Positions 1 through 64,000 of a DNA stretch of 64,000 nt are shown in pieces (within the stretch, counting starts at the first letter, position 1; each line of letters opens with the position of its first letter). This DNA comes from Longimicrobium sp. (GTDB taxonomy: Bacteria; Gemmatimonadota; Gemmatimonadetes; Longimicrobiales; Longimicrobiaceae), in the NCBI RefSeq assembly GCF_035474595.1, contig NZ_DATIND010000080.1, positions 62,001 to 126,000 on the forward strand. The letters are read 5' to 3'. Both the position numbers and the translations under genes were made by a program. Under the pieces are notes generated by a model that had not been told where the DNA came from, searched no databases, and saw only the letters and a program-made list of their open reading frames with translations.

Positions 1-1656
1 GCCGCCCGTCCCGCCGCGCCGTTCATCCCCCCGCAGGCGCAGCGGCCCGCTCAGATGGGCGGGATGGCGGCGGATCCGCATCTCCATCCCCCGCAGCCCG
101 CTCCGCACCGGCGCGGGCCGGGGCTGCCGAAGCTGGAGTGGGATGGGCAGCTGTGGCTGAACCGGCTGGGGATCGGGCTGGTGCTGCTGGGAACCGGGCT
201 GCTCTTCCGCTACTCGATCGAGATGGGGTGGCTGACGCCCGCCGTGCGCGTGGCGTTCGGCGCGGCGCTGGGGCTGGTGCTCTTCCTCGTGGGGCTGCGC
301 ATCGACCGGCGGCAGCGCTTCGGCGCGGTGCTGCTGGGCGGCGGCGTGGCCACGTGGTACATCACCGGGTGGTCTGCGTTCAACCTGTACGGACTGCTGG
401 GCTACACCGCCGCGTTCGTGGGGATGGTGGGCATCACCGTGCTGGCGTTCGGCTTCGCGCTGGGGCGAGACGCGCCGGCGCTGGCCGTGCTCGGCGCCAT
501 CGGCGGGCTGGGGACGCCGCTCCTGCTGGGCGTGTCGTACGGCACCCCGCGCGGCTTCGCCCTCTACACCTGCCTGATCCTGGCGTGGATCGCGGCCGTC
601 TACCTCCGCCGCGGCTGGCGCGTGGCGCTGTGGACGGCGATGCCGCTGGGGTGGGCGCTGCTCTTCATCTACGCGCGCCGCCAGCCGCCCGAGCCCGCAC
701 TGACGCCCGGCGACGCCTGGGTGCTGCAGGCCGCCGCGGTGTTCGCCTGGGCCGCGCTCGGCGCGCTTCCGCTGGCCCGGCGCGTGGTGCTGCTGCGGCG
801 CGCGGGCGGCCACGAGTTCCACTGGAAGCACCTGGAAACCGCGCACTGGTACGCGCTCGCGCTGATCCCCCCCGCCGCCGCGCTGGCCGTGGCCGCGGCC
901 ATCTGGCATCCCCAGCCGGAGCCGTGGGGGTGGTGGACGCTCTCGGTCGCCGCGGGGTACGCGCTGGCGGGATGGGGATTGTACGGCCCCGACCACCGCA
1001 TCGCCCGCGCGCTCTTCTTCACCGCGTCGATGCTGGTCTCGGCCGGGTGCGTGGCGGCGTTCAGCGGCGATGCGCTCCTCTTCGCGTTCGCGCTGCAGGC
1101 GCTGGCGCTGCACTGGCTGGCCGGGCGCGGCGGCGGACCGTCGATCCGGTGGATGGCGCACCGCGTGTTCCTGGTGGCCGCGGCGTGGATGCTCTTCCGG
1201 CTGGTGCAGAATGATGATACGGACGCGCCGCGCGTGCTGGCCGACCTCTCGGTGGTCGGCGTCGGCTTCGTGGCCTCCTTCCTCTTCCGCGGCAGGCGAT
1301 GGGTGACGGGGTATCGCTACTTCGTGCACGTGGCGCTGATGGGATGGATCTGGCGCCAGCTGCGCCCGTACGACGGCGGCGAGGGGCTGGCGACCATCGC
1401 GTGGGGCGTGTACGGCCTGGCGCTGCTGCTGGTCGGCCTGCGGCGCGGACGCCCGGTGCTGGAGCGGACGGGGATCGCCACGCTCTTCGCGGTGGTCGCC
1501 AAGCTCTTCCTGGTCGATCTCTCCGCGCTGCACCCGCTCTTCCGCGTGCTGCTGTTCCTGGGCTTCGGCGGCGTCTTCCTCTTCCTCAGCTACTCGCTGC
1601 AGGCGTGGTGGAAGGACGCGCGCGACCAGGCCTCCGCCCGTGCCGCCGCGCGCTGA
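1..1656 (+). CDS. DUF2339 family multi-pass membrane protein (5' end outside window)
   Basis: The reading frame is open from the first base, so the gene probably begins upstream; an internal ATG sits at 55. The protein is a long run of hydrophobic helices (at least a dozen) separated by short Arg-rich loops, after a proline-rich cytoplasmic stretch and a W-x-L-N-R-L-G-I motif just before the first helix. This layout matches the DUF2339 family of predicted inner-membrane proteins, whose function is unknown. It ends four bases before the GTG of the next gene, so co-transcription is likely. The family call rests on pattern recognition, not on a search. Confidence 0.72.
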   Translation, partial: AARPAAPFIPPQAQRPAQMGGMAADPHLHPPQPAPHRRGPGLPKLEWDGQLWLNRLGIGLVLLGTGLLFRYSIEMGWLTPAVRVAFGAALGLVLFLVGLRIDRRQRFGAVLLGGGVATWYITGWSAFNLYGLLGYTAAFVGMVGITVLAFGFALGRDAPALAVLGAIGGLGTPLLLGVSYGTPRGFALYTCLILAWIAAVYLRRGWRVALWTAMPLGWALLFIYARRQPPEPALTPGDAWVLQAAAVFAWAALGALPLARRVVLLRRAGGHEFHWKHLETAHWYALALIPPAAALAVAAAIWHPQPEPWGWWTLSVAAGYALAGWGLYGPDHRIARALFFTASMLVSAGCVAAFSGDALLFAFALQALALHWLAGRGGGPSIRWMAHRVFLVAAAWMLFRLVQNDDTDAPRVLADLSVVGVGFVASFLFRGRRWVTGYRYFVHVALMGWIWRQLRPYDGGEGLATIAWGVYGLALLLVGLRRGRPVLERTGIATLFAVVAKLFLVDLSALHPLFRVLLFLGFGGVFLFLSYSLQAWWKDARDQASARAAAR

Positions 1657-1659
1657 GCC

Positions 1660-1878
1660 GTGGACGCGCCCCACACGTACGCGCCGCCCGCCGGCCTCTG
1701 CGAGAGCTGCCGCAACGTGAAGATCGTGGAGACGCGGAAGGGCTCGCGCTTCTTCCTCTGCACGCTCTCGGACGTCGACCCGCGCTTCGCGAAATACCCG
1801 CGCATCCCCGTGGTCCGCTGCCTCGGCTACGTCCCCGCCGGGGCGGCGGCACCCGCGCTCAGCGAGGAATCCGCATGA
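1660..1878 (+). CDS. Small conserved CxxC protein
   Basis: A 72-residue protein from a GTG start, four bases after the previous stop. It has C-E-S-C near residue 14, a later Cys in F-L-C, and a fourth in V-R-C-L-G-Y, around a D-P-R-F-x-K-Y-P motif. Four cysteines in this spacing suggest a small metal-binding (zinc-ribbon-like) fold; that is inference. Similar small proteins with the phrase GSRF-LC-S-DPRF-KYP are familiar from several environmental phyla, with no function that I can name. Its stop overlaps the ATG of the MOSC gene (ATGA), so the two are probably translationally coupled. Confidence 0.7.
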   Translation: MDAPHTYAPPAGLCESCRNVKIVETRKGSRFFLCTLSDVDPRFAKYPRIPVVRCLGYVPAGAAAPALSEESA

Positions 1879-2588
1879 CGATGCGCATCGCCTCCATCCA
1901 GGTCGCGCTGCCGCGCGAGCACGGTGACGCCGGCGCGGCCGAGCCGATGGGGCGGCCGTGGACGACCGCGTTCTACAAGGAGCCCGTCGAGGGGCCGGTG
2001 TGGCTCGGCCTGACCAACCTGGACGGCGACCGGCAGGGCGATCCCGAGCACCACGGCGGCCCCGACAAGGCGGTGATGTGCTACGCCGCCGCGCACTATC
2101 CCGTCTGGCGCGAGGAGCTGGGCCGCGACCTGCCGCACGGCGGCTTCGGCGAGAACTTCACGGTCGAGGGGGCGGACGAGTCGGGCGTCTGCATCGGCGA
2201 CGTGTGGGCGGTGGGCGAGGCGCGGGTGCAGGTGTCGCAGCCGCGCATTCCCTGCTGGAAGATCGCGCGGCGCTGGGGGATGAAGGACCTGTCCGCGCGC
2301 GTGCAGCGGACGCGGCGCACCGGCTGGTACCTGCGCGTGCTGCACGAGGGCCACGTGGTGGCGGGCGACGAGATCGTGCTGCTGGAGCGCCCGCACCCCG
2401 GCTGGACGGTGCGCCGCGCCAGCGACGTCCTCTACACCCGCCCGCACAGCGTGGACGACGTGCGCGCCCTGGCCTCGGTCGCCGCGCTGGCGCCGGGGCT
2501 GGCCACCGTGCTCGCCCGCTACTTCGCCCAGGCCGAAGCGCCGCCCGACGAGCCGCGCCTGGTGGGTCCCAACGCCGGCGCGGCGTGA
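1875..2588 (+). CDS. MOSC domain protein (YiiM-like)
   Basis: A 237-residue protein with a MOSC (Mo-cofactor sulfurase C-terminal) beta-barrel domain. Visible family marks are D-x-x-G-D-P-E-H-H-G-G near residue 55, the G-x-F-G-E-N-F segment near 92, and Q-P-R-I-P-C-W-K near 120, which holds the conserved Cys expected to bind molybdenum cofactor or its sulfur. A C-terminal tail resembling the 3-alpha domain of YiiM follows. YiiM-type proteins reduce or detoxify N-hydroxylated bases such as 6-hydroxylaminopurine; the substrate here is not shown. A Moco synthesis operon lies 3 kb away. The start ATG overlaps the previous stop and its own TGA overlaps the next GTG. Confidence 0.88.
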   Translation: MTMRIASIQVALPREHGDAGAAEPMGRPWTTAFYKEPVEGPVWLGLTNLDGDRQGDPEHHGGPDKAVMCYAAAHYPVWREELGRDLPHGGFGENFTVEGADESGVCIGDVWAVGEARVQVSQPRIPCWKIARRWGMKDLSARVQRTRRTGWYLRVLHEGHVVAGDEIVLLERPHPGWTVRRASDVLYTRPHSVDDVRALASVAALAPGLATVLARYFAQAEAPPDEPRLVGPNAGAA

Positions 2589-3628
2589 CGAGGACGCGCG
2601 CGCTCGCCCTCCTCGCCGCGGGGATGGCGATCGGCGGCGGCGCCGTGGCGCTCGCGGGGCCGCATCGTCCTCCCCCTCTCCCGGCCGCCGCGTCCCGTCC
2701 CGCGCGGGCGGCCGCGTGGCGCGATCCGTCGCCGCACACCGCGCGGATGGTGCGCACCGCGCCGGGCGTGCGGCTGGAGGTGCTGGACTGGGGTGGAGAT
2801 GGGCCGCCGCTGGTGTTGCTGGCCGGCTCGGGGAACACGGCGCACGTGTTCGACGGCTTCGCGCCGCGGTTCACGCGCGGCTTTCACGTCGTCGGCATCA
2901 CGCGGCGCGGGTTCGGCGCATCGTGCTGCCCGGCGGGGGGATACGACTCGCCCACGCTGGCGGCCGACGTCGTCGCGGTGCTGGACTCGCTGGGGATCGC
3001 GCGGGCGTCGTTCGCGGCGCACTCGTTCGGCGGCAGCGAGCTGAACTGGCTGGCGGTGCACGCGCCGGAGCGCGTGGAGCGGCTGGTGTATCTCGACGCG
3101 GGCGTGGACTTCGCGGAACTGTTCGCCGGGCCGGAATGGCTGAACGGTCCCTTCCCGCGCCCCTCGTTCGAGGGCTTCCGCAACGTCCCCGCCGACGTGA
3201 CGCGGTGGCTGCGGGCCTTCGCGGGGCCGGGCTACCCCGAGTCCGAGGTGCGCGCCACCAGCCGCGTCGAGCCGGACGGCACCCTGGGCGCGACGCTGCG
3301 GGTCGACTCCGCCGACCAGAAGCTGCGGGGCGGCGCCCGGCGTGCCGAATTCAAGCGGATTCGCGCGCCGGTGCTCGCCATCTACGCCGCGCCGCGCACC
3401 GCCGGGGAGAAGTATCCGTGGATGGCGGAGCTGGACGACGAGAAGCGCGCCGTCACGGAGCGGCGCTTCGCCGTCGAGGAACGCATCCTGGCCCGCCAGC
3501 GCGAGCGCTTCCGCCGCGAGGTGCCGCACGTCACGGTGGTCGAGGTCGCGGGCGGGCGGCACTACATCTTCCTCACCCATCCGGGGGTCGTGGAGGAGCG
3601 GATGCGCCGGTTCCTCTCGCACCGCTGA
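2585..3628 (+). CDS. Secreted alpha/beta hydrolase
   Basis: A 347-residue protein with a hydrophobic N-terminal signal region (about residues 6-25). The alpha/beta-hydrolase core begins near residue 60. The oxyanion strand reads L-V-L-L-A-G-S-G, the nucleophile elbow is A-H-S-F-G-G with Ser about 147, and the probable catalytic His is in G-G-R-H-Y near 326. The acid residue cannot be fixed by eye. The substrate is unknown; a serine esterase or peptidase in the periplasm or outside the cell is likely. The GTG start overlaps the MOSC stop (GTGA), and a strong terminator follows the gene. Confidence 0.82.
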   Translation: MTRTRALALLAAGMAIGGGAVALAGPHRPPPLPAAASRPARAAAWRDPSPHTARMVRTAPGVRLEVLDWGGDGPPLVLLAGSGNTAHVFDGFAPRFTRGFHVVGITRRGFGASCCPAGGYDSPTLAADVVAVLDSLGIARASFAAHSFGGSELNWLAVHAPERVERLVYLDAGVDFAELFAGPEWLNGPFPRPSFEGFRNVPADVTRWLRAFAGPGYPESEVRATSRVEPDGTLGATLRVDSADQKLRGGARRAEFKRIRAPVLAIYAAPRTAGEKYPWMAELDDEKRAVTERRFAVEERILARQRERFRREVPHVTVVEVAGGRHYIFLTHPGVVEERMRRFLSHR

Positions 3629-3640
3629 CCGCATCCGCAC

Positions 3641-3678
3641 GCGAAGAGGGCTCCCGCCGCGACGGGAGCCCTCTTCGC
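3641..3678 (+). terminator. Perfect 16-bp stem terminator after the hydrolase gene
   Basis: Arms 3641-3656 and 3663-3678 are exact reverse complements around the 6-base loop CCGCGA. It lies 13 bases after the stop. No clear U-run follows; instead there are four ATCTCC units. Confidence 0.75.
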
Positions 3679-3762
3679 ATCTCCATCTCCATCTCCATCT
3701 GCCGTCATACCGCATTCCGGATCGCTCGTGCAATCCGGCAGCGGACGTGCGACCTCGCTCAT

Positions 3763-3830
3763 AGATCCTTCGGCCTGCAACCTCTTGTCTGGACACTGGT
3801 TGCAGCGTGGTCGGCCTCAGGATGACGTCT
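3763..3830 (+). repeat. REP-like element (GATCCTTCGGCCTGCAAC family), copy 1
   Basis: It begins GATCCTTCGGCCTGCAAC and ends GGCCTCAGGATGACGTC, with a variable middle. Two further copies lie at 24308-24373 (inverted) and 24490-24555 (same orientation). It occupies most of the 247-base gap between convergent genes. Confidence 0.75.
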
Positions 3831-3875
3831 CTCTGTGCGTTTTGCGCCTGCTCGATGATCGCTGAATCCTAGCAA

Positions 3876-4241
3876 TCAGCTCGGGAGCGGGCTGCGGTCG
3901 CGGAAGTAGTCGATCACGGCCTTGCCGATGGTTTCGGCCTTGTAGTGCATGGTCACGCTCTTGGCCACCCAGCCGATGATGGGGATGACGCCGATGGCCT
4001 CGGCCGCCACGGCGCCGGTGATGGAGCCCAGCACGCCGCCCAGGTGCGTCTTCAGCGCGTCCTCGTCGAACGCGGGGATGCCGAACGCCTCGCCCACCTG
4101 GCGGATCATCACCACGTCGGCGGCGCCCAGCGCGATGCTGGCGCCGGGGATCCAGCCGGTGAACAGCGCCGTCTTGGCCCAGCGGTCCACGATCGTCCGT
4201 GCCCGGGCCTCCGCCTCCGTTTTCGTCGCAGCCGCGCTCAT
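3876..4241 (-). CDS. Small DUF697-like membrane-associated protein
   Basis: A 121-residue protein, mostly two hydrophobic helical stretches (about 18-40 and 60-90) with short Gly-rich turns such as I-P-G-A-S and I-P-I-I-G-W. The pattern resembles the DUF697/YcjF-like family of small predicted membrane proteins. The start at 4241 is chosen because GAAAGGCGAGCG lies directly in front of it; a longer frame upstream runs into tandem repeats and looks non-coding. Function is unknown. It lies on the same strand as the potassium-channel gene, 117 bases downstream of that gene's stop. Confidence 0.65.
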   Translation of the reverse strand: MSAAATKTEAEARARTIVDRWAKTALFTGWIPGASIALGAADVVMIRQVGEAFGIPAFDEDALKTHLGGVLGSITGAVAAEAIGVIPIIGWVAKSVTMHYKAETIGKAVIDYFRDRSPLPS

Positions 4242-4325
4242 CGCTCGCCTTTCATCGTGTGGGTCCGCCCGCCGCCCTCCGGCCGGCCGTCGCACCACCC
4301 TACTCGATTCGCCCCCCGGTAGTTT

Positions 4326-4351
4326 CGCACTTCCGCACTTCCGCACTCCCG
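4326..4351 (-). repeat. GCACT/AGTGC tandem array after the channel gene
   Basis: Three to four 8-9 bp units reading GGAAGTGC on the minus strand, starting 8 bases after the channel stop. Confidence 0.8.
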
Positions 4352-4358
4352 CACTTCC

Positions 4359-5492
4359 TCAGTCCCCGCTGTACATCGCCTCCAGCTCGTACACCGCCTC
4401 GGCGGGGCCAATCACGATCAGCGTCTCGCCGGGGGCCACCACGCGCTCGGCGTCGGGGTTCAGCACGAAGCCGCCGCCGGGCTCGCGCACCGCCAGGATG
4501 CTCACGTTGCGCACGCGGCGCAGGTCGCACCCGGCCACCGTCTGCCCCGCGAAGGGCGATTGGGGCTCGATGGTGATCTGCCCCACGTCGATGGCGATCT
4601 GCACGCCGAACGAGAAGATCTCGTTGAACAGGTCGTGCACCGCGGGCCGCAGCAGCGCCAAAGCCAGCCGGTGCCCGCCGATGGCGTCGGGCGTGACCAC
4701 GCGGTCGGCGCCGGCGCGGCGCAGCTTGGGCTCGCTGGACTCGCTGTTGGCGCGAGCCACGATCAGCAGCTCGGGGTTCAGCCCCCGCGCGCTGAGGACC
4801 GCGAGGACGTTGCTGGCGTCGCTGTCCAGCGCCGACACCAGGCCGCGGGCGCGCTCCACGCCGGCGGTGCGCAGCACCTCGTCCTGCGTGGCGTCGCCGA
4901 TCACGTGGGGGATGTTCTCGGCCAGGAAGGTCTCCTCGATCGCCTCTTCCCAGTCGATCACCACGAACGGCTCGCCGCGGGCGCGCAGGTCGCGCTCGAT
5001 GCGCGTGCCCAGCCGGCCGTGCCCGCAGATCACGTAATGGTCGCGCAGCCCCGCGAGCGACTGTCTCATCCGCCTCCTCTGCACCGAGAGCCACAGCGTC
5101 TGCCCCAGCATCACCTCCACCGCGCGCGTGGCGGCCCACGCGCCGGTGCCCACGCCGACCAGGATCAGCCCCATCGTGAACACGCGGCCGGCGGGCGTCA
5201 GCGGCCGCACCTCGCCGAAGCCCACGGTGGCCACGGTGATCACCGTCATGTACGCCGAGTCCAGCCACCCCAGCCGCTCGATCCAGTGGTAGCCCAGCGT
5301 GCCCGACACCATCACCGCCAGCAGCAGCAGGAGCGACGCCTGGAACTGCCGCACCGGGTCCTCGAGCGAGGTCCGCAGCCGGTGCATGGGCGGCGGCCGG
5401 GTCACGCGGCGCGGGCTGGGCGCGCGCACCACCCCCAGCCGGCGCTGGCGCTCCGAGCCCTTGCGGCGGTTGCGGCGTTCGTCAGGCGGCAT
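4359..5492 (-). CDS. Potassium channel with RCK (TrkA-N and TrkA-C) domains
   Basis: A 377-residue protein. A basic N-terminus is followed by one membrane helix (about 48-66), a pore loop with selectivity filter T-V-G-F-G-E at 89-94, and a second helix (about 103-125): the 2TM channel plan. A Rossmann TrkA-N domain follows, with G-H-G-R-L-G near 156 and D-x-E pairs for nucleotide binding, then a TrkA-C domain ending near 375. It should gate K+ flow across the inner membrane in response to a cytosolic ligand. The filter has GFGE, not the usual GYGD. No clear ribosome site precedes the ATG at 5492; an alternative ATG lies 35 codons in, just before helix 1. Confidence 0.9.
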   Translation of the reverse strand: MPPDERRNRRKGSERQRRLGVVRAPSPRRVTRPPPMHRLRTSLEDPVRQFQASLLLLLAVMVSGTLGYHWIERLGWLDSAYMTVITVATVGFGEVRPLTPAGRVFTMGLILVGVGTGAWAATRAVEVMLGQTLWLSVQRRRMRQSLAGLRDHYVICGHGRLGTRIERDLRARGEPFVVIDWEEAIEETFLAENIPHVIGDATQDEVLRTAGVERARGLVSALDSDASNVLAVLSARGLNPELLIVARANSESSEPKLRRAGADRVVTPDAIGGHRLALALLRPAVHDLFNEIFSFGVQIAIDVGQITIEPQSPFAGQTVAGCDLRRVRNVSILAVREPGGGFVLNPDAERVVAPGETLIVIGPAEAVYELEAMYSGD

Positions 5493-5601
5493 GCATCGCG
5501 GTGGGCATCATGTCGCGGTTCTGGAGATGAGCGGGGCCGGCTCGTGCCCGGGCTGGCCGGCCCGGTCTCAGCCTGGCCAGCTTGGCCTCAGCTTTGGCCC
5601 C

Positions 5602-5650
5602 GGCGAATGAATTCGCGGCAACAACAGCACAAAGTCCGCCTTCGCGAACT
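5602..5650 (+). repeat. Two-hairpin interspersed repeat, copy 1
   Basis: Hairpin 1 is GCGAA[TGAA]TTCGC. The linker reads GGCAACAACAGCACAAAG. Hairpin 2 is formed by the TCCGCC/TTCGCG segment. It lies between two minus-strand genes. Confidence 0.8.
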
Positions 5651-5701
5651 CCCTCCTCACCCTCGTGGCGAGGTCTCGCCGCCGGAGAATTCCCCGCGCT
5701 G

Positions 5702-5750
5702 AGTTCTCCCCTCCCCCGCGGAGCGGGCGGAGGGGCCGGGGGAGGGGGCC
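5702..5750. repeat. GC-rich hairpin of the TTCTCCCCTCCCCC family, copy 1
   Basis: A pyrimidine-rich arm, CTCCCCTCCCCCGCGG, is followed by its purine-rich near-complement. Copies at 53824-53880 and 57952-58003 also follow a two-hairpin repeat at similar distance. Confidence 0.75.
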
Positions 5751-5879
5751 AGCCGGGCGGGCAGGATCCATCCTTCCCGAGCCGTCGCCTCTCCTCGCTA
5801 TGAGGGCTCCCGGCGCGCAGCGCCCCCGCCGTGCCGCCCCGCGATGATCTCCATGCGAATTCGAGTCCGCCGGGGATGG

Positions 5880-7175
5880 TCACTCCCCGAAGTACGCCAC
5901 CTCCGCCAGCGGCTCGCCGCCCAGAACCACCGCGCGCACCGCATCCCCCGGCCGCAGCTCGGAGCCGGCGGGGATGATCCCCAGCGCGTCCGCGGTGGCC
6001 ATCGAGGTGCCGATGCCGGAGCCCTGCGCGCCCGTCAGCCGCACGTACGCGGTGCCATCCTCCATCTCGATCTTCAATCGGGGGATCTGGAGGAGCTCGC
6101 CGCGCGCGCTGATGGGGTCGCGGGCGACGGCGCGGACGACCCGTTGGTAGATGCGGGTGCGGCCGCACATCCGCAGCAGCGCGGGGCGCACGAACAGCTC
6201 GAACGTCACCATCGTCGACACGGGGTTGCCGGGGAGGCCGAACCACGGGATGCCGCCCAGCGCGCCCACGTGCCCGAACGCCAGCGCCGAGCCCGGCTTG
6301 ATGCGCACGCGCCAGAACTCCACGCGCGTGTCCATCTCGCGCATCACCGCGCGGACGTGGTCGTGCTCGCCCACGCTGATCCCCGCGCTGGTGACCAGCG
6401 CGTCGCACCCGCGCGCGGCCTCCACCATCTCGCGCAGGCTGTCGTGCGTGTCGCGCGCGATGCCGGGGACGCGCGCCTCGATCCCGCTCTCCGCGAGCTG
6501 CGCGGCCAGCGCGTAGCTGTTGCTGGAGACGATCTTGCGCCCGGCGCGCACCTCGTCGAAGCGGTCCAGGTCCACCAGCTCGTCGCCCGAGGTGACGACG
6601 GCGACGACGGGGCGGCGATGCACCCGCAGCCGCGCCCGCCCCACCGCCGCGGCCACGGCCAGGTGCGGCGCGCGCAGGGTCGTCCCCGCCGCGAGCACCG
6701 TCTGCCCGGCGCGGACGTCCTCGCCGCGCGGGCGCACGTTCTTTCCCGCGTCCGCGTCGGAGAAGATGGCGACGCGCGCGTCCGCCGACCCGATCCCCAC
6801 CCCCCCGTCCGTGTGCTCCACGCGCACCACGCCGTCCGCGCCGGCGGGGACGGGCGCTCCGGTCATGATCCGCGCCGCCTCGCCATCCGCGAGCGCGCGC
6901 GCCGGAAAGCCGCCCGCGGCGATGTCGTCGACCACGCGGAGGACGGCGGGGCGATCGCGCGTGGCGCCGCGGACGTCGGCTGCGCGCACCGCGAACCCGT
7001 CCATCGCGGAGTTGTCCCACGGCGGCAATTCGACGGGAGATGCGACCTCCTCCGCGAGGATGTGGCCCAGCGCGTCCAGCAGCGGGCGCGCCTCGATGCC
7101 GATTGGCCGCACGCCATCGACGATCCGCCGCAGCGCGTCGGCGGGGGAGAGCCAGTCCGCGCGGTCAGCCGGCAT
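5880..7175 (-). CDS. moeA: Molybdopterin molybdenumtransferase MoeA
   Basis: A 431-residue protein that should insert molybdate into adenylated molybdopterin, the last step of Moco assembly. The family motif D-N-S-A-M-D-G-F is near residue 55, the MoaB/MogA-like domain has T-S-G-D-E-L and S-A-G-I-S-V-G-E-H-D, and the active-site loop reads L-P-G-N-P-V-S near 330, followed by the beta-barrel C-terminal domain. The start at 7175 puts the first residues 11 bases inside the end of mobB; a longer frame to 7235 adds only low-complexity residues. It is the last gene of mobA-mobB-moeA. Confidence 0.93.
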   Translation of the reverse strand: MPADRADWLSPADALRRIVDGVRPIGIEARPLLDALGHILAEEVASPVELPPWDNSAMDGFAVRAADVRGATRDRPAVLRVVDDIAAGGFPARALADGEAARIMTGAPVPAGADGVVRVEHTDGGVGIGSADARVAIFSDADAGKNVRPRGEDVRAGQTVLAAGTTLRAPHLAVAAAVGRARLRVHRRPVVAVVTSGDELVDLDRFDEVRAGRKIVSSNSYALAAQLAESGIEARVPGIARDTHDSLREMVEAARGCDALVTSAGISVGEHDHVRAVMREMDTRVEFWRVRIKPGSALAFGHVGALGGIPWFGLPGNPVSTMVTFELFVRPALLRMCGRTRIYQRVVRAVARDPISARGELLQIPRLKIEMEDGTAYVRLTGAQGSGIGTSMATADALGIIPAGSELRPGDAVRAVVLGGEPLAEVAYFGE

Positions 7176-7722
7176 CGCGGCCTCCGCCGAGGAACCGCGC
7201 CTCGATGAGGTCGGCGACGCGGGCGACGTGCGCACCGTCCGCGCCGAGCGCGATCACGGGGCAGCCGGCGCGCAGTTCCGCGTCGTCGGTCACGATGGCG
7301 ACGAAGCGCGCGGCGGCGTGCGCATCTCCCGCGTCCTGGACGGGACGGTCGTGCACGGCGCGGCGGAAGATCTCGATCTTCGGCAGCGCGCCGTGCTTCC
7401 ATCCCTCGATCAGCACCAGGTCGTAGCCGCGGCCCGCGTAGAACTCGGAGATCAGCCGTTCCGGATCCGGCTCGTCGCCGGTGCGCATCACCAGCGCGAT
7501 CTTGCCGGTGCCGGCCATGATCGTGGCCTCCGCCTGGCCCTCGTTGAAGTGGCGCCAGCTGTCGCGGCCGGGCTGATCGGTCTCGAAGGCGTGATGGCCG
7601 TGCTTGATGGTGGCGATGCGCCGCCCGCGCCGCCGCAGCTCGGCCGCGAGCGCCACCGCCAGCGTGGTCTTCCCGCTGTTCTTCTTCCCCACGATGCAGA
7701 CGGCGGGCGGGATCTCAGGCAT
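7165..7722 (-). CDS. mobB: Molybdopterin-guanine dinucleotide biosynthesis protein B
   Basis: A 185-residue P-loop GTP-binding protein that assists MobA in making molybdopterin guanine dinucleotide. The Walker A motif G-K-K-N-S-G-K-T-T-L is at about residues 12-21; K-H-G-H-H and D-S-W-R-H-F-N are the usual MobB motifs, and L-I-E-G-W-K-H supplies the E-G element. The gene overlaps mobA by 8 bases upstream and moeA by 11 bases downstream, so the three are almost certainly co-translated. Confidence 0.93.
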   Translation of the reverse strand: MPEIPPAVCIVGKKNSGKTTLAVALAAELRRRGRRIATIKHGHHAFETDQPGRDSWRHFNEGQAEATIMAGTGKIALVMRTGDEPDPERLISEFYAGRGYDLVLIEGWKHGALPKIEIFRRAVHDRPVQDAGDAHAAARFVAIVTDDAELRAGCPVIALGADGAHVARVADLIEARFLGGGRDAG

Positions 7723-8350
7723 TCTCGGCGATCCGGAGGGCGCGACGGTGGTCGTCGGGCGTGTTCACGTTCAGGAAGATGACGTCCGGCTCGCCGAACC
7801 GCCGCACGTCGGCCAGGGGGATGCGCTCCGCGCGCACCGCGTCCACCAGCGCCGCCAGCGACCGGTCGCCGGACGCCAGCGCCCGCTCGACGGCGGGGAG
7901 GCAGGCGGCGGAGTACCACGCGCACAGCGGCTCGAATCCGCGCCGCCCGCCGCTCTCCGGCACCACCGCGTCCGCATCGCCAGACCCGGCGCGCGTGGCG
8001 ATCTCGCGCAGCAGGGCGGGGGAGACGAACGGCATGTCGCACGCGACGCAGAGCGCGCCCGGCCGCCCCATCTCCATCGCCCAGCGCAGCGCCGTTTCGA
8101 TGCCGCCGATCGCGCCGAGCCCCGGCGTCCGGTCGCCGCGCGTGGGGAGATGGAGGTCCGCGAAGAGCGCCGGTTCGTTCGCGACCAGCACCACGTCGCG
8201 CACCGCCTCCGCCAGCGCGTCCCGCACCCGCTCCACGATCCGTCGCCCGCCCACCTCCGCCAGCGCCTTGGACGAGCCGAAGCGCCGGCTCGCCCCCCCG
8301 GCCAGGATGGCGCCGAGGGGTTGGAAGACGGGATCGGCAGAGGGCGGCAG
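7715..8350 (-). CDS. mobA: Molybdenum cofactor guanylyltransferase, probable CTG start
   Basis: MobA transfers GMP from GTP to molybdopterin. The family signature G-A-I-L-A-G-G-A-S-R-R-F-G near residue 14, followed within five residues by the conserved K-A-L, is present only if translation starts upstream of the first GTG (8254), which lies inside the substrate loop. No ATG, GTG or TTG exists in frame before the signature. A CTG at 8350 has TGGAG five bases in front of it and gives a 211-residue protein, close to the family length. Later motifs V-A-C-D-M-P-F (metal-binding Asp) and the terminal N-V-N-T-P-D-D also fit. The start is inferred; an ATT at 8353 is the alternative. Confidence 0.82.
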   Translation of the reverse strand: MPPSADPVFQPLGAILAGGASRRFGSSKALAEVGGRRIVERVRDALAEAVRDVVLVANEPALFADLHLPTRGDRTPGLGAIGGIETALRWAMEMGRPGALCVACDMPFVSPALLREIATRAGSGDADAVVPESGGRRGFEPLCAWYSAACLPAVERALASGDRSLAALVDAVRAERIPLADVRRFGEPDVIFLNVNTPDDHRRALRIAENA

Positions 8351-8399
8351 AATGGCTCCAGTGCGAGGGGTGCGTTTGTGCGCAGCCCGGCTTCCCCCG

Positions 8400-8447
8400 G
8401 CGAATGAATTCGCGGCAACAACGGCCCGAAGTCCGCCTTCGCGGACT
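8400..8447 (+). repeat. Two-hairpin interspersed repeat, copy 2
   Basis: Hairpin GCGAA[TGAA]TTCGC, linker GGCAACAACGGCCCGAAG, then TCCGC[CTTC]GCGGA. Confidence 0.8.
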
Positions 8448-8538
8448 GCTGGATTGCATTCGCGCGGTTGTTCGAACGCCGATGCAGCCGCGGCTGGTCG
8501 CGATTCAGGCAGCCGCCCGCGCGAATGACCGGGCGGCA

Positions 8539-8582
8539 GTCGCGAAGCGACTTCGTGCTTTTGTTGCAGCGAATTTATTCGC
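8539..8582 (-). repeat. Two-hairpin interspersed repeat, copy 3 (inverted)
   Basis: On the minus strand: GCGAA[TAAA]TTCGC, linker TGCAACAAAAGCACGA, then a stem AGTCGC/GCGACT. The first-hairpin loop is TAAA, not TGAA. Confidence 0.75.
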
Positions 8583-8678
8583 CCTTCCCCTTCCGCGCAT
8601 CGGAACGGACCGGGAACGCCTCTTGCGCGCCGGGGTGGGCGAGTGCGAACGGCGCAATCAGGAGCAAGGAGACGAGCG

Positions 8679-9713
8679 ATGGCGGGCTACGACGACGGTT
8701 TCGGCGGGCCGCGGGGCGGGTGGCGCGGGCGCCAGGGCGGACCCTACGATCGCGGCTTCCGCGGCCCCGGCGGGATGCCGCAGGGCGGCCGCCCCGGCTA
8801 CGGCGCATACGGCGGCGGCGACTGGGGCCGCGAGTACGGCGCCGGAAGCGGCCAGGGGCGCCCGATGCACGGCGGCGGCAACTTCGGCGGCGGAACCTAC
8901 GGCAGCGGCGGCGCGCCGTCCGGCCGCGGCTGGGGCGGCGGCGAGGGCGGCTACCGCGCGAGCGGTCACGGCTTCGGCAGCGGCAACCGTTCGGCTGGGA
9001 CCGGGCTCGGCAGCGGCGGCCGCTCGGGCGGTTTCGGGATGGGAAGCGGAAACCGCTCCGGCGGCTTCGGGGCTGGCAGCGGAAACCGCTCGTATAGCGG
9101 CGGGATGAGCGGCGGCGGAACGCCGGGCGGATGGACGTACCGCGCGGGGATGGACCGCGGCGCGGGCGAGGCGTGGGGCGGCGGACGCGGCGAGTACGGC
9201 GGCGCATACGAGGAGTACGGGGGCTATCCCGGCGGCCCGGTGCGTGGCGAGTACTACGGCGGCGGGCGTCCGTCGCAGGGGCGGGGATACGACGCGGGGT
9301 TCGCGCGCGAGCCGTTCATGCCCGAGGAGGCGTATCGCCGCCACCCCGAGTACCGGCAGGAGCGGCACCCGCGCGACTGGGAGGCGCACCAGCACGAGTA
9401 CGGCGACGACGACCTGAGCGACGACGAAATCCGCGAGGCCGTGTACGACCGCATGCACGCCGACGCGTGGCTGGAGCCCGGCCGCATCGAGGTGCAGGTG
9501 GAGGACGGCGTGGTCACGCTGACCGGCGAGGTGGACGACTTCCTGAAGGCGCGCTACGCCTGGGACGACGCGTGGGAGGCCGACGGCGTCCGCGGCGTGG
9601 TCAACAACCTCACCGTCCGCGCCGACGAGCCCAACGAGGAGCCCCACGGCGACGTGGTCACCCAATCCGGCGGCGACCGCACCAGCCCCGACGACGCTGG
9701 CGGGATGAGCTGA
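8679..9713 (+). CDS. Gly/Arg-rich low-complexity protein with C-terminal BON domain
   Basis: A 344-residue protein. Residues 1-210 are a disordered Gly-Arg-Tyr-rich region with repeated G-S-G-N-R-S-G-G-F-G-like units. Residues about 245-325 form a BON domain (acidic helix D-D-E-I-R-E-A-V, then V-x-D-G-V-V-T-L-T-G-E-V), a fold usually linked to envelope or phospholipid binding. No signal peptide is visible, so a cytoplasmic location or unusual export must be assumed. The ATG at 8679 is preceded by AAGGAG at good spacing. It converges on a second BON-domain gene. The function of this architecture is unknown to me; the Gly/Arg/Tyr composition would suit phase separation or nucleic-acid contact, which is speculation. 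Confidence 0.82.
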   Translation: MAGYDDGFGGPRGGWRGRQGGPYDRGFRGPGGMPQGGRPGYGAYGGGDWGREYGAGSGQGRPMHGGGNFGGGTYGSGGAPSGRGWGGGEGGYRASGHGFGSGNRSAGTGLGSGGRSGGFGMGSGNRSGGFGAGSGNRSYSGGMSGGGTPGGWTYRAGMDRGAGEAWGGGRGEYGGAYEEYGGYPGGPVRGEYYGGGRPSQGRGYDAGFAREPFMPEEAYRRHPEYRQERHPRDWEAHQHEYGDDDLSDDEIREAVYDRMHADAWLEPGRIEVQVEDGVVTLTGEVDDFLKARYAWDDAWEADGVRGVVNNLTVRADEPNEEPHGDVVTQSGGDRTSPDDAGGMS

Positions 9714-9730
9714 GGGGACAGGGGACAGGG
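9713..9730 (+). repeat. GGGGACA tandem repeat after the BON gene
   Basis: Two and a half 8-base units (GGGGACAG) directly abut the stop codon. The same unit follows ftsZ (63239-63255) and appears reverse-complemented before the gene at 36208. Confidence 0.7.
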
Positions 9731-9769
9731 CGCGAGCCCGCGGACGGATCTCCATCACCCCGAACGAGA

Positions 9770-9798
9770 CGGGCCCCGGCGCAACTCGCCGGGGCCCG
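9770..9798. terminator. Bidirectional terminator between convergent BON genes
   Basis: A 12-bp stem CGGGCCCCGGCG/CGCCGGGGCCCG with loop CAACT, followed by TTCTC on the plus strand. Confidence 0.7.
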
Positions 9799-9828
9799 TT
9801 CTCACGCGGAAGCAGAACGCACTCATAT

Positions 9829-9903
9829 CACGCACTTCCGCACTCACGCACTCACGCACTTCGGTTCCGTACTCTCGTACTCCCCGTACTTTCGTACGTC
9901 CCC
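9829..9903 (-). repeat. GCACT/GTACT tandem array after the BON gene
   Basis: About eight units of 8-10 bp, GCACT drifting to GTACT, ending exactly at the stop of the minus-strand gene. On that gene's strand the units read AGTGC/AGTAC. Confidence 0.8.
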
Positions 9904-10395
9904 TCAGTGCGCTTCCCGATTCCCGTATCCGTCCGCCACCGGGTGGTCGGGCGGCTCGTAGGTGGCGCCCTCCTCGATGGCCTGGCTCGCGTCGTGGGTG
10001 CCGTAGGCCTGCGCGTCCAGGTCCTCCACCAGGTGCTGCGCGGTGTCGGACTGGTCCCACGCCGGGGAGCCCAGCTGGTCGTCGGTGTCCAGGTCCTGCG
10101 CCACCGCGTCGTCGGCCGCCTCGGGCATCTCGCCGCGGTGCAGCTCGTCGACCACCAGGTCGTTGGTGAAGCTCTGCTCGTCCAGCCCCAGCACGTCCAC
10201 CACGCCCTTTTCGGCCACCTGCGCCTCGCCGTCGCTCGACACGCGGCCGGAAAGCGTCACGTGGCCGTTGCGCACCGTCACGTCGATCCACCCCATGTCC
10301 AGCTCGGGGTACTCGCCCAGGTGCTGCACGACGAGGTCGTAGATCTCGTCGTCGGTCATGGTGGAGAAGTCGTACGTTCCGAAGTCGCCCAGCAT
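9904..10395 (-). CDS. BON domain protein
   Basis: A 163-residue acidic protein. Residues about 14-80 form a BON domain: D-D-E-I-Y-D-L-V-V-Q-H-L, then I-D-V-T-V-R-N-G-H-V-T-L-S-G-R-V. The rest is an Asp/Glu/Gln-rich tail with no clear fold. No signal peptide is visible. It starts 22 bases after the beta-barrel gene's stop and is probably in the same operon, which fits the envelope association of many BON proteins. The exact role is unknown. Confidence 0.8.
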   Translation of the reverse strand: MLGDFGTYDFSTMTDDEIYDLVVQHLGEYPELDMGWIDVTVRNGHVTLSGRVSSDGEAQVAEKGVVDVLGLDEQSFTNDLVVDELHRGEMPEAADDAVAQDLDTDDQLGSPAWDQSDTAQHLVEDLDAQAYGTHDASQAIEEGATYEPPDHPVADGYGNREAH

Positions 10396-10417
10396 CGAGC
10401 TCCGTCCCTGTCGGGGT

Positions 10418-11140
10418 TCAGAAGTGCACCACCGCCCCGATCTGCGCCGAGGAGGCGTTGTTCCACTCGTCGATCTTGCTCTGCGAGACGGAGCGGAACC
10501 CCGCGGGCGCCGACTCGTGCCAGAGCCGGCCGTCGAGCTCCAGGCGCAGCGCCACGCGGCGCGTGAGGAACAGGTCCGTTCCCCCGCTCACTCCGAGAGC
10601 AAACGATGGGCCGAACTCATAGCGCTCCTGCGCGGGGATGTCGCTTTCCTGCGGGTCCTTGCCGCTGATGGCGCGCGCGTACCCCGCGTTCACGCCGATG
10701 AACGGCGCCAGGTTGTGCACCGCGCGCGGCCCCGTCAGGTGGAACAGGAAGCCGGTCTCCACCAGCAGGATCCCCGTGCTCACCCGCCGCCCCGTGTCGA
10801 TGGGGCGGATCTGCGTGCTGTCGGCGCTGGCGTTCTCGGCGAAGAAGACCTCGCGCTTGCTGGCGATGTACCCCGCCGACGCGCGCAGCGACAGCGGCCC
10901 GCTCACCCGCAGCGTGTAGCGCAGCCCGAAGATGGGCGCCGAGCGCGGCCCGATGTCCACCGAGGTGCTGTCGGTGAGCGTCAGGTTGGGGTCGGTGAAC
11001 ACGTAGCCCACGAAAGGCTCCAGCCCCTGCGACGGGTCGATGTAGCGGATGTGCGACGGGATGGTCTGCGCAGCGGCGGGGCGGGCGGCAAGCGCCAGCA
11101 CGGCCAGCGCGGCAAGGGCGGTCCGCGAAAGTCGAGTCAT
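10418..11140 (-). CDS. Outer-membrane beta-barrel protein
   Basis: A 240-residue protein with a clear signal peptide (residues 1-24, ending A-A-A-Q). The mature part alternates hydrophobic and polar residues in short strands separated by turns such as F-V-G-Y-V-F-T-D-P-N-L, and ends in the strand I-G-A-V-V-H-F with the C-terminal Phe typical of BAM-inserted barrels. Its length suits an eight-strand OmpW/OmpX-size barrel. The ligand or role cannot be told from sequence. The ATG at 11140 is chosen because it begins the signal peptide; the ribosome site is weak. Confidence 0.75.
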   Translation of the reverse strand: MTRLSRTALAALAVLALAARPAAAQTIPSHIRYIDPSQGLEPFVGYVFTDPNLTLTDSTSVDIGPRSAPIFGLRYTLRVSGPLSLRASAGYIASKREVFFAENASADSTQIRPIDTGRRVSTGILLVETGFLFHLTGPRAVHNLAPFIGVNAGYARAISGKDPQESDIPAQERYEFGPSFALGVSGGTDLFLTRRVALRLELDGRLWHESAPAGFRSVSQSKIDEWNNASSAQIGAVVHF

Positions 11141-11201
11141 GCGTGTGAAGGCTGCAAGATGCGTGAGCGGCGGGGAAGCGAACGGCCCCCGCCGCAAGGC
11201 C

Positions 11202-11236
11202 AACGGTCCCGGGACGGGATTCGTCGCGGGACCGTT
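11202..11236. other. 10-bp stem hairpin in the gap between lipoprotein and barrel genes
   Basis: AACGGTCCCG pairs with CGGGACCGTT around a 15-base loop. It could be a terminator for the gpmI-lipoprotein pair or part of the barrel gene's leader; no U-run decides. Confidence 0.4.
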
Positions 11237-11411
11237 ATAGCGGGCGGAAGCTACGCTTTGTTCCCTGATGCGGCAAGAACGGCGCGGGACAGGGGAGGCG
11301 ATGGAAGATGGAGATCGGGATGTGGATCGGGATCGGCCGCCGCTCGGCCGCCGTCCGAGGTCGAATTCGAGCAGAGGGACGACAAGTCGCCGGGGCGATG
11401 GTCCCGAGGGT

Positions 11412-11945
11412 CTACCGGCGCGGCCGCAGCTCGCCCGACGCGAGCCGCCGGAGCGCCTCCGCCCGCCGCCGCTCGCGGCGCATCCTGGCGGCCTGCCACG
11501 CGGCCGCGGCGGAGCCGAGCACAAGCACGGCGACCAGGGCCAGGCGGACCTTGCTGGCGGGGCGCACAGGAAGCTCGTTCCACCTCTGCTCCGCCGGGAG
11601 CGCCGCGATCCCGTTGGCCTCGGGGTGCATCGTCAGCATGTAGGCGGAGAACGGGCCGGCGTGGATCCCCTCTTTGGTGTCCACGATCACCCACTCGTCG
11701 CCGTGCCCGCCGTACGCGGGGGTGCGGTGGGCCACGATGTAGCGCTCGCCCCACCCGATCCGGTCCACCGCCCGCCCGGTGTAGGCGTCGGGCTCGTCCC
11801 TGCCCGCGGCCTGCAGGTAGTAGAGGTCCTCTTCCTTCTCCAGCTGGTAGTCTCCCACGATGGTGCGCCGCGACAGCCCGAACGGGTCGTGGCACCCCGC
11901 CAGCAGCGCGCAGAGCGCCAGCAGCGCCGGAAGCGCTCGCCTCAC
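11412..11945 (-). CDS. Putative lipoprotein with a C-terminal membrane helix
   Basis: A 177-residue protein starting at a GTG that overlaps the gpmI stop (GTGA). A type II signal peptide ends in the lipobox L-L-A-G-C with Cys 18. The middle part is a small globular domain with I-V-G-D-Y-Q-L-E, Y-L-Q and W-V-I-V-D-T-K-E-G. A second hydrophobic helix (about 135-152) is followed by an Arg-rich tail, which is odd for a lipoprotein and would anchor both ends in the inner membrane. The function is unknown; no family was recognised. Confidence 0.72.
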   Translation of the reverse strand: MRRALPALLALCALLAGCHDPFGLSRRTIVGDYQLEKEEDLYYLQAAGRDEPDAYTGRAVDRIGWGERYIVAHRTPAYGGHGDEWVIVDTKEGIHAGPFSAYMLTMHPEANGIAALPAEQRWNELPVRPASKVRLALVAVLVLGSAAAAWQAARMRRERRRAEALRRLASGELRPRR

Positions 11946-13564
11946 CCGCCCACCGCGGCCGCGCGCCGCCGCGATTCCGCGCTGGTCGCGGGGGCCAGCA
12001 CGCGCAGGTCGCGCCCGGTCATCGCCTCGGGCTGGGGGACGCCGATCAGGCCCAGCATGGTCGGGGCGACGTCGCAGAGGGCGCCGTCCGCCAATCCCGT
12101 CGCCGTCCTGCGATCTTCCGGCTCCAGGAGGATGATGCCCACGGGGTTCAGCGTGTGCGCGGTGTGGGGGCCGTTGGTCTCCGGGTCCCACATCTGCTCG
12201 CAGTTGCCGTGGTCGGCGGAGACGATGAGCGTGGTCCCCGTCTCGCGGCAGGCGGCCACGACCTGCGCCAGCCCGGCATCCACCGCCTCGACCGCCTTCT
12301 TCGCCGCCTCGAGCGAGCCGGTGTGGCCCACCATGTCGGGGTTGGCGTAGTTGCAGACCAGCACGTCGTACTCCATCGACCGGATCGCCTCGACGAGGCC
12401 CGCGGTGACGTCGGCGGCGCTCATCTCCGGCTGCAGGTCGTACGTGGCCACCTTCGGCGAGGAGACCAGGCGGCGCGATTCCCCCTCCGGCGCTTCCTCG
12501 ACCCCGCCGTTGAAGAAGAAGGTGACGTGCGGGTACTTCTCCGTCTCGGCGGTGCGGAAGCTCTTCAGCCCGTGCGCCGCCAGCACCTCGGCCAGGATGT
12601 CGTCCATCGGCTGCGGCGGGAAGGCGGCGGAGAGGGGAAACGCCTCGTCGTACTGCGTCATGGTGACGACCTCCACCTCGGGCCGCTCCGCCCCGCGGTC
12701 GAAACCGTCGAACGCCCGGTCGGCCAGCGCGCGCGTCATCTGCCGCGCCCGGTCCGCGCGGAAGTTGAAGAAGATGACGCCGTCGCCGCTCCGCACCGGG
12801 CCGATGGGCCTGCCGTCGGCGTCGACGACCACGCGCGGCTTCACGAACTCGTCGGTCTCGCCCGCCTGGTACGCGGCGGCCACGGCCTGCACGGGGTCGG
12901 TGATGGCGATCCCCTCGCCGTACACCATCGCGCGGTAGGCTTGCTGGGTGCGGTCCCAGCGGTGGTCGCGGTCCATCGCCCAGTAGCGCCCCATCAGCGT
13001 GGCGATGCGGCACTTCTCCCCGATCCCCGCGCGGCCGGAGAGCTCGGTGAGGAACTCGCGCGCGCTGGAGGGCGGGGTGTCGCGCCCGTCCAGGAAGAGG
13101 TGGATGCGGATGGCGGGCGCGGCCTCCTGCTGCGCCAGCTCGCAGAGGGCCAGCAGGTGCTCGTCCACCGCGTGCACGCCGCCGGGGCCCACCAGCCCCA
13201 TCAGGTGCAGCGTGGCCCCGCGCTCCTTCACGCTGCGGATCAGGCGCAGGAAGGCGTCGTTGCGGCGGAACTCGCCGGTCTCGATGGCGCGCGAGATGCG
13301 CTGCAGGCTCTGCATCACCACGCGGCCGGCGCCCAGGTTCAGGTGGCCGACCTCGCTGTTCCCCATCTGCCCCGCGGGAAGCCCCACCGCGGGCCCGTGC
13401 GTGGTCAATCGCGCCCGCGGATAATCCCCCTCTTCCCACAGATGCCGCCAGGTGGGCGCGTTTGCCTGGGCCACGGCGTTGTCCCACGCGGGCTCGCGCA
13501 GCCCCCATCCGTCGAGGATGACGAAGCAGACGCGGGGGCGTTCCCCCGCCGCAAGATCGGTCAC
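11942..13564 (-). CDS. gpmI: 2,3-bisphosphoglycerate-independent phosphoglycerate mutase
   Basis: A 540-residue cytosolic enzyme that interconverts 3- and 2-phosphoglycerate in glycolysis and gluconeogenesis with two Mn ions. The phosphatase-like core begins V-I-L-D-G-W-G; the catalytic Ser is in M-G-N-S-E-V-G-H near 70; D-G-R-D and the R-A-D-R-A segment line the substrate site; metal ligands are in N-Y-A-N-P-D-M-V-G-H-T-G and S-A-D-H-G-N. Length is slightly above the usual 510-515. The stop overlaps the start of the lipoprotein gene. Confidence 0.96.
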   Translation of the reverse strand: MTDLAAGERPRVCFVILDGWGLREPAWDNAVAQANAPTWRHLWEEGDYPRARLTTHGPAVGLPAGQMGNSEVGHLNLGAGRVVMQSLQRISRAIETGEFRRNDAFLRLIRSVKERGATLHLMGLVGPGGVHAVDEHLLALCELAQQEAAPAIRIHLFLDGRDTPPSSAREFLTELSGRAGIGEKCRIATLMGRYWAMDRDHRWDRTQQAYRAMVYGEGIAITDPVQAVAAAYQAGETDEFVKPRVVVDADGRPIGPVRSGDGVIFFNFRADRARQMTRALADRAFDGFDRGAERPEVEVVTMTQYDEAFPLSAAFPPQPMDDILAEVLAAHGLKSFRTAETEKYPHVTFFFNGGVEEAPEGESRRLVSSPKVATYDLQPEMSAADVTAGLVEAIRSMEYDVLVCNYANPDMVGHTGSLEAAKKAVEAVDAGLAQVVAACRETGTTLIVSADHGNCEQMWDPETNGPHTAHTLNPVGIILLEPEDRRTATGLADGALCDVAPTMLGLIGVPQPEAMTGRDLRVLAPATSAESRRRAAAVGG

Positions 13565-13940
13565 CGGGGCACCTTCCGTGGACGAGTCCTAACGTGATTC
13601 CAATTGACAGGCGGGAAGCATGGGCATAGGTTGAGCCCGAACCCGCAACGACCTGTCGACATTCTACGGAGCGCCCGGAAGGTTCCGCCATCCCGGTCCG
13701 CTCCTTCCCGTTGACATGCCACGCAAGCCCGCGCGCCACCGCCCCGGCGGAGCGCGCACGCGTCCCATTGCGCACGTGCGTCCCCACACACGAGCGCGAC
13801 CGGCCGCGACGGCCCGCGGGTGACCTTTGCCGGACGCCGACCTCCCCCACCGGCGTCCGCCCGTTCGCAGTGGCTCCGGGCCCCTCGGCCCGGGACGCAA
13901 GACTTCGAGAACCCCGCAGGATCAGCAGCAAGGAGTTGCC
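13565..13940. other. Divergent gpmI / M15 intergenic region
   Basis: This 376-base gap must hold both divergent promoters. Apart from the weak box pair at 13604-13632, no repeat or small gene was recognised. Confidence 0.5.
13604..13632 (+). promoter_or_regulatory. Possible sigma-70-like promoter
   Basis: TTGACA (13604-13609), a 17-base spacer and TAGGTT (13627-13632) on the plus strand, about 300 bases ahead of the M15-like gene. The -10 box is poor, so this is tentative. Confidence 0.3.
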
Positions 13941-15005
13941 ATGCCCCGTCGCCGACGCGCCTTCGCCGGACCGCTCGCCGCGTGCGTCCTGGCCGGAACC
14001 GCCCTGGGTTTCGCCCTGCCCATGCACTCGCTTCCCCCGGTCACCTGGAGCTCGCGGGCTCCCGCCAGCCCGCACCGGCTGTACCGGCTGAAGGGCGAGA
14101 GCGCCTTCCGGCTCGCGGACCTGGCGTTCGGGCGCAGCGGCCAGCTGCGGGTGATGTTCACCGATCCGTACCGCCGCGTGGACCTGCCCATCGAGTGGAA
14201 CGGCGCGCCGCCGGCGGACCTGCGCTACGAGTGGGTGCCGGTGAACGGAACGCAGCCGCGCTCGCTGCAGGGCGCCGGGTGGGTGGCCGCGGGCTTCACC
14301 GCGCCGGCCGAGCAGGGGCAGTGGAAGCTGCAGCTCACCGGCCCCGGCCTCACCCAGCGCGTGGACGAGCTGACGCTGGTGACGCGCGTGCCCTTCAGCG
14401 AGAAGCGCGACGGCATCCTGAACGGCTACCGCATCGGGCGCTACGTGGCCGAGAGCAACGGCACCCGCGACGGAGCGTACGCGCCGCCGCCGGGGTTCAT
14501 CGAGGTGACGCCGTTCAACCAGGACATGCCGGTCAGCACGCACTTCCGGCTGCGGAACTTCCTCACCAAGAACCAGTTCGCCGTGTGGCCCAAGTACCTG
14601 GCGCTTGACCTGCGGCTGATCGACAAGCTGGAGCTGGTGATGCAGGAGCTGAACGCCATGGGCGTGCGCACCGAGAGCATGGCGGTGATGAGCGGCTTCC
14701 GCACCCCGGCGTACAACCTGGAGGGCGTGGGCGAGGGCGGCCGCGCGCTGTTCTCGCGCCACACCTACGGCGACGCCAGCGACGTGTGGGTGGACAACGA
14801 CGGCGACGGGTGGATCGACGACCTGAACGGCGACGGCCGCCGCGACACCCGCGACATCCTGGTGATGCTGCGCGCCGTGGAGCGGGTGGAGCGCCGCTAC
14901 CCGGAGCTGACCGGCGGCGCGGGCGTGTACAACGGCAACGGTGCGCACGGCCCGTTCATCCACATCGACGCCCGCGGCTACCGCGCTCGGTGGGGACTGG
15001 AATAG
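13941..15005 (+). CDS. Secreted M15-like (D,D-carboxypeptidase-type) zinc peptidase
   Basis: A 354-residue protein with a signal peptide (about 1-27). Residues 30-160 look like a beta-sandwich. The C-terminal part (about 195-354) resembles the M15/DUF882 peptidoglycan peptidase fold: M-S-G-F-R-T-P-A-Y-N, S-R-H-T-Y-G-D-A-S-D-V (probable Zn ligands His and Asp) and G-P-F-I-H-I-D (third ligand His). Between them lies D-N-D-G-D-G-W-I-D-D-L-N-G-D-G-R-R-D, an EF-hand/dockerin-like acidic loop likely to bind calcium. It should act on peptide cross-links in the periplasm. The start is fixed by AAGGAG seven bases before the ATG. Confidence 0.78.
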   Translation: MPRRRRAFAGPLAACVLAGTALGFALPMHSLPPVTWSSRAPASPHRLYRLKGESAFRLADLAFGRSGQLRVMFTDPYRRVDLPIEWNGAPPADLRYEWVPVNGTQPRSLQGAGWVAAGFTAPAEQGQWKLQLTGPGLTQRVDELTLVTRVPFSEKRDGILNGYRIGRYVAESNGTRDGAYAPPPGFIEVTPFNQDMPVSTHFRLRNFLTKNQFAVWPKYLALDLRLIDKLELVMQELNAMGVRTESMAVMSGFRTPAYNLEGVGEGGRALFSRHTYGDASDVWVDNDGDGWIDDLNGDGRRDTRDILVMLRAVERVERRYPELTGGAGVYNGNGAHGPFIHIDARGYRARWGLE

Positions 15006-15037
15006 AAGTGCGGAAGTGCGGAAGTGCGTGAGTGCGT
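15006..15037 (+). repeat. AGTGC tandem array after the M15 gene
   Basis: Three GAAGTGCG units and one GAGTGCG begin at the base after the stop codon. Confidence 0.8.
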
Positions 15038-15044
15038 AACAGCT

Positions 15045-15090
15045 AAACGGAGGAAAGGAGACGGCAGCGCCGTCTCCCTTCTTCCGTTTT
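15045..15090 (+). terminator. Rho-independent terminator
   Basis: A 21-bp stem (15045-15065 with 15069-15089; two G-U pairs) closed by AGC and ending in TTTT. Confidence 0.85.
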
Positions 15091-15143
15091 GCATTCCCGT
15101 TCACCCACTCGGCCATGCATTCGCCGACCGGACGAACGGCAGG

Positions 15144-15210
15144 GTCTCACACGGAGGGAGCGGAGGTAACGGAGGAGGGACGGCAGTTCTCCGTTTCCTC
15201 GGCGTGAGAC
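15144..15210. repeat. Degenerate long palindrome (CTCAC-CGGAG family)
   Basis: It starts GTCTCACACGGAGG and ends CCTCGGCGTGAGAC with imperfect pairing between. Related palindromes are at 25472-25546, 34071-34146 and 41589-41656. Confidence 0.6.
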
Positions 15211-15230
15211 GGTTCTCGATCCTCCATCAC

Positions 15231-15274
15231 TGCGTACTTACGCACTCACGCACTCACGCACTCCCCGCACTTCC
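15231..15274 (-). repeat. GCACT tandem array next to the beta-helix gene
   Basis: Five units ending two bases before the minus-strand stop; on that strand they read AGTGCG/AGTGCGTG. Confidence 0.8.
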
Positions 15275-15276
15275 GT

Positions 15277-17037
15277 CTACCAGGTCGTCTTCCGCTCGGA
15301 AGAGATGCCCCAGACGAAGCTCACGTCGGCCGTGGGCGCGTTCTCGAGGTTGATGGTGAACTTGCCGTCGCCCGGGGTGGGGTCCGTGATCCAGTAGCTC
15401 CCCGCGCCGAAGAGCGAGCTGCGCGGCACCACGTAGATGAAGCGGATGGAGTCGACGTCGCGGTTCATCCCGTGCGAGACGACCTTGGTGGTGGTGCCGG
15501 CGGCCACGGCCACGCTGTCCGACGCCTTGGTGTTGTAGCCCCGGTTGTCGCGCACCAGCACGGCGCCCGCGGTGGGGGCCAGCTGCAGCCCGCCCTGCGA
15601 CACGTCGTTGTCCAGGATCCACGCGTTGGTCACGGCCGCCCCCACGATGATGGAGAACGCCTGCGTGGGCGGAACCGTGTCGTCGAAGCACTGGTTCCCC
15701 ACCAGCCGCACGCGGTCGCCCAGCGGCACCTCGATGCCGGCACGGAAGGCGGCCCCGCGGCCGTTGCACGAGCTCACGTTGCCGGCGATCAGCAGGCGCG
15801 ACGGCGCGGTGCTGTTGGTGCGGATCCCCGACTGCTGGCACCCCGACACGTAGTTGTCGATGCACGAGCACGCGGTGCACCCCTGGAACTCGATGCCGAT
15901 GGTCACCGCGCGCACCGTGTTGTGCGACACCGACACGTTGCGCGCGCCGCCCATCACGGAGATCCCGCTGCCGCTGTCCGAGGTGCTGAACACCGTGTTG
16001 GCCTCGATCGTCACGTCCTCGGCCCCGTCCACCTTGATCGCGGGGCCGGCCTGCGACACGGGGGTGGCGTCGACCACGTTCCCCACCACGTTCACGCCCA
16101 CCGGCACGCCGCCGGTGCTGAGCCTGGAAACGCGGATGATCCCCTGCCCCTCGTTGCTGGCGAAGCAGTTGTTCCCCAGCACGTCTACCCCGGTGTTGGC
16201 GCCGCGCACGTCGATGCACGCCGAGTCGCACTCGCCCACCACGTTCCCCTGGATCAGCACGTTGCTGCACTCCTGCACGCTGATCCCCTCGTCGCCGATC
16301 TCGCGCACGTCGTTCTCCACCACGCGGATGCGCCGGGCGCCGAACCACAGGCTGATGCCGTTGGGAATGACGTTCAGGTCGCGGCGGCCGCGCACCGTGT
16401 TCCCGCGGATGTCCACGTTGTCGCTCTCGCCTCCCAGCATGTACACGAAGTCGCCGCAGAGGACGTGGTGGTTGTGCAGGATGTGGCTGTCGCGGACGGT
16501 GTTGTAGATCTTGATGCCGTAAAGGTAGAGGTTGGTGCCGGTCTGCCAGATGCGGCAGCGCTCCACCCGCATGCGGTCCACGAGCTTCAGGCTGATGAGC
16601 CCGGGGGCGTCGGGGGGCTCGGCCCCCGGGTCCAGGCTCGTGTCCTCGATGGCCAGCCCCACCAGGCCGATGTCGCAGTCGGTGCCGGGGTCGGTGGCCG
16701 TTTCGAACGAGGCGTTGCGGAAGGCGCAGCCGTTCACCTTCAGGTGGTTGCCGGGGATCCCCTCCACGGTCACCTGGCTGGCCACGTACACCCAGTCGTC
16801 CAGCAGGTACACCGACGGGGGCACCACCACCTTTCCCCCGCCCGCGGCGGCCGCGAAGTCGATGGCCGCCTGCAGCACCTCGGTGCCGTTCGTCACCTGC
16901 CCGGCGCCGTCGCGCACCGCGCCGAAGTCGGGGTGCAGCGCGTTCACCACGGCGCCTCCCAGGTCGTACAGCGCCGCGGCGAGCGGTCCCTCCATCTCTT
17001 GCAGGTCGGGCGTGTCCAGCAGTACGGGTGTGCTCAT
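15277..17037 (-). CDS. Right-handed beta-helix (pectate-lyase-superfamily) protein, tailspike-like
   Basis: A 586-residue protein. The first 130 residues resemble the Pectate_lyase_3 entry segment: D-F-G-A-V-R-D-G, A-I-D-F-A-A-A-A-G-G-G-K-V-V-V-P. Residues about 140-500 carry some twenty short repeats of the type V-x-V-x-x-N-x-V, the coils of a parallel beta-helix. The last 80 residues, with V-V-S-H-G-M-N and F-V-W-G-I-S, form a separate beta module like the C-terminal tips of phage fibres. No signal peptide is visible. Such folds bind or cleave polysaccharide; no catalytic pair can be assigned. GGAG lies before the ATG at 17037. No other phage gene is nearby. Confidence 0.78.
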   Translation of the reverse strand: MSTPVLLDTPDLQEMEGPLAAALYDLGGAVVNALHPDFGAVRDGAGQVTNGTEVLQAAIDFAAAAGGGKVVVPPSVYLLDDWVYVASQVTVEGIPGNHLKVNGCAFRNASFETATDPGTDCDIGLVGLAIEDTSLDPGAEPPDAPGLISLKLVDRMRVERCRIWQTGTNLYLYGIKIYNTVRDSHILHNHHVLCGDFVYMLGGESDNVDIRGNTVRGRRDLNVIPNGISLWFGARRIRVVENDVREIGDEGISVQECSNVLIQGNVVGECDSACIDVRGANTGVDVLGNNCFASNEGQGIIRVSRLSTGGVPVGVNVVGNVVDATPVSQAGPAIKVDGAEDVTIEANTVFSTSDSGSGISVMGGARNVSVSHNTVRAVTIGIEFQGCTACSCIDNYVSGCQQSGIRTNSTAPSRLLIAGNVSSCNGRGAAFRAGIEVPLGDRVRLVGNQCFDDTVPPTQAFSIIVGAAVTNAWILDNDVSQGGLQLAPTAGAVLVRDNRGYNTKASDSVAVAAGTTTKVVSHGMNRDVDSIRFIYVVPRSSLFGAGSYWITDPTPGDGKFTINLENAPTADVSFVWGISSERKTTW

Positions 17038-17511
17038 GTGGGTCTCCAGTCCTCGTTTCGGCTCCCGGTTCGTCCGCACCCGCGCGGACCTCGCCCGCCG
17101 CCGCGATCCGGGAGCCCCTCGGCGGTCCAGACCTCGCCGGCCCCGGGGCGCCGCCACGCCGGGACCGCAACAAAACGCCAATTCTTGTCGGGGAAGAATA
17201 CAGGCAGCCGCGCCGGAACGTTGGGCGGTGCTCTCCGGCACCCTCCTCACGCCGGTATTGGCGCGCGGGTGCTGTGGCAGAAACGCGCGAATCCCACTCG
17301 CGCCCGCCGCCGGGGCGGAGCGTGGATCGCCGGCGTTCTTGTGGATGGATTCGGGCGGCCGGGAGACTTCAGGCCGCGGGGGCGATGGTGCCGGGCAGGA
17401 CGCCGGCCGCACGTCTTGAGACACGCGGCCGCCGCGGGACGTTACAACGCCCCGATCGTCAAAGCTGCCCGGCAGGAGTCATCTTCTTCGCACTTCCGCA
17501 CTCACGCACTT
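17038..17511. other. Gap of 474 bases upstream of the beta-helix gene
   Basis: Only a short GCACT array at 17489-17511 was recognised. The beta-helix promoter is expected here. No gene or terminator with a U-run was seen. Confidence 0.5.
17489..17511 (-). repeat. GCACT tandem array abutting the NlpC/P60 stop
   Basis: Three units (GAAGTGCG, TGAGTGCG, GAAGTGCG on the minus strand) directly follow the stop codon. Confidence 0.75.
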
Positions 17512-18582
17512 CTAGGCGACCCGCCGCGCGTTGTGGAACAGCCGCCGCAGCTCGCGCTCGTAGCTGCGGCGTCCGAGCAGGTCGTTGCGGGCCACGCCGC
17601 CGTTGCCGAGCGAGGCGTGGATGATCCGCGACCCTCCCGTGCTCATCACCACGTGCGTCACGCGGCCGGGCTCCTCGGCGAAGAAGCAGAGGTCGCCCGG
17701 CTGCAGGTTCTCGAACTCCGCGCCGGGGTCCACCTCTTCGCCGAAGCGCGACTGCTGGTCGCTGTCGCGGGGGATGAGGCGGCCGTGCAGTTTCCACACG
17801 GTCTGCACGAAGCCGCTGCAGTCCACCCCGCCGAAGGTGACGCCGCCCCACAGGTACGGCGTTCCCGTCCACCGCGACGCGGTGGCGCACACCGCCGCGC
17901 CGTCGGCGGGGAAGGCGAGCGGGCGGACGGCGGCGGCCACCAGCTCGCCGGTGAAGCGCCCCGAGCGCCCGTCGGGAAGGCGCACGACCTCGGCGCCCTC
18001 GCGCATCACCCGCGCGCCCCAGGGAAGGCGCATCATCACCTCGCCGTTCTCGGCCGGGTCCAGCACCTCGCCGCCCAGCGAGATGGCGGGCTCTCCATCT
18101 CCCCCTGTCTCCCAGGCACGCGCCGCCGCCTCGTCGCGGAGCGCGATGTAGCCGGCGTGCACCCAGCCGATGTAGCCGTCCGGCGAGCGGCACTGCAGCC
18201 AGCGCCCGCGCCGGCGGAGGACGATCAGGCGGCTGCCGAGCACCACCTGGCTCACCTGCGTGGTGGTCACCCGCGACTCCAGCAGCATCGGCGCGACGGA
18301 CGAGGTGACGAGCGCGTGCACCATCTCGTCGGGGTCGGCCTCGGGGAGGCGCTGCACCTCGTCCTGCACCGCGCTCCATCCGCGCAGGTCGGCCAGCCGC
18401 GCGGAGAGCGCTTGCGCCGCCTCGTGCTCGGAGGTGGCGCCGACCAGGGCGACGGCGTCGCCGCGCACCTCCACCGTGACCTCGAACACGCCCAGGCGCG
18501 GGTCCGGCGCGAACTCGGCGCGCACCTCCTCGACCAGCGCGGCCACGCGGGCCGCGCGCTCCTCTTCGATCGCCCTCACCAT
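17512..18582 (-). CDS. NlpC/P60 (C40) cell-wall peptidase with SH3-like domains
   Basis: A 356-residue protein. Residues 1-75 are a BON-like alpha/beta segment; about 85-210 hold two SH3-type repeats (V-V-L-G-S-R-L-I-V-L and G-Y-I-G-W-V-H-A-G-Y-I); 225-356 are the papain-like NlpC/P60 domain. The catalytic Cys is in G-V-D-C-S-G-F, the His in V-T-H-V-V-M, and the third polar site in I-I-H-A-S. It should cut peptidoglycan stem peptides. No signal peptide is seen. The start is ATG 18582, overlapping the aminotransferase stop by 7 bases, so the two genes are coupled. Confidence 0.87.
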   Translation of the reverse strand: MVRAIEEERAARVAALVEEVRAEFAPDPRLGVFEVTVEVRGDAVALVGATSEHEAAQALSARLADLRGWSAVQDEVQRLPEADPDEMVHALVTSSVAPMLLESRVTTTQVSQVVLGSRLIVLRRRGRWLQCRSPDGYIGWVHAGYIALRDEAAARAWETGGDGEPAISLGGEVLDPAENGEVMMRLPWGARVMREGAEVVRLPDGRSGRFTGELVAAAVRPLAFPADGAAVCATASRWTGTPYLWGGVTFGGVDCSGFVQTVWKLHGRLIPRDSDQQSRFGEEVDPGAEFENLQPGDLCFFAEEPGRVTHVVMSTGGSRIIHASLGNGGVARNDLLGRRSYERELRRLFHNARRVA

Positions 18583-19763
18583 CCGTCGCGCCGCTCCAGG
18601 ATCTCCATCACCCTGCCGATGTCGCCGGCCGTGTTGTACAGGTGCGGGGCGATGCGGATCGCCCCCTCGCGCAGCGAGCAGACGGCGCGCGCCCGGTGCA
18701 GCGCCGCGTACGCCCGCTCCGTGTCGCCCAGCCGGAAGCAGAAGACGCCGGAGCGCCGCGCCGCCTCCATCGGGCTGACGATCGTCGCGTCCTCCTGCGC
18801 TTCCAGCCACGCCGCCAGCGGATCGATCAGCGCGAAGACGTGGTCCCGAATGCGCTCGATCCCCGTCTCCAGCAGCAGGTTCACCGACCCGGTGAAGCCG
18901 GCTACGTCCTGCCACGCCTGCGTGCCGACCTCGAAGCGCCGCGCGTGCTCCACCAGCTCCCAGCGGTAGCGCACGCACGCGGTGAGGTCCGCGCTGGACT
19001 CCAGCGCCGTCCACCCCACCACGCGCGGCTCCATCCGCTCCACCAGCTCGCCGCGCACGTACGCGAAGCCGGTGCCGAAAGGGCCGCACAGCCACTTGTG
19101 CCCGGCGGTCGCCAGCACGTCGATCTCCGCCGCGCGCACGTCCACGGGGATGCAGCCGAGCGCCTGGATGGCATCGACCACGAACCAGGTGCCGTGCTCG
19201 CGGCAGGCGCGGCCGAACTTCTCCAGGTCCGCGTTCCACCCCGTGGCGAACTGCACGGCCGAGAGCCCGAAGATCCCCACGTCGCCGCGCGCGATCTCGG
19301 CGAGCAGGCGGTCCTCGTCCGGGCGACCGAGCGCGTCGGTGGGGACCACGTCCACGCGGGCGCGGCCCTCCTTGGCCACCTGCACCCACGGGTACACGTT
19401 GGCCGGGAACTCCAGGTTGCTGACCACGATGCGGCGCCCCTCCTCGAGCGGAAGGCACTGCGCGGCCAGGTTGATGCCGTAGCTGGTGTTGGGAAGAAGC
19501 GCGATCTCGTCGGGCGATGCGTTCACCAGCCGGGCGGCGGCGGCGCGGGCGCGCTGCAGCGTGGGCTCGAAGTCGTCGCTGCGCAGCTGGTGCACGGCCG
19601 AGCGCCGGGCGTTGTGCGCGTCGATGGCGGCTCGCGCGCGCTCCGGCAGCGGCGCGACCGAGGCGGCGTTCAGGTACGGGGGATGGCCGTCCAGGTGCGG
19701 AAACTCGCGCTCGCGGAGCGCGCGCACGTCGATCGGCGCGGCGGGGATGCTTGCATCGGGCAT
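18576..19763 (-). CDS. Class V aminotransferase (cysteine-desulfurase-like)
   Basis: A 395-residue PLP enzyme. Visible marks: Y-L-N-A-A-S-V-A near 30, N-T-S-Y-G-I-N for phosphate binding near 93, V-V-D-A-I-Q-A-L-G with the PLP-ring Asp near 190, and the Schiff-base Lys in A-T-A-G-H-K-W-L near 215. The small domain ends in I-R-I-A-P-H-L-Y-N-T, as in the isopenicillin-N-epimerase/CsdA branch. The substrate cannot be told. The downstream partner is an NlpC/P60 peptidase, so a link to peptide or amino-acid recycling is possible but unproven. Confidence 0.88.
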   Translation of the reverse strand: MPDASIPAAPIDVRALREREFPHLDGHPPYLNAASVAPLPERARAAIDAHNARRSAVHQLRSDDFEPTLQRARAAAARLVNASPDEIALLPNTSYGINLAAQCLPLEEGRRIVVSNLEFPANVYPWVQVAKEGRARVDVVPTDALGRPDEDRLLAEIARGDVGIFGLSAVQFATGWNADLEKFGRACREHGTWFVVDAIQALGCIPVDVRAAEIDVLATAGHKWLCGPFGTGFAYVRGELVERMEPRVVGWTALESSADLTACVRYRWELVEHARRFEVGTQAWQDVAGFTGSVNLLLETGIERIRDHVFALIDPLAAWLEAQEDATIVSPMEAARRSGVFCFRLGDTERAYAALHRARAVCSLREGAIRIAPHLYNTAGDIGRVMEILERRDGW

Positions 19764-19789
19764 GGGGCGGGACGATAACGGCGGGTGCG

Positions 19790-19855
19790 GATGTGCGAAA
19801 GTGCGAGAGTGCGGGAGTGCGAGTGCTGAGTGCTGAGTGCTGAGTGCCGGGCTGC
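19790..19855 (-). repeat. GCACT tandem array before the aminotransferase start
   Basis: About four 9-10 bp units and four GAGTGCT 7-mers. On the gene's strand they read GCACT ahead of its ATG, 27 bases away. Confidence 0.8.
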
Positions 19856-19874
19856 TGAGCGCGTCCTCCGCCTC

Positions 19875-20070
19875 GCGCCCTCTCCGGCCGGCTCAGGCCG
19901 TCCACCTCTCCCGTACCGGGAGAGGTAGCTTTCCGGCATCACTGCAGTTGCGATGTTCTTGTGCGGCCATGCCTGGGTTTGGCGCTGATGCTGCCTTGCC
20001 ACCTCCTCCCGGAACGGGAGGGGGTCGCGCCCTCCGGCGCGGGGGGAGGGCGCGAGGCGGAGGACGCGCG
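19875..20070. repeat. Composite GC-rich palindrome element
   Basis: Two hairpins, ACCTCTCCCGTACCGGGAGAGGT (19912-19934 region, with flanking GGCCGGCTCAGGCCGTCC) and CTCCTCCCGGAACGGGAGG followed by GCGCCCTCCGGCGC, are separated by about 60 bases. The same pair occurs in reverse order and orientation at 35819-36033. Confidence 0.7.
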
Positions 20071-20252
20071 CGGTCGGAGGGGTCACGCGCTGGAAGCTCG
20101 TTTGTGAGGGCGCGAGGGGGAGGGCGCGCGCGGGTGGAGGCTCACGCACGGGAGTGTCGCCTGGCCGCCGCGACGGCATCTCCATCCCCTTGCGTTCGAT
20201 CCGTTTCCGCGGTCCTTTCGTCGGGATCGAATCACCCTCAACCGAACGTGAG

Positions 20253-21050
20253 ATGGACTACCCGGCCGAAGTGTGGGGCGCGCTGCGGGAGCTGCGCGAG
20301 CGCTCGCCCCTGGTGCACAACATCACGAACTACGTGGCGATGGACGTCAGCGCCAACGCCCTCCTGGCCATCGGCGCCGCGCCCGCCATGGTGCACGCGC
20401 TGGAGGAGGTGGAGGAGTTCGTGGGCATCTCCAGCGCGCTGGTGGTGAACATCGGCACCCTCTCGCCGCAGTGGGTGGAGGCGATGCGGAAGGCGGCGGG
20501 GCGCGCCGCCGCGCTCGGCAAGCCGTGGGTGCTCGATCCGGTCGGCGCCGGGGCGACGCGCTACCGCACCGACACCGCGCGCGAGCTGGCGGAGATGCGG
20601 CCGACGGTGATCCGCGGGAACGCGTCCGAGATCCTGGCGGTCGCCGGCGGCGTGGAGGGGACGCGCGGCGTGGACAGCACGCACGCCTCGGACGACGCGG
20701 TGGAGGCGGCGCGGTCGCTCGCGCGGCGGCTGGGGTGCGTGGTGGCCGTTACCGGCGCGGTGGACTACGTGACCGACGGCGAGCGCACGCTCTCCATCGC
20801 CAACGGGCACCCCATGATGACGCGCGTGACCGCGCTCGGCTGCTCGGCCACGGCGCTGGTGGGCGCCTTCCTGGCCGTGCACGACGACGCGGTGTTCGCC
20901 ACCGCCGCCGCCCTTGCCGTCATCGGCCTGGCGGGCGAGATCGCCGCGCGCGAGGCGCCCGGCCCCGGCACCTTCCGCCAGAAGCTGCTCGACGCGCTGT
21001 ACATGATGGGCGAGCGGACGCTGGAAGGGGTGCGCATCGCCGAGGCGTAA
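20253..21050 (+). CDS. thiM: Hydroxyethylthiazole kinase
   Basis: A 265-residue enzyme that phosphorylates 4-methyl-5-(2-hydroxyethyl)thiazole in thiamine salvage. Family marks: P-L-V-H-N-I-T-N-Y-V near 19, A-x-P-A-M near 45, D-P-V-G-A-G-A-T near 98, R-G-N-A-S-E-I near 127, and G-C-S-A-T-A-L-V-G-A near 195; this last motif normally reads GCG/GCS-T/A-xxxG with the catalytic Cys. Other thi genes are not in the window, so salvage, not de novo synthesis, may be its local role. The ATG at 20253 fits the family N-terminus; the ribosome site is weak. Confidence 0.94.
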   Translation: MDYPAEVWGALRELRERSPLVHNITNYVAMDVSANALLAIGAAPAMVHALEEVEEFVGISSALVVNIGTLSPQWVEAMRKAAGRAAALGKPWVLDPVGAGATRYRTDTARELAEMRPTVIRGNASEILAVAGGVEGTRGVDSTHASDDAVEAARSLARRLGCVVAVTGAVDYVTDGERTLSIANGHPMMTRVTALGCSATALVGAFLAVHDDAVFATAAALAVIGLAGEIAAREAPGPGTFRQKLLDALYMMGERTLEGVRIAEA

Positions 21051-21165
21051 CACCGAATCCGGGAGTTCCGGCTCGTGCATCCTCGCCGCATCGACCGACG
21101 TCATCCTGAGTGGGGGTGAAAGGAGATCGATCGTGAGCGCCGATGCCGCGGAGTGAGCGGATCAG

Positions 21166-21216
21166 CCTCGCGCAGTTTGCGAGGCTTCCCGTAGTCGTTG
21201 CTGCGGCTTCAGCCGC
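21166..21216 (-). repeat. Two-hairpin interspersed repeat, copy 4
   Basis: On the minus strand: GCGGC[TGAA]GCCGC, linker AGCAACGACTACGGGAAG, then CCTCGC/GCGAGG. It differs from copy 5 (43459-43509) by paired changes in the first stem. The homology runs on to about 21262. Confidence 0.8.
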
Positions 21217-21283
21217 CGGTGAGGGCGCCAGGCCGCGAAGTTTCCAGGTGTTACGCGCGGAACCCACATCCGGGAGAGATCGC

Positions 21284-21982
21284 GTGGAGCGGAAGACGGA
21301 GGTCCCGGTTCTCCGGTTCGCCGTCAGCATCGTGGGGATGCTGGCGGTGTTCGGCATGGTGCTGTTCGGCTCCGCGGGGACGCTGGCGTGGCCCGAAGCG
21401 TGGCTCTTCCTGGCGCTCTTCTCCGCGTTCACCGTCGCCATCAGCGCCTGGCTCATGCGCCACGACCCGGCGCTCCTCGCCGAGCGCATCACGGGCATCG
21501 GGAGCGCCGGCCAGAAGCGCTGGGACAAGATCTTCATCCTCCTGGCCAACGTCGCGTTCATCGCCTGGCTGGCGCTGATGGCGCTGGACGCGGTGCGCTT
21601 CCGCTGGTCGCACGTTCCCGTCTGGGTGCAGGGGATCGGGGCGGCGATGCTGATCGGATCGTTCTGGCTCTTCTTCCTCGTCTACCGCGAGAACTCGTTC
21701 CTCTCGCCCGCCGTGCGCATCCAGACCGAGCGGAAGCAGACGGTGGTGAGCACCGGCCCGTACGCCCGCGTCCGCCACCCGATGTACGCCGCGGCCATCC
21801 CCCTGCTCGTCGGCACGGCGCTGATGCTCGGCTCGCGGTACGGCGTCGCGGGGGGGATGGTGGTCGTCGCGATGATCGCGTGGCGCGCCCTGCGCGAGGA
21901 GCGCGTCCTGGCCGCGGAGCTGCCCGGGTACGCGGAGTACATGCGGCGCGTGCGGTTCCGCTTCATTCCCGGCGTCTGGTGA
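21284..21982 (+). CDS. Isoprenylcysteine carboxylmethyltransferase-family membrane methyltransferase
   Basis: A 232-residue protein with five predicted membrane helices. The C-terminal region has the ICMT/PEMT SAM-binding marks: V-S-T-G-P-Y-A-R-V-R-H-P-M-Y, then E-E-R-V-L-A-A-E-L-P-G-Y-A-E-Y. Bacterial members methylate small or lipid substrates; the substrate here is unknown. The start is GTG 21284, preceded by GGGAG at seven bases; a longer frame upstream would translate the two-hairpin repeat and is rejected. The stop overlaps the next GTG. Confidence 0.85.
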   Translation: MERKTEVPVLRFAVSIVGMLAVFGMVLFGSAGTLAWPEAWLFLALFSAFTVAISAWLMRHDPALLAERITGIGSAGQKRWDKIFILLANVAFIAWLALMALDAVRFRWSHVPVWVQGIGAAMLIGSFWLFFLVYRENSFLSPAVRIQTERKQTVVSTGPYARVRHPMYAAAIPLLVGTALMLGSRYGVAGGMVVVAMIAWRALREERVLAAELPGYAEYMRRVRFRFIPGVW

Positions 21983-22851
21983 GAGAGCTTCTGCAGCGCG
22001 TGGCCCAGTTCTGGGCGGACCAGGATGTGGTGGCCGGCGCGCCCGCGTCGCCGGACGACATCGCCGCGTGGGAGGCGCGCTACGGCGTGCCGATGCCGGG
22101 CGAGCTGCGCGAGTGGTTCACCACGCTGAACGGCATGGAGGACGGCAACGGGCTGGACAACGAGATGATGCTCTCGTTCTACCCCCTCTCGCTCTTCTGC
22201 CGCCTCCCGGAGGACGCGCCGACGTTCGCCGATGCGCCGGACGCGACGGAATACTTCGTGTTCGCGAACCATCTCGCGTGGTCGCACGGGTACGCGGTGC
22301 GGCTCACGGGCGAGGCGTCGCACTCCGCGCCCGTCTTCGTCGTCTACGCGCCGGACCTGGTGATGGAGGTGGCGCCGTCGTTCCGCGCGTTCCTGGAGCG
22401 CTACCTGGCCGTCGATTACGACGCGCTCTTCCCCGCGCCCCCCGCGGAGTGGAAGGAGCGGCAGGACCGCGAGCTGGCCCGCCTCCGCGCCGAGCGCGCC
22501 ACCGCGCGGATCGAGGAGCCGCCGCGGCTGGCGAACGCGGACGAGGTGACGCGGGAATTGTCGCGCTTCGCGGCGGAGCACGGCCGCGCGAACCCGCACC
22601 TGGCCGGGAGCGAGCGTGTGGTGACGGTGCGCCTGCGCGTGGGCCCGGACGGGACGCCCGACCACGTCGGCGTCGACGGGGACGCGGGCGATGCGGCGCT
22701 GGACGCGGAGGCGGTCCGCGCGGCGGGGCGGATGCGCTTCGAGCCGGGGAAGGTGGACGGCGAGCCGCTCTACGTGTGGATCACCCTCCCCATCGCCTTC
22801 CGCTTCGCCGCCCGCCCGCGGAGCCTCTGGCAGCGCGTCTTCGGACGGTAA
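21979..22851 (+). CDS. SMI1/KNR4 (SUKH) domain fused to a TonB-C-like domain
   Basis: A 290-residue protein from a GTG overlapping the previous stop. Residues about 1-150 match the SMI1/KNR4 fold: P-A-S-P-D-D-I-A-A-W-E-A-R-Y-G-V, L-P-x-x-L-R-E-W-F-like segment, and V-A-P-S-F-R-A-F-L-E-R-Y. Residues about 195-285 resemble a TonB C-terminal domain: V-R-L-R-V-G-P-D-G, D-A-A-L-D-A-E-A-V-R-A-A-G-R-M-R-F-E-P-G. SUKH proteins are often immunity proteins or cytosolic regulators, whereas TonB domains act in the periplasm. No signal peptide or membrane helix is seen. I do not know this fusion; the SUKH part is surer than the TonB part. Confidence 0.7.
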   Translation: MRELLQRVAQFWADQDVVAGAPASPDDIAAWEARYGVPMPGELREWFTTLNGMEDGNGLDNEMMLSFYPLSLFCRLPEDAPTFADAPDATEYFVFANHLAWSHGYAVRLTGEASHSAPVFVVYAPDLVMEVAPSFRAFLERYLAVDYDALFPAPPAEWKERQDRELARLRAERATARIEEPPRLANADEVTRELSRFAAEHGRANPHLAGSERVVTVRLRVGPDGTPDHVGVDGDAGDAALDAEAVRAAGRMRFEPGKVDGEPLYVWITLPIAFRFAARPRSLWQRVFGR

Positions 22852-23012
22852 TGGAGATGCGGCGGGCACAGCGCAGGGAGATGGGATGTAGAGGCGCGAA
22901 GCTGTCGGAAGATGGCGAAGATAATCTTGCCGGGATTGGAGGAGAGGGCGATTTTGTCACGCGCAAATCAGCGTGATCTGAATCTACCCACCTCATCCGA
23001 CGGAGACTTCTC

Positions 23013-23321
23013 GTGGCCGTGATCCTCGCGCTCCACAACACGCCGGCCGATGCCGCCGAATTCGACCGGCATTTGCAGGAGACGCACATCCCCCTGGCGA
23101 AGAACATCCCCGGCATCCGCTCCGTACGCGTCAGCAACGGGCCGGTGATGACGCCCGGCGGGCCGGCGCCCTACCACCGCATCGGCATCCTGCGCTTCGA
23201 CTCGATCGCCGACCTGCAGGCGGGGATGGGATCGCCGGAGGGGCAGGCGGCCGCCGCGGACCTGATGGCGTTCTCCACCGGCGGCTCCACGGTCCTGATC
23301 TTCGACGAAGAAGAAGTCTGA
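23013..23321 (+). CDS. EthD family protein
   Basis: A 102-residue ferredoxin-like small protein: F-D-R-H-L-Q-E-T-H-I-P-L-A near 17-29 with the family His, then G-I-R-S-V-R-V-S and the closing strand T-V-L-I-F-D. EthD-type dimers are known from ether and polyketide degradation, but many members have no proven role. GGAG lies before the GTG start. The gap ahead (22852-23012) has a small inverted repeat, TCACGC/GCGTGA (22957-22976), that could be an operator. Confidence 0.83.
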   Translation: MAVILALHNTPADAAEFDRHLQETHIPLAKNIPGIRSVRVSNGPVMTPGGPAPYHRIGILRFDSIADLQAGMGSPEGQAAAADLMAFSTGGSTVLIFDEEEV

Positions 23322-23339
23322 TCCTGCGCGGCGGGGGAT

Positions 23340-24272
23340 TCAGCCGCCGGCGAGGCGGTGGAGCCGCGCCCGCGACGCCCCGACCGCGTCCGCCGCCCGG
23401 CGCAGGGCGATGGCGTTGTTGCGCGCGTCGGTGTCGTCCGCCCACCCGGCGGACTGGAGGAGGTCCGCGCGCGCGTCGCCGAGGGACGCGGCGAGCGCAC
23501 GGATCTCCCCGTGCGTTTCGGCCGGCGCGGTGGGTGGCGCACCCTCGTGCGTCCACCCGGCGGCGCCCGCGGACGCCACGAGCGGGTCGAACGCGGCGAT
23601 GCGGCATCCGGCCACGAAAGGCTCCATCGCCCACGCCACCGCCGCGCGCGCCTCGCCATCCGACGCGCGGTGCAGGCCGCCGAACGCCATCAGCGCGCGC
23701 AGGAGCATCTCCTCCGCCGATCCGCCGTACGCCTCGACACGGGCGCGCAGAAGCTCGTGCGCGCGGCGGAAGCCGTCGCCCGCGTCCCACATTTCCAGCG
23801 CGCCCGGGATCGCCGCGACGCGCTCCATCCCCGCGCGGCGGGACTGCCTGGCGCGCTCCGCCCGCATCTCCATCTCCCGCGCGATCGCGGCGCCGATCCA
23901 CCGCGCCGCATCTTCATCCCCCTCCTCCATCGGCCGTAGCCCGCGCAGCGCAAGGACTTCGCGGAGCTCGTCCGGGTGCCGGTAGGTGACGCTGACCCAT
24001 ATCTCCATCAGCGCGTCGCCGTCGATCACGTACAGCACGGCGCCGAGCTCGTCCTCGACCGACCACGTGCTGCACTCGTACTTCCGCGCCACGGTCCCGT
24101 CGCCGCCGATCAGCCAGTAGTCCGCCGGCGGCGTGGGGAGCGGATCGCCGGACGCACGGCGCAGCGGGAGCCAGTCCGGGACCGGCTCCGCGGGCGCCCC
24201 GCGCCGCACCAGCCACCCGTCCGCGCACCGCCACGCACGTGGAGAAGTTGGGGAGAAGCCCGTCATCATCAT
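23340..24272 (-). CDS. Hypothetical protein
   Basis: A 310-residue soluble protein I do not recognise. The N-terminal part has W-R-C-A-D-G-W-L-V-R-R and P-A-D-Y-W-L-I-G-G-D-G; the central and C-terminal parts (about 110-310) are helical and Ala/Arg/Glu-rich. Three ATG codons in a row begin the frame, with AGGT just before. Codon use (strong third-base GC) fits the neighbours, which supports a real gene. It converges on the EthD gene 18 bases away. Confidence 0.6.
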   Translation of the reverse strand: MMMTGFSPTSPRAWRCADGWLVRRGAPAEPVPDWLPLRRASGDPLPTPPADYWLIGGDGTVARKYECSTWSVEDELGAVLYVIDGDALMEIWVSVTYRHPDELREVLALRGLRPMEEGDEDAARWIGAAIAREMEMRAERARQSRRAGMERVAAIPGALEMWDAGDGFRRAHELLRARVEAYGGSAEEMLLRALMAFGGLHRASDGEARAAVAWAMEPFVAGCRIAAFDPLVASAGAAGWTHEGAPPTAPAETHGEIRALAASLGDARADLLQSAGWADDTDARNNAIALRRAADAVGASRARLHRLAGG

Positions 24273-24307
24273 ACCTGTCTCAAATCACAATCGCGCGACT
24301 CCCCACT

Positions 24308-24373
24308 GACGTCATCCTGAGGCCGGCCACACCATAACCTTCGTCCGCGCAGAACGTTGCAGGCCGAAGGATC
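24308..24373 (-). repeat. REP-like element, copy 2 (inverted)
   Basis: It reads GACGTCATCCTGAGGCCG ... GTTGCAGGCCGAAGGATC on the plus strand, the reverse complement of copies 1 and 3. Confidence 0.8.
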
Positions 24374-24489
24374 CATACTCGCCGAGCACGTGATGCAGAG
24401 AAAACGCAGCGGCGTCTCGTTCACTCGTCTTCGGAGCATGCGAGGATGCCGCGGCGCGTTCACCCGACTCACGTGCTGCCGAAGTTATC

Positions 24490-24555
24490 GATCCTTCGGC
24501 CTGCAACCAATTGTGATGAAACGGGTTGCGGTGTGGGCGGCCTCAGGATGACGTC
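24490..24555 (+). repeat. REP-like element, copy 3
   Basis: GATCCTTCGGCCTGCAAC ... GGCCTCAGGATGACGTC. It faces copy 2 across 116 bases, so the pair can form a long cruciform or stem-loop. Together they fill the 318-base gap 24273-24590. Confidence 0.8.
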
Positions 24556-24590
24556 TGGGGGGCGTACCGTACGTGTGGCGCGATTCAAAA

Positions 24591-25382
24591 TCAGATTACG
24601 CCGAGCAGGTGCAGGACGAGGGGGGAGGTGGCGAGCAGCATGGTGGCCCAGCTGCGCGGGCGGTGGACGTCCTCGGCCAGGTAGAAGATGCGCGGCGGGA
24701 AGTACACCAGGATGGAGACGAACCAGACGAAGAAGACGCGCCCCGCCAGGTCCTCCCACCCGCCGATGCGCGTCATGCGGCCGGAGATCACCACGTTCCA
24801 GATCACCTGGAACAGGATCATGTTCAGGAAGATGCACGCGTCGCCCAGCGCCTCGCTGCGCGGGCCGCGCCAGAACGCGCCCCGCGGCGGCCCGCGCGGC
24901 GGCGTGAGGTAGCGGTAGACCAGCACCGTCTGGACGATGCTGAACACCAGCACGCCCAGCATCAGCGGGAGAAAGACCCCCGCGCGCTGGTTGATGTCCT
25001 CGCCGAAGAGCTGCTGCGCGATCATCACCGCCGCGCTGGTGGCGATGACGAGCGACACGGCCAGGTAGAACGCCGGGTTCAGCAGGCATCCCCACGCCGC
25101 CGCGTCCGCGTCGCCGGTCTGGCCGCGCGCGGCGCGCCGCCGGTGGAAGTGCCAGCGCCCCAGCACCGCCCCCGCGGCGGGGAGCACCAGCATCAGCAGC
25201 AGGTAGGCGATGAGGGATGCCTTCGCGCCCCCATCGCCCGCCGACGCGCCGCGGACGATGGCGGCGAACTGCCGCGCCAGCTGCCGCATCAGCAGCAGGT
25301 TCAGCGCGAACACGGTCACGTCCAGCACCATGCCGCGGCTGGCCGACGCGGCGAGGCGCCGGAAGCGCGCGGGAAAGGGCAC
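24591..25382 (-). CDS. Hypothetical multi-pass membrane protein
   Basis: About 263 residues from a GTG at 25382, or 246 from ATG 25331; neither has a strong ribosome site. Six hydrophobic helices are visible, starting with V-T-V-F-A-L-N-L-L-L-M, and a conserved-looking loop Y-L-T-P-P-R-G-P-P-R-G lies between helices 4 and 5. No family was recognised. A long palindrome (25472-25546) lies between it and the upstream cysteine synthase gene on the same strand, so it may have its own promoter. Confidence 0.68.
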   Translation of the reverse strand: MPFPARFRRLAASASRGMVLDVTVFALNLLLMRQLARQFAAIVRGASAGDGGAKASLIAYLLLMLVLPAAGAVLGRWHFHRRRAARGQTGDADAAAWGCLLNPAFYLAVSLVIATSAAVMIAQQLFGEDINQRAGVFLPLMLGVLVFSIVQTVLVYRYLTPPRGPPRGAFWRGPRSEALGDACIFLNMILFQVIWNVVISGRMTRIGGWEDLAGRVFFVWFVSILVYFPPRIFYLAEDVHRPRSWATMLLATSPLVLHLLGVI

Positions 25383-25471
25383 GGCGGCAGCCGCTCGCAA
25401 GGGATTTCGGGGGATATGGAATGGATCGGGTCCGCGACAACGATGCGGCGGCGCGGGCGCGAAGAAAAGAA

Positions 25472-25546
25472 GAATCTCACGCGGAGCCGCGGAGGCGCAG
25501 AGGACCGATCGGTTTCTCTGCGTCTCCGCGGCTCCGCGTGAGATTC
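25472..25546. repeat. Long palindrome, 31-bp arms (CTCACGCGGAG family)
   Basis: Arms 25472-25502 and 25516-25546 match with a single G-U-type change around a 13-base loop. It ends 12 bases downstream (minus strand) of the cysteine synthase stop and could end its transcript. Confidence 0.85.
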
Positions 25547-25558
25547 CTTTCGTCTTCC

Positions 25559-26503
25559 CTACGACGCCATCGCCACCGCGTGCTCGGACTCGGCGGGGGC
25601 GGTGAAGAGCGAGGTGCTGAGGTAGCGCGCGCCGGTGTCGGGGGTGATGGTGACCACGCGGCGGCCGGGGCCCAGCTCGCGCGCCACCTCCAGCGCCGCC
25701 CACACCATGGCGCCGGAGCTCATCCCCACGAACAGGCCCTCCTCCCGCGCCAGGCGCCGGGCCACGGGGAAGGCATCTTCCTCCCACGCCTTCAGCATCC
25801 GGTCGATCACCGAGCGGTCCAGGTTGTCGGGGATGAAGCCGGGGCCCATCCCCTGGAACTGGTGCTGCCCGCGCGGCTCGCCGTGCAGCACCGCCGACCG
25901 CCCCGGCTCCACCGCGATCACCCGGACGCGCGGGTCGCGCTCCTTCAGGTACCGCCCCGCGCCCGAGATCGTCCCCCCCGTTCCCGTGCCGTAGACGAAG
26001 GCGTCGACCCGCTCCTCCATCGCCTCCCAGATCTCCGGCCCGGTGGTCTCGTAGTGCACGCGCGGGTTGGCGGGGTTGGAGAACTGGTTGGGAAGGAAGG
26101 CGCCGGTGGCGTCGCGGATGCGCTCGGCCTCCTCGATGGCGGCCAGCATCCGCCGCTCGGGGTCGGTCAGCACCAGCTCGGCGCCGTACGCGCGGAGCGT
26201 GGCCTTGCGCTCCTCGCTCATCTGCGCGGGAAGGCAGAGGATGAGCCGGTAGCCGCGCGCCGACGCCACCTGCGCCAGCCCGATCCCCGTGTTCCCCGAG
26301 GTGGGCTCCACGATGGTGCCGCCGGGCGGGAGAAGGCCGCGCCGCTCGGCGTCCACGATCATGGCCAGCGCGGTGCGGTCCTTGATCGAGCCGCCGGGGT
26401 TCATCCCCTCCACCTTCACCCAGACCTCGGCCATCCCCGGCTCCACGATGCGCTCCAGCCGCACCGTGGGCGTGTTGCCGATGTATCGGTCGATGCGGGA
26501 CAT
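25559..26503 (-). CDS. Cysteine synthase (O-acetylserine sulfhydrylase type)
   Basis: A 314-residue PLP enzyme. The PLP Lys is in P-G-G-S-I-K-D-R near 41; P-T-S-G-N-T-G-I-G (near 69) binds the substrate carboxylate; G-T-G-T-G-G-T-I-S-G (near 173) holds the PLP phosphate; S-S-G-A near 265 contacts the ring nitrogen. Length and motifs fit CysK/CysM, and cystathionine beta-synthase-like specificity cannot be excluded. It makes L-cysteine from O-acetylserine and sulfide. Confidence 0.93.
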   Translation of the reverse strand: MSRIDRYIGNTPTVRLERIVEPGMAEVWVKVEGMNPGGSIKDRTALAMIVDAERRGLLPPGGTIVEPTSGNTGIGLAQVASARGYRLILCLPAQMSEERKATLRAYGAELVLTDPERRMLAAIEEAERIRDATGAFLPNQFSNPANPRVHYETTGPEIWEAMEERVDAFVYGTGTGGTISGAGRYLKERDPRVRVIAVEPGRSAVLHGEPRGQHQFQGMGPGFIPDNLDRSVIDRMLKAWEEDAFPVARRLAREEGLFVGMSSGAMVWAALEVARELGPGRRVVTITPDTGARYLSTSLFTAPAESEHAVAMAS

Positions 26504-26542
26504 CCGCGTCTCCTCGTCGTCAGTTTCTCATGGATACGGAAA

Positions 26543-26573
26543 GGCCCCGGGCTGCGAGGTGCAGGCCGGGGCC
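26543..26573 (-). terminator. Terminator after the winged-helix/lipoprotein operon
   Basis: On the minus strand an 8-bp stem, GGCCCCGG/CCGGGGCC, is followed by TTTCC. It lies 125 bases after the lipoprotein stop. Confidence 0.55.
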
Positions 26574-26698
26574 GTAGCTGTGTCGTGTGGGATTGCGCCG
26601 TCAGCCGTCCCTGACGCCGCCGCGCACGCGCAACGCTCCGGCCCCGCCAGCGGCGAGACGGGCGATACAGCGACAGGTGCAGCAGCGGGCGGCGTTCG

Positions 26699-27325
26699 TC
26701 ATCCGTGGATGATTTCGCGTGAACGGGTGGCGCGAGACTCAGATCTGACGTTCGCCCTGCGCGGCGGCGGTGTCAAGGGATCTGGTGGCGCGGGGCTGGG
26801 TGTTGCTCGAGCTTCCTCCACCGCCGCCGCCTGCACGCGCCATCCGCCCGGGAGGGCGCGCAGCAGCACCAGCCAGCCTGTTCCCCCTTGCCCGCCACAC
26901 CGACGCGCCACGTACACGATCGCCCGCCGCCGGTCGGCCGCATAGCCCACCCCCGAAACTTCGTAGCGGCAACCGGTCCCCGGTCCGCCGCCACCGCTCG
27001 CGTACTTCACGCCTCGGCGGATTGGAAGCCGGGGCAATGGCTCCGTTCGCGCGGCGCGCTCGCGCAGCTGGGCGCGCATCCTGGAGTCTGCCCCCATCAG
27101 GCCCAGGTGCACGTCATTCAGCACCGGCGCCCCGCGCGGGAGGGTCACCGTCGAGTCCCTGACCACGAGCGGCGCTGTCCCGGCATCGGCAAGCGAGTCG
27201 AGCGCCACCGCGTAAACGGCGGCATCCGCCGCCCGCCCCTCGCCACCGCCGCGCATCCATGCGCAGCCGCCGAGGAGCAGCAGGCCGCAGACAGCAACAC
27301 GGTTCAACGCTCTCTCCGGCCCCAT
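26699..27325 (-). CDS. Putative lipoprotein
   Basis: A 208-residue protein. The start at 27325 follows GGAAGGGTT and gives a type II signal peptide ending L-L-G-G-C. The mature part has a compact beta-rich segment: V-V-R-D-S-T-V-T-L, C-R-Y-E-V-S-G-V-G-Y-A, I-V-Y-V-A-R-R-C, W-L-V-L-L-R. The pair of cysteines could form a disulfide. The tail after residue 170 is Pro/Arg-rich and may be disordered. No family was recognised. It is the third gene after the two winged-helix genes on the same strand (63-base gap). Confidence 0.6.
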   Translation of the reverse strand: MGPERALNRVAVCGLLLLGGCAWMRGGGEGRAADAAVYAVALDSLADAGTAPLVVRDSTVTLPRGAPVLNDVHLGLMGADSRMRAQLRERAARTEPLPRLPIRRGVKYASGGGGPGTGCRYEVSGVGYAADRRRAIVYVARRCGGQGGTGWLVLLRALPGGWRVQAAAVEEARATPSPAPPDPLTPPPRRANVRSESRATRSREIIHG

Positions 27326-27388
27326 CCGGAACCCTTCCAGCTCGTCCGCCGCCACGCCGCCTCTCCCGAGTTCCGTCATCGCGCACTC

Positions 27389-28105
27389 CTAGTGTCCACT
27401 GCCGAACAGGAACAGCCCGCGCGGAGGGCAAAGCAGCGGCCAGCTGCCGCCGTGATCGGTGTAGATCGCCGCTTCCGGGTCGCGGCCGAACCACTCCAGC
27501 AGTCCGGCGGTGCGGCCGATCGTGGTGACGCGGTACATGACGGGGCGTGCGCGGCACCCCGCGGCCAGCGGGCACGACTTCGCGAGGCGCGACGCCACCA
27601 GCGCGTCCAGATCGCTCGCGTACACGATCCGGCAGGGGCGCCCGCCGGTGCGGTTCCACCGTTCGGAGGGTTCCCGCACGGCGTCCGGGGCCAGCCATCC
27701 GTCACCGCAGACTTTCCGCAACACGTCCAGCGCCCAGCGCCCGCCCTGCGTCACGTACACCCCGTCCGATGCGTCATCGGGGCCGGGAGGCCGCACCTTC
27801 GGCGCGTCTTCGCCCACGATCCGCGCGACCGTCTCCATCCCGCGCTGCGTGATCCGGTAGAGCCGTGCGGGCGCGGCACCCGGCACAGTGGCATCGTGAA
27901 CTTCCGCGAGCCCGCCCGTGGCCGCTTCCGCGAGCAGCTCGCTCCATGCGTACGACCCGGCGAGGAGCGCGAAATCGTTCGGATGCGCCCATCCGGACAC
28001 GCCGCGCACGCGGTAGCCCGAGGACAGAACGGCCAGTTGTGCGAGGAATGTCAGCGCGCGTTCGCGCCGCTCGCCGGGGCTTGCCCGCCGACCGCGCGGG
28101 CTCAC
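27389..28105 (-). CDS. Double winged-helix-like protein, paralog B
   Basis: A 238-residue protein from a GTG overlapping the stop of paralog A. The N-terminal unit has Y-R-V-R-G-V-S-G-W-A-H, then L-Y-R-I-T-Q-R-G-M-E-T near 83; the C-terminal unit has M-Y-R-V-T-T-I-G-R-T-A near 200. Y-R-I/V-T-x-x-G is the strand-wing-helix signature of MarR/PadR-like winged helices, so the protein appears to carry two. Two cysteines, in S-C-P-L-A-A-G-C, may bind metal or form a disulfide. DNA binding is inferred only from this motif. Confidence 0.6.
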   Translation of the reverse strand: MSPRGRRASPGERRERALTFLAQLAVLSSGYRVRGVSGWAHPNDFALLAGSYAWSELLAEAATGGLAEVHDATVPGAAPARLYRITQRGMETVARIVGEDAPKVRPPGPDDASDGVYVTQGGRWALDVLRKVCGDGWLAPDAVREPSERWNRTGGRPCRIVYASDLDALVASRLAKSCPLAAGCRARPVMYRVTTIGRTAGLLEWFGRDPEAAIYTDHGGSWPLLCPPRGLFLFGSGH

Positions 28106-28797
28106 GCCAACTCGTCCCCGTCCTCCGTGTCGTCCCTACAGGGCGCGCGCCACGGCAGCAGGACCACGCTGCGGCCCGCTTCGGACACCCGCCAGTACAC
28201 GACCGGCTGATCCCGGCCCCACAATCGTTCATCGCGCTTTTCCGCGAAGCCGCCCCTCGCGAGCCACTTCAAGTCCATCGAGTCCAGCCGCGAGTAGCGG
28301 CGCGCAGCCCGCTGCCGGTTCGACTCTTCCACGATCAGCGTCGGTTCCCGCCCGGTGCGCCATCCATCTTCCCCGAACCGCCGCGGGCCGGCCTGCGCAT
28401 CGTACGCGAGCCGGAGAACGGCCAGCGCGTTGCGCGGGCCAGGCGCGAGGTAGACCGGGGCGGGCTTCTCCATTTCGCCCGGCACCCGCACCCGTTCGTA
28501 CGCGTCCCCCCACGTCTCCGCCGACGCCCGCGCCCCCGCGTCCGTGATCCGGTATACCCAGCAACCGCCGGTCCCGCCACTCGGCCCCGCATCGACCCGA
28601 TCCAGCAGCCCCATGGCGTGCAGGCGCGGAAGCTGGCCGTCATGACGGGCGCGCGTCCCCTCCTCGACCTCGTGCCGGTGAGCCCACCCGCTGACACCCC
28701 GCACCGTGTAGCCGCCGCCCCTCGCCGCCAGCCGCGCCAGGTATCGCGCGGCTGCTGCCGGGTGCCGATCGGAAATCACGCGTTTGGCGGTAAGCAT
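28102..28797 (-). CDS. Double winged-helix-like protein, paralog A
   Basis: A 231-residue protein with the same plan as paralog B: R-Y-L-A-R-L-A helix, Y-T-V-R-G-V-S-G-W-A-H, V-Y-R-I-T-D-A-G-A-R near 80, then a second half with L-A-V-L-R and W-R-V-S-E-A-G-R-S near 210. The ATG at 28797 is chosen because the 108-bp duplication of this gene's 5' end (30922-31029) stops two bases before that ATG. It likely heads an operon A-B-lipoprotein. A regulator role is plausible but unproven. Confidence 0.6.
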   Translation of the reverse strand: MLTAKRVISDRHPAAAARYLARLAARGGGYTVRGVSGWAHRHEVEEGTRARHDGQLPRLHAMGLLDRVDAGPSGGTGGCWVYRITDAGARASAETWGDAYERVRVPGEMEKPAPVYLAPGPRNALAVLRLAYDAQAGPRRFGEDGWRTGREPTLIVEESNRQRAARRYSRLDSMDLKWLARGGFAEKRDERLWGRDQPVVYWRVSEAGRSVVLLPWRAPCRDDTEDGDELA

Positions 28798-28799
28798 GT
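28692..28799. repeat. 108-bp direct repeat, copy 1
   Basis: Identical at 107 of 108 positions to 30922-31029. It covers the first 35 codons of the winged-helix gene A. Confidence 0.92.
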
Positions 28800-29175
28800 G
28801 CATCACTGAGCCCAAGGATCATCATCGTTTGGCGCTGGGCGCGACCACTCAGAAACCGACGAAAATCTCAAAGTTATTCAGGTTGGACACCAGCCCGTGC
28901 AACATGGCGGTTCGCGTCCCGCATCCAGCCGTGGTACGAACTCCGGATAAAGCCTTCAAACCCCGGCTCATACATGGCTGCGCCATCACGCAGCAGGGCC
29001 CGGCCGGAGGGAAGGAACTCCCTGCGGGCTGTCGGCATCCGCATGGGCGTACGTCACAGAGCTGGATAACCAGGCTATACCCCCCTACTCTGGCGGGAAG
29101 CGTGCGGCAGCTACATCGTTATCCTGCGCCCTCTTGGCGCAGCGAGAATCTCAGTAATGTCAGGAGAAACACACC
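28798..29175. other. Gap of 378 bases with lower GC ahead of the peptide gene
   Basis: No gene was recognised. The base composition is visibly less GC-rich than the flanking blocks. A promoter for the small lipoprotein gene at 29176 is expected, but no convincing box pair was seen. Confidence 0.5.
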
Positions 29176-29415
29176 ATGCGCCGCATCGTTTCCGCCGTTA
29201 CCATCGCTGCGCACTTCGCGCTGCTGGGTGGCTGCGTACAAGCTCCCACCGCGCCTGAGTCTGCGCGTCACTGGCGTGCCGACGAAACCGGTCCCGGGTT
29301 AGGGTCGGGCAACGTGATCACCCCACCAACGCAAGCAACCGCCGCCTCTTTCGAGACGGCGGTTACCACGGATTCCACGTCGCGCATCGGGCCGGGCCTT
29401 GGTTCAGGCCATTAG
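29176..29415 (+). CDS. Small lipoprotein-like peptide with two GPGLGSG motifs
   Basis: A 79-residue product. AGGAG lies nine bases before the ATG. Residues 1-20 form a type II signal peptide with lipobox L-L-G-G-C (Cys 20). The mature 60 residues have no visible fold but contain T-G-P-G-L-G-S-G-N near the middle and finish I-G-P-G-L-G-S-G-H at the very C-terminus. A second small gene at 31333 ends G-G-F-G-S-G-N. Its stop overlaps by four bases the stop of the convergent TPR gene. The function is unknown; a secreted or processed signal is one idea. Confidence 0.7.
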   Translation: MRRIVSAVTIAAHFALLGGCVQAPTAPESARHWRADETGPGLGSGNVITPPTQATAASFETAVTTDSTSRIGPGLGSGH

Positions 29416-30701
29416 GCAACCCATTGGTTTCGAAATACCCGGCGCCTCCTGATCGGGTGACTCTGCGGGTTCCATCGGGAGAGCCGTGCGGCTAATTCAC
29501 GGGTCAGCTTATCCGGCAAAGAACCTGAGGGTACGCTTACCGAGTGAATTCCGGTTTGTCCCACAACGAGGACCAGAGTTCTCTCCGAAAGCCGCAGCAT
29601 CTCGCGGTCATCCCGCTTGAGTGCGAGTTCACGCGATCTACGCGCGTGCCGTTCGGCTTCGGCCCATGAGCGGCACGCGCGCGCACCTTCGGCCAAGTGG
29701 TAGTAAACCACGGATGCATGCTCCGGATAGGTCTTCGCAATCTCCTCGGCCTCCCGGCGAGCCCGCTCATAGTCCTCCTTCTGTCCAAGGCCGCCATAAG
29801 ATCGGGCCAGCATGCTTTTGATCAACGCTTTCACAGCGGGTTCATGGATCACCGACACACATCGCTGGAGCAGCGACAAAGCATCCGTGAAACGCTGTTG
29901 CTCCAATTGGATAAAAGCGAAGTCGACGACGAAGTGCGGAAACCGGCGGTCGTGCAGCGGATACAACTCTGCTGCGCGCAGTGCTTGGGCTTCCGCTTCT
30001 TCGTATTCACTCCGCTGCACATGAAGAAGCATCGAGTCGTGCAGTGCATGGCCCGCGAGCCAGAAGCTTCCGTTGTCCGCTGCGACTCGCGCCGCCGTGT
30101 TCAAGTGCCGGACGGCCTTCTCCAGGTGAATGCCTCGCGAGTACAGGAGAGCAGCATACCCTATGTGGCCGCATACATACTCCGTCGCGTTCCGCTGCCG
30201 TCTCGCGAGTGCGATCGCACGAGGGTAGAACATTTCCGCGCGCTGCCAATCGCCCGCACGCCGATACATCAGCCCCGCGAGGTTCGCGGCTTCGGCGTTT
30301 TCTGGTGCGACCGCTGCCGCCGCCGTCGCGAAATGCAGCGAAGTTACCTCCAACGAATTCTCCGCAGCCCAATCCGCTATTTGCATGCACGCCCGGCACA
30401 GGGCCAGCGGGTCAATCGCTCCGGAATTGGCGGCGAGCGCCGCAAACGTGCGTAAGGGTTCGTGCAACTCTGGATAACCGCTGAATACAGCCCTCCGGCG
30501 CTCCTTGCCGCTCTCTCGTGCGCTGCGCCGGAACAGGCGTGAACGCGCAGCGGGCGGCGCCTCGATCCACATCCGGACCTTCCGCACACACAACCAGAGC
30601 TCGACTGCAATCGGCTCGCAGGAGAGTTCGTCAAGAATCGACGCTTCCGTGCGTGGCCAGTCTGGCGGCGGACGGAGCATTTCCGGATGGGCGGCGGGCA
30701 T
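29412..30701 (-). CDS. TPR-repeat protein
   Basis: A 429-residue protein from ATG 30701; a TTG at 30782 would add 27 residues. After an N-terminal segment (about 1-75) with W-L-C-V-R-K-V-R-M-W, the rest is helical pairs typical of tetratricopeptide repeats: A-N-L-A-G-L-M-Y-R-R-A-G-D-W-Q-R-A-E, L-E-K-A-V-R-H-L-N-T-A, Y-E-E-A-E-A-Q-A-L-R-A-A, F-T-D-A-L-S-L-L-Q-R. At least six repeats are countable. No membrane helix or DNA-binding motif was seen. GC is lower than in the surrounding genes. It faces a small lipoprotein-peptide gene with overlapping stops and has another such gene 630 bases upstream. Confidence 0.8.
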   Translation of the reverse strand: MPAAHPEMLRPPPDWPRTEASILDELSCEPIAVELWLCVRKVRMWIEAPPAARSRLFRRSARESGKERRRAVFSGYPELHEPLRTFAALAANSGAIDPLALCRACMQIADWAAENSLEVTSLHFATAAAAVAPENAEAANLAGLMYRRAGDWQRAEMFYPRAIALARRQRNATEYVCGHIGYAALLYSRGIHLEKAVRHLNTAARVAADNGSFWLAGHALHDSMLLHVQRSEYEEAEAQALRAAELYPLHDRRFPHFVVDFAFIQLEQQRFTDALSLLQRCVSVIHEPAVKALIKSMLARSYGGLGQKEDYERARREAEEIAKTYPEHASVVYYHLAEGARACRSWAEAERHARRSRELALKRDDREMLRLSERTLVLVVGQTGIHSVSVPSGSLPDKLTRELAARLSRWNPQSHPIRRRRVFRNQWVA

Positions 30702-31332
30702 AGTTGGCGACGGGTGTGTGCCTGCGCATCTGAACGCGTAAAATCGGCCCACAGAGGCCAAGCTGTATATACTTCTATCCAATGGCGGCTTTTACAAGCC
30801 CCCCCTCACGTTGGCGGCATTTGTACTCGCATCCCTGGATTATTCTCATCCCCTGCTCTGGCTGCTCCGGTCCGCGAGAGAAGCAGCAGCAAAAGCTTGT
30901 CTTGCTCATCCGGCGTGAGAATGACACCCCGCACTGTGTAGCCGCCGCCCCTCGCCGCCAGCCGCGCCAGGTATCGCGCGGCTGCTGCCGGGTGCCGATC
31001 GGAAATCACGCGTTTGGCGGTAAGCATGTACCCATTCCCAAGCGAGTGTCACGATGTGGCGCACAGCGCGCGCGGGGTCCGGCCGGAAGCTCTCCTTTAG
31101 CTCCTTGTAGGTCAATACGTAAGTAGAACTCCGCCAAGGAATTGTCCTTGGTCTGTATAGGAGCGGTGCATGACGCAGAACAGGCGGAAAGAAGCCGGTG
31201 AACGGGGTAAAGCGCTCCGCGATTATGGGCAGTGCGGTGGCGTATTGAGCGCGGGCGTCGGTAAATTCGCCCTCGGAACACGCCTAACGGTGGGCGCGTT
31301 CGTGAGGGAATCCTGTGCTACGGAGACACCCG
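30702..31332. other. Gap of 631 bases with a gene fragment
   Basis: Besides the 108-bp duplicate (30922-31029), nothing clear is seen. On the minus strand the duplicated start runs in frame into about 38 further residues (to 30806) including L-T-P-D-E-Q-D-K-L-L-L-L, possibly the remnant of another gene. Confidence 0.5.
30922..31029 (-). pseudogene. Duplicated 5' fragment of winged-helix gene A
   Basis: It encodes the first 35 residues of the gene at 28102-28797 with one base change, then leaves homology at the G-V-S-G-W-A-H motif. The segment between the copies (28800-30921) carries the GSG peptide and TPR genes, so a recent duplication accompanied insertion or rearrangement. Confidence 0.8.
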
Positions 31333-31551
31333 ATGCGGATGAAAATTGGATTGGCTGGGATTGGAATGATGTTCGGCTGCCTGACGGCCGCGTGCGGAAA
31401 TGGAGGCCCCACGGGTGTGCGTGTTGGGGCCGAGCGGCGCGCAGGCGCGGTACGATCGGAAGGCTACTTCCACAACGGCGGGAATGACGGCATCACCACG
31501 CAGTCCGACACGACCACGCGGGGGATTGGGGGCTTCGGGTCCGGGAATTAG
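31333..31551 (+). CDS. Small lipoprotein-like peptide ending GGFGSGN
   Basis: A 72-residue product with CGGAGA before the ATG. The signal peptide ends in lipobox L-T-A-A-C (Cys 21). The mature peptide holds Y-F-H-N-G-G-N-D-G and T-T-Q-S-D-T-T-T-R-G, then stops right after I-G-G-F-G-S-G-N. The C-terminal G-(L/F)-G-S-G-(N/H) is shared with the product of 29176-29415 although the rest is not alignable. Both flank the TPR gene. Confidence 0.62.
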   Translation: MRMKIGLAGIGMMFGCLTAACGNGGPTGVRVGAERRAGAVRSEGYFHNGGNDGITTQSDTTTRGIGGFGSGN

Positions 31552-32039
31552 GTTAGGTGGTGGGCCCGCTGTCCCTGCAAAACCCGAGGAAGAGAGCTTT
31601 GCCAGTCGCCGGAGGAGCCGGGTTGCAAACTCGGAAACCTCATGGCCGAAAGAGCTTGAAGGGTATCAGGCGCATGCAATGATCCTCAATTTGCGCCAAC
31701 TTGCGTTAAGTCCGCAAGCAGCGGCTAGAGCCACCCTGGGGACCCGGCGAGGATCCGCGCCGGTTGACGGGTCGGCCGGTTATAGCCGGACCGCCGTGGA
31801 AGCCCGGGGCCGGGGAGCGGGGCAGGGGAGCCTCAGCCGCGCGAACTCGCCCAGCGAGGTGTGGGCATCGGCGGGAGGGTGCGTTACAGAGCCGGGGGGC
31901 CGGAACCTGTAGAACGCTCCCCGCCCGTCGCGCAGTACGGATAGATCCGGCGCGGGGACCGTCGCGGATGCGGTGCGTGCCACGTACATTGGCGCGCGGG
32001 AAGGATCTCCCCGCAGCCGAACTTCCGGGAGGACGAACG
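31552..32039. other. Gap of 488 bases before the nuclease gene
   Basis: The first 170 bases keep the lower GC of the accessory stretch, then composition returns to the high-GC level. No repeat, RNA gene or ORF was supported. Confidence 0.45.
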
Positions 32040-32972
32040 ATGAAGCTGGGACGTGTGGCGGCAGCGGCGCTGGCGGCGCTCGCGCTGGTGACCAGGCCCG
32101 CGTACGCGTGGGACGAGCTGGGGCACCGCGTGGTGGCGCGCATCGCGTGGGACCGCATGACCCCGCAGGCGCGGGCGAACGCGGTGCGCCTGCTGGAGAA
32201 CGGGCCGCTGAACGCCGGTCTGCGCGAGCTGATGCCGTCCACGGGGACGGCGGACGAGCGCGGGCGGGAGCTGTTCGTGATGGCGGCGGTGTGGCCCGAC
32301 ATCATCCGCACCCGCACCCATCCGGGGAACCGCTTCGCGCACTCCGACTGGCACTACGTGGATCACTTCTGGGAGCAGAAGACCCCCGGAGACCGCGCCA
32401 TCGACCGCCCCGACGTGCACGTGGAAGGACTTCTGCTGCAACAGCTTCCGCAGATGGACCGCACCGTGGCCGACGCATCGGCCAGCGACTCGGCGCGCGC
32501 GATCGCCCTCGCGTGGGTGCTGCACCTGGTGGGCGACGCGCACCAGCCGCTGCACAACAGCTCGCGCATCACCCCGCAGGACACGGCGGGCGACCGCGGC
32601 GGCAACTCGTTCCAGCTGGCCGGGCTGTACCCCCGCAGCAACCTGCACGCCTTCTGGGACTCGCTGATCGGCTTCTCCGTGCCCTGGGGCGCGCACGACC
32701 GCGACGAGGCGGCCTACGTCGGCGACATCGCGGCGCAGATCGAGGCGCGGTATCCCCCGTCGTGGGCGCGCTCCCGCCTCCTCCCCAACCAGCCGCAGCA
32801 GTGGTCGATGGAGGGATACCGCATCTCCAGGGAAAGCCTTTATCCCGCGTGGCTGGTGCGCGGGCAGGCCGCTCCGCCGCGCTACTACGCGCAGTCGTGG
32901 GCCATCGCGCAGCCGCGGCTGGCGCTGGCAGGGTACCGGCTGGCGGACCTGCTGAACCACGCACTGGACTGA
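32040..32972 (+). CDS. Secreted S1/P1 nuclease
   Basis: A 310-residue zinc enzyme that cleaves single-stranded DNA and RNA. The signal peptide ends A-Y-A and leaves Trp at the mature N-terminus, which in this family is itself a zinc ligand. Further ligands are visible: G-H-R-V-V, W-P-D-I-I-R, H-S-D-W-H-Y-V-D, L-H-L-V-G-D-A-H-Q-P-L-H and N-L-H-A-F-W-D. All three zinc sites look complete. GGGAGGACGAACG precedes the ATG. It likely scavenges phosphate or nucleosides outside the cell. Confidence 0.95.
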   Translation: MKLGRVAAAALAALALVTRPAYAWDELGHRVVARIAWDRMTPQARANAVRLLENGPLNAGLRELMPSTGTADERGRELFVMAAVWPDIIRTRTHPGNRFAHSDWHYVDHFWEQKTPGDRAIDRPDVHVEGLLLQQLPQMDRTVADASASDSARAIALAWVLHLVGDAHQPLHNSSRITPQDTAGDRGGNSFQLAGLYPRSNLHAFWDSLIGFSVPWGAHDRDEAAYVGDIAAQIEARYPPSWARSRLLPNQPQQWSMEGYRISRESLYPAWLVRGQAAPPRYYAQSWAIAQPRLALAGYRLADLLNHALD

Positions 32973-32999
32973 GGGTCAAAGTGCCCAGTGCTTCAGTCA

Positions 33000-33053
33000 C
33001 TTGGCACTTGGCACTTGGCACTTGGCACTTGGCACTTGGCACTTGGTACTTGG
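33000..33053 (+). repeat. (ACTTGGC)n tandem array after the nuclease gene
   Basis: The spacer opens after the stop with AAAGTGCCCAGTGC (AGTGC sense), then flips to seven CACTTGG units (GCACT sense) towards the next gene. Confidence 0.85.
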
Positions 33054-33172
33054 TTCGTTCGTGACGGTTCCGTTACACGCGGGGTGAATCCCGCGCGCCG
33101 CGGCTTCGTACTCCTGCGTGCTCACCGGCCGCCCGGGTGCGGCGGCCCGCGGGAACCCGCCACAGGGCGTGT

Positions 33173-34045
33173 ATGAGCAGCACGGAAAGCAGCAGCTACA
33201 GGGAAGATGCCGGCCTCCGGGCTCGTCTCCAGGCGTTTTCGCCGGACGAGCCCGGCGTCGCTTTCTCCTTCAGCGCGCGGCTGGCGAGGGAGAACGGGTG
33301 GACGCCCGAGCACGCCCGCCGCGTCACCCGCGAGTATCTCCGCTTCGTGTACCTGGCGATGACGGCCGGCCACCCGGTGACGCCCTCGGCCAAGGTGGAC
33401 GAAGCGTGGCATCTCCATCTCACCTACACCCGCTCGTACTGGGAGGAGATGTGCGGCCGCGTGCTGGGCCGGCCGCTGCACCACGAGCCCACCCGCGGCG
33501 GCACCGCCGAGGACGCGAAGTTCGAGGACCAGTACGCGCGGACGCTGGCCAGCTACCGCGCGGCATTCGGCCACGAGCCGCCCTTCGACATCTGGCCGCG
33601 CCCGGCGCCGAAGCCCCGCGCCGTGGAGCGCCCCGCGCCGGGGCCGTCCCTTCCAGGCGCGCGCCGCCGGGGGATGTACGACGCCGTGCCGGACGCGAGC
33701 CCCGCGGCCGCCTCGGGCCTGGCCGCGCTGATCGCGGCGGCGGCGGGGGTGCTCGCCATTCTGGGCGGGCTCTCCGGCTCCGCCGCGATCTTTATCGCCA
33801 TGGTCACGGTGATCGTGGCGTACCCGATCGCGATCGTCGTGAACAATCCCCTCGGCCCGGCGCCGCCGCATCGCCCGGGGAAAAAGCCCGCGTGCTCGTC
33901 GGGCGACTGCGGCGCGCCGCTGGGCTCCTTCGCGGACTGCGGCGGAGGCGGCGGCCACGCGGGGTGCGGCGGCCACTCCGGCTGCGGACACGGCAGCTGC
34001 GGCGGACACGGCTGCGGCAGTGGGTGCGGCAGCGGGGGACACTGA
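33173..34045 (+). CDS. Membrane protein with glycine-rich-domain-like N-terminus and Cys/His/Gly-rich tail (TIGR04222-like)
   Basis: A 290-residue protein. Residues about 20-130 match the segment of TIGR04222/GRDP-like proteins: Y-L-R-F-V-Y-L-A, K-V-D-E-A-W-H-L-H-L-T-Y-T-R-S-Y-W and L-H-H-E-P-T. Two hydrophobic helices lie at about 180-220. The last 45 residues are almost only Cys, Gly, His and Ser, with some eleven cysteines, and would bind metal or be exposed. The role is unknown. The ATG at 33173 begins the conserved part. Confidence 0.75.
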   Translation: MSSTESSSYREDAGLRARLQAFSPDEPGVAFSFSARLARENGWTPEHARRVTREYLRFVYLAMTAGHPVTPSAKVDEAWHLHLTYTRSYWEEMCGRVLGRPLHHEPTRGGTAEDAKFEDQYARTLASYRAAFGHEPPFDIWPRPAPKPRAVERPAPGPSLPGARRRGMYDAVPDASPAAASGLAALIAAAAGVLAILGGLSGSAAIFIAMVTVIVAYPIAIVVNNPLGPAPPHRPGKKPACSSGDCGAPLGSFADCGGGGGHAGCGGHSGCGHGSCGGHGCGSGCGSGGH

Positions 34046-34070
34046 GCCGCGCGTCCCGACGATCCCTGAT

Positions 34071-34146
34071 CTCACGCGGAGACGTGGAGCCGCGGAGAAC
34101 CCGGCCCATGCGGTGAGTTCTCCGCGTCTCCGCGTCTCCGCGTGAG
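34071..34146. repeat. Long palindrome, 30-bp arms (CTCACGCGGAG family)
   Basis: Arms 34071-34100 and 34117-34146 pair with two wobble-type differences around a 16-base loop. It starts 25 bases after the stop of the previous gene. Confidence 0.85.
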
Positions 34147-34209
34147 GCCAGCGGAGCTTTTCGAAGCGTACGGGCGGATGACGTGAAAGGATGGGGAAAA
34201 ACGTGAATA

Positions 34210-34238
34210 GGCCCGCTTCGGACGATTCGGAGCGGGCC
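34210..34238 (+). terminator. Hairpin, possible terminator
   Basis: GGCCCGCTTCG pairs with CGGAGCGGGCC (one wobble) and is followed by TTAGCTGTT. The rest of gap 34046-34436 holds only the long palindrome. Confidence 0.55.
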
Positions 34239-34436
34239 TTAGCTGTTCGGAGTGACGAGATTCTTGTTCCTGCGCGCGGAGATGCCCAACTTGGCAGAAC
34301 TCCCACCGGACATGCGGACGTGCGCCTTTCCGGAGGGCGCGCCCGGGCCCGCCTCCCCCCAGGCCGGTCCGGGCCCGGCGGTTTCACGGGGGTCCCTGAG
34401 GTTCTCCTGGCCACCAGCAGAGCGGGGGAGATGCAG

Positions 34437-35681
34437 ATGGAGCGGTCGTTCGGACGGCTGGTGAAGATGCTGGAACGGCACTACGGCGCCTTCGTCGACG
34501 CGCGCGATGCGGTGCCCTTCGGGCTGCGGCTGGCGAGCGGGCCGCAGCACGTGTTCGGCGGGCAGCAGCCGGCGTTCACGCTGGTGCTGAAGGACAGCAG
34601 CGCCGTGGCCGCCCTCAGCTCGCTCGACACCATGGACATCGGCGAGGCGTACCTGCGCGGCGCGCTGGACGTGGAGGGCGACTTCCTGCACCTGCTGTCG
34701 GTGCGCGAGCTGTTCCGCGACCGGCACCCGCTGCTGTGGGCGTGGAAGTTCGTGCGCCCGCTGATCTTCGGGCAGGTGAAGACCGATGCCCGGGTGATCG
34801 CCCATCACTACGACGAGGACCCGGAGTTCTTCCTCAGCTTCCTGGACCGCGACTACCGCGCCTACAGCCAGGGCGTGTTCGAGCGCGACGACGAGCCGCT
34901 GGAGGCCGGGATCCGCCGCAAGCTGGAGTTCACCCTGGACCAGATCGGGGTGAAGGAGGGCGACCGCGTGCTGGACGTGGGGGGCGGCTGGGGCGCGTGG
35001 ACGCAGTTCGCCGGCGAGCGGGGGATCCGGGTGACGTCGCTCACCATATCGCAGGCGTCGGAGCGCTTCATCGGCGGGGTGATCACGCGGCTGCGGCTGC
35101 CCTGCCGCGTGCTGCGCGAGCACCTGTTCGAGCATGAGGCGGCGGAGAAGTACGACGCGATCGTGAACCTGGGGGTGACGGAGCACCTGCCGGACTACGG
35201 GCGCACGCTGAAGAAGTACGCATCGCTGCTGAAGCCGGGCGGGCGCGTGTGCCTGGACGCCAGCGCGTCGCGGCAGAAGTACGACGTGTCGGCCTTCTTC
35301 GAGAAGCACATCTACCGCGGCAACGGCACCACGCTGTGCCTGCACGACTACCTGGCCCAGGTCGCGCGCTCGCCCTTCTCGGTGAGCGTGGTGCACAACG
35401 ACACGCGCAACTACGAGCTGACGGTGCGGCACTGGGCGCGGAACCTGGACGCGCACCGCGAAGAGCTGGAGCGCCGCTTCGGCGTGGAGCAGTACCGCCG
35501 CTTCCAGATCTACCTGTGGGGGTGCGTGGACGGGTTCCGCCGCGACGTGGTGCAGGCCTACCGCTGGGTGCTGGAGCTGGGCCGCGGCGAGGGCCTGGGC
35601 TTCCACAACCGAGCGGAGGAGGCGGCCTCGCCCGCCGCACCCACCCTCGCGCCGGAACTGGCGCTGAGCGCCGGCGGCTGA
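34437..35681 (+). CDS. Cyclopropane-fatty-acyl-phospholipid synthase family methyltransferase
   Basis: A 414-residue protein. Residues 1-150 resemble the CFA-synthase N-terminal domain (M-D-I-G-E-A-Y-L-R-G-A-L-D-V-E-G-D). A Rossmann SAM site follows: V-L-D-V-G-G-G-W-G-A near 180, with L-T-I-S-Q-A-S for the second loop and N-L-G-V-T-E-H-L near 243. The family would add a methylene or methyl group to unsaturated lipid acyl chains at the membrane. GGGGAG at 34425-34430 is six bases from ATG 34437 and abuts ATG 34431, so the second is preferred. Confidence 0.85.
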   Translation: MERSFGRLVKMLERHYGAFVDARDAVPFGLRLASGPQHVFGGQQPAFTLVLKDSSAVAALSSLDTMDIGEAYLRGALDVEGDFLHLLSVRELFRDRHPLLWAWKFVRPLIFGQVKTDARVIAHHYDEDPEFFLSFLDRDYRAYSQGVFERDDEPLEAGIRRKLEFTLDQIGVKEGDRVLDVGGGWGAWTQFAGERGIRVTSLTISQASERFIGGVITRLRLPCRVLREHLFEHEAAEKYDAIVNLGVTEHLPDYGRTLKKYASLLKPGGRVCLDASASRQKYDVSAFFEKHIYRGNGTTLCLHDYLAQVARSPFSVSVVHNDTRNYELTVRHWARNLDAHREELERRFGVEQYRRFQIYLWGCVDGFRRDVVQAYRWVLELGRGEGLGFHNRAEEAASPAAPTLAPELALSAGG

Positions 35682-35706
35682 CGTTCGGCGGATGGCGAGA
35701 GAATGA

Positions 35707-35737
35707 GCGGAGAGCCGCGACGGAAGCGGCTCTCCGC
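35707..35737 (+). terminator. Terminator after the methyltransferase gene
   Basis: A 12-bp perfect stem GCGGAGAGCCGC/GCGGCTCTCCGC, followed by ATTCTGTTT. Confidence 0.75.
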
Positions 35738-35818
35738 ATTCTGTTTGGGGCGGATTCGCACCGGGCGACGACAGAGAAACGACCCCGTCACGCCGAACCT
35801 GTGGCGCGCCCGGGCCGC

Positions 35819-36033
35819 CTCGCGCCCTCCCCCCGCGCCGGAGGGCGCGACCCCCTCCCGTTCCGGGCCCTTTCCGGGAGGAGGTGGCTTTCCAGCATCC
35901 CCGCGCCTTCCGAAATCCATCTCAGCCAGGCGAGGCGGGCAAGATGCATCCGGAGCACACCGATGCGGCCCAGCTACCTCTCCCGGTACGGGAGAGGTGG
36001 ACGGCCTGAGCCGGCCGGAGAGGGCGCGAGGCC
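35819..36033. repeat. Composite GC-rich palindrome element, inverted copy
   Basis: It has the same two hairpins as 19875-20070, in reverse order and strand (GCGCCCTCC... then CTACCTCTCCCGGTACGGGAGAGG). It fills much of the 526-base gap 35682-36207. Confidence 0.7.
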
Positions 36034-36065
36034 GGAGACACGCATCAGAGTTCCCGGCCGCCGCC

Positions 36066-36113
36066 CGTCCCTGTCCCCCGTCCCCTGTCCCCTGTCCCCT
36101 GTCCCCTCCGGCG
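36066..36113 (-). repeat. TGTCCCC tandem repeat ahead of the gene at 36208
   Basis: About six units of 7-8 bp (CTGTCCCC), the reverse complement of the GGGGACAG units that follow stops at 9713 and 63239. Confidence 0.8.
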
Positions 36114-36207
36114 GCCCCATCTCCCACGCCTTGCCGGGGCGGGCGCGGGGAGCCAAATTTTCGGAGCGGGTCCGGCCGCGTGTTCCTTCGCACCTCGAAG
36201 TATCTCC

Positions 36208-36843
36208 GTGAAGCCGAAGTACGCCGTTGCTGTGCTCCTCGCGTGCGGGGCCACCGCCGCGCGGGCCCAGGGCGCCCCCGTGCGCCCCATGCCCGCCGTG
36301 GGCGAGCTGATCCGCGTCTCGCCGGCGGGCGGCGAGGCGTTCACCGGCAGCCTGGCCGCGCTGGGGCGCGACACCCTGCTGCTCACGCGGCCCGGCGACA
36401 CCGCGGTGATGGTGAGCTTGCGCGCGCAGCCGGTGGACGTGCTGCGCAGGCGCCGCGAGACGTGGAGCGGGCTGGGCGCGCTGGCCGGGGCCGCGGCCGG
36501 CGTGCTCGTTTCGCAGCTGGGCCGCAGCACGGGCCCGGACGCCTCGCCGCGCAACGCCTCGCACGCGGTGCTGGGCGGCGCGGCGGGGGCAGTCGCCGGC
36601 GGGCTCACCGGCTTTTTCGTGGCGCCGCGGCGGTGGCAGCGGCTGACGGTGCTGGGCCCGCGCATGCTTCCGCCGCCCGCGACGCTGTCCACGGACGCCG
36701 CCGCATCGGCCGCGGATCCGGCCGCCGCGTCCGCATCTTCATCGCCCGCGCCCGGATCTTCATCGTCCGCGTCCGCATCTCCATCGCCCTTGCCCGCACC
36801 GCCTTCCCCCGCGCCGGCTTCGGTGCCGCCGCGGGGGCGGTGA
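36208..36843 (+). CDS. Hypothetical exported protein with Gly-zipper helices
   Basis: A 211-residue protein from a GTG. Residues 1-21 look like a signal peptide ending A-R-A-Q. A small beta segment (L-A-A-L-G-R-D-T-L-L-L) is followed by two Gly/Ala-rich hydrophobic helices (about 88-105 and 122-140) of the glycine-zipper type. The last 50 residues are Ser/Ala/Pro only and are encoded by drifting ATCTTCATC/ATCTCCATC units, so they may be of repeat origin. The role is unknown. It ends 25 bases before the protease gene. Confidence 0.6.
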   Translation: MKPKYAVAVLLACGATAARAQGAPVRPMPAVGELIRVSPAGGEAFTGSLAALGRDTLLLTRPGDTAVMVSLRAQPVDVLRRRRETWSGLGALAGAAAGVLVSQLGRSTGPDASPRNASHAVLGGAAGAVAGGLTGFFVAPRRWQRLTVLGPRMLPPPATLSTDAAASAADPAAASASSSPAPGSSSSASASPSPLPAPPSPAPASVPPRGR

Positions 36844-36868
36844 CGGGCGCGGCATCTCCCTCATCTCC

Positions 36869-37651
36869 ATGCTCGACTTCTTCCGCAGGCGCCGCCGCGA
36901 CGAGGTGCGCGACCGGCCGTTTCCGCCGGAGTGGCGTGAGATCGTGGCGCGGAACGTGGCCATGTTCCACCGCCTGGACGCGCACGACCGGGCGGAGCTG
37001 CAGCGGAAGATCCTGGTCTTCCTCGAGGAGAAGAGCTTCGAGGGGTGCGGCGGGCTGGAGCTGACCGACGAGATCCGCGTGACCATCGCCGCGCAGGCGT
37101 GCATCCCCATCCTGCGCTTCGAGGACCACTACTATCCGCGCCTGCGCTCCATCCTGGTCTACCCCACCACCTTCGTGGCCCGGCGCGAGCGGCGCGAGGG
37201 CGGGTGGGTGCGCGAGGAGGATGAGGCGCTGCTGGGCGAGTCGTGGCACGACGGCGCGCTCGTCCTGTCGTGGGCGAGCGTGGACCGCGATGTTCATGAC
37301 GCCGGGGACGCGCGCAACGTGGTGATCCACGAGTTCGCGCACCAGCTGGACACCGAGGACGGCGGCGCCGACGGCACGCCCCCGCTCCCGCGGGCGGAGT
37401 ACGCGCCGTGGGTGCGCATCCTGGGCGGCGAGTACCTGGCGCTCCGCGAGGCGGTGGGAGACGACGCGCCGCACCTGCTGGACGGCTACGGCGCGAAGAG
37501 CGAGGCCGAGTTCTTCGCGGTCGCGTCGGAGACCTTCTTCGAGAAGCCGGCGGAGCTGCTGCGCGAGCACCCGGGGCTGTACGCCGAGCTGTGCCGGTAC
37601 TATCGCCAGGATCCCGCGTCGTGGGCGCCCGCCCCGGCGGATCCGGACTGA
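36869..37651 (+). CDS. M90 (MtfA-type) zinc metallopeptidase
   Basis: A 260-residue protein of the MtfA/DUF980 family. The zinc motif reads V-I-H-E-F-A-H-Q-L-D near 152, with a downstream Glu in A-S-E-T-F-F-E-K-P near 213; the N-terminal R-E-I-V-A-R-N-V and R-S-I-L-V-Y-P-T-T-F are family segments. In E. coli MtfA is a cytosolic peptidase that binds the Mlc repressor and so affects glucose uptake; the partner here is unknown. Confidence 0.9.
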   Translation: MLDFFRRRRRDEVRDRPFPPEWREIVARNVAMFHRLDAHDRAELQRKILVFLEEKSFEGCGGLELTDEIRVTIAAQACIPILRFEDHYYPRLRSILVYPTTFVARRERREGGWVREEDEALLGESWHDGALVLSWASVDRDVHDAGDARNVVIHEFAHQLDTEDGGADGTPPLPRAEYAPWVRILGGEYLALREAVGDDAPHLLDGYGAKSEAEFFAVASETFFEKPAELLREHPGLYAELCRYYRQDPASWAPAPADPD

Positions 37652-37672
37652 GACGGGGACGGAGGAAGACGG

Positions 37673-38638
37673 ATGGAGATGGGCGGCGGGCGTGACGCGC
37701 TGGTGATCGGCGCGGGGGTGATCGGGCTGACGAGCGCCATCCGGCTGCAGGAGGCCGGGTGGCGCGTGCGCGTGTGGGCGGCCGAGCCGCCGGAGCGCAC
37801 CACCAGCGCCGTGGCCGCGGCGATCTGGTATCCCTATCGCGCGGGTCCCCAGGCGCTGGTCAAGGCGTGGGGCGAGCGGAGCTTCGCCGTGTTCGAGCAG
37901 CTGGTGGCGGACGCGGAGACCGGCGTGCGCATGCTTCCGGGGATCGAGCTGCTTCCCCGGAAGACGGACCCGCGGCAGTTCCCGGAGTGGGCCGCGCATA
38001 TCGCCGGCTTCCGCGTGGCCGACGCGGCCGAGGTGCCGGACGGGCGCGTGGGCTGGTCGCTCACCGTCCCCGTCGCGGACACCGGCGTGTTCCTGCGCTG
38101 GCTCGCCGCCCGCTTCGCGGCGAACGGCGGGGAGATGGAGATGCGGCGCATCGCGTCGCTGGACGAGGCGGCGGCGTACCCGCTGGTGGTGAACTGCAGC
38201 GGCCTGGGCGCGCGCGAGCTGGCCGGCGACGCGGCGATGCGCCCCATCCGCGGGCAGGTGATGCGGGTGGAGAACCCCGGGCTGACGCGCTTCTGGCTGG
38301 ACGAGTATCACCCCGAGGGGATGCTCTACATCATCCCCCGCGGCGGCGACTGCATCCTGGGCGGCACGGCGGACGAGGGCGAGGAAGACACCACGCCCGA
38401 CTTCGACGTTTCCGAGGCCATCCGCTGGCGGTGCGCGGAGCTGGAGCCGGACCTCGCCGACGCGCGGCTGCTGGAGCACCGCGTGGGCCTGCGCCCGTGG
38501 CGCCCCGAGATCCGCCTGGCGCTGGAGACGCTGCCCGGCGGCGGGCGCGTTATCCACAACTACGGCCACGGCGGCGCGGGCGTCACGCTCAGCTGGGGGT
38601 GCGCGGAAGAAGTCGTCGCGCTCGCCGAAACCATCTGA
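37673..38638 (+). CDS. D-amino-acid oxidase (FAD)
   Basis: A 321-residue flavoenzyme. The FAD dinucleotide fold begins A-L-V-I-G-A-G-V-I-G-L near 9; S-A-V-A-A-A-I-W-Y-P-Y and N-C-S-G-L-G-A-R are DAO-family segments; the C-terminus has V-G-L-R-P-W-R-P-E-I-R and H-N-Y-G-H-G-G-A-G-V-T-L-S-W-G, the classic DAAO signature. It should oxidise D-amino acids, possibly from cell-wall turnover, to keto acids with release of peroxide. GGAGGAAGACGG precedes the ATG. Confidence 0.9.
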   Translation: MEMGGGRDALVIGAGVIGLTSAIRLQEAGWRVRVWAAEPPERTTSAVAAAIWYPYRAGPQALVKAWGERSFAVFEQLVADAETGVRMLPGIELLPRKTDPRQFPEWAAHIAGFRVADAAEVPDGRVGWSLTVPVADTGVFLRWLAARFAANGGEMEMRRIASLDEAAAYPLVVNCSGLGARELAGDAAMRPIRGQVMRVENPGLTRFWLDEYHPEGMLYIIPRGGDCILGGTADEGEEDTTPDFDVSEAIRWRCAELEPDLADARLLEHRVGLRPWRPEIRLALETLPGGGRVIHNYGHGGAGVTLSWGCAEEVVALAETI

Positions 38639-38644
38639 AGAATC

Positions 38645-41600
38645 TCAACGTGGGTTGTGGAGCGCGCGGGCGGCGTCGCGCTCGTCGGACGTCAGCGGAG
38701 CGAACGGGGGGATGAGGAGCTCGGTGCCGGGCGAGAGGCGGTCGGGCGACTGCAGGACGTCGCGGTTGGCGAGCCAGAGCTTGGGCCACAGGCTCCCGTC
38801 GCGGTACACGAGCCAGGCGATGGCGACCAGGTCCCCATCTCCCTCGCGGACCACGTAGGTGTCGTTCGGCCAGTCGGTGAAGCCGGACTCGCCGCGCTCG
38901 CGCCAGGGCCGCGCGGCCGCCGCCATCGCGGGGCGGTCGGCGGGACGAGCCGTCACGGCGGGCGCCGTCACCACGCCCGGGATCGCAGCGACGGGACGCG
39001 GCGGGGCGGGCGCCGATCCCCGCGCGGCCGCACCGCCCAGGACCAGGTCGCCGCCGCCGACCATCACCATCTCCCGCCTGCGAGGCACCGCGCGCAGCTC
39101 GATGCGGTGCGACTCGCCGGCGGCGAGCGTGACGCCGACGGAGCCCGGCTCCAGCGCGTGGTTGGGCGGGAGGTCGGCGCTCACCACGGCCACCGTCCAC
39201 TCCCCCGGCGGCAGGTCGGAGAAGAGGAAGCGCCCGCTCGCGTCGGTCAGCCGGCGGCGGCGCTCGTCCCCGCGGCGGATCTCCACCACGGCGCCGCTCA
39301 CGGCGCCGTCGCCCTCCTCCGGGTCGGTCACCTGGATGCGCCCCTCCACGCGGGAGGCGCGGGAGACGCCGATCTCCACGCTCCGCTCGTGCCCGCCGGC
39401 CACGTCCACCTTCAGCGCGTCCGGGCGCACGACCACGCGGCCCACGCCCACGCTCACCGGGTCGATCTCCACCGTGTAGCCGCCGGGCGCCAGGCCGGCC
39501 ACCGCCCAGCGCCCGCGCGCGTCCGTCACCACCGCGCGGTCGCCCACGCGCACCAGCGCGTCCGCCACCGGCCGCCCCGTCTCCTGGTCCACCACGCGCC
39601 CGGATACGGTCCCCGTCGCCCCGTTGCGGCCGAGGGGGACGCGCAGCGGGAGCGACCAGTCGAGGTAGACCATCGGCCTGCGGCGCCCCGCCTCGGCCCA
39701 GGGGAAGGCGCGGACGCGCAGCCGCAGCGTGTGCCCGCCGGGGAGCCGCTGCTCCACGGTGCCGTCCACCAGCCCGTCCGGCTCGCCGCTCCACTCCGTC
39801 GCCCCCGCCTGCGCCATCAGCGACACGCGCGTCCCGGAAGCGGGCTGGAGCTGCAGGGTGAAGGAGCCCAGCCAGCGGTCCATCTCCATCCCCGTCTCCA
39901 CGCTGGCGCCGGTGCGCCGCTCCACGCCGGCCCAGAGCGAGCCGATCCCCGCCGCCGTCCCCGCCCGCACCCACGTCCGGCGGAAGGGGGACGACGAGCC
40001 GTCCATGCGGTCGTCCACCGTCCCCATCTCCATCCCCCCGCCCAGCGAGGTGCGCCCCGCGCGGAAGCCCGCGGACGCGACCCACGAGTCCGAGCGCCGC
40101 GCGAACGATCCCGCCTCGTTCACCCCCTCGCGCGCCTGCATCCGCCGCTGGATGGCCAGCGCGTCGCCGATGGAGATGCCCGCGTATCCGGTCCGCGACG
40201 CCAGCTCCGTCCCCGGGAGCACGCGGCCCAGCGTGTCGGCGCGCCGCTCGCGCTCGTACCCGGCGGTCGCGCGGAGGCCGGCGGGGAGCGCGGCGCGGGC
40301 GTTCGCCTGCAGCAGCGAGCGGCCGCCCTGGTCGCCGGGATAGCCCGCGTCCGCCTCCAGCCGCCGCGCGTCGAAGCCGAAGGCGGGGCGGCTGACGAAC
40401 GCCCGCGCGTACCCGGCCCTCGCCCCGCCCGCCGCGCCGTACTCCGCGTCGACACCCACGCCGCGCGCCGGCGCCGCCCGCCCGCGCAGCGACAGGGCGG
40501 GCGCGGAGCCGTCGCCCGCGGACAGGTAGTTGGCGGCGAGCGACGCGGCCTCGCCGCCGACGCCCACCGCGCCGCCCGCCGCGCGCGGGGCGCCGGGGGT
40601 GAAGCGGTTGCGCGCGGTGAACCCCTCGGCCCACACCGCCCCGGCGTTGAAGCGGCCGCCCGCGCCGTACCCCGCGCGGCCGGGGGAGGTGAGCGGGGAA
40701 AGCGACCAGAACTGGTCGCCCAGCCGCAGCTCGCCGCGCCGGCCGCGGAGGGAGAAGGAGAGCTGCTCCTGCTCGCCCAGCTCCGGCGCGGCGGCCGCGC
40801 GCCCGCGGTAGAAGAGGTCCACGCGCGTGTCCCCCGCCACCACGCCGGAGGCCGACACCTCGCCGGGGATGCCGCCGCGCCCGTCCATCCCCGGCCCGGC
40901 GCGCAGGGCCACGGTGACGGGGAGCGTGCGCATGTCCACGCCGCCGCGCGCGCTCCGCCGCACCAGCGCCACCCGCGCCGCCGCCGACGCGGCCGCGCCC
41001 TCCGCCGTCGCGCGCAGCGTCAGGCGGTGCGTGGCCACGCCGGCCGCCGCGCGCGTGGCCACGGTGACGCGCACGAGCCTGCTCTCGCCCGCCGCGAGGT
41101 CCAGCGCGCGCACGTCCGCCCGCGCGGAGAATCCCGATGCGGACTCCACGGCCAGGCGCACGGCGGCGCGGCCGTTTCCGCGGTTGGTGACGCGGAACGC
41201 CGCCGCGTACTCCGACCCCGCGACGGCGAAGCGCGGCGCCTCCTCCACCGCCACGTCGATCCCCCGCCGCTGGTTCACGGCGATGGCCACGGAGTCGGCG
41301 AAGGCGCCCGCGCGGTAGCGGACGACGTATCGCCCCGCCGCGGCGCCGCGCGGGACGACGGTGGCGACGAGGCGGATGAGGTTCGCCCCCGGCGCGACCG
41401 GCGCGTCCGCATCGGGGGAGACGAGCGGCCACCCACGCGGCAGCGCCGCCACCGCGGCGGCCGGTGCGCCGGTCGGGTTGCGGACGTTGAAGGCGACGGC
41501 GACGGACGCGCCGGGATCGGCCTGCACGCGCGCCGCCCCGATCCGCTGCACCTGCGCGGCGAGCGGCGTCGCGAAAAGCAGAAAGCCCGCACGGAGGAAA

Positions 41601-41671
41601 CGGAGGGAGCGGAGGAACCGCGACGGGCTCCTCCGCTTCCTCCGTTCCCTCCGTGCGACACCCATCCCCAT
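38645..41671 (-). CDS. Usher-like outer-membrane barrel protein with carboxypeptidase-regulatory and LysM domains
   Basis: About 1008 residues. After the signal peptide (cleavage near L-A-A-Q 40) come two NEW3/CARDB-like beta-sandwich repeats (about 45-240), a long stretch of alternating strands with aromatic girdles consistent with a large barrel (about 245-690), two carboxypeptidase-regulatory-like domains (G-T-V-S-G-R-V-V-D at about 700 and V-E-G-R-I-Q-V near 785), and a C-terminal LysM-like domain (T-Y-V-V-R-E-G-D-G-D-L near 935). Its place after a PapD-like chaperone and a small exported subunit suggests an usher. Residues 6-28 are encoded by a palindromic repeat. The usher role is inferred from plan and context. 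Confidence 0.68.
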   Translation of the reverse strand: MGMGVARRERRKRRSPSRFLRSLRFLRAGFLLFATPLAAQVQRIGAARVQADPGASVAVAFNVRNPTGAPAAAVAALPRGWPLVSPDADAPVAPGANLIRLVATVVPRGAAAGRYVVRYRAGAFADSVAIAVNQRRGIDVAVEEAPRFAVAGSEYAAAFRVTNRGNGRAAVRLAVESASGFSARADVRALDLAAGESRLVRVTVATRAAAGVATHRLTLRATAEGAAASAAARVALVRRSARGGVDMRTLPVTVALRAGPGMDGRGGIPGEVSASGVVAGDTRVDLFYRGRAAAAPELGEQEQLSFSLRGRRGELRLGDQFWSLSPLTSPGRAGYGAGGRFNAGAVWAEGFTARNRFTPGAPRAAGGAVGVGGEAASLAANYLSAGDGSAPALSLRGRAAPARGVGVDAEYGAAGGARAGYARAFVSRPAFGFDARRLEADAGYPGDQGGRSLLQANARAALPAGLRATAGYERERRADTLGRVLPGTELASRTGYAGISIGDALAIQRRMQAREGVNEAGSFARRSDSWVASAGFRAGRTSLGGGMEMGTVDDRMDGSSSPFRRTWVRAGTAAGIGSLWAGVERRTGASVETGMEMDRWLGSFTLQLQPASGTRVSLMAQAGATEWSGEPDGLVDGTVEQRLPGGHTLRLRVRAFPWAEAGRRRPMVYLDWSLPLRVPLGRNGATGTVSGRVVDQETGRPVADALVRVGDRAVVTDARGRWAVAGLAPGGYTVEIDPVSVGVGRVVVRPDALKVDVAGGHERSVEIGVSRASRVEGRIQVTDPEEGDGAVSGAVVEIRRGDERRRRLTDASGRFLFSDLPPGEWTVAVVSADLPPNHALEPGSVGVTLAAGESHRIELRAVPRRREMVMVGGGDLVLGGAAARGSAPAPPRPVAAIPGVVTAPAVTARPADRPAMAAAARPWRERGESGFTDWPNDTYVVREGDGDLVAIAWLVYRDGSLWPKLWLANRDVLQSPDRLSPGTELLIPPFAPLTSDERDAARALHNPR
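41589..41656. repeat. Long palindrome inside the usher signal-peptide region
   Basis: Arms 41589-41616 and 41629-41656 pair with only wobble-type differences. It has the CGGAGG/CCTCCG theme of the CTCAC-CGGAG family and encodes residues 6-28 of the usher-like protein. Confidence 0.8.
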
Positions 41672-41677
41672 CAAAGC

Positions 41678-42481
41678 TCAGAGCTTCAGGCTGTACTGCG
41701 CGCCGAAGACCTGGTCGCCGCCCGCGTCGGCCACGACGAGCGCCTGGTAGCTGCCCGGCGGCACCGCGCCCAGCTCGAACGTCTGCCGCAGCGAGGTGCC
41801 GGGGTACAGCAGCCCGCGCCGGCTGGTGAACGTCCCCGCCTTGCCGCCGGCGGCGTCGAACAGCTCCACGCGGATCTCGGGGCGGTAGGCCACGTCGCCC
41901 GCGTTCGCCAGGTCCAGCTCCAGCACCTTCCCCTGCGCGGCGGCGTAGGCGCGGGCGCTGGTGAACGACACCTTTGGCGCGCCCGTGCCCTCCAGCGTGG
42001 TCGCGATCTGCACGCCGTAGCGGGTGGACGGCTGGATGCCCACCCGCACGCGCGCGTTCGCCGCGCCCGAGGTCGATTCGGCGCTCCCGCGCGCGATCCC
42101 CTCGATCATCAGGATGCTCCAGTACGTGCCGCCCAGCGACGCGTCCGCCGGGACCGTCACCGTGTAGCCCACCGTGGCCTCGCCGCCCGCGGGGATGCGC
42201 ACCTGCGACGGGGTGAACGCGATCCACCGCGCGCTGCTCCGCGGCAGCGACCCGGCGGCCGCGTACCGCGTGGTGCCGTCGGCCGCGAAGGTGTAGTCGG
42301 TGAGGTAGACCTTGGCCTCCTCGGCCTGCCGCCCGTCGTTGCGCAGGCGCAGCGTGCCGCTGTACGTCTCGCCCGGGCGGGCCGCGTGCTCCTCGACGCC
42401 GCTGCCGATCACGCTGACCTGCGCGCGGGCGGTGATGGAGAAGGCGGAGAGGGCGAGGGAGAGGATGAGTGCTCGCTTCAT
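41678..42481 (-). CDS. PapD-like periplasmic chaperone
   Basis: A 267-residue protein with a signal peptide ending I-T-A-R-A-Q. The N-terminal Ig-like domain has R-P-G-E-T-Y-S-G-T-L-R-L-R-N-D-G, then I-A-F-T-P-S-Q-V-R-I-P-A-G-G-E, the beta-strand edge and loop of pilus chaperones; a second sandwich follows from about 150. Chaperones of this type donate a strand to pilus subunits and bring them to the usher. It stops 7 bases before the usher start, and the subunit gene lies upstream. Confidence 0.75.
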   Translation of the reverse strand: MKRALILSLALSAFSITARAQVSVIGSGVEEHAARPGETYSGTLRLRNDGRQAEEAKVYLTDYTFAADGTTRYAAAGSLPRSSARWIAFTPSQVRIPAGGEATVGYTVTVPADASLGGTYWSILMIEGIARGSAESTSGAANARVRVGIQPSTRYGVQIATTLEGTGAPKVSFTSARAYAAAQGKVLELDLANAGDVAYRPEIRVELFDAAGGKAGTFTSRRGLLYPGTSLRQTFELGAVPPGSYQALVVADAGGDQVFGAQYSLKL

Positions 42482-42497
42482 GGTTCCCGCATCGTCA

Positions 42498-42545
42498 GAA
42501 AAAAGAAGCCGCGGGCGCGGCGGATGGTGGCTCCGCCGCGCCCGC
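42498..42545 (-). terminator. Terminator/attenuator between subunit and chaperone genes
   Basis: A perfect 14-bp stem (42511-42524 with 42532-42545, loop 7) is followed on the minus strand by CTTCTTTTTTCTG. It lies in the 81-base gap after the subunit stop. Confidence 0.88.
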
Positions 42546-42562
42546 AGGGAGAAAGGGGAGCG

Positions 42563-43048
42563 TCAGGCGCCCGCGACGATGGTGTAGGTCACGGTGCGGG
42601 TGGTCGCCGCCACCACGCCCGCCGACGCCGCGGCCGACAGCGTGTAGGTGAGGCCCAGCCCGCTCACGCTCGTCCGGCCCACGTTCGTGAGCACGTCCTG
42701 CGCGGACGTCCCCAGCTGCACCGTGCCGGCGCTGGTTCCCAGCGACGGCGCGGCCAGGTTCACCGACAGGGTCACCCCCGGCGGCGTGTCGCTGTCGAGC
42801 TGCGCGGTGACCTTGCGGCCGGTCTCGTTGGTGGTGATGGCGTAGGTGGCGTTGGCCGTGGCCGAGTTCAGCGCGCCGCCGGTCGCGGCCGAGCTGATGA
42901 CCAGCGAGGGCGAGCCGGTGAAGGCGATCTGGTTGATGGCCTGCACCTCGAGCGTCACGTCCTGCGTGTTGGAGGACTGCGCGTGCGCCTTGCCGGCGCC
43001 GAAGGCGGCGAGGACGAGGGCGGGGGCGGCGAACCGGATGAGCTTCAT
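42563..43048 (-). CDS. Small exported beta-sandwich subunit (pilin-like)
   Basis: A 161-residue protein. The signal peptide ends A-H-A-Q near 24. The mature part is Ala/Thr/Ser/Val-rich with alternating strands (D-V-T-L-E-V-Q-A-I, V-T-L-S-V-N-L, L-T-Y-T-L-S-A) and finishes T-R-T-V-T-Y-T-I-V-A-G-A. Size, strand pattern and position ahead of a chaperone and usher resemble spore-coat-U/Csu-type pilus subunits. No Cys pair is present. It should be the most abundant product of the locus, since a terminator follows it. Confidence 0.68.
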   Translation of the reverse strand: MKLIRFAAPALVLAAFGAGKAHAQSSNTQDVTLEVQAINQIAFTGSPSLVISSAATGGALNSATANATYAITTNETGRKVTAQLDSDTPPGVTLSVNLAAPSLGTSAGTVQLGTSAQDVLTNVGRTSVSGLGLTYTLSAAASAGVVAATTRTVTYTIVAGA

Positions 43049-43554
43049 GAGACTTTCCGTCCTGCGAAACGGATGGGAGAAAAAGTCCGGGAGAATACCC
43101 GGGGGTGCCCGCTCTTCAGGGCACGCCGCGCGCCATCCACTCCGAATCTCCTAAGTCATTCCCTTGTAGATAGATACGCCTCCATCCCGCCGATCCGCAT
43201 CCCGCGCCGTCCCGTCGCGAACGTTGACGCCGAAGCCGATGCGAAGCCTCGATTTCCGCGCCATTGTTCGCGATCTCCCCGACTGTCGCGGATTCGTACG
43301 CTGAACTGCAGGAATTTCATACCAGATCTTGAGATCGACTTTGCATTTGACACGCGCCCAAAGACGTCATCCCGAGTCGAACACCCGCGCTTCGCGCGAC
43401 CACGGAGGATGAAAAGGAGGTGTCCTCCGGAGCCGGAACCCGCCGCCGAGCCGAACAGCCTCGCGCAGTTTGCGAGGCTTCCCGTAGTGGTTGCTGCGAC
43501 TTCAGTCGCCGGTGAGGGGGCCAGCCCGCGACCTTTCTGCGCGAACCCATCTTT
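43049..43554. other. Gap of 506 bases ahead of the pilus-like locus
   Basis: The first 310 bases are less GC-rich and should hold the subunit promoter. The rest is repeat: a short GACGTCATCCCGAG remnant (43363) and the two-hairpin copy 5. Confidence 0.55.
43459..43513 (-). repeat. Two-hairpin interspersed repeat, copy 5
   Basis: On the minus strand GCGAC[TGAA]GTCGC, linker AGCAACCACTACGGGAAG, then CCTCGC/GCGAGG. The flanks match copy 4 over roughly 95 bases. Confidence 0.8.
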
Positions 43555-44475
43555 TCAGGATTTCGGCGCGCCGGGCGGCTCGGGGACCATGAGCGTCAGC
43601 CGCCCGGGCGCGAACGCGTAGTCGAAGCGCCGCGCGCACAGCGGCTCGCCGTCGGCGTTCACGGCCAGCTCCTCGGCGGCGTCGATGCGGAGGGAGGGCA
43701 CCTGGCGGTAGGTCACGCGCGGGTGGTCCACGTGGCCGCCGGCGCGCACCTGCGGCGCGATGCGCGCGAACTCCAGGCGGCTCATCTCCTCGATGATGCA
43801 GACGTCCAGCAGCCGGTCGTCCATCTCCGCCCGCGCGGTCAGGTGGATGCCGCCGCCGGTGCGCCGCGCGTTGCCCACCGCGAACACCAGGAACTCGCCG
43901 TCGTGCAGCGTCTCGCCGCCGGAGGTGAAGCGGGCGCGCGACGCCTCCAGCCGCACGAACTTGCGCACGCCCGTCACCACGTAGGCCACCGGCCCCAGCA
44001 CGCTCTTCAGCGCCTCCGGCGACTCGCCCGTGGCCTCGGCGCCGAAGCCGCCGGTGGACACGTTCAGGAAGCAGCGCCCGTTCACCGTCGGCACGTCCAC
44101 GCAGAAGGGGATGCCCGCCACGGCCACCGCCAGCGCCGCCTCCGGGTCGCCGAGGGGGATGCCGAGCCCCGCCGCCAGGTCGTTGGCCGTTCCCAGCGGG
44201 AGGATGGCGAGCCGCGGCGCGGAGGCGGCGCCCGCGCGCGCCACCAGGCCGTTCACCACCTCGTTCACCGTCCCGTCCCCGCCCGCGGCCACCACCAGCC
44301 CGGCGCCGCCGTCCGCCGCCTCGCCGGCGAAGCGCGACGCGTCGCCCGCCTCGAAGGTCACCCGCGCCGCGACGTCGTGGCCGGCGCCGCGCAGCTTCTC
44401 CACCCCGCTCCGCACCTCGTCCACGGAGCCGGGCTTCACGATCAGAACGATCCGCACGATCCTGCGTCCTTCCAT
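43555..44475 (-). CDS. Diacylglycerol kinase-family lipid kinase (YegS-like)
   Basis: A 306-residue ATP-dependent lipid kinase. The nucleotide site reads V-V-A-A-G-G-D-G-T-V-N-E-V near 62-74, followed by L-P-L-G-T-A-N-D-L-A near 92-101; the C-terminal domain has G-G-F-G-A-E-A, F-A-V-G-N-A-R-R-T-G-G-G and the closing N-A-D-G-E-P. It probably phosphorylates diacylglycerol or a related lipid at the membrane. Confidence 0.9.
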   Translation of the reverse strand: MEGRRIVRIVLIVKPGSVDEVRSGVEKLRGAGHDVAARVTFEAGDASRFAGEAADGGAGLVVAAGGDGTVNEVVNGLVARAGAASAPRLAILPLGTANDLAAGLGIPLGDPEAALAVAVAGIPFCVDVPTVNGRCFLNVSTGGFGAEATGESPEALKSVLGPVAYVVTGVRKFVRLEASRARFTSGGETLHDGEFLVFAVGNARRTGGGIHLTARAEMDDRLLDVCIIEEMSRLEFARIAPQVRAGGHVDHPRVTYRQVPSLRIDAAEELAVNADGEPLCARRFDYAFAPGRLTLMVPEPPGAPKS

Positions 44476-44544
44476 CTCCCGTCCCGCTCGTCGCCGGACG
44501 AGCGGAGGCCGGGCCCGCAGGTGGGTGCGGGTGGTGGGGACGAT

Positions 44545-44586
44545 GCGGCCGAAGCCGCTACGACACGTCGTCCGCGCTCGCGGACT
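44545..44586 (+). repeat. Two-hairpin interspersed repeat, copy 8
   Basis: GCGGC[CGAA]GCCGC, short linker TACGACACGTCG, then TCCGC/GCGGA. Upstream of the lipid kinase gene. Confidence 0.7.
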
Positions 44587-44705
44587 TCCCGGCGATCCGG
44601 CAACATCCCCGCCATTCTGCCGCTCACGGCCGAGCGGCGGGATTTTCCCTCGCGGCTATCGCGATCCGGCTCTCACCCCGAAGGATGCGAGCTTCCCCGC
44701 CTGCT

Positions 44706-45038
44706 TCAGCAGGTGCAGGTGACGGCGCACGAGGCCTCGGGCGTTGAGTTACAGGCATAGCACGTGTTGTAGCAGGTGGCGACGTCCGCGCACGTGTTGC
44801 ACGTGCCGTAGCAGGTCATGCCGCCGACGGCAGACGGGCAGCTCACGCAGGAGTTGTCCGTGTAAATGCCGCTGCCGCAATCGCCCACGAAGGTGCAGTC
44901 GGATACCCACGAATAGCCCGTGTCCTTGTCCCTGATCTGCCCGCGCCCTTTCACCGTGCCCCGGACCGGAGGAGTGCCGGGATTGACCGCGAAGGATTCC
45001 ACCGCGAGCTGTTCAAGGTCCAGCTTCAGCTTGTTCAT
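44706..45038 (-). CDS. Cys-rich RiPP precursor with pinensin-type leader
   Basis: A 110-residue product with GGGAG six bases before its ATG. The first 30 residues, K-L-K-L-D-L-E-Q-L-A-V-E-S-F then R-G-T-V-K-G, match the leader style of pinensin-family lanthipeptides (KLxLD-xxL-VESF ... RGTV). The last 65 residues hold 13 cysteines with many Ser and Thr (for example T-C-Y-G-T-C-N-T-C), a composition suited to thioether or disulfide formation. No LanB/LanC, LanM, protease or transporter gene is in the window, so modification would need distant enzymes. The RiPP call is by motif; an unmodified disulfide-rich peptide is the alternative. Confidence 0.78.
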   Translation of the reverse strand: MNKLKLDLEQLAVESFAVNPGTPPVRGTVKGRGQIRDKDTGYSWVSDCTFVGDCGSGIYTDNSCVSCPSAVGGMTCYGTCNTCADVATCYNTCYACNSTPEASCAVTCTC

Positions 45039-45344
45039 GCCGCGCTCCCAGCAAAAAGTTTACGGCCCGGCTCCAGAGGTGGAGGCGCGGCCGCCACCAA
45101 ACTGAGACACATCCCTAGTCGAGTCAATTAATATTCGTGAAAGGTGTGTTAACTCACGTCAGGAGGTGCGGGTGAGGAGAATGCGGAAGGCACCTGGTCG
45201 CGTGAATTGCCCTCCCCGCTCCCCCACGAAAGTCACTTCATCTCCCCACTTCTCCCCACCGTCACCCCACCTGACGCGAAAACGCAGAGTTCACGCGGCC
45301 TCGCGCGCGCGCAGACCTGCACGGCTGTTCGGCTTATCTTCGTC

Positions 45345-45372
45345 TTGACTCGCTGGATTCCCGCACTATCTT
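45345..45372 (+). promoter_or_regulatory. dcw operon promoter
   Basis: TTGACT (45345-45350), a 16-base spacer and TATCTT (45367-45372), about 70 bases ahead of mraZ and directly ahead of the MraZ boxes. Confidence 0.65.
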
Positions 45373-45381
45373 GCGGCGCGG

Positions 45382-45406
45382 TGGGGAAGAGTGGGACGTT
45401 GTGGGG
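45382..45406 (+). promoter_or_regulatory. Three MraZ-binding boxes
   Basis: TGGGG, TGGGA and TGGGG at 45382, 45392 and 45402 follow the known MraZ operator rule TGGGN-N5-TGGGN-N5-TGGGN exactly. They overlap the expected transcription start, consistent with autorepression. Confidence 0.85.
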
Positions 45407-45439
45407 AACCGAGGGGAACCTGCCCTTCCGGGGAGAGGG

Positions 45440-45871
45440 ATGCGCGGCTACCTGGGCAGCTTTCAGCACCAGATCGACGAGAAGGGCCGGCTCAGCCTTC
45501 CCGCGCAGTTCCGGCGGGAGAGCGGCGACGAGGCCCTGGTGCTGGTGCATGCCTTTCCCGAGTCGCTCACGCTGTATCCCCAGTCCACCTGGACCAAGGT
45601 GGAGGAGCGGCTGCGGGAGATGATGCGCTCCTCGCCCCAGGCCCGCGCCTACGTCCTGAGCGTGACCGCCAACGCGGTCGAGGTGGCGCCCGACAAGCAG
45701 GGCCGCATCCTGGTGCCGCAGCGGATGCAGGAGGCGGTGGGGATCACGGGGCCGGCGCTGGTGGTCGGCGCGCTCGACAAGATCGAGCTGTGGAACCCCG
45801 ACCGCTTTGCCGCGGCCACCGCCGAAACGGCCGCCGAGACCCAGAACTTCACGCACCAGATCTTCGCCTGA
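45440..45871 (+). CDS. mraZ: Transcriptional regulator MraZ
   Basis: A 143-residue AbrB-like ring protein with two repeats. Visible marks: M-R-G-Y-L-G-S-F-Q-H-Q-I-D-E-K-G-R-L-S-L-P-A-Q-F-R at the start and D-K-Q-G-R-I-L-V-P-Q in the second half: the DxKGRxxxP motifs that bind DNA. It represses the dcw operon from the boxes just upstream. GGGGAGAGGG precedes the ATG; the start matches the family N-terminus. Confidence 0.95.
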   Translation: MRGYLGSFQHQIDEKGRLSLPAQFRRESGDEALVLVHAFPESLTLYPQSTWTKVEERLREMMRSSPQARAYVLSVTANAVEVAPDKQGRILVPQRMQEAVGITGPALVVGALDKIELWNPDRFAAATAETAAETQNFTHQIFA

Positions 45872-45894
45872 AGCCCGCACCCCGTGGAGGCGCC

Positions 45895-46092
45895 ATGATC
45901 CACACGACCGCCCAGCCGCAGCCCCAGCGCGCCAGCGCCCGCCCCGTGCCGTGCTCGCTGGACCGCCACATGGGCCCGTTCGAATCCATCCCCGAGCTGG
46001 ACGGGTGGCTGGGCGCCGACTGGTGCGTCTGCCGCTCGTGCCGCAGCACGCTGACCACCTGGACGGCCCTGCGGCAGCGCAGCGCGGCATGA
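45895..46092 (+). CDS. Small CxC/CxxC protein inside the dcw cluster
   Basis: A 65-residue product. GGAGG lies six bases before the ATG, and its stop overlaps the rsmH ATG (ATGA), both signs of a real coupled gene. The N-terminal 20 residues are Gln/Ala/Pro-rich; the C-terminal half has M-G-P-F-E-S-I-P-E-L-D-G-W-L, then W-C-V-C-R-S-C-R. With Cys 20 this gives four cysteines for possible metal binding. mraZ and rsmH are usually adjacent; a small gene here is unusual and no family is known to me. Confidence 0.72.
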   Translation: MIHTTAQPQPQRASARPVPCSLDRHMGPFESIPELDGWLGADWCVCRSCRSTLTTWTALRQRSAA

Positions 46093-47024
46093 GCGACTAC
46101 GCCTCCGCCTACCATGCGCCGGTGATGGTGGAGGAGGTGATGGAGATGCTGCGCCCGGAGCGCGGCGGCCTCTATCTCGATGGAACGCTGGGCGGCGGCG
46201 GCCACGCGCAGGCGCTGCTGGAGCGGGGCCCCGGCGCCCGCCTGATCGGCGTCGACCGCGACCCCGACGCGCTGGCGGAGGCGGGGAAGAGGCTGGAGCG
46301 GTTCGGGGATCGCGTCCGCCTGGTGAAATCCCCCTTCGCGGACGCGGTCGACGCGGCGGGGGTGGGTGAGGCAGCGCTGGACGGGGTGCTGCTGGACCTG
46401 GGGATCTCGTCGCACCAGATCGACGAGGCGGCCCGCGGGTTCACCTTCCGCCCCGGCGCCCCGCTGGACATGCGGATGGCGCAGGCCACGGCGGGCGAGC
46501 CGAGCGCCGCCGATCTGCTGAACGAGATGGACGAGGCCGACCTCGCCACCCTGTTCTGGAAGTACGGCGAGGAGCGGCGCTCGCGGATGCTGGCGCGGGT
46601 GGTTCTGGAGATGCGGGCGCGCAAGCCGTTCGCGGTGAGCGACGACCTGGACGAGGCGATCGGGCGGGCCATCCCGCGCAGCGACGCGGGCGACCGGGCC
46701 AGGATCTTCCAGGCACTGCGCATCGCGGTGAACGGCGAGATCGAGCAGCTGGAGACGGCGCTGGAACGGTTCCGCGACGCCCTTGCCCCCGGCGGGGTGT
46801 TCGCCATCCTGAGCTACCATTCGCTCGAGGACCGGCTGGTGAAGAACGCCTTCCGCGACTGGAGCCGAGCGTGCACCTGCCCACCTGGCCTGCCGGTTTG
46901 CCAGTGCGGCGGTGTGCCTCGGGGGGAGACTCTGGCGCGGAAGGCCATCACCGCCCAACCGGAAGAAATCGAGCGGAACGTGCGCGCCCGCAGCGCGCGG
47001 CTCAGGGCCTGGAGGCACGCGTGA
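46089..47024 (+). CDS. rsmH: 16S rRNA (cytosine-1402-N4)-methyltransferase
   Basis: A 311-residue SAM enzyme that methylates C1402 of 16S rRNA (formerly MraW). Marks: H-A-P-V-M-V-E-E-V near 9, D-G-T-L-G-G-G-G-H near 31, D-L-G-I-S-S-H-Q near 99, P-L-D-M-R-M near 125 and S-Y-H-S-L-E-D-R near 240. A C-x-C-P-P ... C-x-C segment is present near the C-terminus. It overlaps both neighbouring genes by four bases. Confidence 0.96.
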   Translation: MSDYASAYHAPVMVEEVMEMLRPERGGLYLDGTLGGGGHAQALLERGPGARLIGVDRDPDALAEAGKRLERFGDRVRLVKSPFADAVDAAGVGEAALDGVLLDLGISSHQIDEAARGFTFRPGAPLDMRMAQATAGEPSAADLLNEMDEADLATLFWKYGEERRSRMLARVVLEMRARKPFAVSDDLDEAIGRAIPRSDAGDRARIFQALRIAVNGEIEQLETALERFRDALAPGGVFAILSYHSLEDRLVKNAFRDWSRACTCPPGLPVCQCGGVPRGETLARKAITAQPEEIERNVRARSARLRAWRHA

Positions 47025-47407
47025 GCCGCCGTCCCACCGGCACGCCGCTGCCGTGGGAAGGGCCCCGCGCCGACGCCGAGGCGCGCGCGGAGCGGCGCCG
47101 CCGGCGGCTGGGATGGATCGCCTACGCGATGATCCTGGTCGCCGCGCTGGCCAGCGTGGTGTGGAGGCAGACGGTGGGGGTGGAGCGGTTCCGGGAGCTG
47201 CAGAAGACGCGCGAGGAGATGGCGGTGGCAAGGGCCGAGCGGGACGAGCTGGCGAACCGCATCCTGCAGCTGCAGCGGCGCGAGCGCATCGTGGCGTTCG
47301 CGCAGCAGCGTCTGGGGATGCACGTGGCGCGCGACGAGGAGATCGTCCTCCTCCGCGTTCCCGCGTCCGCCGCGCGCTCCGGCTCCGCCGCCGGGGTGAA
47401 GCCGTGA
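47021..47407 (+). CDS. ftsL: Cell division protein FtsL
   Basis: A 128-residue bitopic protein: basic cytoplasmic N-terminus, one membrane helix (about 34-50) and a periplasmic coiled coil (about 55-95, L-Q-K-T-R-E-E-M-A-V-A-R-A-E-R). Its place between rsmH and ftsI and its plan identify FtsL, which with FtsB and FtsQ activates septal wall synthesis. Sequence identity is low in this family, so position counts most. The GTG start overlaps the rsmH stop and its stop overlaps the ftsI GTG. Confidence 0.85.
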   Translation: MSRRPTGTPLPWEGPRADAEARAERRRRRLGWIAYAMILVAALASVVWRQTVGVERFRELQKTREEMAVARAERDELANRILQLQRRERIVAFAQQRLGMHVARDEEIVLLRVPASAARSGSAAGVKP

Positions 47408-49413
47408 GCGCGCCGAAGCGCCGCCCGGCCGCCGGGGTGGCCGAGGACGCCGTCGCCCGCCGCCGCCGGCTGTGGATGATGGGCTCCGTGGGGATGGCCG
47501 CGCTCCTCATCGTGGGCCGCGCGGTGCAGCTGCAGGGGTTCGAGGGGGAGCGCTGGCGCGCCGAGGCGCAGAAGCAGCAGCAGACCACCGTTCCCCTTCC
47601 CGCGCGTCGCGGCGCCATCTACGACCGCGACGGCGTCCCCCTGGCGCTCACGCGCGAGACCTTCGCCGTCTCCGTCGCGCCGAACGAGGTGCGCGACCGC
47701 GGCGAGGCCGTCTCCAGGCTCGTCCGCGCGCTCGGCCTCACCCGCGCCGCCGCGCGCCGGCTGACCGATCCGCACCAGCGCTGGGCGGTGGTCCCCGGCC
47801 GCTTCACCGTGGAGCAGCGCCGCGCGCTGGGCGACGTCCGCGGCATCTACGTGGAGCGCAAGCTGGAGCGCTTCTACCCGCAGGGCGACGTGGGCCGCGA
47901 GGTGCTGGGCAACGTGAGCGGCGACGGGCGGGCGATGGGCGGGATCGAGGCGGCCATGGACTCGCTGCTGAAGGGCGCCGACGGCTTCTCCATCCTCCGC
48001 CGCGACGCCAAGGGCCGGAAGGAGGCCGCGCCCTCGCTCCCCGCGCGCCCGCCGCGCGACGGCGACGACGTGGTGCTCACCATCGACTTCGACCTGCAGG
48101 AGATCGCCGACGCGGCGCTGGAGGAGCAGATCCGCGCGACCCACGCGATGGGCGGCGACCTGCTGCTGACCGACCCGCGGACGGGGGAGATCCTGGCCGC
48201 CGTCTCCAAGCGGGCGTCGTCGCGCGACCTTTCCGCCTTCATCGAGCCGTACGAGCCGGGGTCCATCGCCAAGCCCTTCTTCGTCGCCACCCTCCTCGCC
48301 GAGCACCGGGCCGCGCTGACCGACCGCGTGTTCGCCGAGAACGGCAGCTGGACGATGCCGAACGGCCGCACGGTGACCGACGTGCACGCGTACGACTGGC
48401 TGACGCTGCGCGACGGGCTGCGCGTGTCCAGCAACGTGGTGATGTCGAAGTTCAGCGACCGGCTTCCCCCGGCCACGCAGTTCGCGTATCTGCGCGACTT
48501 CGGGTTCGGCACGCAGACGGGGGTGGAGTACCCGGTGGAGTCGTCGGGCCGCCTGCCGCGCCCGGATCGCTGGTCGCCCTTCACGCCGGCCTCGCTGGCC
48601 ATGGGCTACGAGATCTCGGTGACGCCCATCCAGATGGCCATGGCGTACGGCGCGCTGGCCAACGGCGGCGTGCTGATGGAGCCGCGGCTGCTGCGCCAGG
48701 TGCGCGGCCCCGACGGCACCGCGCTGGAGCGCCCGGAGCCCCGCCAGGTGCGCCGCGTGATCCCCGCCGAGGTCGCCCGCGAGCTGCGTGACGTGCTGGT
48801 CGAGGTGGTGGCGGACGGGACGGCGACGAAGGCGGCGCTCGCGACCTTCGAGGTGGCGGGGAAGACGGGAACGTCGCGGCGGACCGGGGCCGACGGGCGC
48901 TACGAGGCGGGGGCGTACAACTCCTCGTTCGTGGGCTTCTTCCCCGCGCAGGCGCCGCAGCTGGTGATCTACGTGAAGCTGGACCGGCCGCAGGGCGACT
49001 ACTACGGCGGCCTGACCGCCGCGCCGGTGACGCGGGCCACGCTGCAGGCGATCCTCGCCGCGCGCACCCCGTCGCTGGACCGCGGCGCCCTGCTGGCCAT
49101 GCGCACGCAGCCGGCGGAGCCGGCGCCGTCGGCTCGGCCGCAGGCGGAGGACGCCGCGCCGGCCGTGGCGGGGAACGAGGGAACGTACGTCTTCCTCTCC
49201 AACCGCATCCCCGCGGCGCCGCCGGAGGACCGCGCGCCGGTGCCGGTGCCCGCCGTGGCCGGGCTGCCGCTGAGAGACGCGGCGCGGCGTCTCCACGCGC
49301 TCGGCTTCCACGTCCGCGTGCGCGGCGGGGGGAACGTCGCATCCACCACACCCGCGGCGGGGGCCATGCTCCCGCGCGGCGACACGCTCACCGTCACCGG
49401 AGCGGGACTCTGA
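47404..49413 (+). CDS. ftsI: Septal penicillin-binding protein (FtsI/PBP3 type) with one PASTA domain
   Basis: A 669-residue class B transpeptidase. One membrane helix (about 24-42), the PBP dimer domain with R-R-G-A-I-Y-D-R-D-G near 68, and the transpeptidase domain with S-I-A-K (the catalytic Ser) near 295, S-S-N near 341 and G-K-T-G-T-S near 481. A linker follows, then a PASTA domain at about 612-669 (V-P-A-V-A-G-L-P-L-R-D-A, P-A-A-G). PASTA-bearing FtsI is common outside Proteobacteria. It makes peptide cross-links at the septum. Confidence 0.95.
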   Translation: MSAPKRRPAAGVAEDAVARRRRLWMMGSVGMAALLIVGRAVQLQGFEGERWRAEAQKQQQTTVPLPARRGAIYDRDGVPLALTRETFAVSVAPNEVRDRGEAVSRLVRALGLTRAAARRLTDPHQRWAVVPGRFTVEQRRALGDVRGIYVERKLERFYPQGDVGREVLGNVSGDGRAMGGIEAAMDSLLKGADGFSILRRDAKGRKEAAPSLPARPPRDGDDVVLTIDFDLQEIADAALEEQIRATHAMGGDLLLTDPRTGEILAAVSKRASSRDLSAFIEPYEPGSIAKPFFVATLLAEHRAALTDRVFAENGSWTMPNGRTVTDVHAYDWLTLRDGLRVSSNVVMSKFSDRLPPATQFAYLRDFGFGTQTGVEYPVESSGRLPRPDRWSPFTPASLAMGYEISVTPIQMAMAYGALANGGVLMEPRLLRQVRGPDGTALERPEPRQVRRVIPAEVARELRDVLVEVVADGTATKAALATFEVAGKTGTSRRTGADGRYEAGAYNSSFVGFFPAQAPQLVIYVKLDRPQGDYYGGLTAAPVTRATLQAILAARTPSLDRGALLAMRTQPAEPAPSARPQAEDAAPAVAGNEGTYVFLSNRIPAAPPEDRAPVPVPAVAGLPLRDAARRLHALGFHVRVRGGGNVASTTPAAGAMLPRGDTLTVTGAGL

Positions 49414-49414
49414 C

Positions 49415-50962
49415 ATGGCAGCGCGGGTGACGCTGGGACAGATCGCGGACCGGCTCCGCGCCGAGGGACTGCTGAAGGGCGAGCGGGGGCTGGCCGACCG
49501 CGCCGCCGCCCGCCCCGTTCCCGAGGCGTGGACGGACTCGCGCAGGGTGAAGTCGGGCCACCTCTTCTGCGCCGTGAAGGGCACGGAGACGGACGGGCAC
49601 CGCTTCCTGGCCGAAGTCTCCGGGAAGGGCGCCGCGGGGGCCACGGTGGAGCGGCGCGACCACCTCATCTCCCTCCCGCAGATCGAGGTGACCGACGGTC
49701 GTCTCGCGGCCGCCTACGCCGCCGCCTGCGTGTACGGCGACCCGTGGAACGAGCTGACCGTGGTCGGCATCACGGGGACCAACGGGAAGACGACCAGCAC
49801 CGCCATCCTCCGCCACCTGCTGGGGCGCCGCGCCCCCGCCGGGAGCATCGGGACGCTGGGCGCGCTGGACCACGAGGGAAAGGTGATCCCGGGGACGGAG
49901 GGACTGACCACGCCGGGGCCCACCGAGGTCGCGCGCTGGCTGCGGATGTACCGCGACGGGCTGGGCGGCAAGCCGGCGCTGGACATCGCGCCGGTGAAGG
50001 TGGAGGCGGTGGCGATGGAGACCAGCTCGCACGCGCTGGCGCAAGACCGCCTGGCGGCGGTGCGCTTCGACGCGGCGCTGTTCACCAACCTGACCCGCGA
50101 CCACCTGGACTATCACCAGACGATGGACGAGTACCGCGCGGCCAAGCTCCGCCTTCTGGAGCTGCTGAAGCCCGCGGGTGCGGTCGTGCTGAACGCGGAC
50201 GATCCGGCGTGGAACGGTGTGGGGGCATCGGATCGTCGGATCGTCCGCTTCAGCACTTCCGCCCCGGCGGACGTCAGGGCGCGGGACATCCGGGTGGGGC
50301 CGGGGGGGATGGAGTTCGTCCTCTCCACCCCCTCGGGCGACACGGACGTGGCCATCCCGCTCTTCGGAGACTTCAACGTCTCCAACGCGCTGGGGTGCGC
50401 CGCCGTCCTGTATGCTCTCGGATGGTCCGTCGGCGAGATCACGGCCGGGCTGGCGACCTTGCCGCAGGTGCCGGGGCGGCTGGAGCGCGTTTCCGGGCCG
50501 CCCGCGTCGGCCACGGTTCTGATCGACTACGCGCACACGCCCGACGCGCTGGAGCGCGCGATTGCCGCCATCCGTCCCCTGGTGAAGGGAAAGCTCTGGG
50601 TGGTCTTCGGCGCCGGCGGCGACCGCGACCAGGGGAAGCGGCCGGAGATGGGGCGGGTGGCGGCGGAGCGCGCGGACATGAGCATCGTGACCTCCGACAA
50701 CCCGCGCACCGAGAACCCGGAAGCCATCCTCGACGCCATCGAGAGCGGCATGGGACGTGCACCCCGCCTGCGCGTTCCCGACCGCCGTGAGGCCATCCGC
50801 CACGCACTCCTGAACGCCGCGCAGGACGACGTCATCCTGCTCGCCGGCAAGGGCCACGAGACCTACCAGATCGTGGGAAAGCAGGCGCGTCCGTTCGACG
50901 AACGGCAGGTGGTCCGCGAGGTTCTTTCCGAGCGCGACGAAGGGTCTGGAGGTGCAGGTTGA
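49415..50962 (+). CDS. murE: UDP-N-acetylmuramoyl-tripeptide synthetase
   Basis: A 515-residue Mur ligase that adds the third residue to the wall precursor. The P-loop G-T-N-G-K-T-T-S is near 116; E-T-S-S-H-A is near 193; N-L-T-R-D-H-L-D-Y-H near 225; the C-terminal motif D-N-P-R-T-E is near 430. The DNPR sequence is the known mark of enzymes using meso-diaminopimelate, so a DAP-type wall is expected. One base separates it from ftsI and its stop overlaps the murF TTG. Confidence 0.95.
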   Translation: MAARVTLGQIADRLRAEGLLKGERGLADRAAARPVPEAWTDSRRVKSGHLFCAVKGTETDGHRFLAEVSGKGAAGATVERRDHLISLPQIEVTDGRLAAAYAAACVYGDPWNELTVVGITGTNGKTTSTAILRHLLGRRAPAGSIGTLGALDHEGKVIPGTEGLTTPGPTEVARWLRMYRDGLGGKPALDIAPVKVEAVAMETSSHALAQDRLAAVRFDAALFTNLTRDHLDYHQTMDEYRAAKLRLLELLKPAGAVVLNADDPAWNGVGASDRRIVRFSTSAPADVRARDIRVGPGGMEFVLSTPSGDTDVAIPLFGDFNVSNALGCAAVLYALGWSVGEITAGLATLPQVPGRLERVSGPPASATVLIDYAHTPDALERAIAAIRPLVKGKLWVVFGAGGDRDQGKRPEMGRVAAERADMSIVTSDNPRTENPEAILDAIESGMGRAPRLRVPDRREAIRHALLNAAQDDVILLAGKGHETYQIVGKQARPFDERQVVREVLSERDEGSGGAG

Positions 50963-52434
50963 GCGGGTTCCGCTGGACGGCGGAGGAAGTGGCGCGGGCG
51001 CTGGGCGCCGGTGCCGGGGGCGTGGACGGCGGCAGGGCGGGTGCGGGGGACAGCGGTGAGCCGCGGGCGGCTCCGGGCCTCGTCTTCTCCGGCGTATCCA
51101 CGGACACGCGGAAGATCGGGCCCGGTTCGCTTTTCGTGGCCCTGAAGGGCGCGAACTTCGACGCGCACGACTTCCTGTCGCAGGCCGCCGATGCAGGCGC
51201 CACGGGCGCCGTGGTCTCGCACCGCCCGGCCGACGCGCCCGCGCACCTCGTCTACTTCACCGTGGACGACACGCTGCACGCGCTGGGGCGATTGGGGAAC
51301 CACCGCCGCCGCGCGCTTTCGGCGAAAGTGGTGGCCGTCGCGGGGAGCAACGGGAAGACGACGACCAAGGATCTCCTCCGCGCCGCGCTGTCGCCGCGCT
51401 TCCGGGTGCACGCGACCGAGGGGAACCTGAACAACCAGGTCGGCGTCCCCCTGACGCTCCTCGCCGCGCCGGACGACGCGGAAGTGCTGGTCGTGGAGAC
51501 GGGGACGAACGAGCCGGGGGAGATCGAGATCCTGGGCGCGATCGTGGAGCCCGACGCGGCGGTCATCACCTCGATCGGCGAGGAGCACCTGGAGGGATTG
51601 GGGTCGGTGGAAGGGGTGCTCGAGGAAGAGCTCTCCATCCTCCGCCATCTCCGCCCCAGCGGCGTCGCCGTGGTGGCGGAGGACCCGACCGAGCTCCCCG
51701 AGCGCGCCGAGCGGATCGTGGGGGGGATGCGGCTGCGGGTCGCGGGGTTCGACGCGGAGGCGGACGTGCGGCCCGACGGCGGCGCGGAGGGGATCGAGGT
51801 GCTGCCGGGCGGCGCGACGCGCTGGACCTTTCGCGGCACCCCCATCGACCTCCCCCTCCCGGGGATGCACAACGTCCGCAACGCGCTGGTCGCCCTCGGC
51901 GTGTCGGCGGAATTGGGCGTGCCGGTGGAGGAGAGCGCCAGGTCCATCGCCGCCATGCCCGCGCCGAAGATGCGCAACGAGTGGCGCAGGGTGGGGTCGC
52001 TGAACGTGCTGGCCGACTGCTACAACGCGAACCCGCCCAGCACCCGCGCCGCGCTGGACCTCCTCGCCTCGCTGCCGTCGTCGGGGGAGAAGATCGCGGT
52101 GATCGGGACGATGCGGGAGCTGGGCGGCCACGCCGAGGGGCTGCACCGCTCGGTGGGCGAGGCCGCGCTGGCGCGGCTGGGGAGCGGCATCGACCTGCTG
52201 GTGGCCACCGGCGACTTCGTTCCCGCGATCGGTGACGCGGATGGCGAGGCGCGAGTCATCGCCGCGGAGGACCCGCTGGAGGCGTACGAGGCGCTGCGGC
52301 CGCGGCTGAAGGGAGACGAAACGATCCTGCTCAAGGGCTCGCGCGGCGTGGCCCTGGAGCGGCTGATTCCGTTGCTGGAGCGGGACTTCGCCGGCGGCGC
52401 CGCCGCGGCATCCACCGCGCACGCGGGGCACTGA
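50959..52434 (+). CDS. murF: UDP-N-acetylmuramoyl-tripeptide--D-alanyl-D-alanine ligase
   Basis: A 491-residue Mur ligase that adds D-Ala-D-Ala. Marks: S-T-D-T-R-K-I near 47, G-S-N-G-K-T-T-T-K-D near 131, G-T-N-E-P-G-E-I near 182, I-G-E-E-H-L-E near 208, and D-C-Y-N-A-N-P near 353. It starts at TTG in the overlap TTGA with murE; GGAGG lies a little upstream. An insert near residue 20-36 is Gly-rich. Confidence 0.95.
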   Translation: MSGFRWTAEEVARALGAGAGGVDGGRAGAGDSGEPRAAPGLVFSGVSTDTRKIGPGSLFVALKGANFDAHDFLSQAADAGATGAVVSHRPADAPAHLVYFTVDDTLHALGRLGNHRRRALSAKVVAVAGSNGKTTTKDLLRAALSPRFRVHATEGNLNNQVGVPLTLLAAPDDAEVLVVETGTNEPGEIEILGAIVEPDAAVITSIGEEHLEGLGSVEGVLEEELSILRHLRPSGVAVVAEDPTELPERAERIVGGMRLRVAGFDAEADVRPDGGAEGIEVLPGGATRWTFRGTPIDLPLPGMHNVRNALVALGVSAELGVPVEESARSIAAMPAPKMRNEWRRVGSLNVLADCYNANPPSTRAALDLLASLPSSGEKIAVIGTMRELGGHAEGLHRSVGEAALARLGSGIDLLVATGDFVPAIGDADGEARVIAAEDPLEAYEALRPRLKGDETILLKGSRGVALERLIPLLERDFAGGAAAASTAHAGH

Positions 52435-52439
52435 GGCCG

Positions 52440-53573
52440 ATGCTCTATTACCTGCTGGTGCCGCTGGCCGAGCAGAACCTGGCCTTCAACGTCTTCCGCT
52501 ACGTGACCTTCCGGGCCGCGGGCGCGGTGGTCACGGCGTTCCTGGTGGCGTTCTGGTTCGGGCCCTCCATCATCTCGCGGCTGCGGATGCTGAAGGTGGG
52601 CCAGGTGGTGCGCACCGAGGGCCCGCAGACGCACCTGGGCAAGAGCGGCACGCCCACGATGGGCGGCGTGCTGATCGTGATGGCGACGGTCATCCCCACG
52701 CTGCTGTGGGCGCGGCTGGACCAGTTCAACACCTGGGCGGTGCTCATCACCATCACCTGGCTGGGGGGGCTGGGCTTCCTGGACGACTACCTGAAGATCA
52801 CGCGGAAGAAGACGGAAGGGCTGAAGGGGCGCTACAAGCTCATCGGCCAGACCTCCGCCGGCCTTGTCCTGGGCCTGGCGCTGGTCTTCGTCCCGCTCTG
52901 GCTGAAGGGGATGGACACGGGGATCCCCACCTATCCGTTCGCGTGGACGCAGATCCCCTTCTTCAAGACGGTGCACCTGTCGTTCTGGTGGCCGCTGTAC
53001 ATCCTGTTCGTCACCTTCATCATCGTGGGCTGCAGCAACGCGGTGAACCTCACCGACGGGCTGGATGGGCTGGCGGCGGGGCTGTCGGCCATCGCGGCGA
53101 CGACCTTCGGCGTGTTCGCGTACCTGCTGGGGCGGGTGGACGCGGCCAACTACCTGAACGTGTTCTACATCCCGGGCGCGGGCGAGCTGACCATCTTCCT
53201 GGTGGCGCTGGGCGGGGGATGCATGGGCTTCCTCTGGTTCAACGCGCACCCGGCCGAGGTGTTCATGGGCGACACCGGGTCGCTGGCCATCGGCGGGGTG
53301 CTGGGGTGCGTGGCGGTGCTGCTCCGCGCCGAGTTCCTGCTCGGCATCGTGGGCGCCATCTTCGTCGCGGAAGCGCTCAGCGTGATGCTGCAGACGGCGT
53401 ACTTCAAGTACACCAAGCGCAGGTACGGCGTGGGCCGCCGCATCTTCCGCATGGCGCCGCTGCACCACCACTTCGAACAGATCGGGTGGCACGAGAGCAA
53501 GGTGATCATCCGCTTCTGGATCATGGGGATCATGTGCGCGCTGGTGGCGTTTGCGACGCTGAAGATCCGGTAG
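52440..53573 (+). CDS. mraY: Phospho-N-acetylmuramoyl-pentapeptide transferase
   Basis: A 377-residue membrane enzyme with ten helices that makes lipid I from UDP-MurNAc-pentapeptide and undecaprenyl phosphate. Signatures: G-T-P-T-M-G-G near 70, F-L-D-D-Y-L-K near 110 (the catalytic Asp pair), N-A-V-N-L-T-D-G-L-D-G-L near 200, and M-A-P-L-H-H-H-F-E near 337. It follows murF by five bases. A long repeat block follows its stop. Confidence 0.96.
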   Translation: MLYYLLVPLAEQNLAFNVFRYVTFRAAGAVVTAFLVAFWFGPSIISRLRMLKVGQVVRTEGPQTHLGKSGTPTMGGVLIVMATVIPTLLWARLDQFNTWAVLITITWLGGLGFLDDYLKITRKKTEGLKGRYKLIGQTSAGLVLGLALVFVPLWLKGMDTGIPTYPFAWTQIPFFKTVHLSFWWPLYILFVTFIIVGCSNAVNLTDGLDGLAAGLSAIAATTFGVFAYLLGRVDAANYLNVFYIPGAGELTIFLVALGGGCMGFLWFNAHPAEVFMGDTGSLAIGGVLGCVAVLLRAEFLLGIVGAIFVAEALSVMLQTAYFKYTKRRYGVGRRIFRMAPLHHHFEQIGWHESKVIIRFWIMGIMCALVAFATLKIR

Positions 53574-53696
53574 GAAGTGCGGAAGTGCGGAAGTGCGGAA
53601 GTGCGGAAGTGCGGAAGTGCTGAGTGCTGAGTGCTGAGTGCTGAGTGCTGAGTGCTGAGTGCTGAGTGCTGAGTGCTGAGTGCTGAGTGCTGAGTG
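53574..53696 (+). repeat. (GAAGTGCG)6 then (GAGTGCT)10 tandem array after mraY
   Basis: The array starts at the base after the mraY stop: six 8-bp units (53574-53621), then ten exact 7-bp units and a partial one (53622-53696). All read AGTGC in the direction of transcription. Confidence 0.95.
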
Positions 53697-53726
53697 GAGA
53701 TTCGCGGAATCGGTGATCGCGAAGAT

Positions 53727-53774
53727 GCCACTAAAGTGGCGGCTACAACGGCACACAGTCCGCCTTCGCGGACT
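53727..53774 (+). repeat. Two-hairpin interspersed repeat, copy 6
   Basis: GCCAC[TAAA]GTGGC, linker GGCTACAACGGCACACAG, then TCCGC[CTTC]GCGGA. Confidence 0.8.
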
Positions 53775-53823
53775 TCCGTGGCGGGACGGACGGCGGCGAG
53801 GCGAACGGGAGCTGGAGACGCGA

Positions 53824-53880
53824 TGAGTTCTCCCCTCCCCCGCGGAGCGGGCGGAGGGGCCGGGGGAGGGGGCCAGCCGG
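53824..53880. repeat. GC-rich hairpin of the TTCTCCCCTCCCCC family, copy 2
   Basis: Nearly identical to 5702-5750, including the flank CCAGCCGG-CGGGCAGGAT. Confidence 0.8.
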
Positions 53881-53925
53881 CGGGCAGGATGTCTCCCGTA
53901 CGCGAGAATGCCGGGGTGCTGTTCG

Positions 53926-54050
53926 CACTCAGCACTCAGCACTCAGCACTCAGCACTCAGCACTTAGGACTCAGGACTTCGGGCTCCACATCAGGACCAG
54001 CAGACGCACCACCGCGGCACTTGGCACCAGGCACTTTGGCACCAGGCACT
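53926..54050 (-). repeat. GCACTCA tandem array before murD
   Basis: Five AGCACTC 7-mers, then drifting GGACT and GGCACTTGGCACCA units, ending three bases before the murD ATG. It is the inverted counterpart of the array after mraY; together with the elements between, it fills the 480-base gap. Confidence 0.9.
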
Positions 54051-54053
54051 CCC

Positions 54054-55460
54054 ATGAGCGCATCACTCGTCGGCGAAACCATCGGCGTGCTGGGGCTGGC
54101 CCGCAGCGGGCTGGCCGCCGCGAAGCTCGCGCTGGCCCGCGGCGCCCGCGTGTACGCCAGCGACATGGGCGACAACCCGCAGACGCGCCGCGCCGCCGAG
54201 CAGATCAACGCCATGGGCGGCCTCGCCGAGACCGGCCGCCACGACCTGGGCAAGCTGGCCCGCTGCAACCGCATCGTCCTGTCGCCCGGCATCCCGCCCA
54301 CGGCCGCGGTGCTGCGCGCGCCCGAGATCGCCCACGTTCCCGTCATCCCCGAGATCGAGTTCGCCTTCGGGCTGCTGGAGTGCCCCGTCATCGCCATCAC
54401 CGGCACCAACGGGAAGACGACGGTCACCTCGCTCATCGGCCATCTCCTGCACGAGCACGGGCAGGATGCGGCGGTGGGCGGCAACATCGGCACCGCACTC
54501 AGCGAGCTGGTGATGCGCGAGCCGCAGCCGCGCGTGGCGGTGGTGGAGACCAGCTCGTTCCAGCTCGGCGGGATCCGCGAGTTCAACCCGCGCATCGGCG
54601 TGCTGACGAACCTGGCGCCCGACCACCTGGACTGGTACAGCAGCGTCGACGCCTACTACGCCGACAAGGCGCACCTCTTCCGCAACGCCACCGGCGAGAG
54701 CCGCTGGGTGCTGAACGGCGAGGACCCGAAGGCGCGCGACCTTCCCGGCAGCGCGCCGGGAACGCGCTACTACTTCCGCGTCGCGTCGCAGCCGGCGGCC
54801 GGCGAGCTGGGCGGCTTCCTGTCGCCCGACGGGTGGCTGACGCTGCGGCTGGAGGCGGGGCGCGAGGAGCGCATCGTCACCGCCGGCGAGCTGCGCATCC
54901 TGGGGCAGCACAACATCGCCAACGCGCTGGCCGCCTCCATCGCCGCGCGGCTTGCCGGCGCGTCGCCCGAGGCCATCGCCCGCGGCCTGCGCTCGTTCGA
55001 GGCGCCCCCCCACCGCCTGCAGCCCATCGCCGAGACCGACGGCGTGCTGTGGATCAACGACAGCAAGGCCACCAACATCGCCTCCACCCAGGTGGCGGTG
55101 CGCGGGATGACGCGGCCCACCGTCCTGCTCCTGGGCGGGCGGCACAAGGGCGAGCCGTACACCGAGCTGCTGCCGGAGCTGGAGATGGGAAAGGTGAAGC
55201 GCATCCTGGCCTTCGGCGAGGCGGGGCCCGTGATCGAGCACGACCTGGCGGGGAAGTTCGCGTCCGTGGAGCGGGTGGACGGCGATTTCGACGACGTGGT
55301 GCGGCGCGCGCGCGAGGTCGCCCGGCCGGGCGACGCCGTGCTCCTTTCGCCCGCCTGCAGCAGCTTCGACATGTTCGTGAACTACGAGGAGCGCGGGAAG
55401 CGCTTCGCCGAGCTGGTTACGGGCAGGGCCGCGCCCGAGCCCGCGCTGGAGGCCGCGTGA
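54054..55460 (+). CDS. murD: UDP-N-acetylmuramoylalanine--D-glutamate ligase
   Basis: A 468-residue Mur ligase adding D-Glu. Marks: G-V-L-G-L-A-R-S-G near 11, S-P-G-I-P near 79, G-T-N-G-K-T-T-V near 117, N-L-A-P-D-H-L-D near 184, and N-D-S-K-A-T-N near 337. The repeat array runs to within three bases of the ATG and no Shine-Dalgarno is seen. A longer frame upstream reads only repeat DNA, so 54054 is kept. The stop overlaps the ftsW GTG. Confidence 0.94.
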   Translation: MSASLVGETIGVLGLARSGLAAAKLALARGARVYASDMGDNPQTRRAAEQINAMGGLAETGRHDLGKLARCNRIVLSPGIPPTAAVLRAPEIAHVPVIPEIEFAFGLLECPVIAITGTNGKTTVTSLIGHLLHEHGQDAAVGGNIGTALSELVMREPQPRVAVVETSSFQLGGIREFNPRIGVLTNLAPDHLDWYSSVDAYYADKAHLFRNATGESRWVLNGEDPKARDLPGSAPGTRYYFRVASQPAAGELGGFLSPDGWLTLRLEAGREERIVTAGELRILGQHNIANALAASIAARLAGASPEAIARGLRSFEAPPHRLQPIAETDGVLWINDSKATNIASTQVAVRGMTRPTVLLLGGRHKGEPYTELLPELEMGKVKRILAFGEAGPVIEHDLAGKFASVERVDGDFDDVVRRAREVARPGDAVLLSPACSSFDMFVNYEERGKRFAELVTGRAAPEPALEAA

Positions 55461-56689
55461 GCGTGCTCGCGCTGGTCCGCAGGCGGGGCACCGGCGGCAC
55501 CGCCGTCCTGCAGCCGGTCGTCCCCCCGCGCGAGCGGCGGGCCAAGGTGGCCGCGCCTCCGTCGCCCGTCGAGTTCGCCGTCGCGGAGGTGTGGGAGTCG
55601 AAGGTGCTGGTGGCGCTCACCTTCGTGGCCTTCTGCTTCGGGCTGATCGAGATGTACAGCGCCAGCGCCTTCATGGCGCGCGCCGAGGGGCACCCGGGGC
55701 ACTGGTACGCGCTGAACCAGTTCGCCGGCGCGCTGATGGGCGCGGTGATGGCGGCCGTCCTCTCGCGCGTGGACTATCGCCGCTACCGCCTCTGGGCGTG
55801 GCCGATGCTCGTCGTGATCGGCGTGATGCTGGTGGTGATCGTGATGCCGGGGACGCATGCCATCGCCCCGCGCATCAACGGCGCACGGCGCTGGCTGAAC
55901 CTGGGCGTCTCCTTCCAGCCCAGCGAGTTCGCCAAGATCGCGCTGATCGCGTGGACCGCCGCGCTGGCGGTGAAGAAGCAGGACCGGTTGCACTCGCTCA
56001 GCAAGGGCCTCGTCCCCTTCCTGGTCGTCTGGCTCCCCATCGTCGCCCTGGTGCTGCTGGAGCCCAACATGAGCGCGGCGCTGCTTCTCCTGCTGCTCTC
56101 GGCGCTGGTGCTCTTCGCGGGGGGCGCGCGCATCGGCCACTTCATCTTCTTCGGCCTGCTCGCCGTTCCCGTGATCTGGCACCAGATCACGCACGCGGGC
56201 TACCGCATGCAGCGCATCGCCGCCTTTCTCGATCCCACGGCGGACACCGACGGGGTGAGCTACCAGATCTACCAGTCGCTGATCGCGGTCGGCTCGGGTG
56301 GGCTGGGGGGGGTCGGATTCGGGGGGAGCCGGCAGAAGTTCGGGTTCCTTCCCGAGCCGCACAACGACTTCCTCTTCTCCATGATCGCCGAGGAGTGGGG
56401 GCTGCTGGGGATCGTGTTCGTGGTGGCGATCTTCGCCGGCTTCCTGTGGGTGGGCTACCGCATCGCCGCGCGGGCGCCGGACCGCTTCGGGTACCTGCTG
56501 GCCATCGGGATGACGAACATGATCGCCGTCTCCGGCTTCCTGCACATGGGCGTGGCCCTGTCGCTGCTGCCGACCACCGGCGTGGCGCTGCCGTTCATGA
56601 GCTACGGCCGCAGCGCGCTGCTCGCGCAGTTCTGCGCGGTGGGCATTCTCCTCAGCGTCGCCCGCGCGGCGAAGCGGGGGCCGGCATGA
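55457..56689 (+). CDS. ftsW: Septal peptidoglycan glycosyltransferase FtsW
   Basis: A 410-residue SEDS-family protein with about ten membrane helices that polymerises lipid II with FtsI. Marks: N-G-A-R-R-W-L-N-L-G near 140, F-Q-P-S-E-F-A-K near 152, E-P-N-M-S near 198, P-E-P-H-N-D-F-L-F-S near 300, and P-F-M-S-Y-G-R-S near 380 (usually G-G-S; here G-R-S). A 40-residue basic N-terminus precedes helix 1. It overlaps murD and murG by four bases each. Confidence 0.94.
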   Translation: MSVLALVRRRGTGGTAVLQPVVPPRERRAKVAAPPSPVEFAVAEVWESKVLVALTFVAFCFGLIEMYSASAFMARAEGHPGHWYALNQFAGALMGAVMAAVLSRVDYRRYRLWAWPMLVVIGVMLVVIVMPGTHAIAPRINGARRWLNLGVSFQPSEFAKIALIAWTAALAVKKQDRLHSLSKGLVPFLVVWLPIVALVLLEPNMSAALLLLLLSALVLFAGGARIGHFIFFGLLAVPVIWHQITHAGYRMQRIAAFLDPTADTDGVSYQIYQSLIAVGSGGLGGVGFGGSRQKFGFLPEPHNDFLFSMIAEEWGLLGIVFVVAIFAGFLWVGYRIAARAPDRFGYLLAIGMTNMIAVSGFLHMGVALSLLPTTGVALPFMSYGRSALLAQFCAVGILLSVARAAKRGPA

Positions 56690-57822
56690 GCGCGCGCGTC
56701 CTCTTCGCCGGCGGCGGCACGGGCGGGCACCTGTATCCCGCGCTGAACCTGGGCGACGCGGTGAAGCGCGCCGACCCCTCCGCCGAGGTCTTCTTCGTGG
56801 GCGCGCAGCGCGGGGTGGAGAGCCGCGTGCTGCCGGAGAAGGGCGTGCAGCACCAGCTCCTGCCGATGGAGCCCATCCGCCGCGCGCGGCCGTGGGAGAA
56901 CTGGAAGCTGTTCCCGGCGATGATGGGCACGTGGAGCCGGCTGCGCGGCCTCTTCCGCACCTTCCGCCCCGACGTCGTTGTCGGCACGGGCGGGTACGCG
57001 AGCGGACCGGCCGTGTTCTACGCGATGCTGCGCGGCGTTCCGTTCGCGCTGCAGGAGCAGAACTCGTTTCCGGGGTTCGTCACGCGCAAGCTGGCGGGGC
57101 GCGCGCGGCAGCTCCACCTGGCCTTCCCCGAGGCGCGGAAGTACCTGAAGACGGGGCCGAAGACGGAGATCTTCGAGTACGGCAACCCCATCAAGCCCCC
57201 CGACTTCGCGGTGGACCGGGCCACGGCGCGCGCCAGGTTCGGGCTGGGCGGCGGGATCGTCTGCCTGGTGACGGGCGGGAGCCAGGGCGCGCGCGCGGTG
57301 AACGAGGCGCTGCTCTCGGACCTGCGCGGAGTGGCGGAAGGGCGGCTGGAGGCGCCGCCGCCGGGGTTCGAGATCCTGTGGGCCACGGGAACGGGGAACT
57401 TCGACCAGGTGCAGGCGCGGCTGGGCGAGGCGGGGCGCCCCGCGTGGGTGAAGCCAATGGCGTACATCGAGGACATGCCGGGCGCGCTGGCCTCGGCGGA
57501 CTTCGCCATCAGCCGCGCGGGGGCGATGTCGCTGGCCGAGCTGTGCGCCTGGGGGATCCCGGCCATCCTGGTGCCGCTCCCCACCGCCGCCGCCAACCAC
57601 CAGCACCACAACGCGGTGGCGCTGGCCGACGCCGACGCCGCGCTGATGGTGCCCGAGAGCGAGCTGGGCCAGGGCCGCCTCTGGCGCGACATGATGGAGC
57701 TGGCCAAGGACCCCGCCCGCCGAGCGGAGCTCGCCGCGAAGGCCAGGGACCGCGGCAAGCCCGACGCGGCGGACCGGATTGCGGGGGAGCTGCTGAGGAT
57801 GGTGGGAGAGAAGAAGTCCTGA
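56686..57822 (+). CDS. murG: UDP-GlcNAc:lipid I GlcNAc transferase
   Basis: A 378-residue GT28 enzyme at the inner face of the membrane that converts lipid I to lipid II. Marks: F-A-G-G-G-T-G-G-H-L near 7-16, G-T-G-G-Y-A-S-G-P near 103, Q-E-Q-N near 128, G-G-S-Q-G-A near 200, S-R-A-G-A-M-S-L-A-E near 275 and N-H-Q-H-H-N-A near 305. Overlaps ftsW by four bases; a repeat block follows. Confidence 0.95.
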   Translation: MSARVLFAGGGTGGHLYPALNLGDAVKRADPSAEVFFVGAQRGVESRVLPEKGVQHQLLPMEPIRRARPWENWKLFPAMMGTWSRLRGLFRTFRPDVVVGTGGYASGPAVFYAMLRGVPFALQEQNSFPGFVTRKLAGRARQLHLAFPEARKYLKTGPKTEIFEYGNPIKPPDFAVDRATARARFGLGGGIVCLVTGGSQGARAVNEALLSDLRGVAEGRLEAPPPGFEILWATGTGNFDQVQARLGEAGRPAWVKPMAYIEDMPGALASADFAISRAGAMSLAELCAWGIPAILVPLPTAAANHQHHNAVALADADAALMVPESELGQGRLWRDMMELAKDPARRAELAAKARDRGKPDAADRIAGELLRMVGEKKS

Positions 57823-57846
57823 GTCCCAAGTCCTGAGTCCTAAGTG
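57823..57846 (+). repeat. AGTCC tandem array after murG
   Basis: Units GAGTCCCA, AGTCCTGAGTCC, TAAGTGA start at the base after the stop. The core is AGTCC, a variant of AGTGC, with the same polarity. Confidence 0.75.
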
Positions 57847-57860
57847 ACGGGCTTGGAGAC

Positions 57861-57906
57861 GGTGAATGAATTCACCGCCAACAACAGCACAAAGTCCCTG
57901 CGGGAC
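57861..57906 (+). repeat. Two-hairpin interspersed repeat, copy 7
   Basis: GGTGAA[TGAA]TTCACC, linker GCCAACAACAGCACAAAG, then TCCC/GGGA. A GC-rich hairpin (57952-58003) follows, as in the blocks at 5.6 and 53.7 kb. Confidence 0.8.
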
Positions 57907-57951
57907 TGCTGGCGGGCATTCGGGTGATGCGCTGAAGCTTGTGCGGCGCTG

Positions 57952-58003
57952 AGTTCTCCCCCTCCCCCAGGCAGTTTTGGGGGAGGGGGTCGGGGGGAGA
58001 GGG
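57952..58003. repeat. GC-rich hairpin of the TTCTCCC family, copy 3
   Basis: CCCTCCCCCAGGCA and its near-complement around TTTTGGG; diverged from copies 1 and 2. Confidence 0.65.
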
Positions 58004-58185
58004 CCGCGGTGGTGCGGCGGCACAATGGGTTCTCGATCGCGCAGATAGTTCGTCCGCAGGCGGTTGCCCCCGGTGGCGGGTGGTGAGGGGGATGGTTGGG
58101 AGTCGGGCCGCCGGGGGCCCGCCGCGGACGGGGAGACGGAATGTCGAGCGCGAACGTGGAGCCGAGCGCCGAACCAGCGCACTCC

Positions 58186-58250
58186 GCACGGACGCACTCA
58201 CGCACTTGCAGTTCACTTGGGACTCAGGACCTGGGACTCAGGACTTCTTT
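58186..58250 (-). repeat. GCACT/GGACT tandem array before murC
   Basis: Units CGCACTC, CGCACTTGC, then GGGACTCAGGACCT drift towards the murC start, in GCACT sense. The 463-base gap 57823-58285 holds no gene. Confidence 0.8.
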
Positions 58251-58285
58251 TCAAGCCCTGTCAGTCGAGCGTTCCGAACGGTAGA

Positions 58286-59713
58286 ATGGTGAGCGAAACC
58301 GAAATCGATCTCGTGGAGCTGGCCCGCAGCGGTCCCGTGCACTTCGTCGGCATCGGCGGGGCGGGGATGGCTCCGCTCGCCGAGATGCTGCTGCTGGCGG
58401 GCGGCCGGGTCACCGGGTGCCAGGACCACGTGAACGCCTCCGCGCGGCTTCTCCGGCGCCATGGTGCCGTGGTCACCGAGGGGCACGACCCGGCGCACGT
58501 GGCCGATTGCGTGGCCGTGGTGATGACCGCCGCCGTTCCCGAGGACCACCCCGAGATCGCCGCGGCGCGCGCGCGCGGCATCCCCGTGCTGAAGCGGGCG
58601 CGGGCGCTGGGCGCCATCGTCAACCGCGGCACCGTGGTGGGCATCGCGGGAACGCACGGGAAGACCACCACCACCACGCTCACCACCACCGTCCTGGCCG
58701 CCGCCGGTCTCGACCCCACCGGCTTCGTGGGCGCCCACGTCCCCGCGTGGGGCGGCAACCTCCGCGGCGGCGGCGACAAGGTCTACGTGGTCGAGGCCGA
58801 CGAGTACGACCGCTCGTTCCACCAGCTCCATCCCAGGGTCGCCGTCGTCACCACGCTCGAGGCCGACCACCTGGACATCTACGGCTCGCTGGAGGCGGTG
58901 GAAGAGTCGTTCCTGGCCTACGCCGAGTCGGTGCCCGACGACGGGATGATCGCCTGCTGCGCCGACGACCACGGCGCCGCGCGTCTCGCCACCATCCTCC
59001 GCGGCGGGCCGGAGCGGGTGATGACCTACGGCCTGAACGCGGGCTCCATGCTCCGCGCCGAGGACGTCGCCGCCGACGCGGGCGGGCAGAGCTTCACCGT
59101 GCGCGAGCGGGGGAAGGTGCTGGGCGCGGCGCGGCTGCGGGCGCCCGGGCTGCACAACGTGCGCAACGCGCTGGCGGCCGTCGCGGTCGCGCGGCGCTTC
59201 GGGATCGCGTGGGACGTGATCGCGCGCGGGGTGGAGGAGTACGCGGGGATCGACCGGCGCTTCGAGCAGGTGGGCGAGGCCGGCGGGGTGCTGTTCGTGG
59301 ACGACTACGCGCACCACCCCACCGAGATCGAGGCGACGCTGCGGGCCGCGCGCGCCTCGTATCCCGGCCGCCGCCTGGTCGCCGTCTTCCAGCCGCACCT
59401 GTACTCGCGGACGCGCGACTTCGCGCCGGAGTTCGGGCGGGTGCTGGCGGCGGCGGACGTGGTCTTCCTCACCGACATCTACGCGGCGCGCGAGCGGCCC
59501 ATTCCCGGCATCACCGGCCAGCTGATCGCCACCCCCGCGCGGGAAGCGGGGGGCGACGTGCGCTACGTCCCCGACCGCGCGGAGATCGTGGACGCGGTCG
59601 CGGCCGAGCTGAAGCCGGGCGATCTCTGCCTGACCATGGGCGCGGGGAACCTGGACGAGGCCTCGCGCGACCTGCTGCGGCTCGTCTCCGAGCCGGCCGA
59701 GGCGGGGCGATGA
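58286..59713 (+). CDS. murC: UDP-N-acetylmuramate--L-alanine ligase
   Basis: A 475-residue Mur ligase that adds L-Ala first. Marks: F-V-G-I-G-G-A-G-M near 20, G-T-H-G-K-T-T-T-T near 119, E-A-D-E-Y-D-R-S-F near 164, D-H-L-D-I-Y near 192, and D-D-Y-A-H-H-P-T-E near 335. The start is ATG 58286, with GTG 58289 as alternative; no strong ribosome site, since the repeat array lies 35 bases upstream. Its stop overlaps ftsQ directly, so murB and ddl are absent from their usual place. Confidence 0.94.
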   Translation: MVSETEIDLVELARSGPVHFVGIGGAGMAPLAEMLLLAGGRVTGCQDHVNASARLLRRHGAVVTEGHDPAHVADCVAVVMTAAVPEDHPEIAAARARGIPVLKRARALGAIVNRGTVVGIAGTHGKTTTTTLTTTVLAAAGLDPTGFVGAHVPAWGGNLRGGGDKVYVVEADEYDRSFHQLHPRVAVVTTLEADHLDIYGSLEAVEESFLAYAESVPDDGMIACCADDHGAARLATILRGGPERVMTYGLNAGSMLRAEDVAADAGGQSFTVRERGKVLGAARLRAPGLHNVRNALAAVAVARRFGIAWDVIARGVEEYAGIDRRFEQVGEAGGVLFVDDYAHHPTEIEATLRAARASYPGRRLVAVFQPHLYSRTRDFAPEFGRVLAAADVVFLTDIYAARERPIPGITGQLIATPAREAGGDVRYVPDRAEIVDAVAAELKPGDLCLTMGAGNLDEASRDLLRLVSEPAEAGR

Positions 59714-60450
59714 AGCGGGCGCTGCGCCTCGCGCTCGTCGCCATTCCGGTCGCCGCCGCGGCCTCGTCGCCCTGGTGGGCGCCGCCGGCCGGTCGGCGGA
59801 TCGAGTGGTTCGGCGCGGAGCGGGTGGAGGTCGCCGGCGCCCATCTCCTGGCGCCGCACGAGATCCTGCGGGCCAGTGGCGTGCGGGTGGGGACGAACGT
59901 GTGGAGCGATCCCGCCCCCTTCGTCGCCGCGCTCCGGCGCCACCCCGCCATCGCCGACGCGGAGGTGGTGCGCGTGCTCCCGAGGACGCTGCGCATCCGC
60001 ATCACCGAGAAGACGCCCGCCGCGCTGGTGCTCGCGGGGACGCTCCGTCCGGCGACGGGGGACGGGGAGATCCTCTCCGTCGACCCCGCGCGCGAGCCCG
60101 TCGATCTCCCCGTGCTGGACGGGCGGGTGCGGACGGACGGCCGCGGGCGCGTGACCGATGCCGGGACGCGCGCCGCGCTGGCCGAGGCGGCGCGGCTGGG
60201 CGAGCTGGAGCCGGCGCTGATGGCGCGGGTGAGCGAGCTCCTCCCCGCGCCCGGCGAGCTGCGGCTGATCCTGGGCCAGCCCGCGCTGGACGTGCTGGTG
60301 CGCGACGGGATGGAGCCCGACGCGCTGGTCCGCCTCCGCGCCGCGGTCGACGACGTTGCCCGCCGCGCCGCGGCCGACACCACGCACCATGGACGCCCGA
60401 CCGTGGACGCGCGCTTCGACGACCAGGTGGTCGTCCGCTGGCAGAGCTGA
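59710..60450 (+). CDS. ftsQ: Cell division protein FtsQ
   Basis: A 246-residue protein. One membrane helix (about 6-22), then a POTRA domain from about 33 (V-E-V-A-G-A-H-L-L-A-P-H-E-I-L, with V-V-R-V-L-P-R-T-L-R-I-R-I-T-E-K-T-P-A-A), then a beta domain to the end. Position between murC and ftsA supports FtsQ, the FtsL/FtsB partner that links the early and late divisome. Sequence identity in this family is low. Confidence 0.88.
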   Translation: MKRALRLALVAIPVAAAASSPWWAPPAGRRIEWFGAERVEVAGAHLLAPHEILRASGVRVGTNVWSDPAPFVAALRRHPAIADAEVVRVLPRTLRIRITEKTPAALVLAGTLRPATGDGEILSVDPAREPVDLPVLDGRVRTDGRGRVTDAGTRAALAEAARLGELEPALMARVSELLPAPGELRLILGQPALDVLVRDGMEPDALVRLRAAVDDVARRAAADTTHHGRPTVDARFDDQVVVRWQS

Positions 60451-60457
60451 ACCCCGT

Positions 60458-60507
60458 GCGAGCCGACGCACTTTCGCACTCTCGCACCTTCGCACTTTCG
60501 CACTCGC
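60458..60507 (-). repeat. GCACTTTC tandem array before ftsA
   Basis: Five units of 7-9 bp (CGCACTTT, CGCACTCT, CGCACCTT, CGCACTTT, CGCACTC) end four bases before the ftsA ATG; GCACT sense. No Shine-Dalgarno remains. Confidence 0.85.
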
Positions 60508-60511
60508 CCTG

Positions 60512-61771
60512 ATGCGCCCAACCGTCGTTGCAGGCCTGGACATCGGCTCCAGCAAGACCGCCGTCGTGATCGCCGAGATCGACGGCGAGGCCGCGCAGCG
60601 CGCGCAGGTGAAGATCCTGGGCGTGGGCCAGGCGCGCACCACCGGCATCCGCCGCGAGATCGTCACCGACATCGAGGCCACCACCGAGGCCGTCCGCAAG
60701 GCGGTGAAGGAGGCCGAGCTGATGGCGGGGGTGAAGGTCGACCGCCTCTACACCGGCATCGCCGGCGAGCACATCCACGCCTGGCCATCCAACGGCGTCG
60801 TCGCCGTCGGGCGGCAGCAGGGCTCGCGCGACCAGGAGGTGAGCGCGGCCGACGTGGAGCGCGTGAACGAGGTCGCCCGCGCGGTGCCCATCCCCGCCGA
60901 CCGTGAGCTGATCCACGCCATCCCGCAGGAGTACATCGTCGACGCGCAGGACGGCATCCGCGACCCGGTGGGGATGGCGGCCATGCGCCTCGAGGCCGAG
61001 GTCTTCATTGTCACCGGCTCGGCCAGCGCCGCGCAGAACATCCGCAAGTCGGTGACGCGCGCCGGGTACCAGGTCGCGGAGCTCGTCCTCGAGCCGCTGG
61101 CCTCCGCCGCCGCGGTCATGTCGGACGACGAGAAGGAGATCGGCACCGCGCTCGTCGAGCTCGGCGGGGGGACGACGGACGTCGCGGTCTTCCACGAGCG
61201 GAAGATCCGCCACCTGGCCAGCCTCCCGTGGGGCGGGTCGACGGTGACGAACGATCTCGCCAAGGGCCTCTCCCTCCCCTACGCGGAAGCGCAGCGGGCC
61301 AAGGAGCGGTGGGGCTCGGCGCGGGCCGACCTGATCAACCCGAACGAGACCTTCGAGATCCCCGGGCCGGCGCAGGGGCAGACGCGCCACGTTGCCCGCG
61401 AGCTGCTGGCGCACATCATCGAGCAGCGGATGGACGAGATCTTCGGACTCGTCGCGGCGGAGCTGGAGCGGAGCGGGCTGGCGGGGGCGCTGGGGGGCGG
61501 AATCGTGCTCACCGGCGGCGGCGCCAGCCTGGCGGGAATCGTGGAGCTGGCCGAGCGCAGCTTTGCCGCGCCGGTGCGCGTGGGCGTGCCCGGAGACGGG
61601 CTCGGCGGGCTTGCGGATTCGGTGCGCCGGCCCAAGTTTGCTACGGCTGCCGGCCTCGTCATCTACGGCTCCCGCCGACTCATCGACGACACCCCCGAAG
61701 GCGCCGCGTCCGGATCGTCTGTTTCCGGAACATTGCGGCGAGTGAAGGATTGGCTCGCGGACTTCTTCTAG
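60512..61771 (+). CDS. ftsA: Cell division protein FtsA
   Basis: A 419-residue actin-like ATPase that tethers FtsZ to the membrane. Marks: G-L-D-I-G-S-S-K-T near 8 (phosphate 1), [10 protein letters not shown] near 211 (phosphate 2), L-T-G-G-G-A-S-L near 331 (adenosine site). The last 16 residues, [16 protein letters not shown], form the amphipathic membrane-targeting helix. The ATG is directly preceded by the repeat array. Confidence 0.96.
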
Positions 61772-61848
61772 GTCCCCAGGCCCTGGTATCCATGCATGCA
61801 AACCGACCGGCGGAACCCTCCCACGCGGACCGGAGGAGCGAACCCAAG

Positions 61849-63156
61849 ATGATCTTCGAGTACGAAGACCCGATGCCGCAGAACGCCCGCATGAAGGTGG
61901 TGGGCGTGGGCGGCGGCGGCGGAAACGCCGTGAACCGGATGATCGAGGAGGACCTGGAGGGCGTGGAGTTCATCTCGGTGAACACCGACGCGCAGGTCCT
62001 GAAGATGAGCAAGGCGCCCGTCAAGCTGCAGATCGGGCAGAAGCTGACCCGCGGGCTGGGCGCCGGCGCGCGCCCCGACGTGGGGCGGCTGGCGCTGGAG
62101 GAGAACCGCGAGGAGATGCGGAAGGCGCTGGACGGCGCCGACCTGGTCTTCATCACCGCGGGGATGGGCGGCGGCACCGGCACCGGCGCCGCGCCGCTCA
62201 TCGCCGAGATGGCGCGCGAGATGGGGGCGCTGACCATCGCCATCGTCACCAAGCCCTTCCAGTTCGAGGGGAAGAAGCGGATGCGGCAGGCCGACGAGGG
62301 GCTGATGGAGCTGAAGCGCGCGGCCGACACCATGATCGTGGTGCCGAACGAGCGCCTCCTCTCGGTGGTCGGCAAGGGCACCAGCTTCAAGGACGCGCTG
62401 AAGAAGGCCGACGAGGTGCTGCTGCACGCCACGCAGGGCATCTCCGACCTGATCCGCGTGACCGGCGAGGTGAACGTGGACTTCGCCGACGTGCGCACGA
62501 TCATGAGCAACCGCGGCGCGGCGCTGATGGGCACCGGCTTCGGCAAGGGCGAGAACCGCGCGGTCGAGGCGGCGCAGGAGGCCATCTCGAGCCCGCTGCT
62601 GGACAACATCTCCATCTCGGGCGCGGCGGGCGTGCTGATCAACATCACCGGCGGGATGGACCTGGCGATCGACGAGGTGACCACCATCTCGTCCATCATC
62701 CAGGAAGCCGCGGGCGACGAGGCCGAGATCATCTTCGGCGCCGTGCACGACAGCGGGATGAAGGAAGAGGTGCGCGTGACCGTCATCGCCACGGGCTTCG
62801 AGCGCGGCGAGCCGGTGTTCGAGCGGCACGACAACGTGATCCGCGCCGACTTCCGGCGGGGCGACGCACGCCACGAGGTGCGCCCGCTCTCCGGCTCGCG
62901 CACCGTGCTCCCCGGCGGCGGCGCGGGCGACGGGCACTCCTCGCCCTTCGCGCGCCCCTCCGCCCCGGCGGAGCGCGAGCCCACGCCCTTCCACCCGCGC
63001 CCGGCGCCCGCGCCGCAGCCGCAGATGGAGCGCGAGCGCGAGGCCGGGCGCGAGCAGGGCACGCCGGTCACGCGGCTGCCGGTTCCGCCGCGCCAGCCCG
63101 AGAAGAGCGTGAACGACCTCGAGATCCCCACCTTCATCCGCCGGCAGATGGACTGA
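61849..63156 (+). CDS. ftsZ: Cell division GTPase FtsZ
   Basis: A 435-residue tubulin homologue forming the Z ring. Marks: [11 protein letters not shown] near 19, [11 protein letters not shown] near 105 (tubulin signature), and the T7-loop region N-V-D-F-A-D near 206. The GTPase core ends near 330; a Pro/Arg/Glu-rich linker of about 90 residues follows, then the conserved C-terminal peptide [11 protein letters not shown] that binds FtsA. GGAGGA lies before the ATG. Confidence 0.97.
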
Positions 63157-63186
63157 TGGAAGGCTTCGCGGGATCGTAGGCACCAG

Positions 63187-63229
63187 AGCGCAGCGAGACC
63201 CCGGTGGACGGCGGGGGTCTCGCTGCGCT
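63187..63229 (+). terminator. Terminator at the end of the dcw cluster
   Basis: A perfect 16-bp stem (63187-63202 with 63214-63229) with an 11-base loop, followed by TTCC. Confidence 0.85.
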
Positions 63230-63238
63230 TCCGCTGGA

Positions 63239-63255
63239 GGGGACAGGGGACAGGG
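63239..63255 (+). repeat. GGGGACAG tandem repeat after ftsZ
   Basis: Two units and a part, as after the BON gene at 9713. A further GC hairpin, ACCCTCTCCCGTTATCGGGAGGGGT, lies at 63299-63325. Together with the terminator they fill the 308-base gap. Confidence 0.7.
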
Positions 63256-63464
63256 CGGCGCGCGGAGGGTTCGGAGCCGCGCGGAACCTTGGGAGCAACA
63301 ACCCTCTCCCGTTATCGGGAGGGGTGGCGAGCCTCGGCGAGCCGGGTGAGGGGTGGAGGGTGAGGTCCAGGCCGCAATTCGCACGCACGCATCCGTTCTT
63401 CGGATGCTCTCGATCCAACTCGTCGCAAATCACTCGCAGTAGATCCAATCAGGAGGTACCCGGG

Positions 63465-64000
63465 ATGGCGAATCCCTACCGCTTGCTCTCGATCGGCATG
63501 CTGGGCACGTTCGGCGTGGCCCTCGGCGCGGTGTTCCTGCATCGCCCCGAGCCCAGGCCGCCCGCCGCGCCCGGGCTGCTGCCCACGGCGCACGCCGCGC
63601 CGCTGGAGCACGTGCGCCACGAGAAGCTGCGGCACGGGCACTCGCTGGCCGAACTGCTGCGCCAGCTGGAGGTGGACGGCGAGCAGGCGGCCGCCATCCT
63701 CGCGCAGCTCCCCGACTCGGCGGGCGACGGCGAGGTGCGCGAGGGGCGCGAGTTCGACTTCCGCGTGGACACGCGCACCGGCGGACTGCGGCGCATGACG
63801 CTGCAGCTGGACGCCGACCGCGTGCTGCGCGTGGACGCCCGCGGCCGGCTCCGCGCGCGCGTCGACTCCGTCTCGGTGCACACCGACACCGCGGTGTTCG
63901 CGGGGACGGTGCGCTACTCGCTGTACGAGGCGCTGCTGAACGGCCACGGCGACATCCCGCGCCGCGAGCGCCAGCGCGTGGCCGACCAGATCGCCGACGG
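63465..64000 (+). CDS. N-terminal part of an M23-type (OapA/LysM-like) envelope protein, cut by window end
   Basis: The frame runs off the window after 178 codons. AGGAGG is seven bases before the ATG. A signal anchor (about 5-22) is followed by R-H-G-H-S-L-A-E-L-L-R-Q-L near 55, the OapA/LysM-like start of many M23 endopeptidases, and a beta-rich segment G-R-E-F-D-F-R-V-D-T-R-T-G-G-L-R-R-M-T-L-Q-L. The catalytic domain, if present, lies outside. A wall-hydrolase next to ftsZ would suit septum splitting, but this is inference. Confidence 0.7.
   Translation, partial: MANPYRLLSIGMLGTFGVALGAVFLHRPEPRPPAAPGLLPTAHAAPLEHVRHEKLRHGHSLAELLRQLEVDGEQAAAILAQLPDSAGDGEVREGREFDFRVDTRTGGLRRMTLQLDADRVLRVDARGRLRARVDSVSVHTDTAVFAGTVRYSLYEALLNGHGDIPRRERQRVADQIAD

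Follow-up and report, generated by a model that had tools for sequence, protein, structure and literature searches.

A 13-cysteine peptide gene of Longimicrobium sp. belongs to a large leader-sharing family and probably encodes a substrate of a distant class I lanthipeptide enzyme set

A gene for a 110-residue peptide with 13 cysteines lies in the window, as we call the whole 64,000-nucleotide stretch of Longimicrobium sp. DNA analysed here. We consider it probable that this gene is a class I lanthipeptide-type precursor, and that an enzyme set encoded on another contig, C23, acts on it in trans and is common to at least 178 precursors. The initial annotation had proposed a RiPP precursor, to be checked by searching the genome for leader-sharing paralogs and RiPP enzymes; both were found, which upholds the RiPP assignment.

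Results

The window gene and its leader

The open reading frame lies at the coordinates first described. It runs from ATG to TGA on the minus strand, and the following features were assigned.

44706..45038, minus strand: precursor gene, 110 aa, 13 Cys (ATG-to-TGA ORF; leader profile E about 1e-13 to 1e-15)
44946..45038, minus strand: leader, residues 1-31, MNKLKLDLEQLAVESFAVNPGTPPVRGTVKG, with LxLD and Lx4F motifs (alignment with 33 paralogs)
44709..44945, minus strand: core, residues 32-110, 79 aa, 13 Cys and 19 Ser/Thr (read directly)
45045..45049, minus strand: GGGAG, Shine-Dalgarno-like, 7-11 bases upstream of the start (sequence)
44615..45233, no strand assigned: lineage-specific segment, the gene with its flanks (blastn against the syntenic G121 locus)

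The ORF is real and not a chance occurrence, since a Cys-free, leader-only profile matched it at about 1e-13 to 1e-15. All 13 cysteines fell in the C-terminal part. Ser or Thr immediately preceded 10 of them (position -1, shuffle P = 0.0004) and occupied position -5 of six, the latter not significant for this core alone (shuffle P = 0.12). A Pfam search of the protein gave no match. The leader contained LKLD, and the family consensus KLxLD carries the FxLD or LxLD motif used as the leader criterion for class I; LxLD is a variant of FxLD, and LxLD and Lx4F are recognition motifs of lanthipeptide and thiopeptide RiPP recognition elements (RREs) (PMC12710340). We infer that the exact site of leader/core cleavage lies after residue 31. 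On the NCBIfam pinensin leader model, NF038180, the gene scored 16 bits for a cut-off of 24, so it is not filed as a member of that family; the earlier description of the leader as pinensin-style thus holds for the resemblance and is approximate as a label.

The gene sits between a diacylglycerol-kinase-like gene and mraZ (start 45440), with dcw genes beyond mraZ. At the same locus of G121, the closest relative, blastn aligned window positions 44301-44614 and 45234-45500 and nothing in the middle, where G121 carries about 176 bp and the window 619 bp with the gene. None of nine relatives had a leader-family gene at the diacylglycerol kinase/mraZ site, and none had a match to, or ortholog of, the window core; this single copy thus gives no sign of selection. 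Because the G121 site is replaced and the nine relatives have neither gene nor core match, the window copy is most plausibly a young member of the family, specific to this lineage. A dcw-linked function was rejected, the site being empty in all nine. The proximity to the dcw cluster noted at first is therefore correct as a position and best read as incidental, a feature of a lineage-specific insertion. Flanking repeats or a mobile-element signature were looked for at the insertion, with nothing of note. Elsewhere in the window, at 38645-43048 on the minus strand, three adjacent genes, possibly a surface-fibre or chaperone-usher-like set, encode a 161-aa secreted-looking, a 267-aa Fn3-like and a 1009-aa carboxypeptidase-regulatory-domain protein.

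A further possibility, which we regard as unlikely, is that the family is real but the window copy silent or decaying. Its core is unique and its insertion lineage-specific, and no sigma-70-like promoter or terminator was found for it. Set against decay are the intact frame, the ribosome-binding site, a leader of full consensus and the Ser/Thr-Cys dyads at 10 of 13 cysteines, and we prefer to treat the gene as an intact precursor.

The leader family across the genome

A search of the genome (6.57 Mb in 163 contigs) returned dozens of ORFs with the same leader, of the pattern KLxLDxxxLxVESF...GTVxG. Among 33 aligned leaders, positions M1, K3, L6, F16, G27 and T28 were invariant. The leader profile matched all 150 of 150 scored candidates (weakest 1.8e-6), giving a total of at least 150. 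A leader-only search of 1.36 Mb found 135 genes, 28 of them outside the listed 150; together with 43 listed elsewhere, at least 178 distinct genes share the leader, the 43 being identified by leader match alone and the core figures below covering the 135. The true number of precursors could be well above 178, because only four of the 14 leader-family genes in a random 634-kb sample were among those listed. The gene had been called an orphan: this is apt for its position and not for its family, in which it has so many siblings.

The 135 genes occupied 55 places, some standing alone and others in tandem arrays with a maximum of nine members. Mean identity was 49% between leaders and 22% between cores (20% for shuffled cores). 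No shared promoter motif was found upstream of the precursors, only an AT-rich dip near -100, and no modifying gene recurred near the dispersed ones. Recurring neighbours were generic families only, and were rejected as cognate enzymes.

Cysteine spacing in the cores

Every core of the 135 genes, which were found by leader only, contained cysteine (median 6, range 2-18), at 15% of residues versus 0.67% in the proteome. The 13 cysteines of the window core, at first thought unusual, fall within this range.

Ser or Thr stood at -5 of 44% of cysteines versus 24% in within-core shuffles (z = 14.4, 132 non-redundant cores); in the same set they were enriched at -1 (z = 13.1) and depleted at -2. Of cysteines having another cysteine at -4, 78% had Ser/Thr at -5, that is, [S/T]CxxxC. 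As positions -1 and -5 are coupled through the Cys spacing of four, the first cysteine of each core was tested alone: Ser/Thr at -5 was found in 37% versus 24%, a value reached in none of 500 shuffles (pooled genomes), with a weaker effect at -1. The all-Cys pattern was replicated in cores of G121, G124 and G010 dissimilar to those of the window's genome (z = 9.8, 12.8 and 6.2).

The number of Ser/Thr followed that of Cys (partial r = 0.60 in this genome and 0.31-0.72 in relatives), and Ser plus Thr equalled or exceeded Cys in 132 of 135 cores. Over 330 pairs of related cores, Cys was kept at 96%, Ser/Thr at -5/-1 at 91-95%, other Ser/Thr at 75% and other residue classes at 41-65%. Orthologous cores gave dN/dS = 0.38 (31 pairs), a set biased to conserved cores since the pairs were chosen for over 60% identity. 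This pattern is compatible with thioether rings that join Ser/Thr(i) to Cys(i+5) and frequently interlock.

The initial annotation had offered a disulfide-rich peptide as an alternative. By that account these would be small peptides devoid of thioethers, with a leader serving export or folding only. The cores are indeed very Cys-rich, and even Cys counts were slightly in excess in this genome (81 even versus 54 odd of 135, P = 0.025), an effect that did not reach significance in relatives; on this account some of the cysteines may form disulfides. Even counts would be the rule for disulfide-rich secreted peptides; here 40% of cores (54/135) were odd, the window core with its 13 among them. Further, the number of Ser/Thr and their placement at -5/-1 go together with Cys and are conserved alongside it, something that disulfides would not require. 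A Sec signal was not visible in the sequence, and the same leader recurs in tandem beside LanB and LanC genes. The Ser/Thr-Cys statistics thus disfavour the disulfide account, to which we assign very little probability; judged by their sequences, the cores look like thioether substrates.

A class I enzyme cluster outside the window

No LanB, LanB elimination (LanB-C) or LanC gene occurred within the window, in agreement with the first reading, which had suggested trans-acting enzymes. LanB and LanC genes do exist elsewhere in the genome. A co-oriented gene group on contig C23 includes a LanB glutamylation gene (3' part only), a distinct gene for the LanB elimination protein, a LanC of 683 aa and six leader-sharing precursors. 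Also encoded there are an HlyD-type adaptor, a QhpE-like subtilisin (S8) protease and an ABC transporter that lacks a C39 domain. The cluster with these precursors contains split LanB and LanC and no LanM, and no MNIO enzyme was found among its proteins.

Lant_dehydr_N (LanB glutamylation, PF04738) scored 128 bits on contig C4 and 49.6 bits on C23, TbtB being the nearest solved relative (4.7e-18). Lant_dehydr_C (LanB elimination, PF14028) scored 144 bits, with NisB motifs aligned, on a gene present in single copy in this genome, on C23; LANC_like (PF05147) scored 195 bits. At its end, C4 carries a LanB glutamylation gene of which the 5' part is present; the adjacent gene shares 88% identity with the one preceding the intact G121 cluster. 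Where the C4 and C23 parts overlap they are about 77% identical, which points to either a duplicated gene or a mosaic assembly; because both parts are cut at contig ends, an intact copy is seen in relatives only. The G121 cluster is intact and has ten precursors, and the cluster was also found in G010, G119, G124, G125 and the MAG RYN_364.

The zinc ligands of LanC (C313, C360 and H361) were invariant among seven orthologs. An AlphaFold2 model of the full protein reached pLDDT 82 and pTM 0.84, and in it residues 9-447 adopted a LanC fold (Z up to 33 for CuvL, 28.7 for LicM2 and 25.5 for NisC). Residues 446-683, modelled separately (pLDDT 85), resembled TglI (Z = 13.5) and NGO1945 (Z = 11.6) over 191-206 residues, the next entry scoring 8.2. 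In the model the final 110 residues resembled the leader-binding RREs of TbiB1, lasso B1 and PqqD (Z = 6-7), and Pfam PqqD and NGO1945_C gave weak matches on the extension. TglI and NGO1945 are partners of MNIO enzymes consisting of DUF2063 and an RRE (PMC12452194). The LanC C-terminus is accordingly predicted, from models, to be a DUF2063-like plus RRE leader-binding module. We infer that, of the leader motifs LxLD and Lx4F, one serves LanB and the other this module.

Co-occurrence of leader family and enzymes

Ten genomes of the genus were compared. The leader family and a C23-type LanB were both present in seven and both absent from three (Fisher P = 0.008, with sister genomes and paralogs not independent samples); one of the three is 95% complete. 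Leader-family counts were 150 or more in this genome and in G121, 142 in G124, and 77, 17, 11, 1, 0, 0 and 0 in the rest; the LanB of the genome with the single match showed 38% identity. Across 119 genomes sampled from the class, the only two with a strong leader family, or with a LanB over the cut-off, were those from this genus.

The precursors could instead be modified by another enzyme than the C23 LanB/LanC: LanM-like (C136/C25), class III-like (C87) or unrecognised. The genome does hold three further LanC-domain genes. Those on C136 and C87, however, are accompanied by precursors of their own, whose leaders are unrelated, and the leader family tracks the C23-type LanB over the ten genomes. 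Other LanC genes also occur in G120, G122 and G126, genomes without the leader family, and so do not explain it. We therefore think modification by another enzyme improbable, and retain the C23 set as the candidate machinery.

Several other loci were recorded in passing. In this genome, a separate class II-like system on C136 (L040, 297-4231) comprises a LanM-like gene of 1082 aa and two near-identical precursors ending CCDGTKVCCC, and a class III-like system on C87 (L041, 5190-8714) has a 937-aa LanC-domain protein between two small LSLQ-motif precursors. In G124, some ten short precursors whose leaders read ELxDExLExVxGG surround two LanM-like genes (L128, C28:5001-25000). A second, divergent class I cluster in G121 (L133, C98:3001-23000, at 15824-19999; LanB 46% identical) has precursors whose leader differs (MHAKLNLSLDELRIRTF), and CSNCSDC repeats make up a core with 17 Cys. 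G123, the genome with one leader-family match, holds a divergent LanB/LanC/ABC/HlyD/S8 cluster (L136, C30, 3806-14678; LanB 37-38%).

Discussion

We propose that the leader would be bound by RREs of the distant C23 enzymes, with the 5' part of LanB on C4. Glutamylation and elimination of Ser/Thr would fall to the split LanB. LanC, fused to its DUF2063-like plus RRE module, would form the (methyl)lanthionine rings, which would commonly join Ser/Thr(i) to Cys(i+5) and often interlock as [S/T]CxxxC. The S8 protease of the cluster may remove the leader, and its ABC/HlyD pair may export the product. One enzyme set would thus serve at least 178 precursors, a fast-turning-over library of presumably active peptides.

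We lean, with less assurance, towards a broader reading: that of a class I machine with a DUF2063-RRE-fused cyclase, serving in trans at least 178 dispersed precursors that are rapidly gained and lost, and producing interlocked i/i+5 ring ladders. This would be the largest natural single-genome lanthipeptide library reported, and the first for class I in the literature searched. In the open-access literature, our search found no Gemmatimonadota or Longimicrobium papers on these peptides; three lanthipeptide regions are listed by antiSMASH for L. terrae, without detail.

If one LanB/LanC set does modify at least 178 substrates, the system would be a class I natural counterpart of ProcM and SyncM, with a substrate set more than twice the 79 of SyncM, the largest reported (PMC9872173). 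The very Cys-rich cores could be useful in peptide engineering. How promiscuous enzymes set ring topology would become testable, because a simple rule can be read from the cores, with Ser/Thr five residues ahead of Cys. Mining tools that search near LanC genes only would miss over 95% of these precursors.

Among known systems, the prochlorosins and synechococsins (29 precursors for ProcM and 79 for SyncM; function unknown; PMC9872173, PMC10783134) are alike in having one promiscuous enzyme set, presumptive here, with scattered single or tandem precursors, a conserved leader and divergent cores. Theirs, however, is a class II LanM with Nif11-type leaders, whereas here the enzymes are a split class I LanB and a LanC, the leader is a different one and the precursors number at least 178. 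By analogy the system appears functionally prochlorosin-like, yet it is not a member, because prochlorosins use class II LanM.

Pinensins (Chitinophaga; NF038180; precursor family I 17, PMC7268733) share the split LanB, a LanC closest to LanM cyclase domains, and a leader related at the profile level, with 22 of 34 paralogs matching at E up to 1 (best 2.7e-6). They differ in that the window gene falls below the NF038180 cut-off and that well over a hundred precursors are dispersed here; the protease here is S8, whereas class I clusters of Bacteroidetes often have C39. Bacteroidetes class I lanthipeptides with LxLxKx5L leaders are likewise class I, with several precursors and a related leader logic (PMC7268733), but have GG leaders and C39 proteases, neither seen here. 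Finally, the MNIO partners TglI and NGO1945 (DUF2063 plus RRE) share the predicted fold of LanC residues 446-683, whereas the module here is fused to a lanthionine cyclase, in a cluster without an MNIO enzyme.
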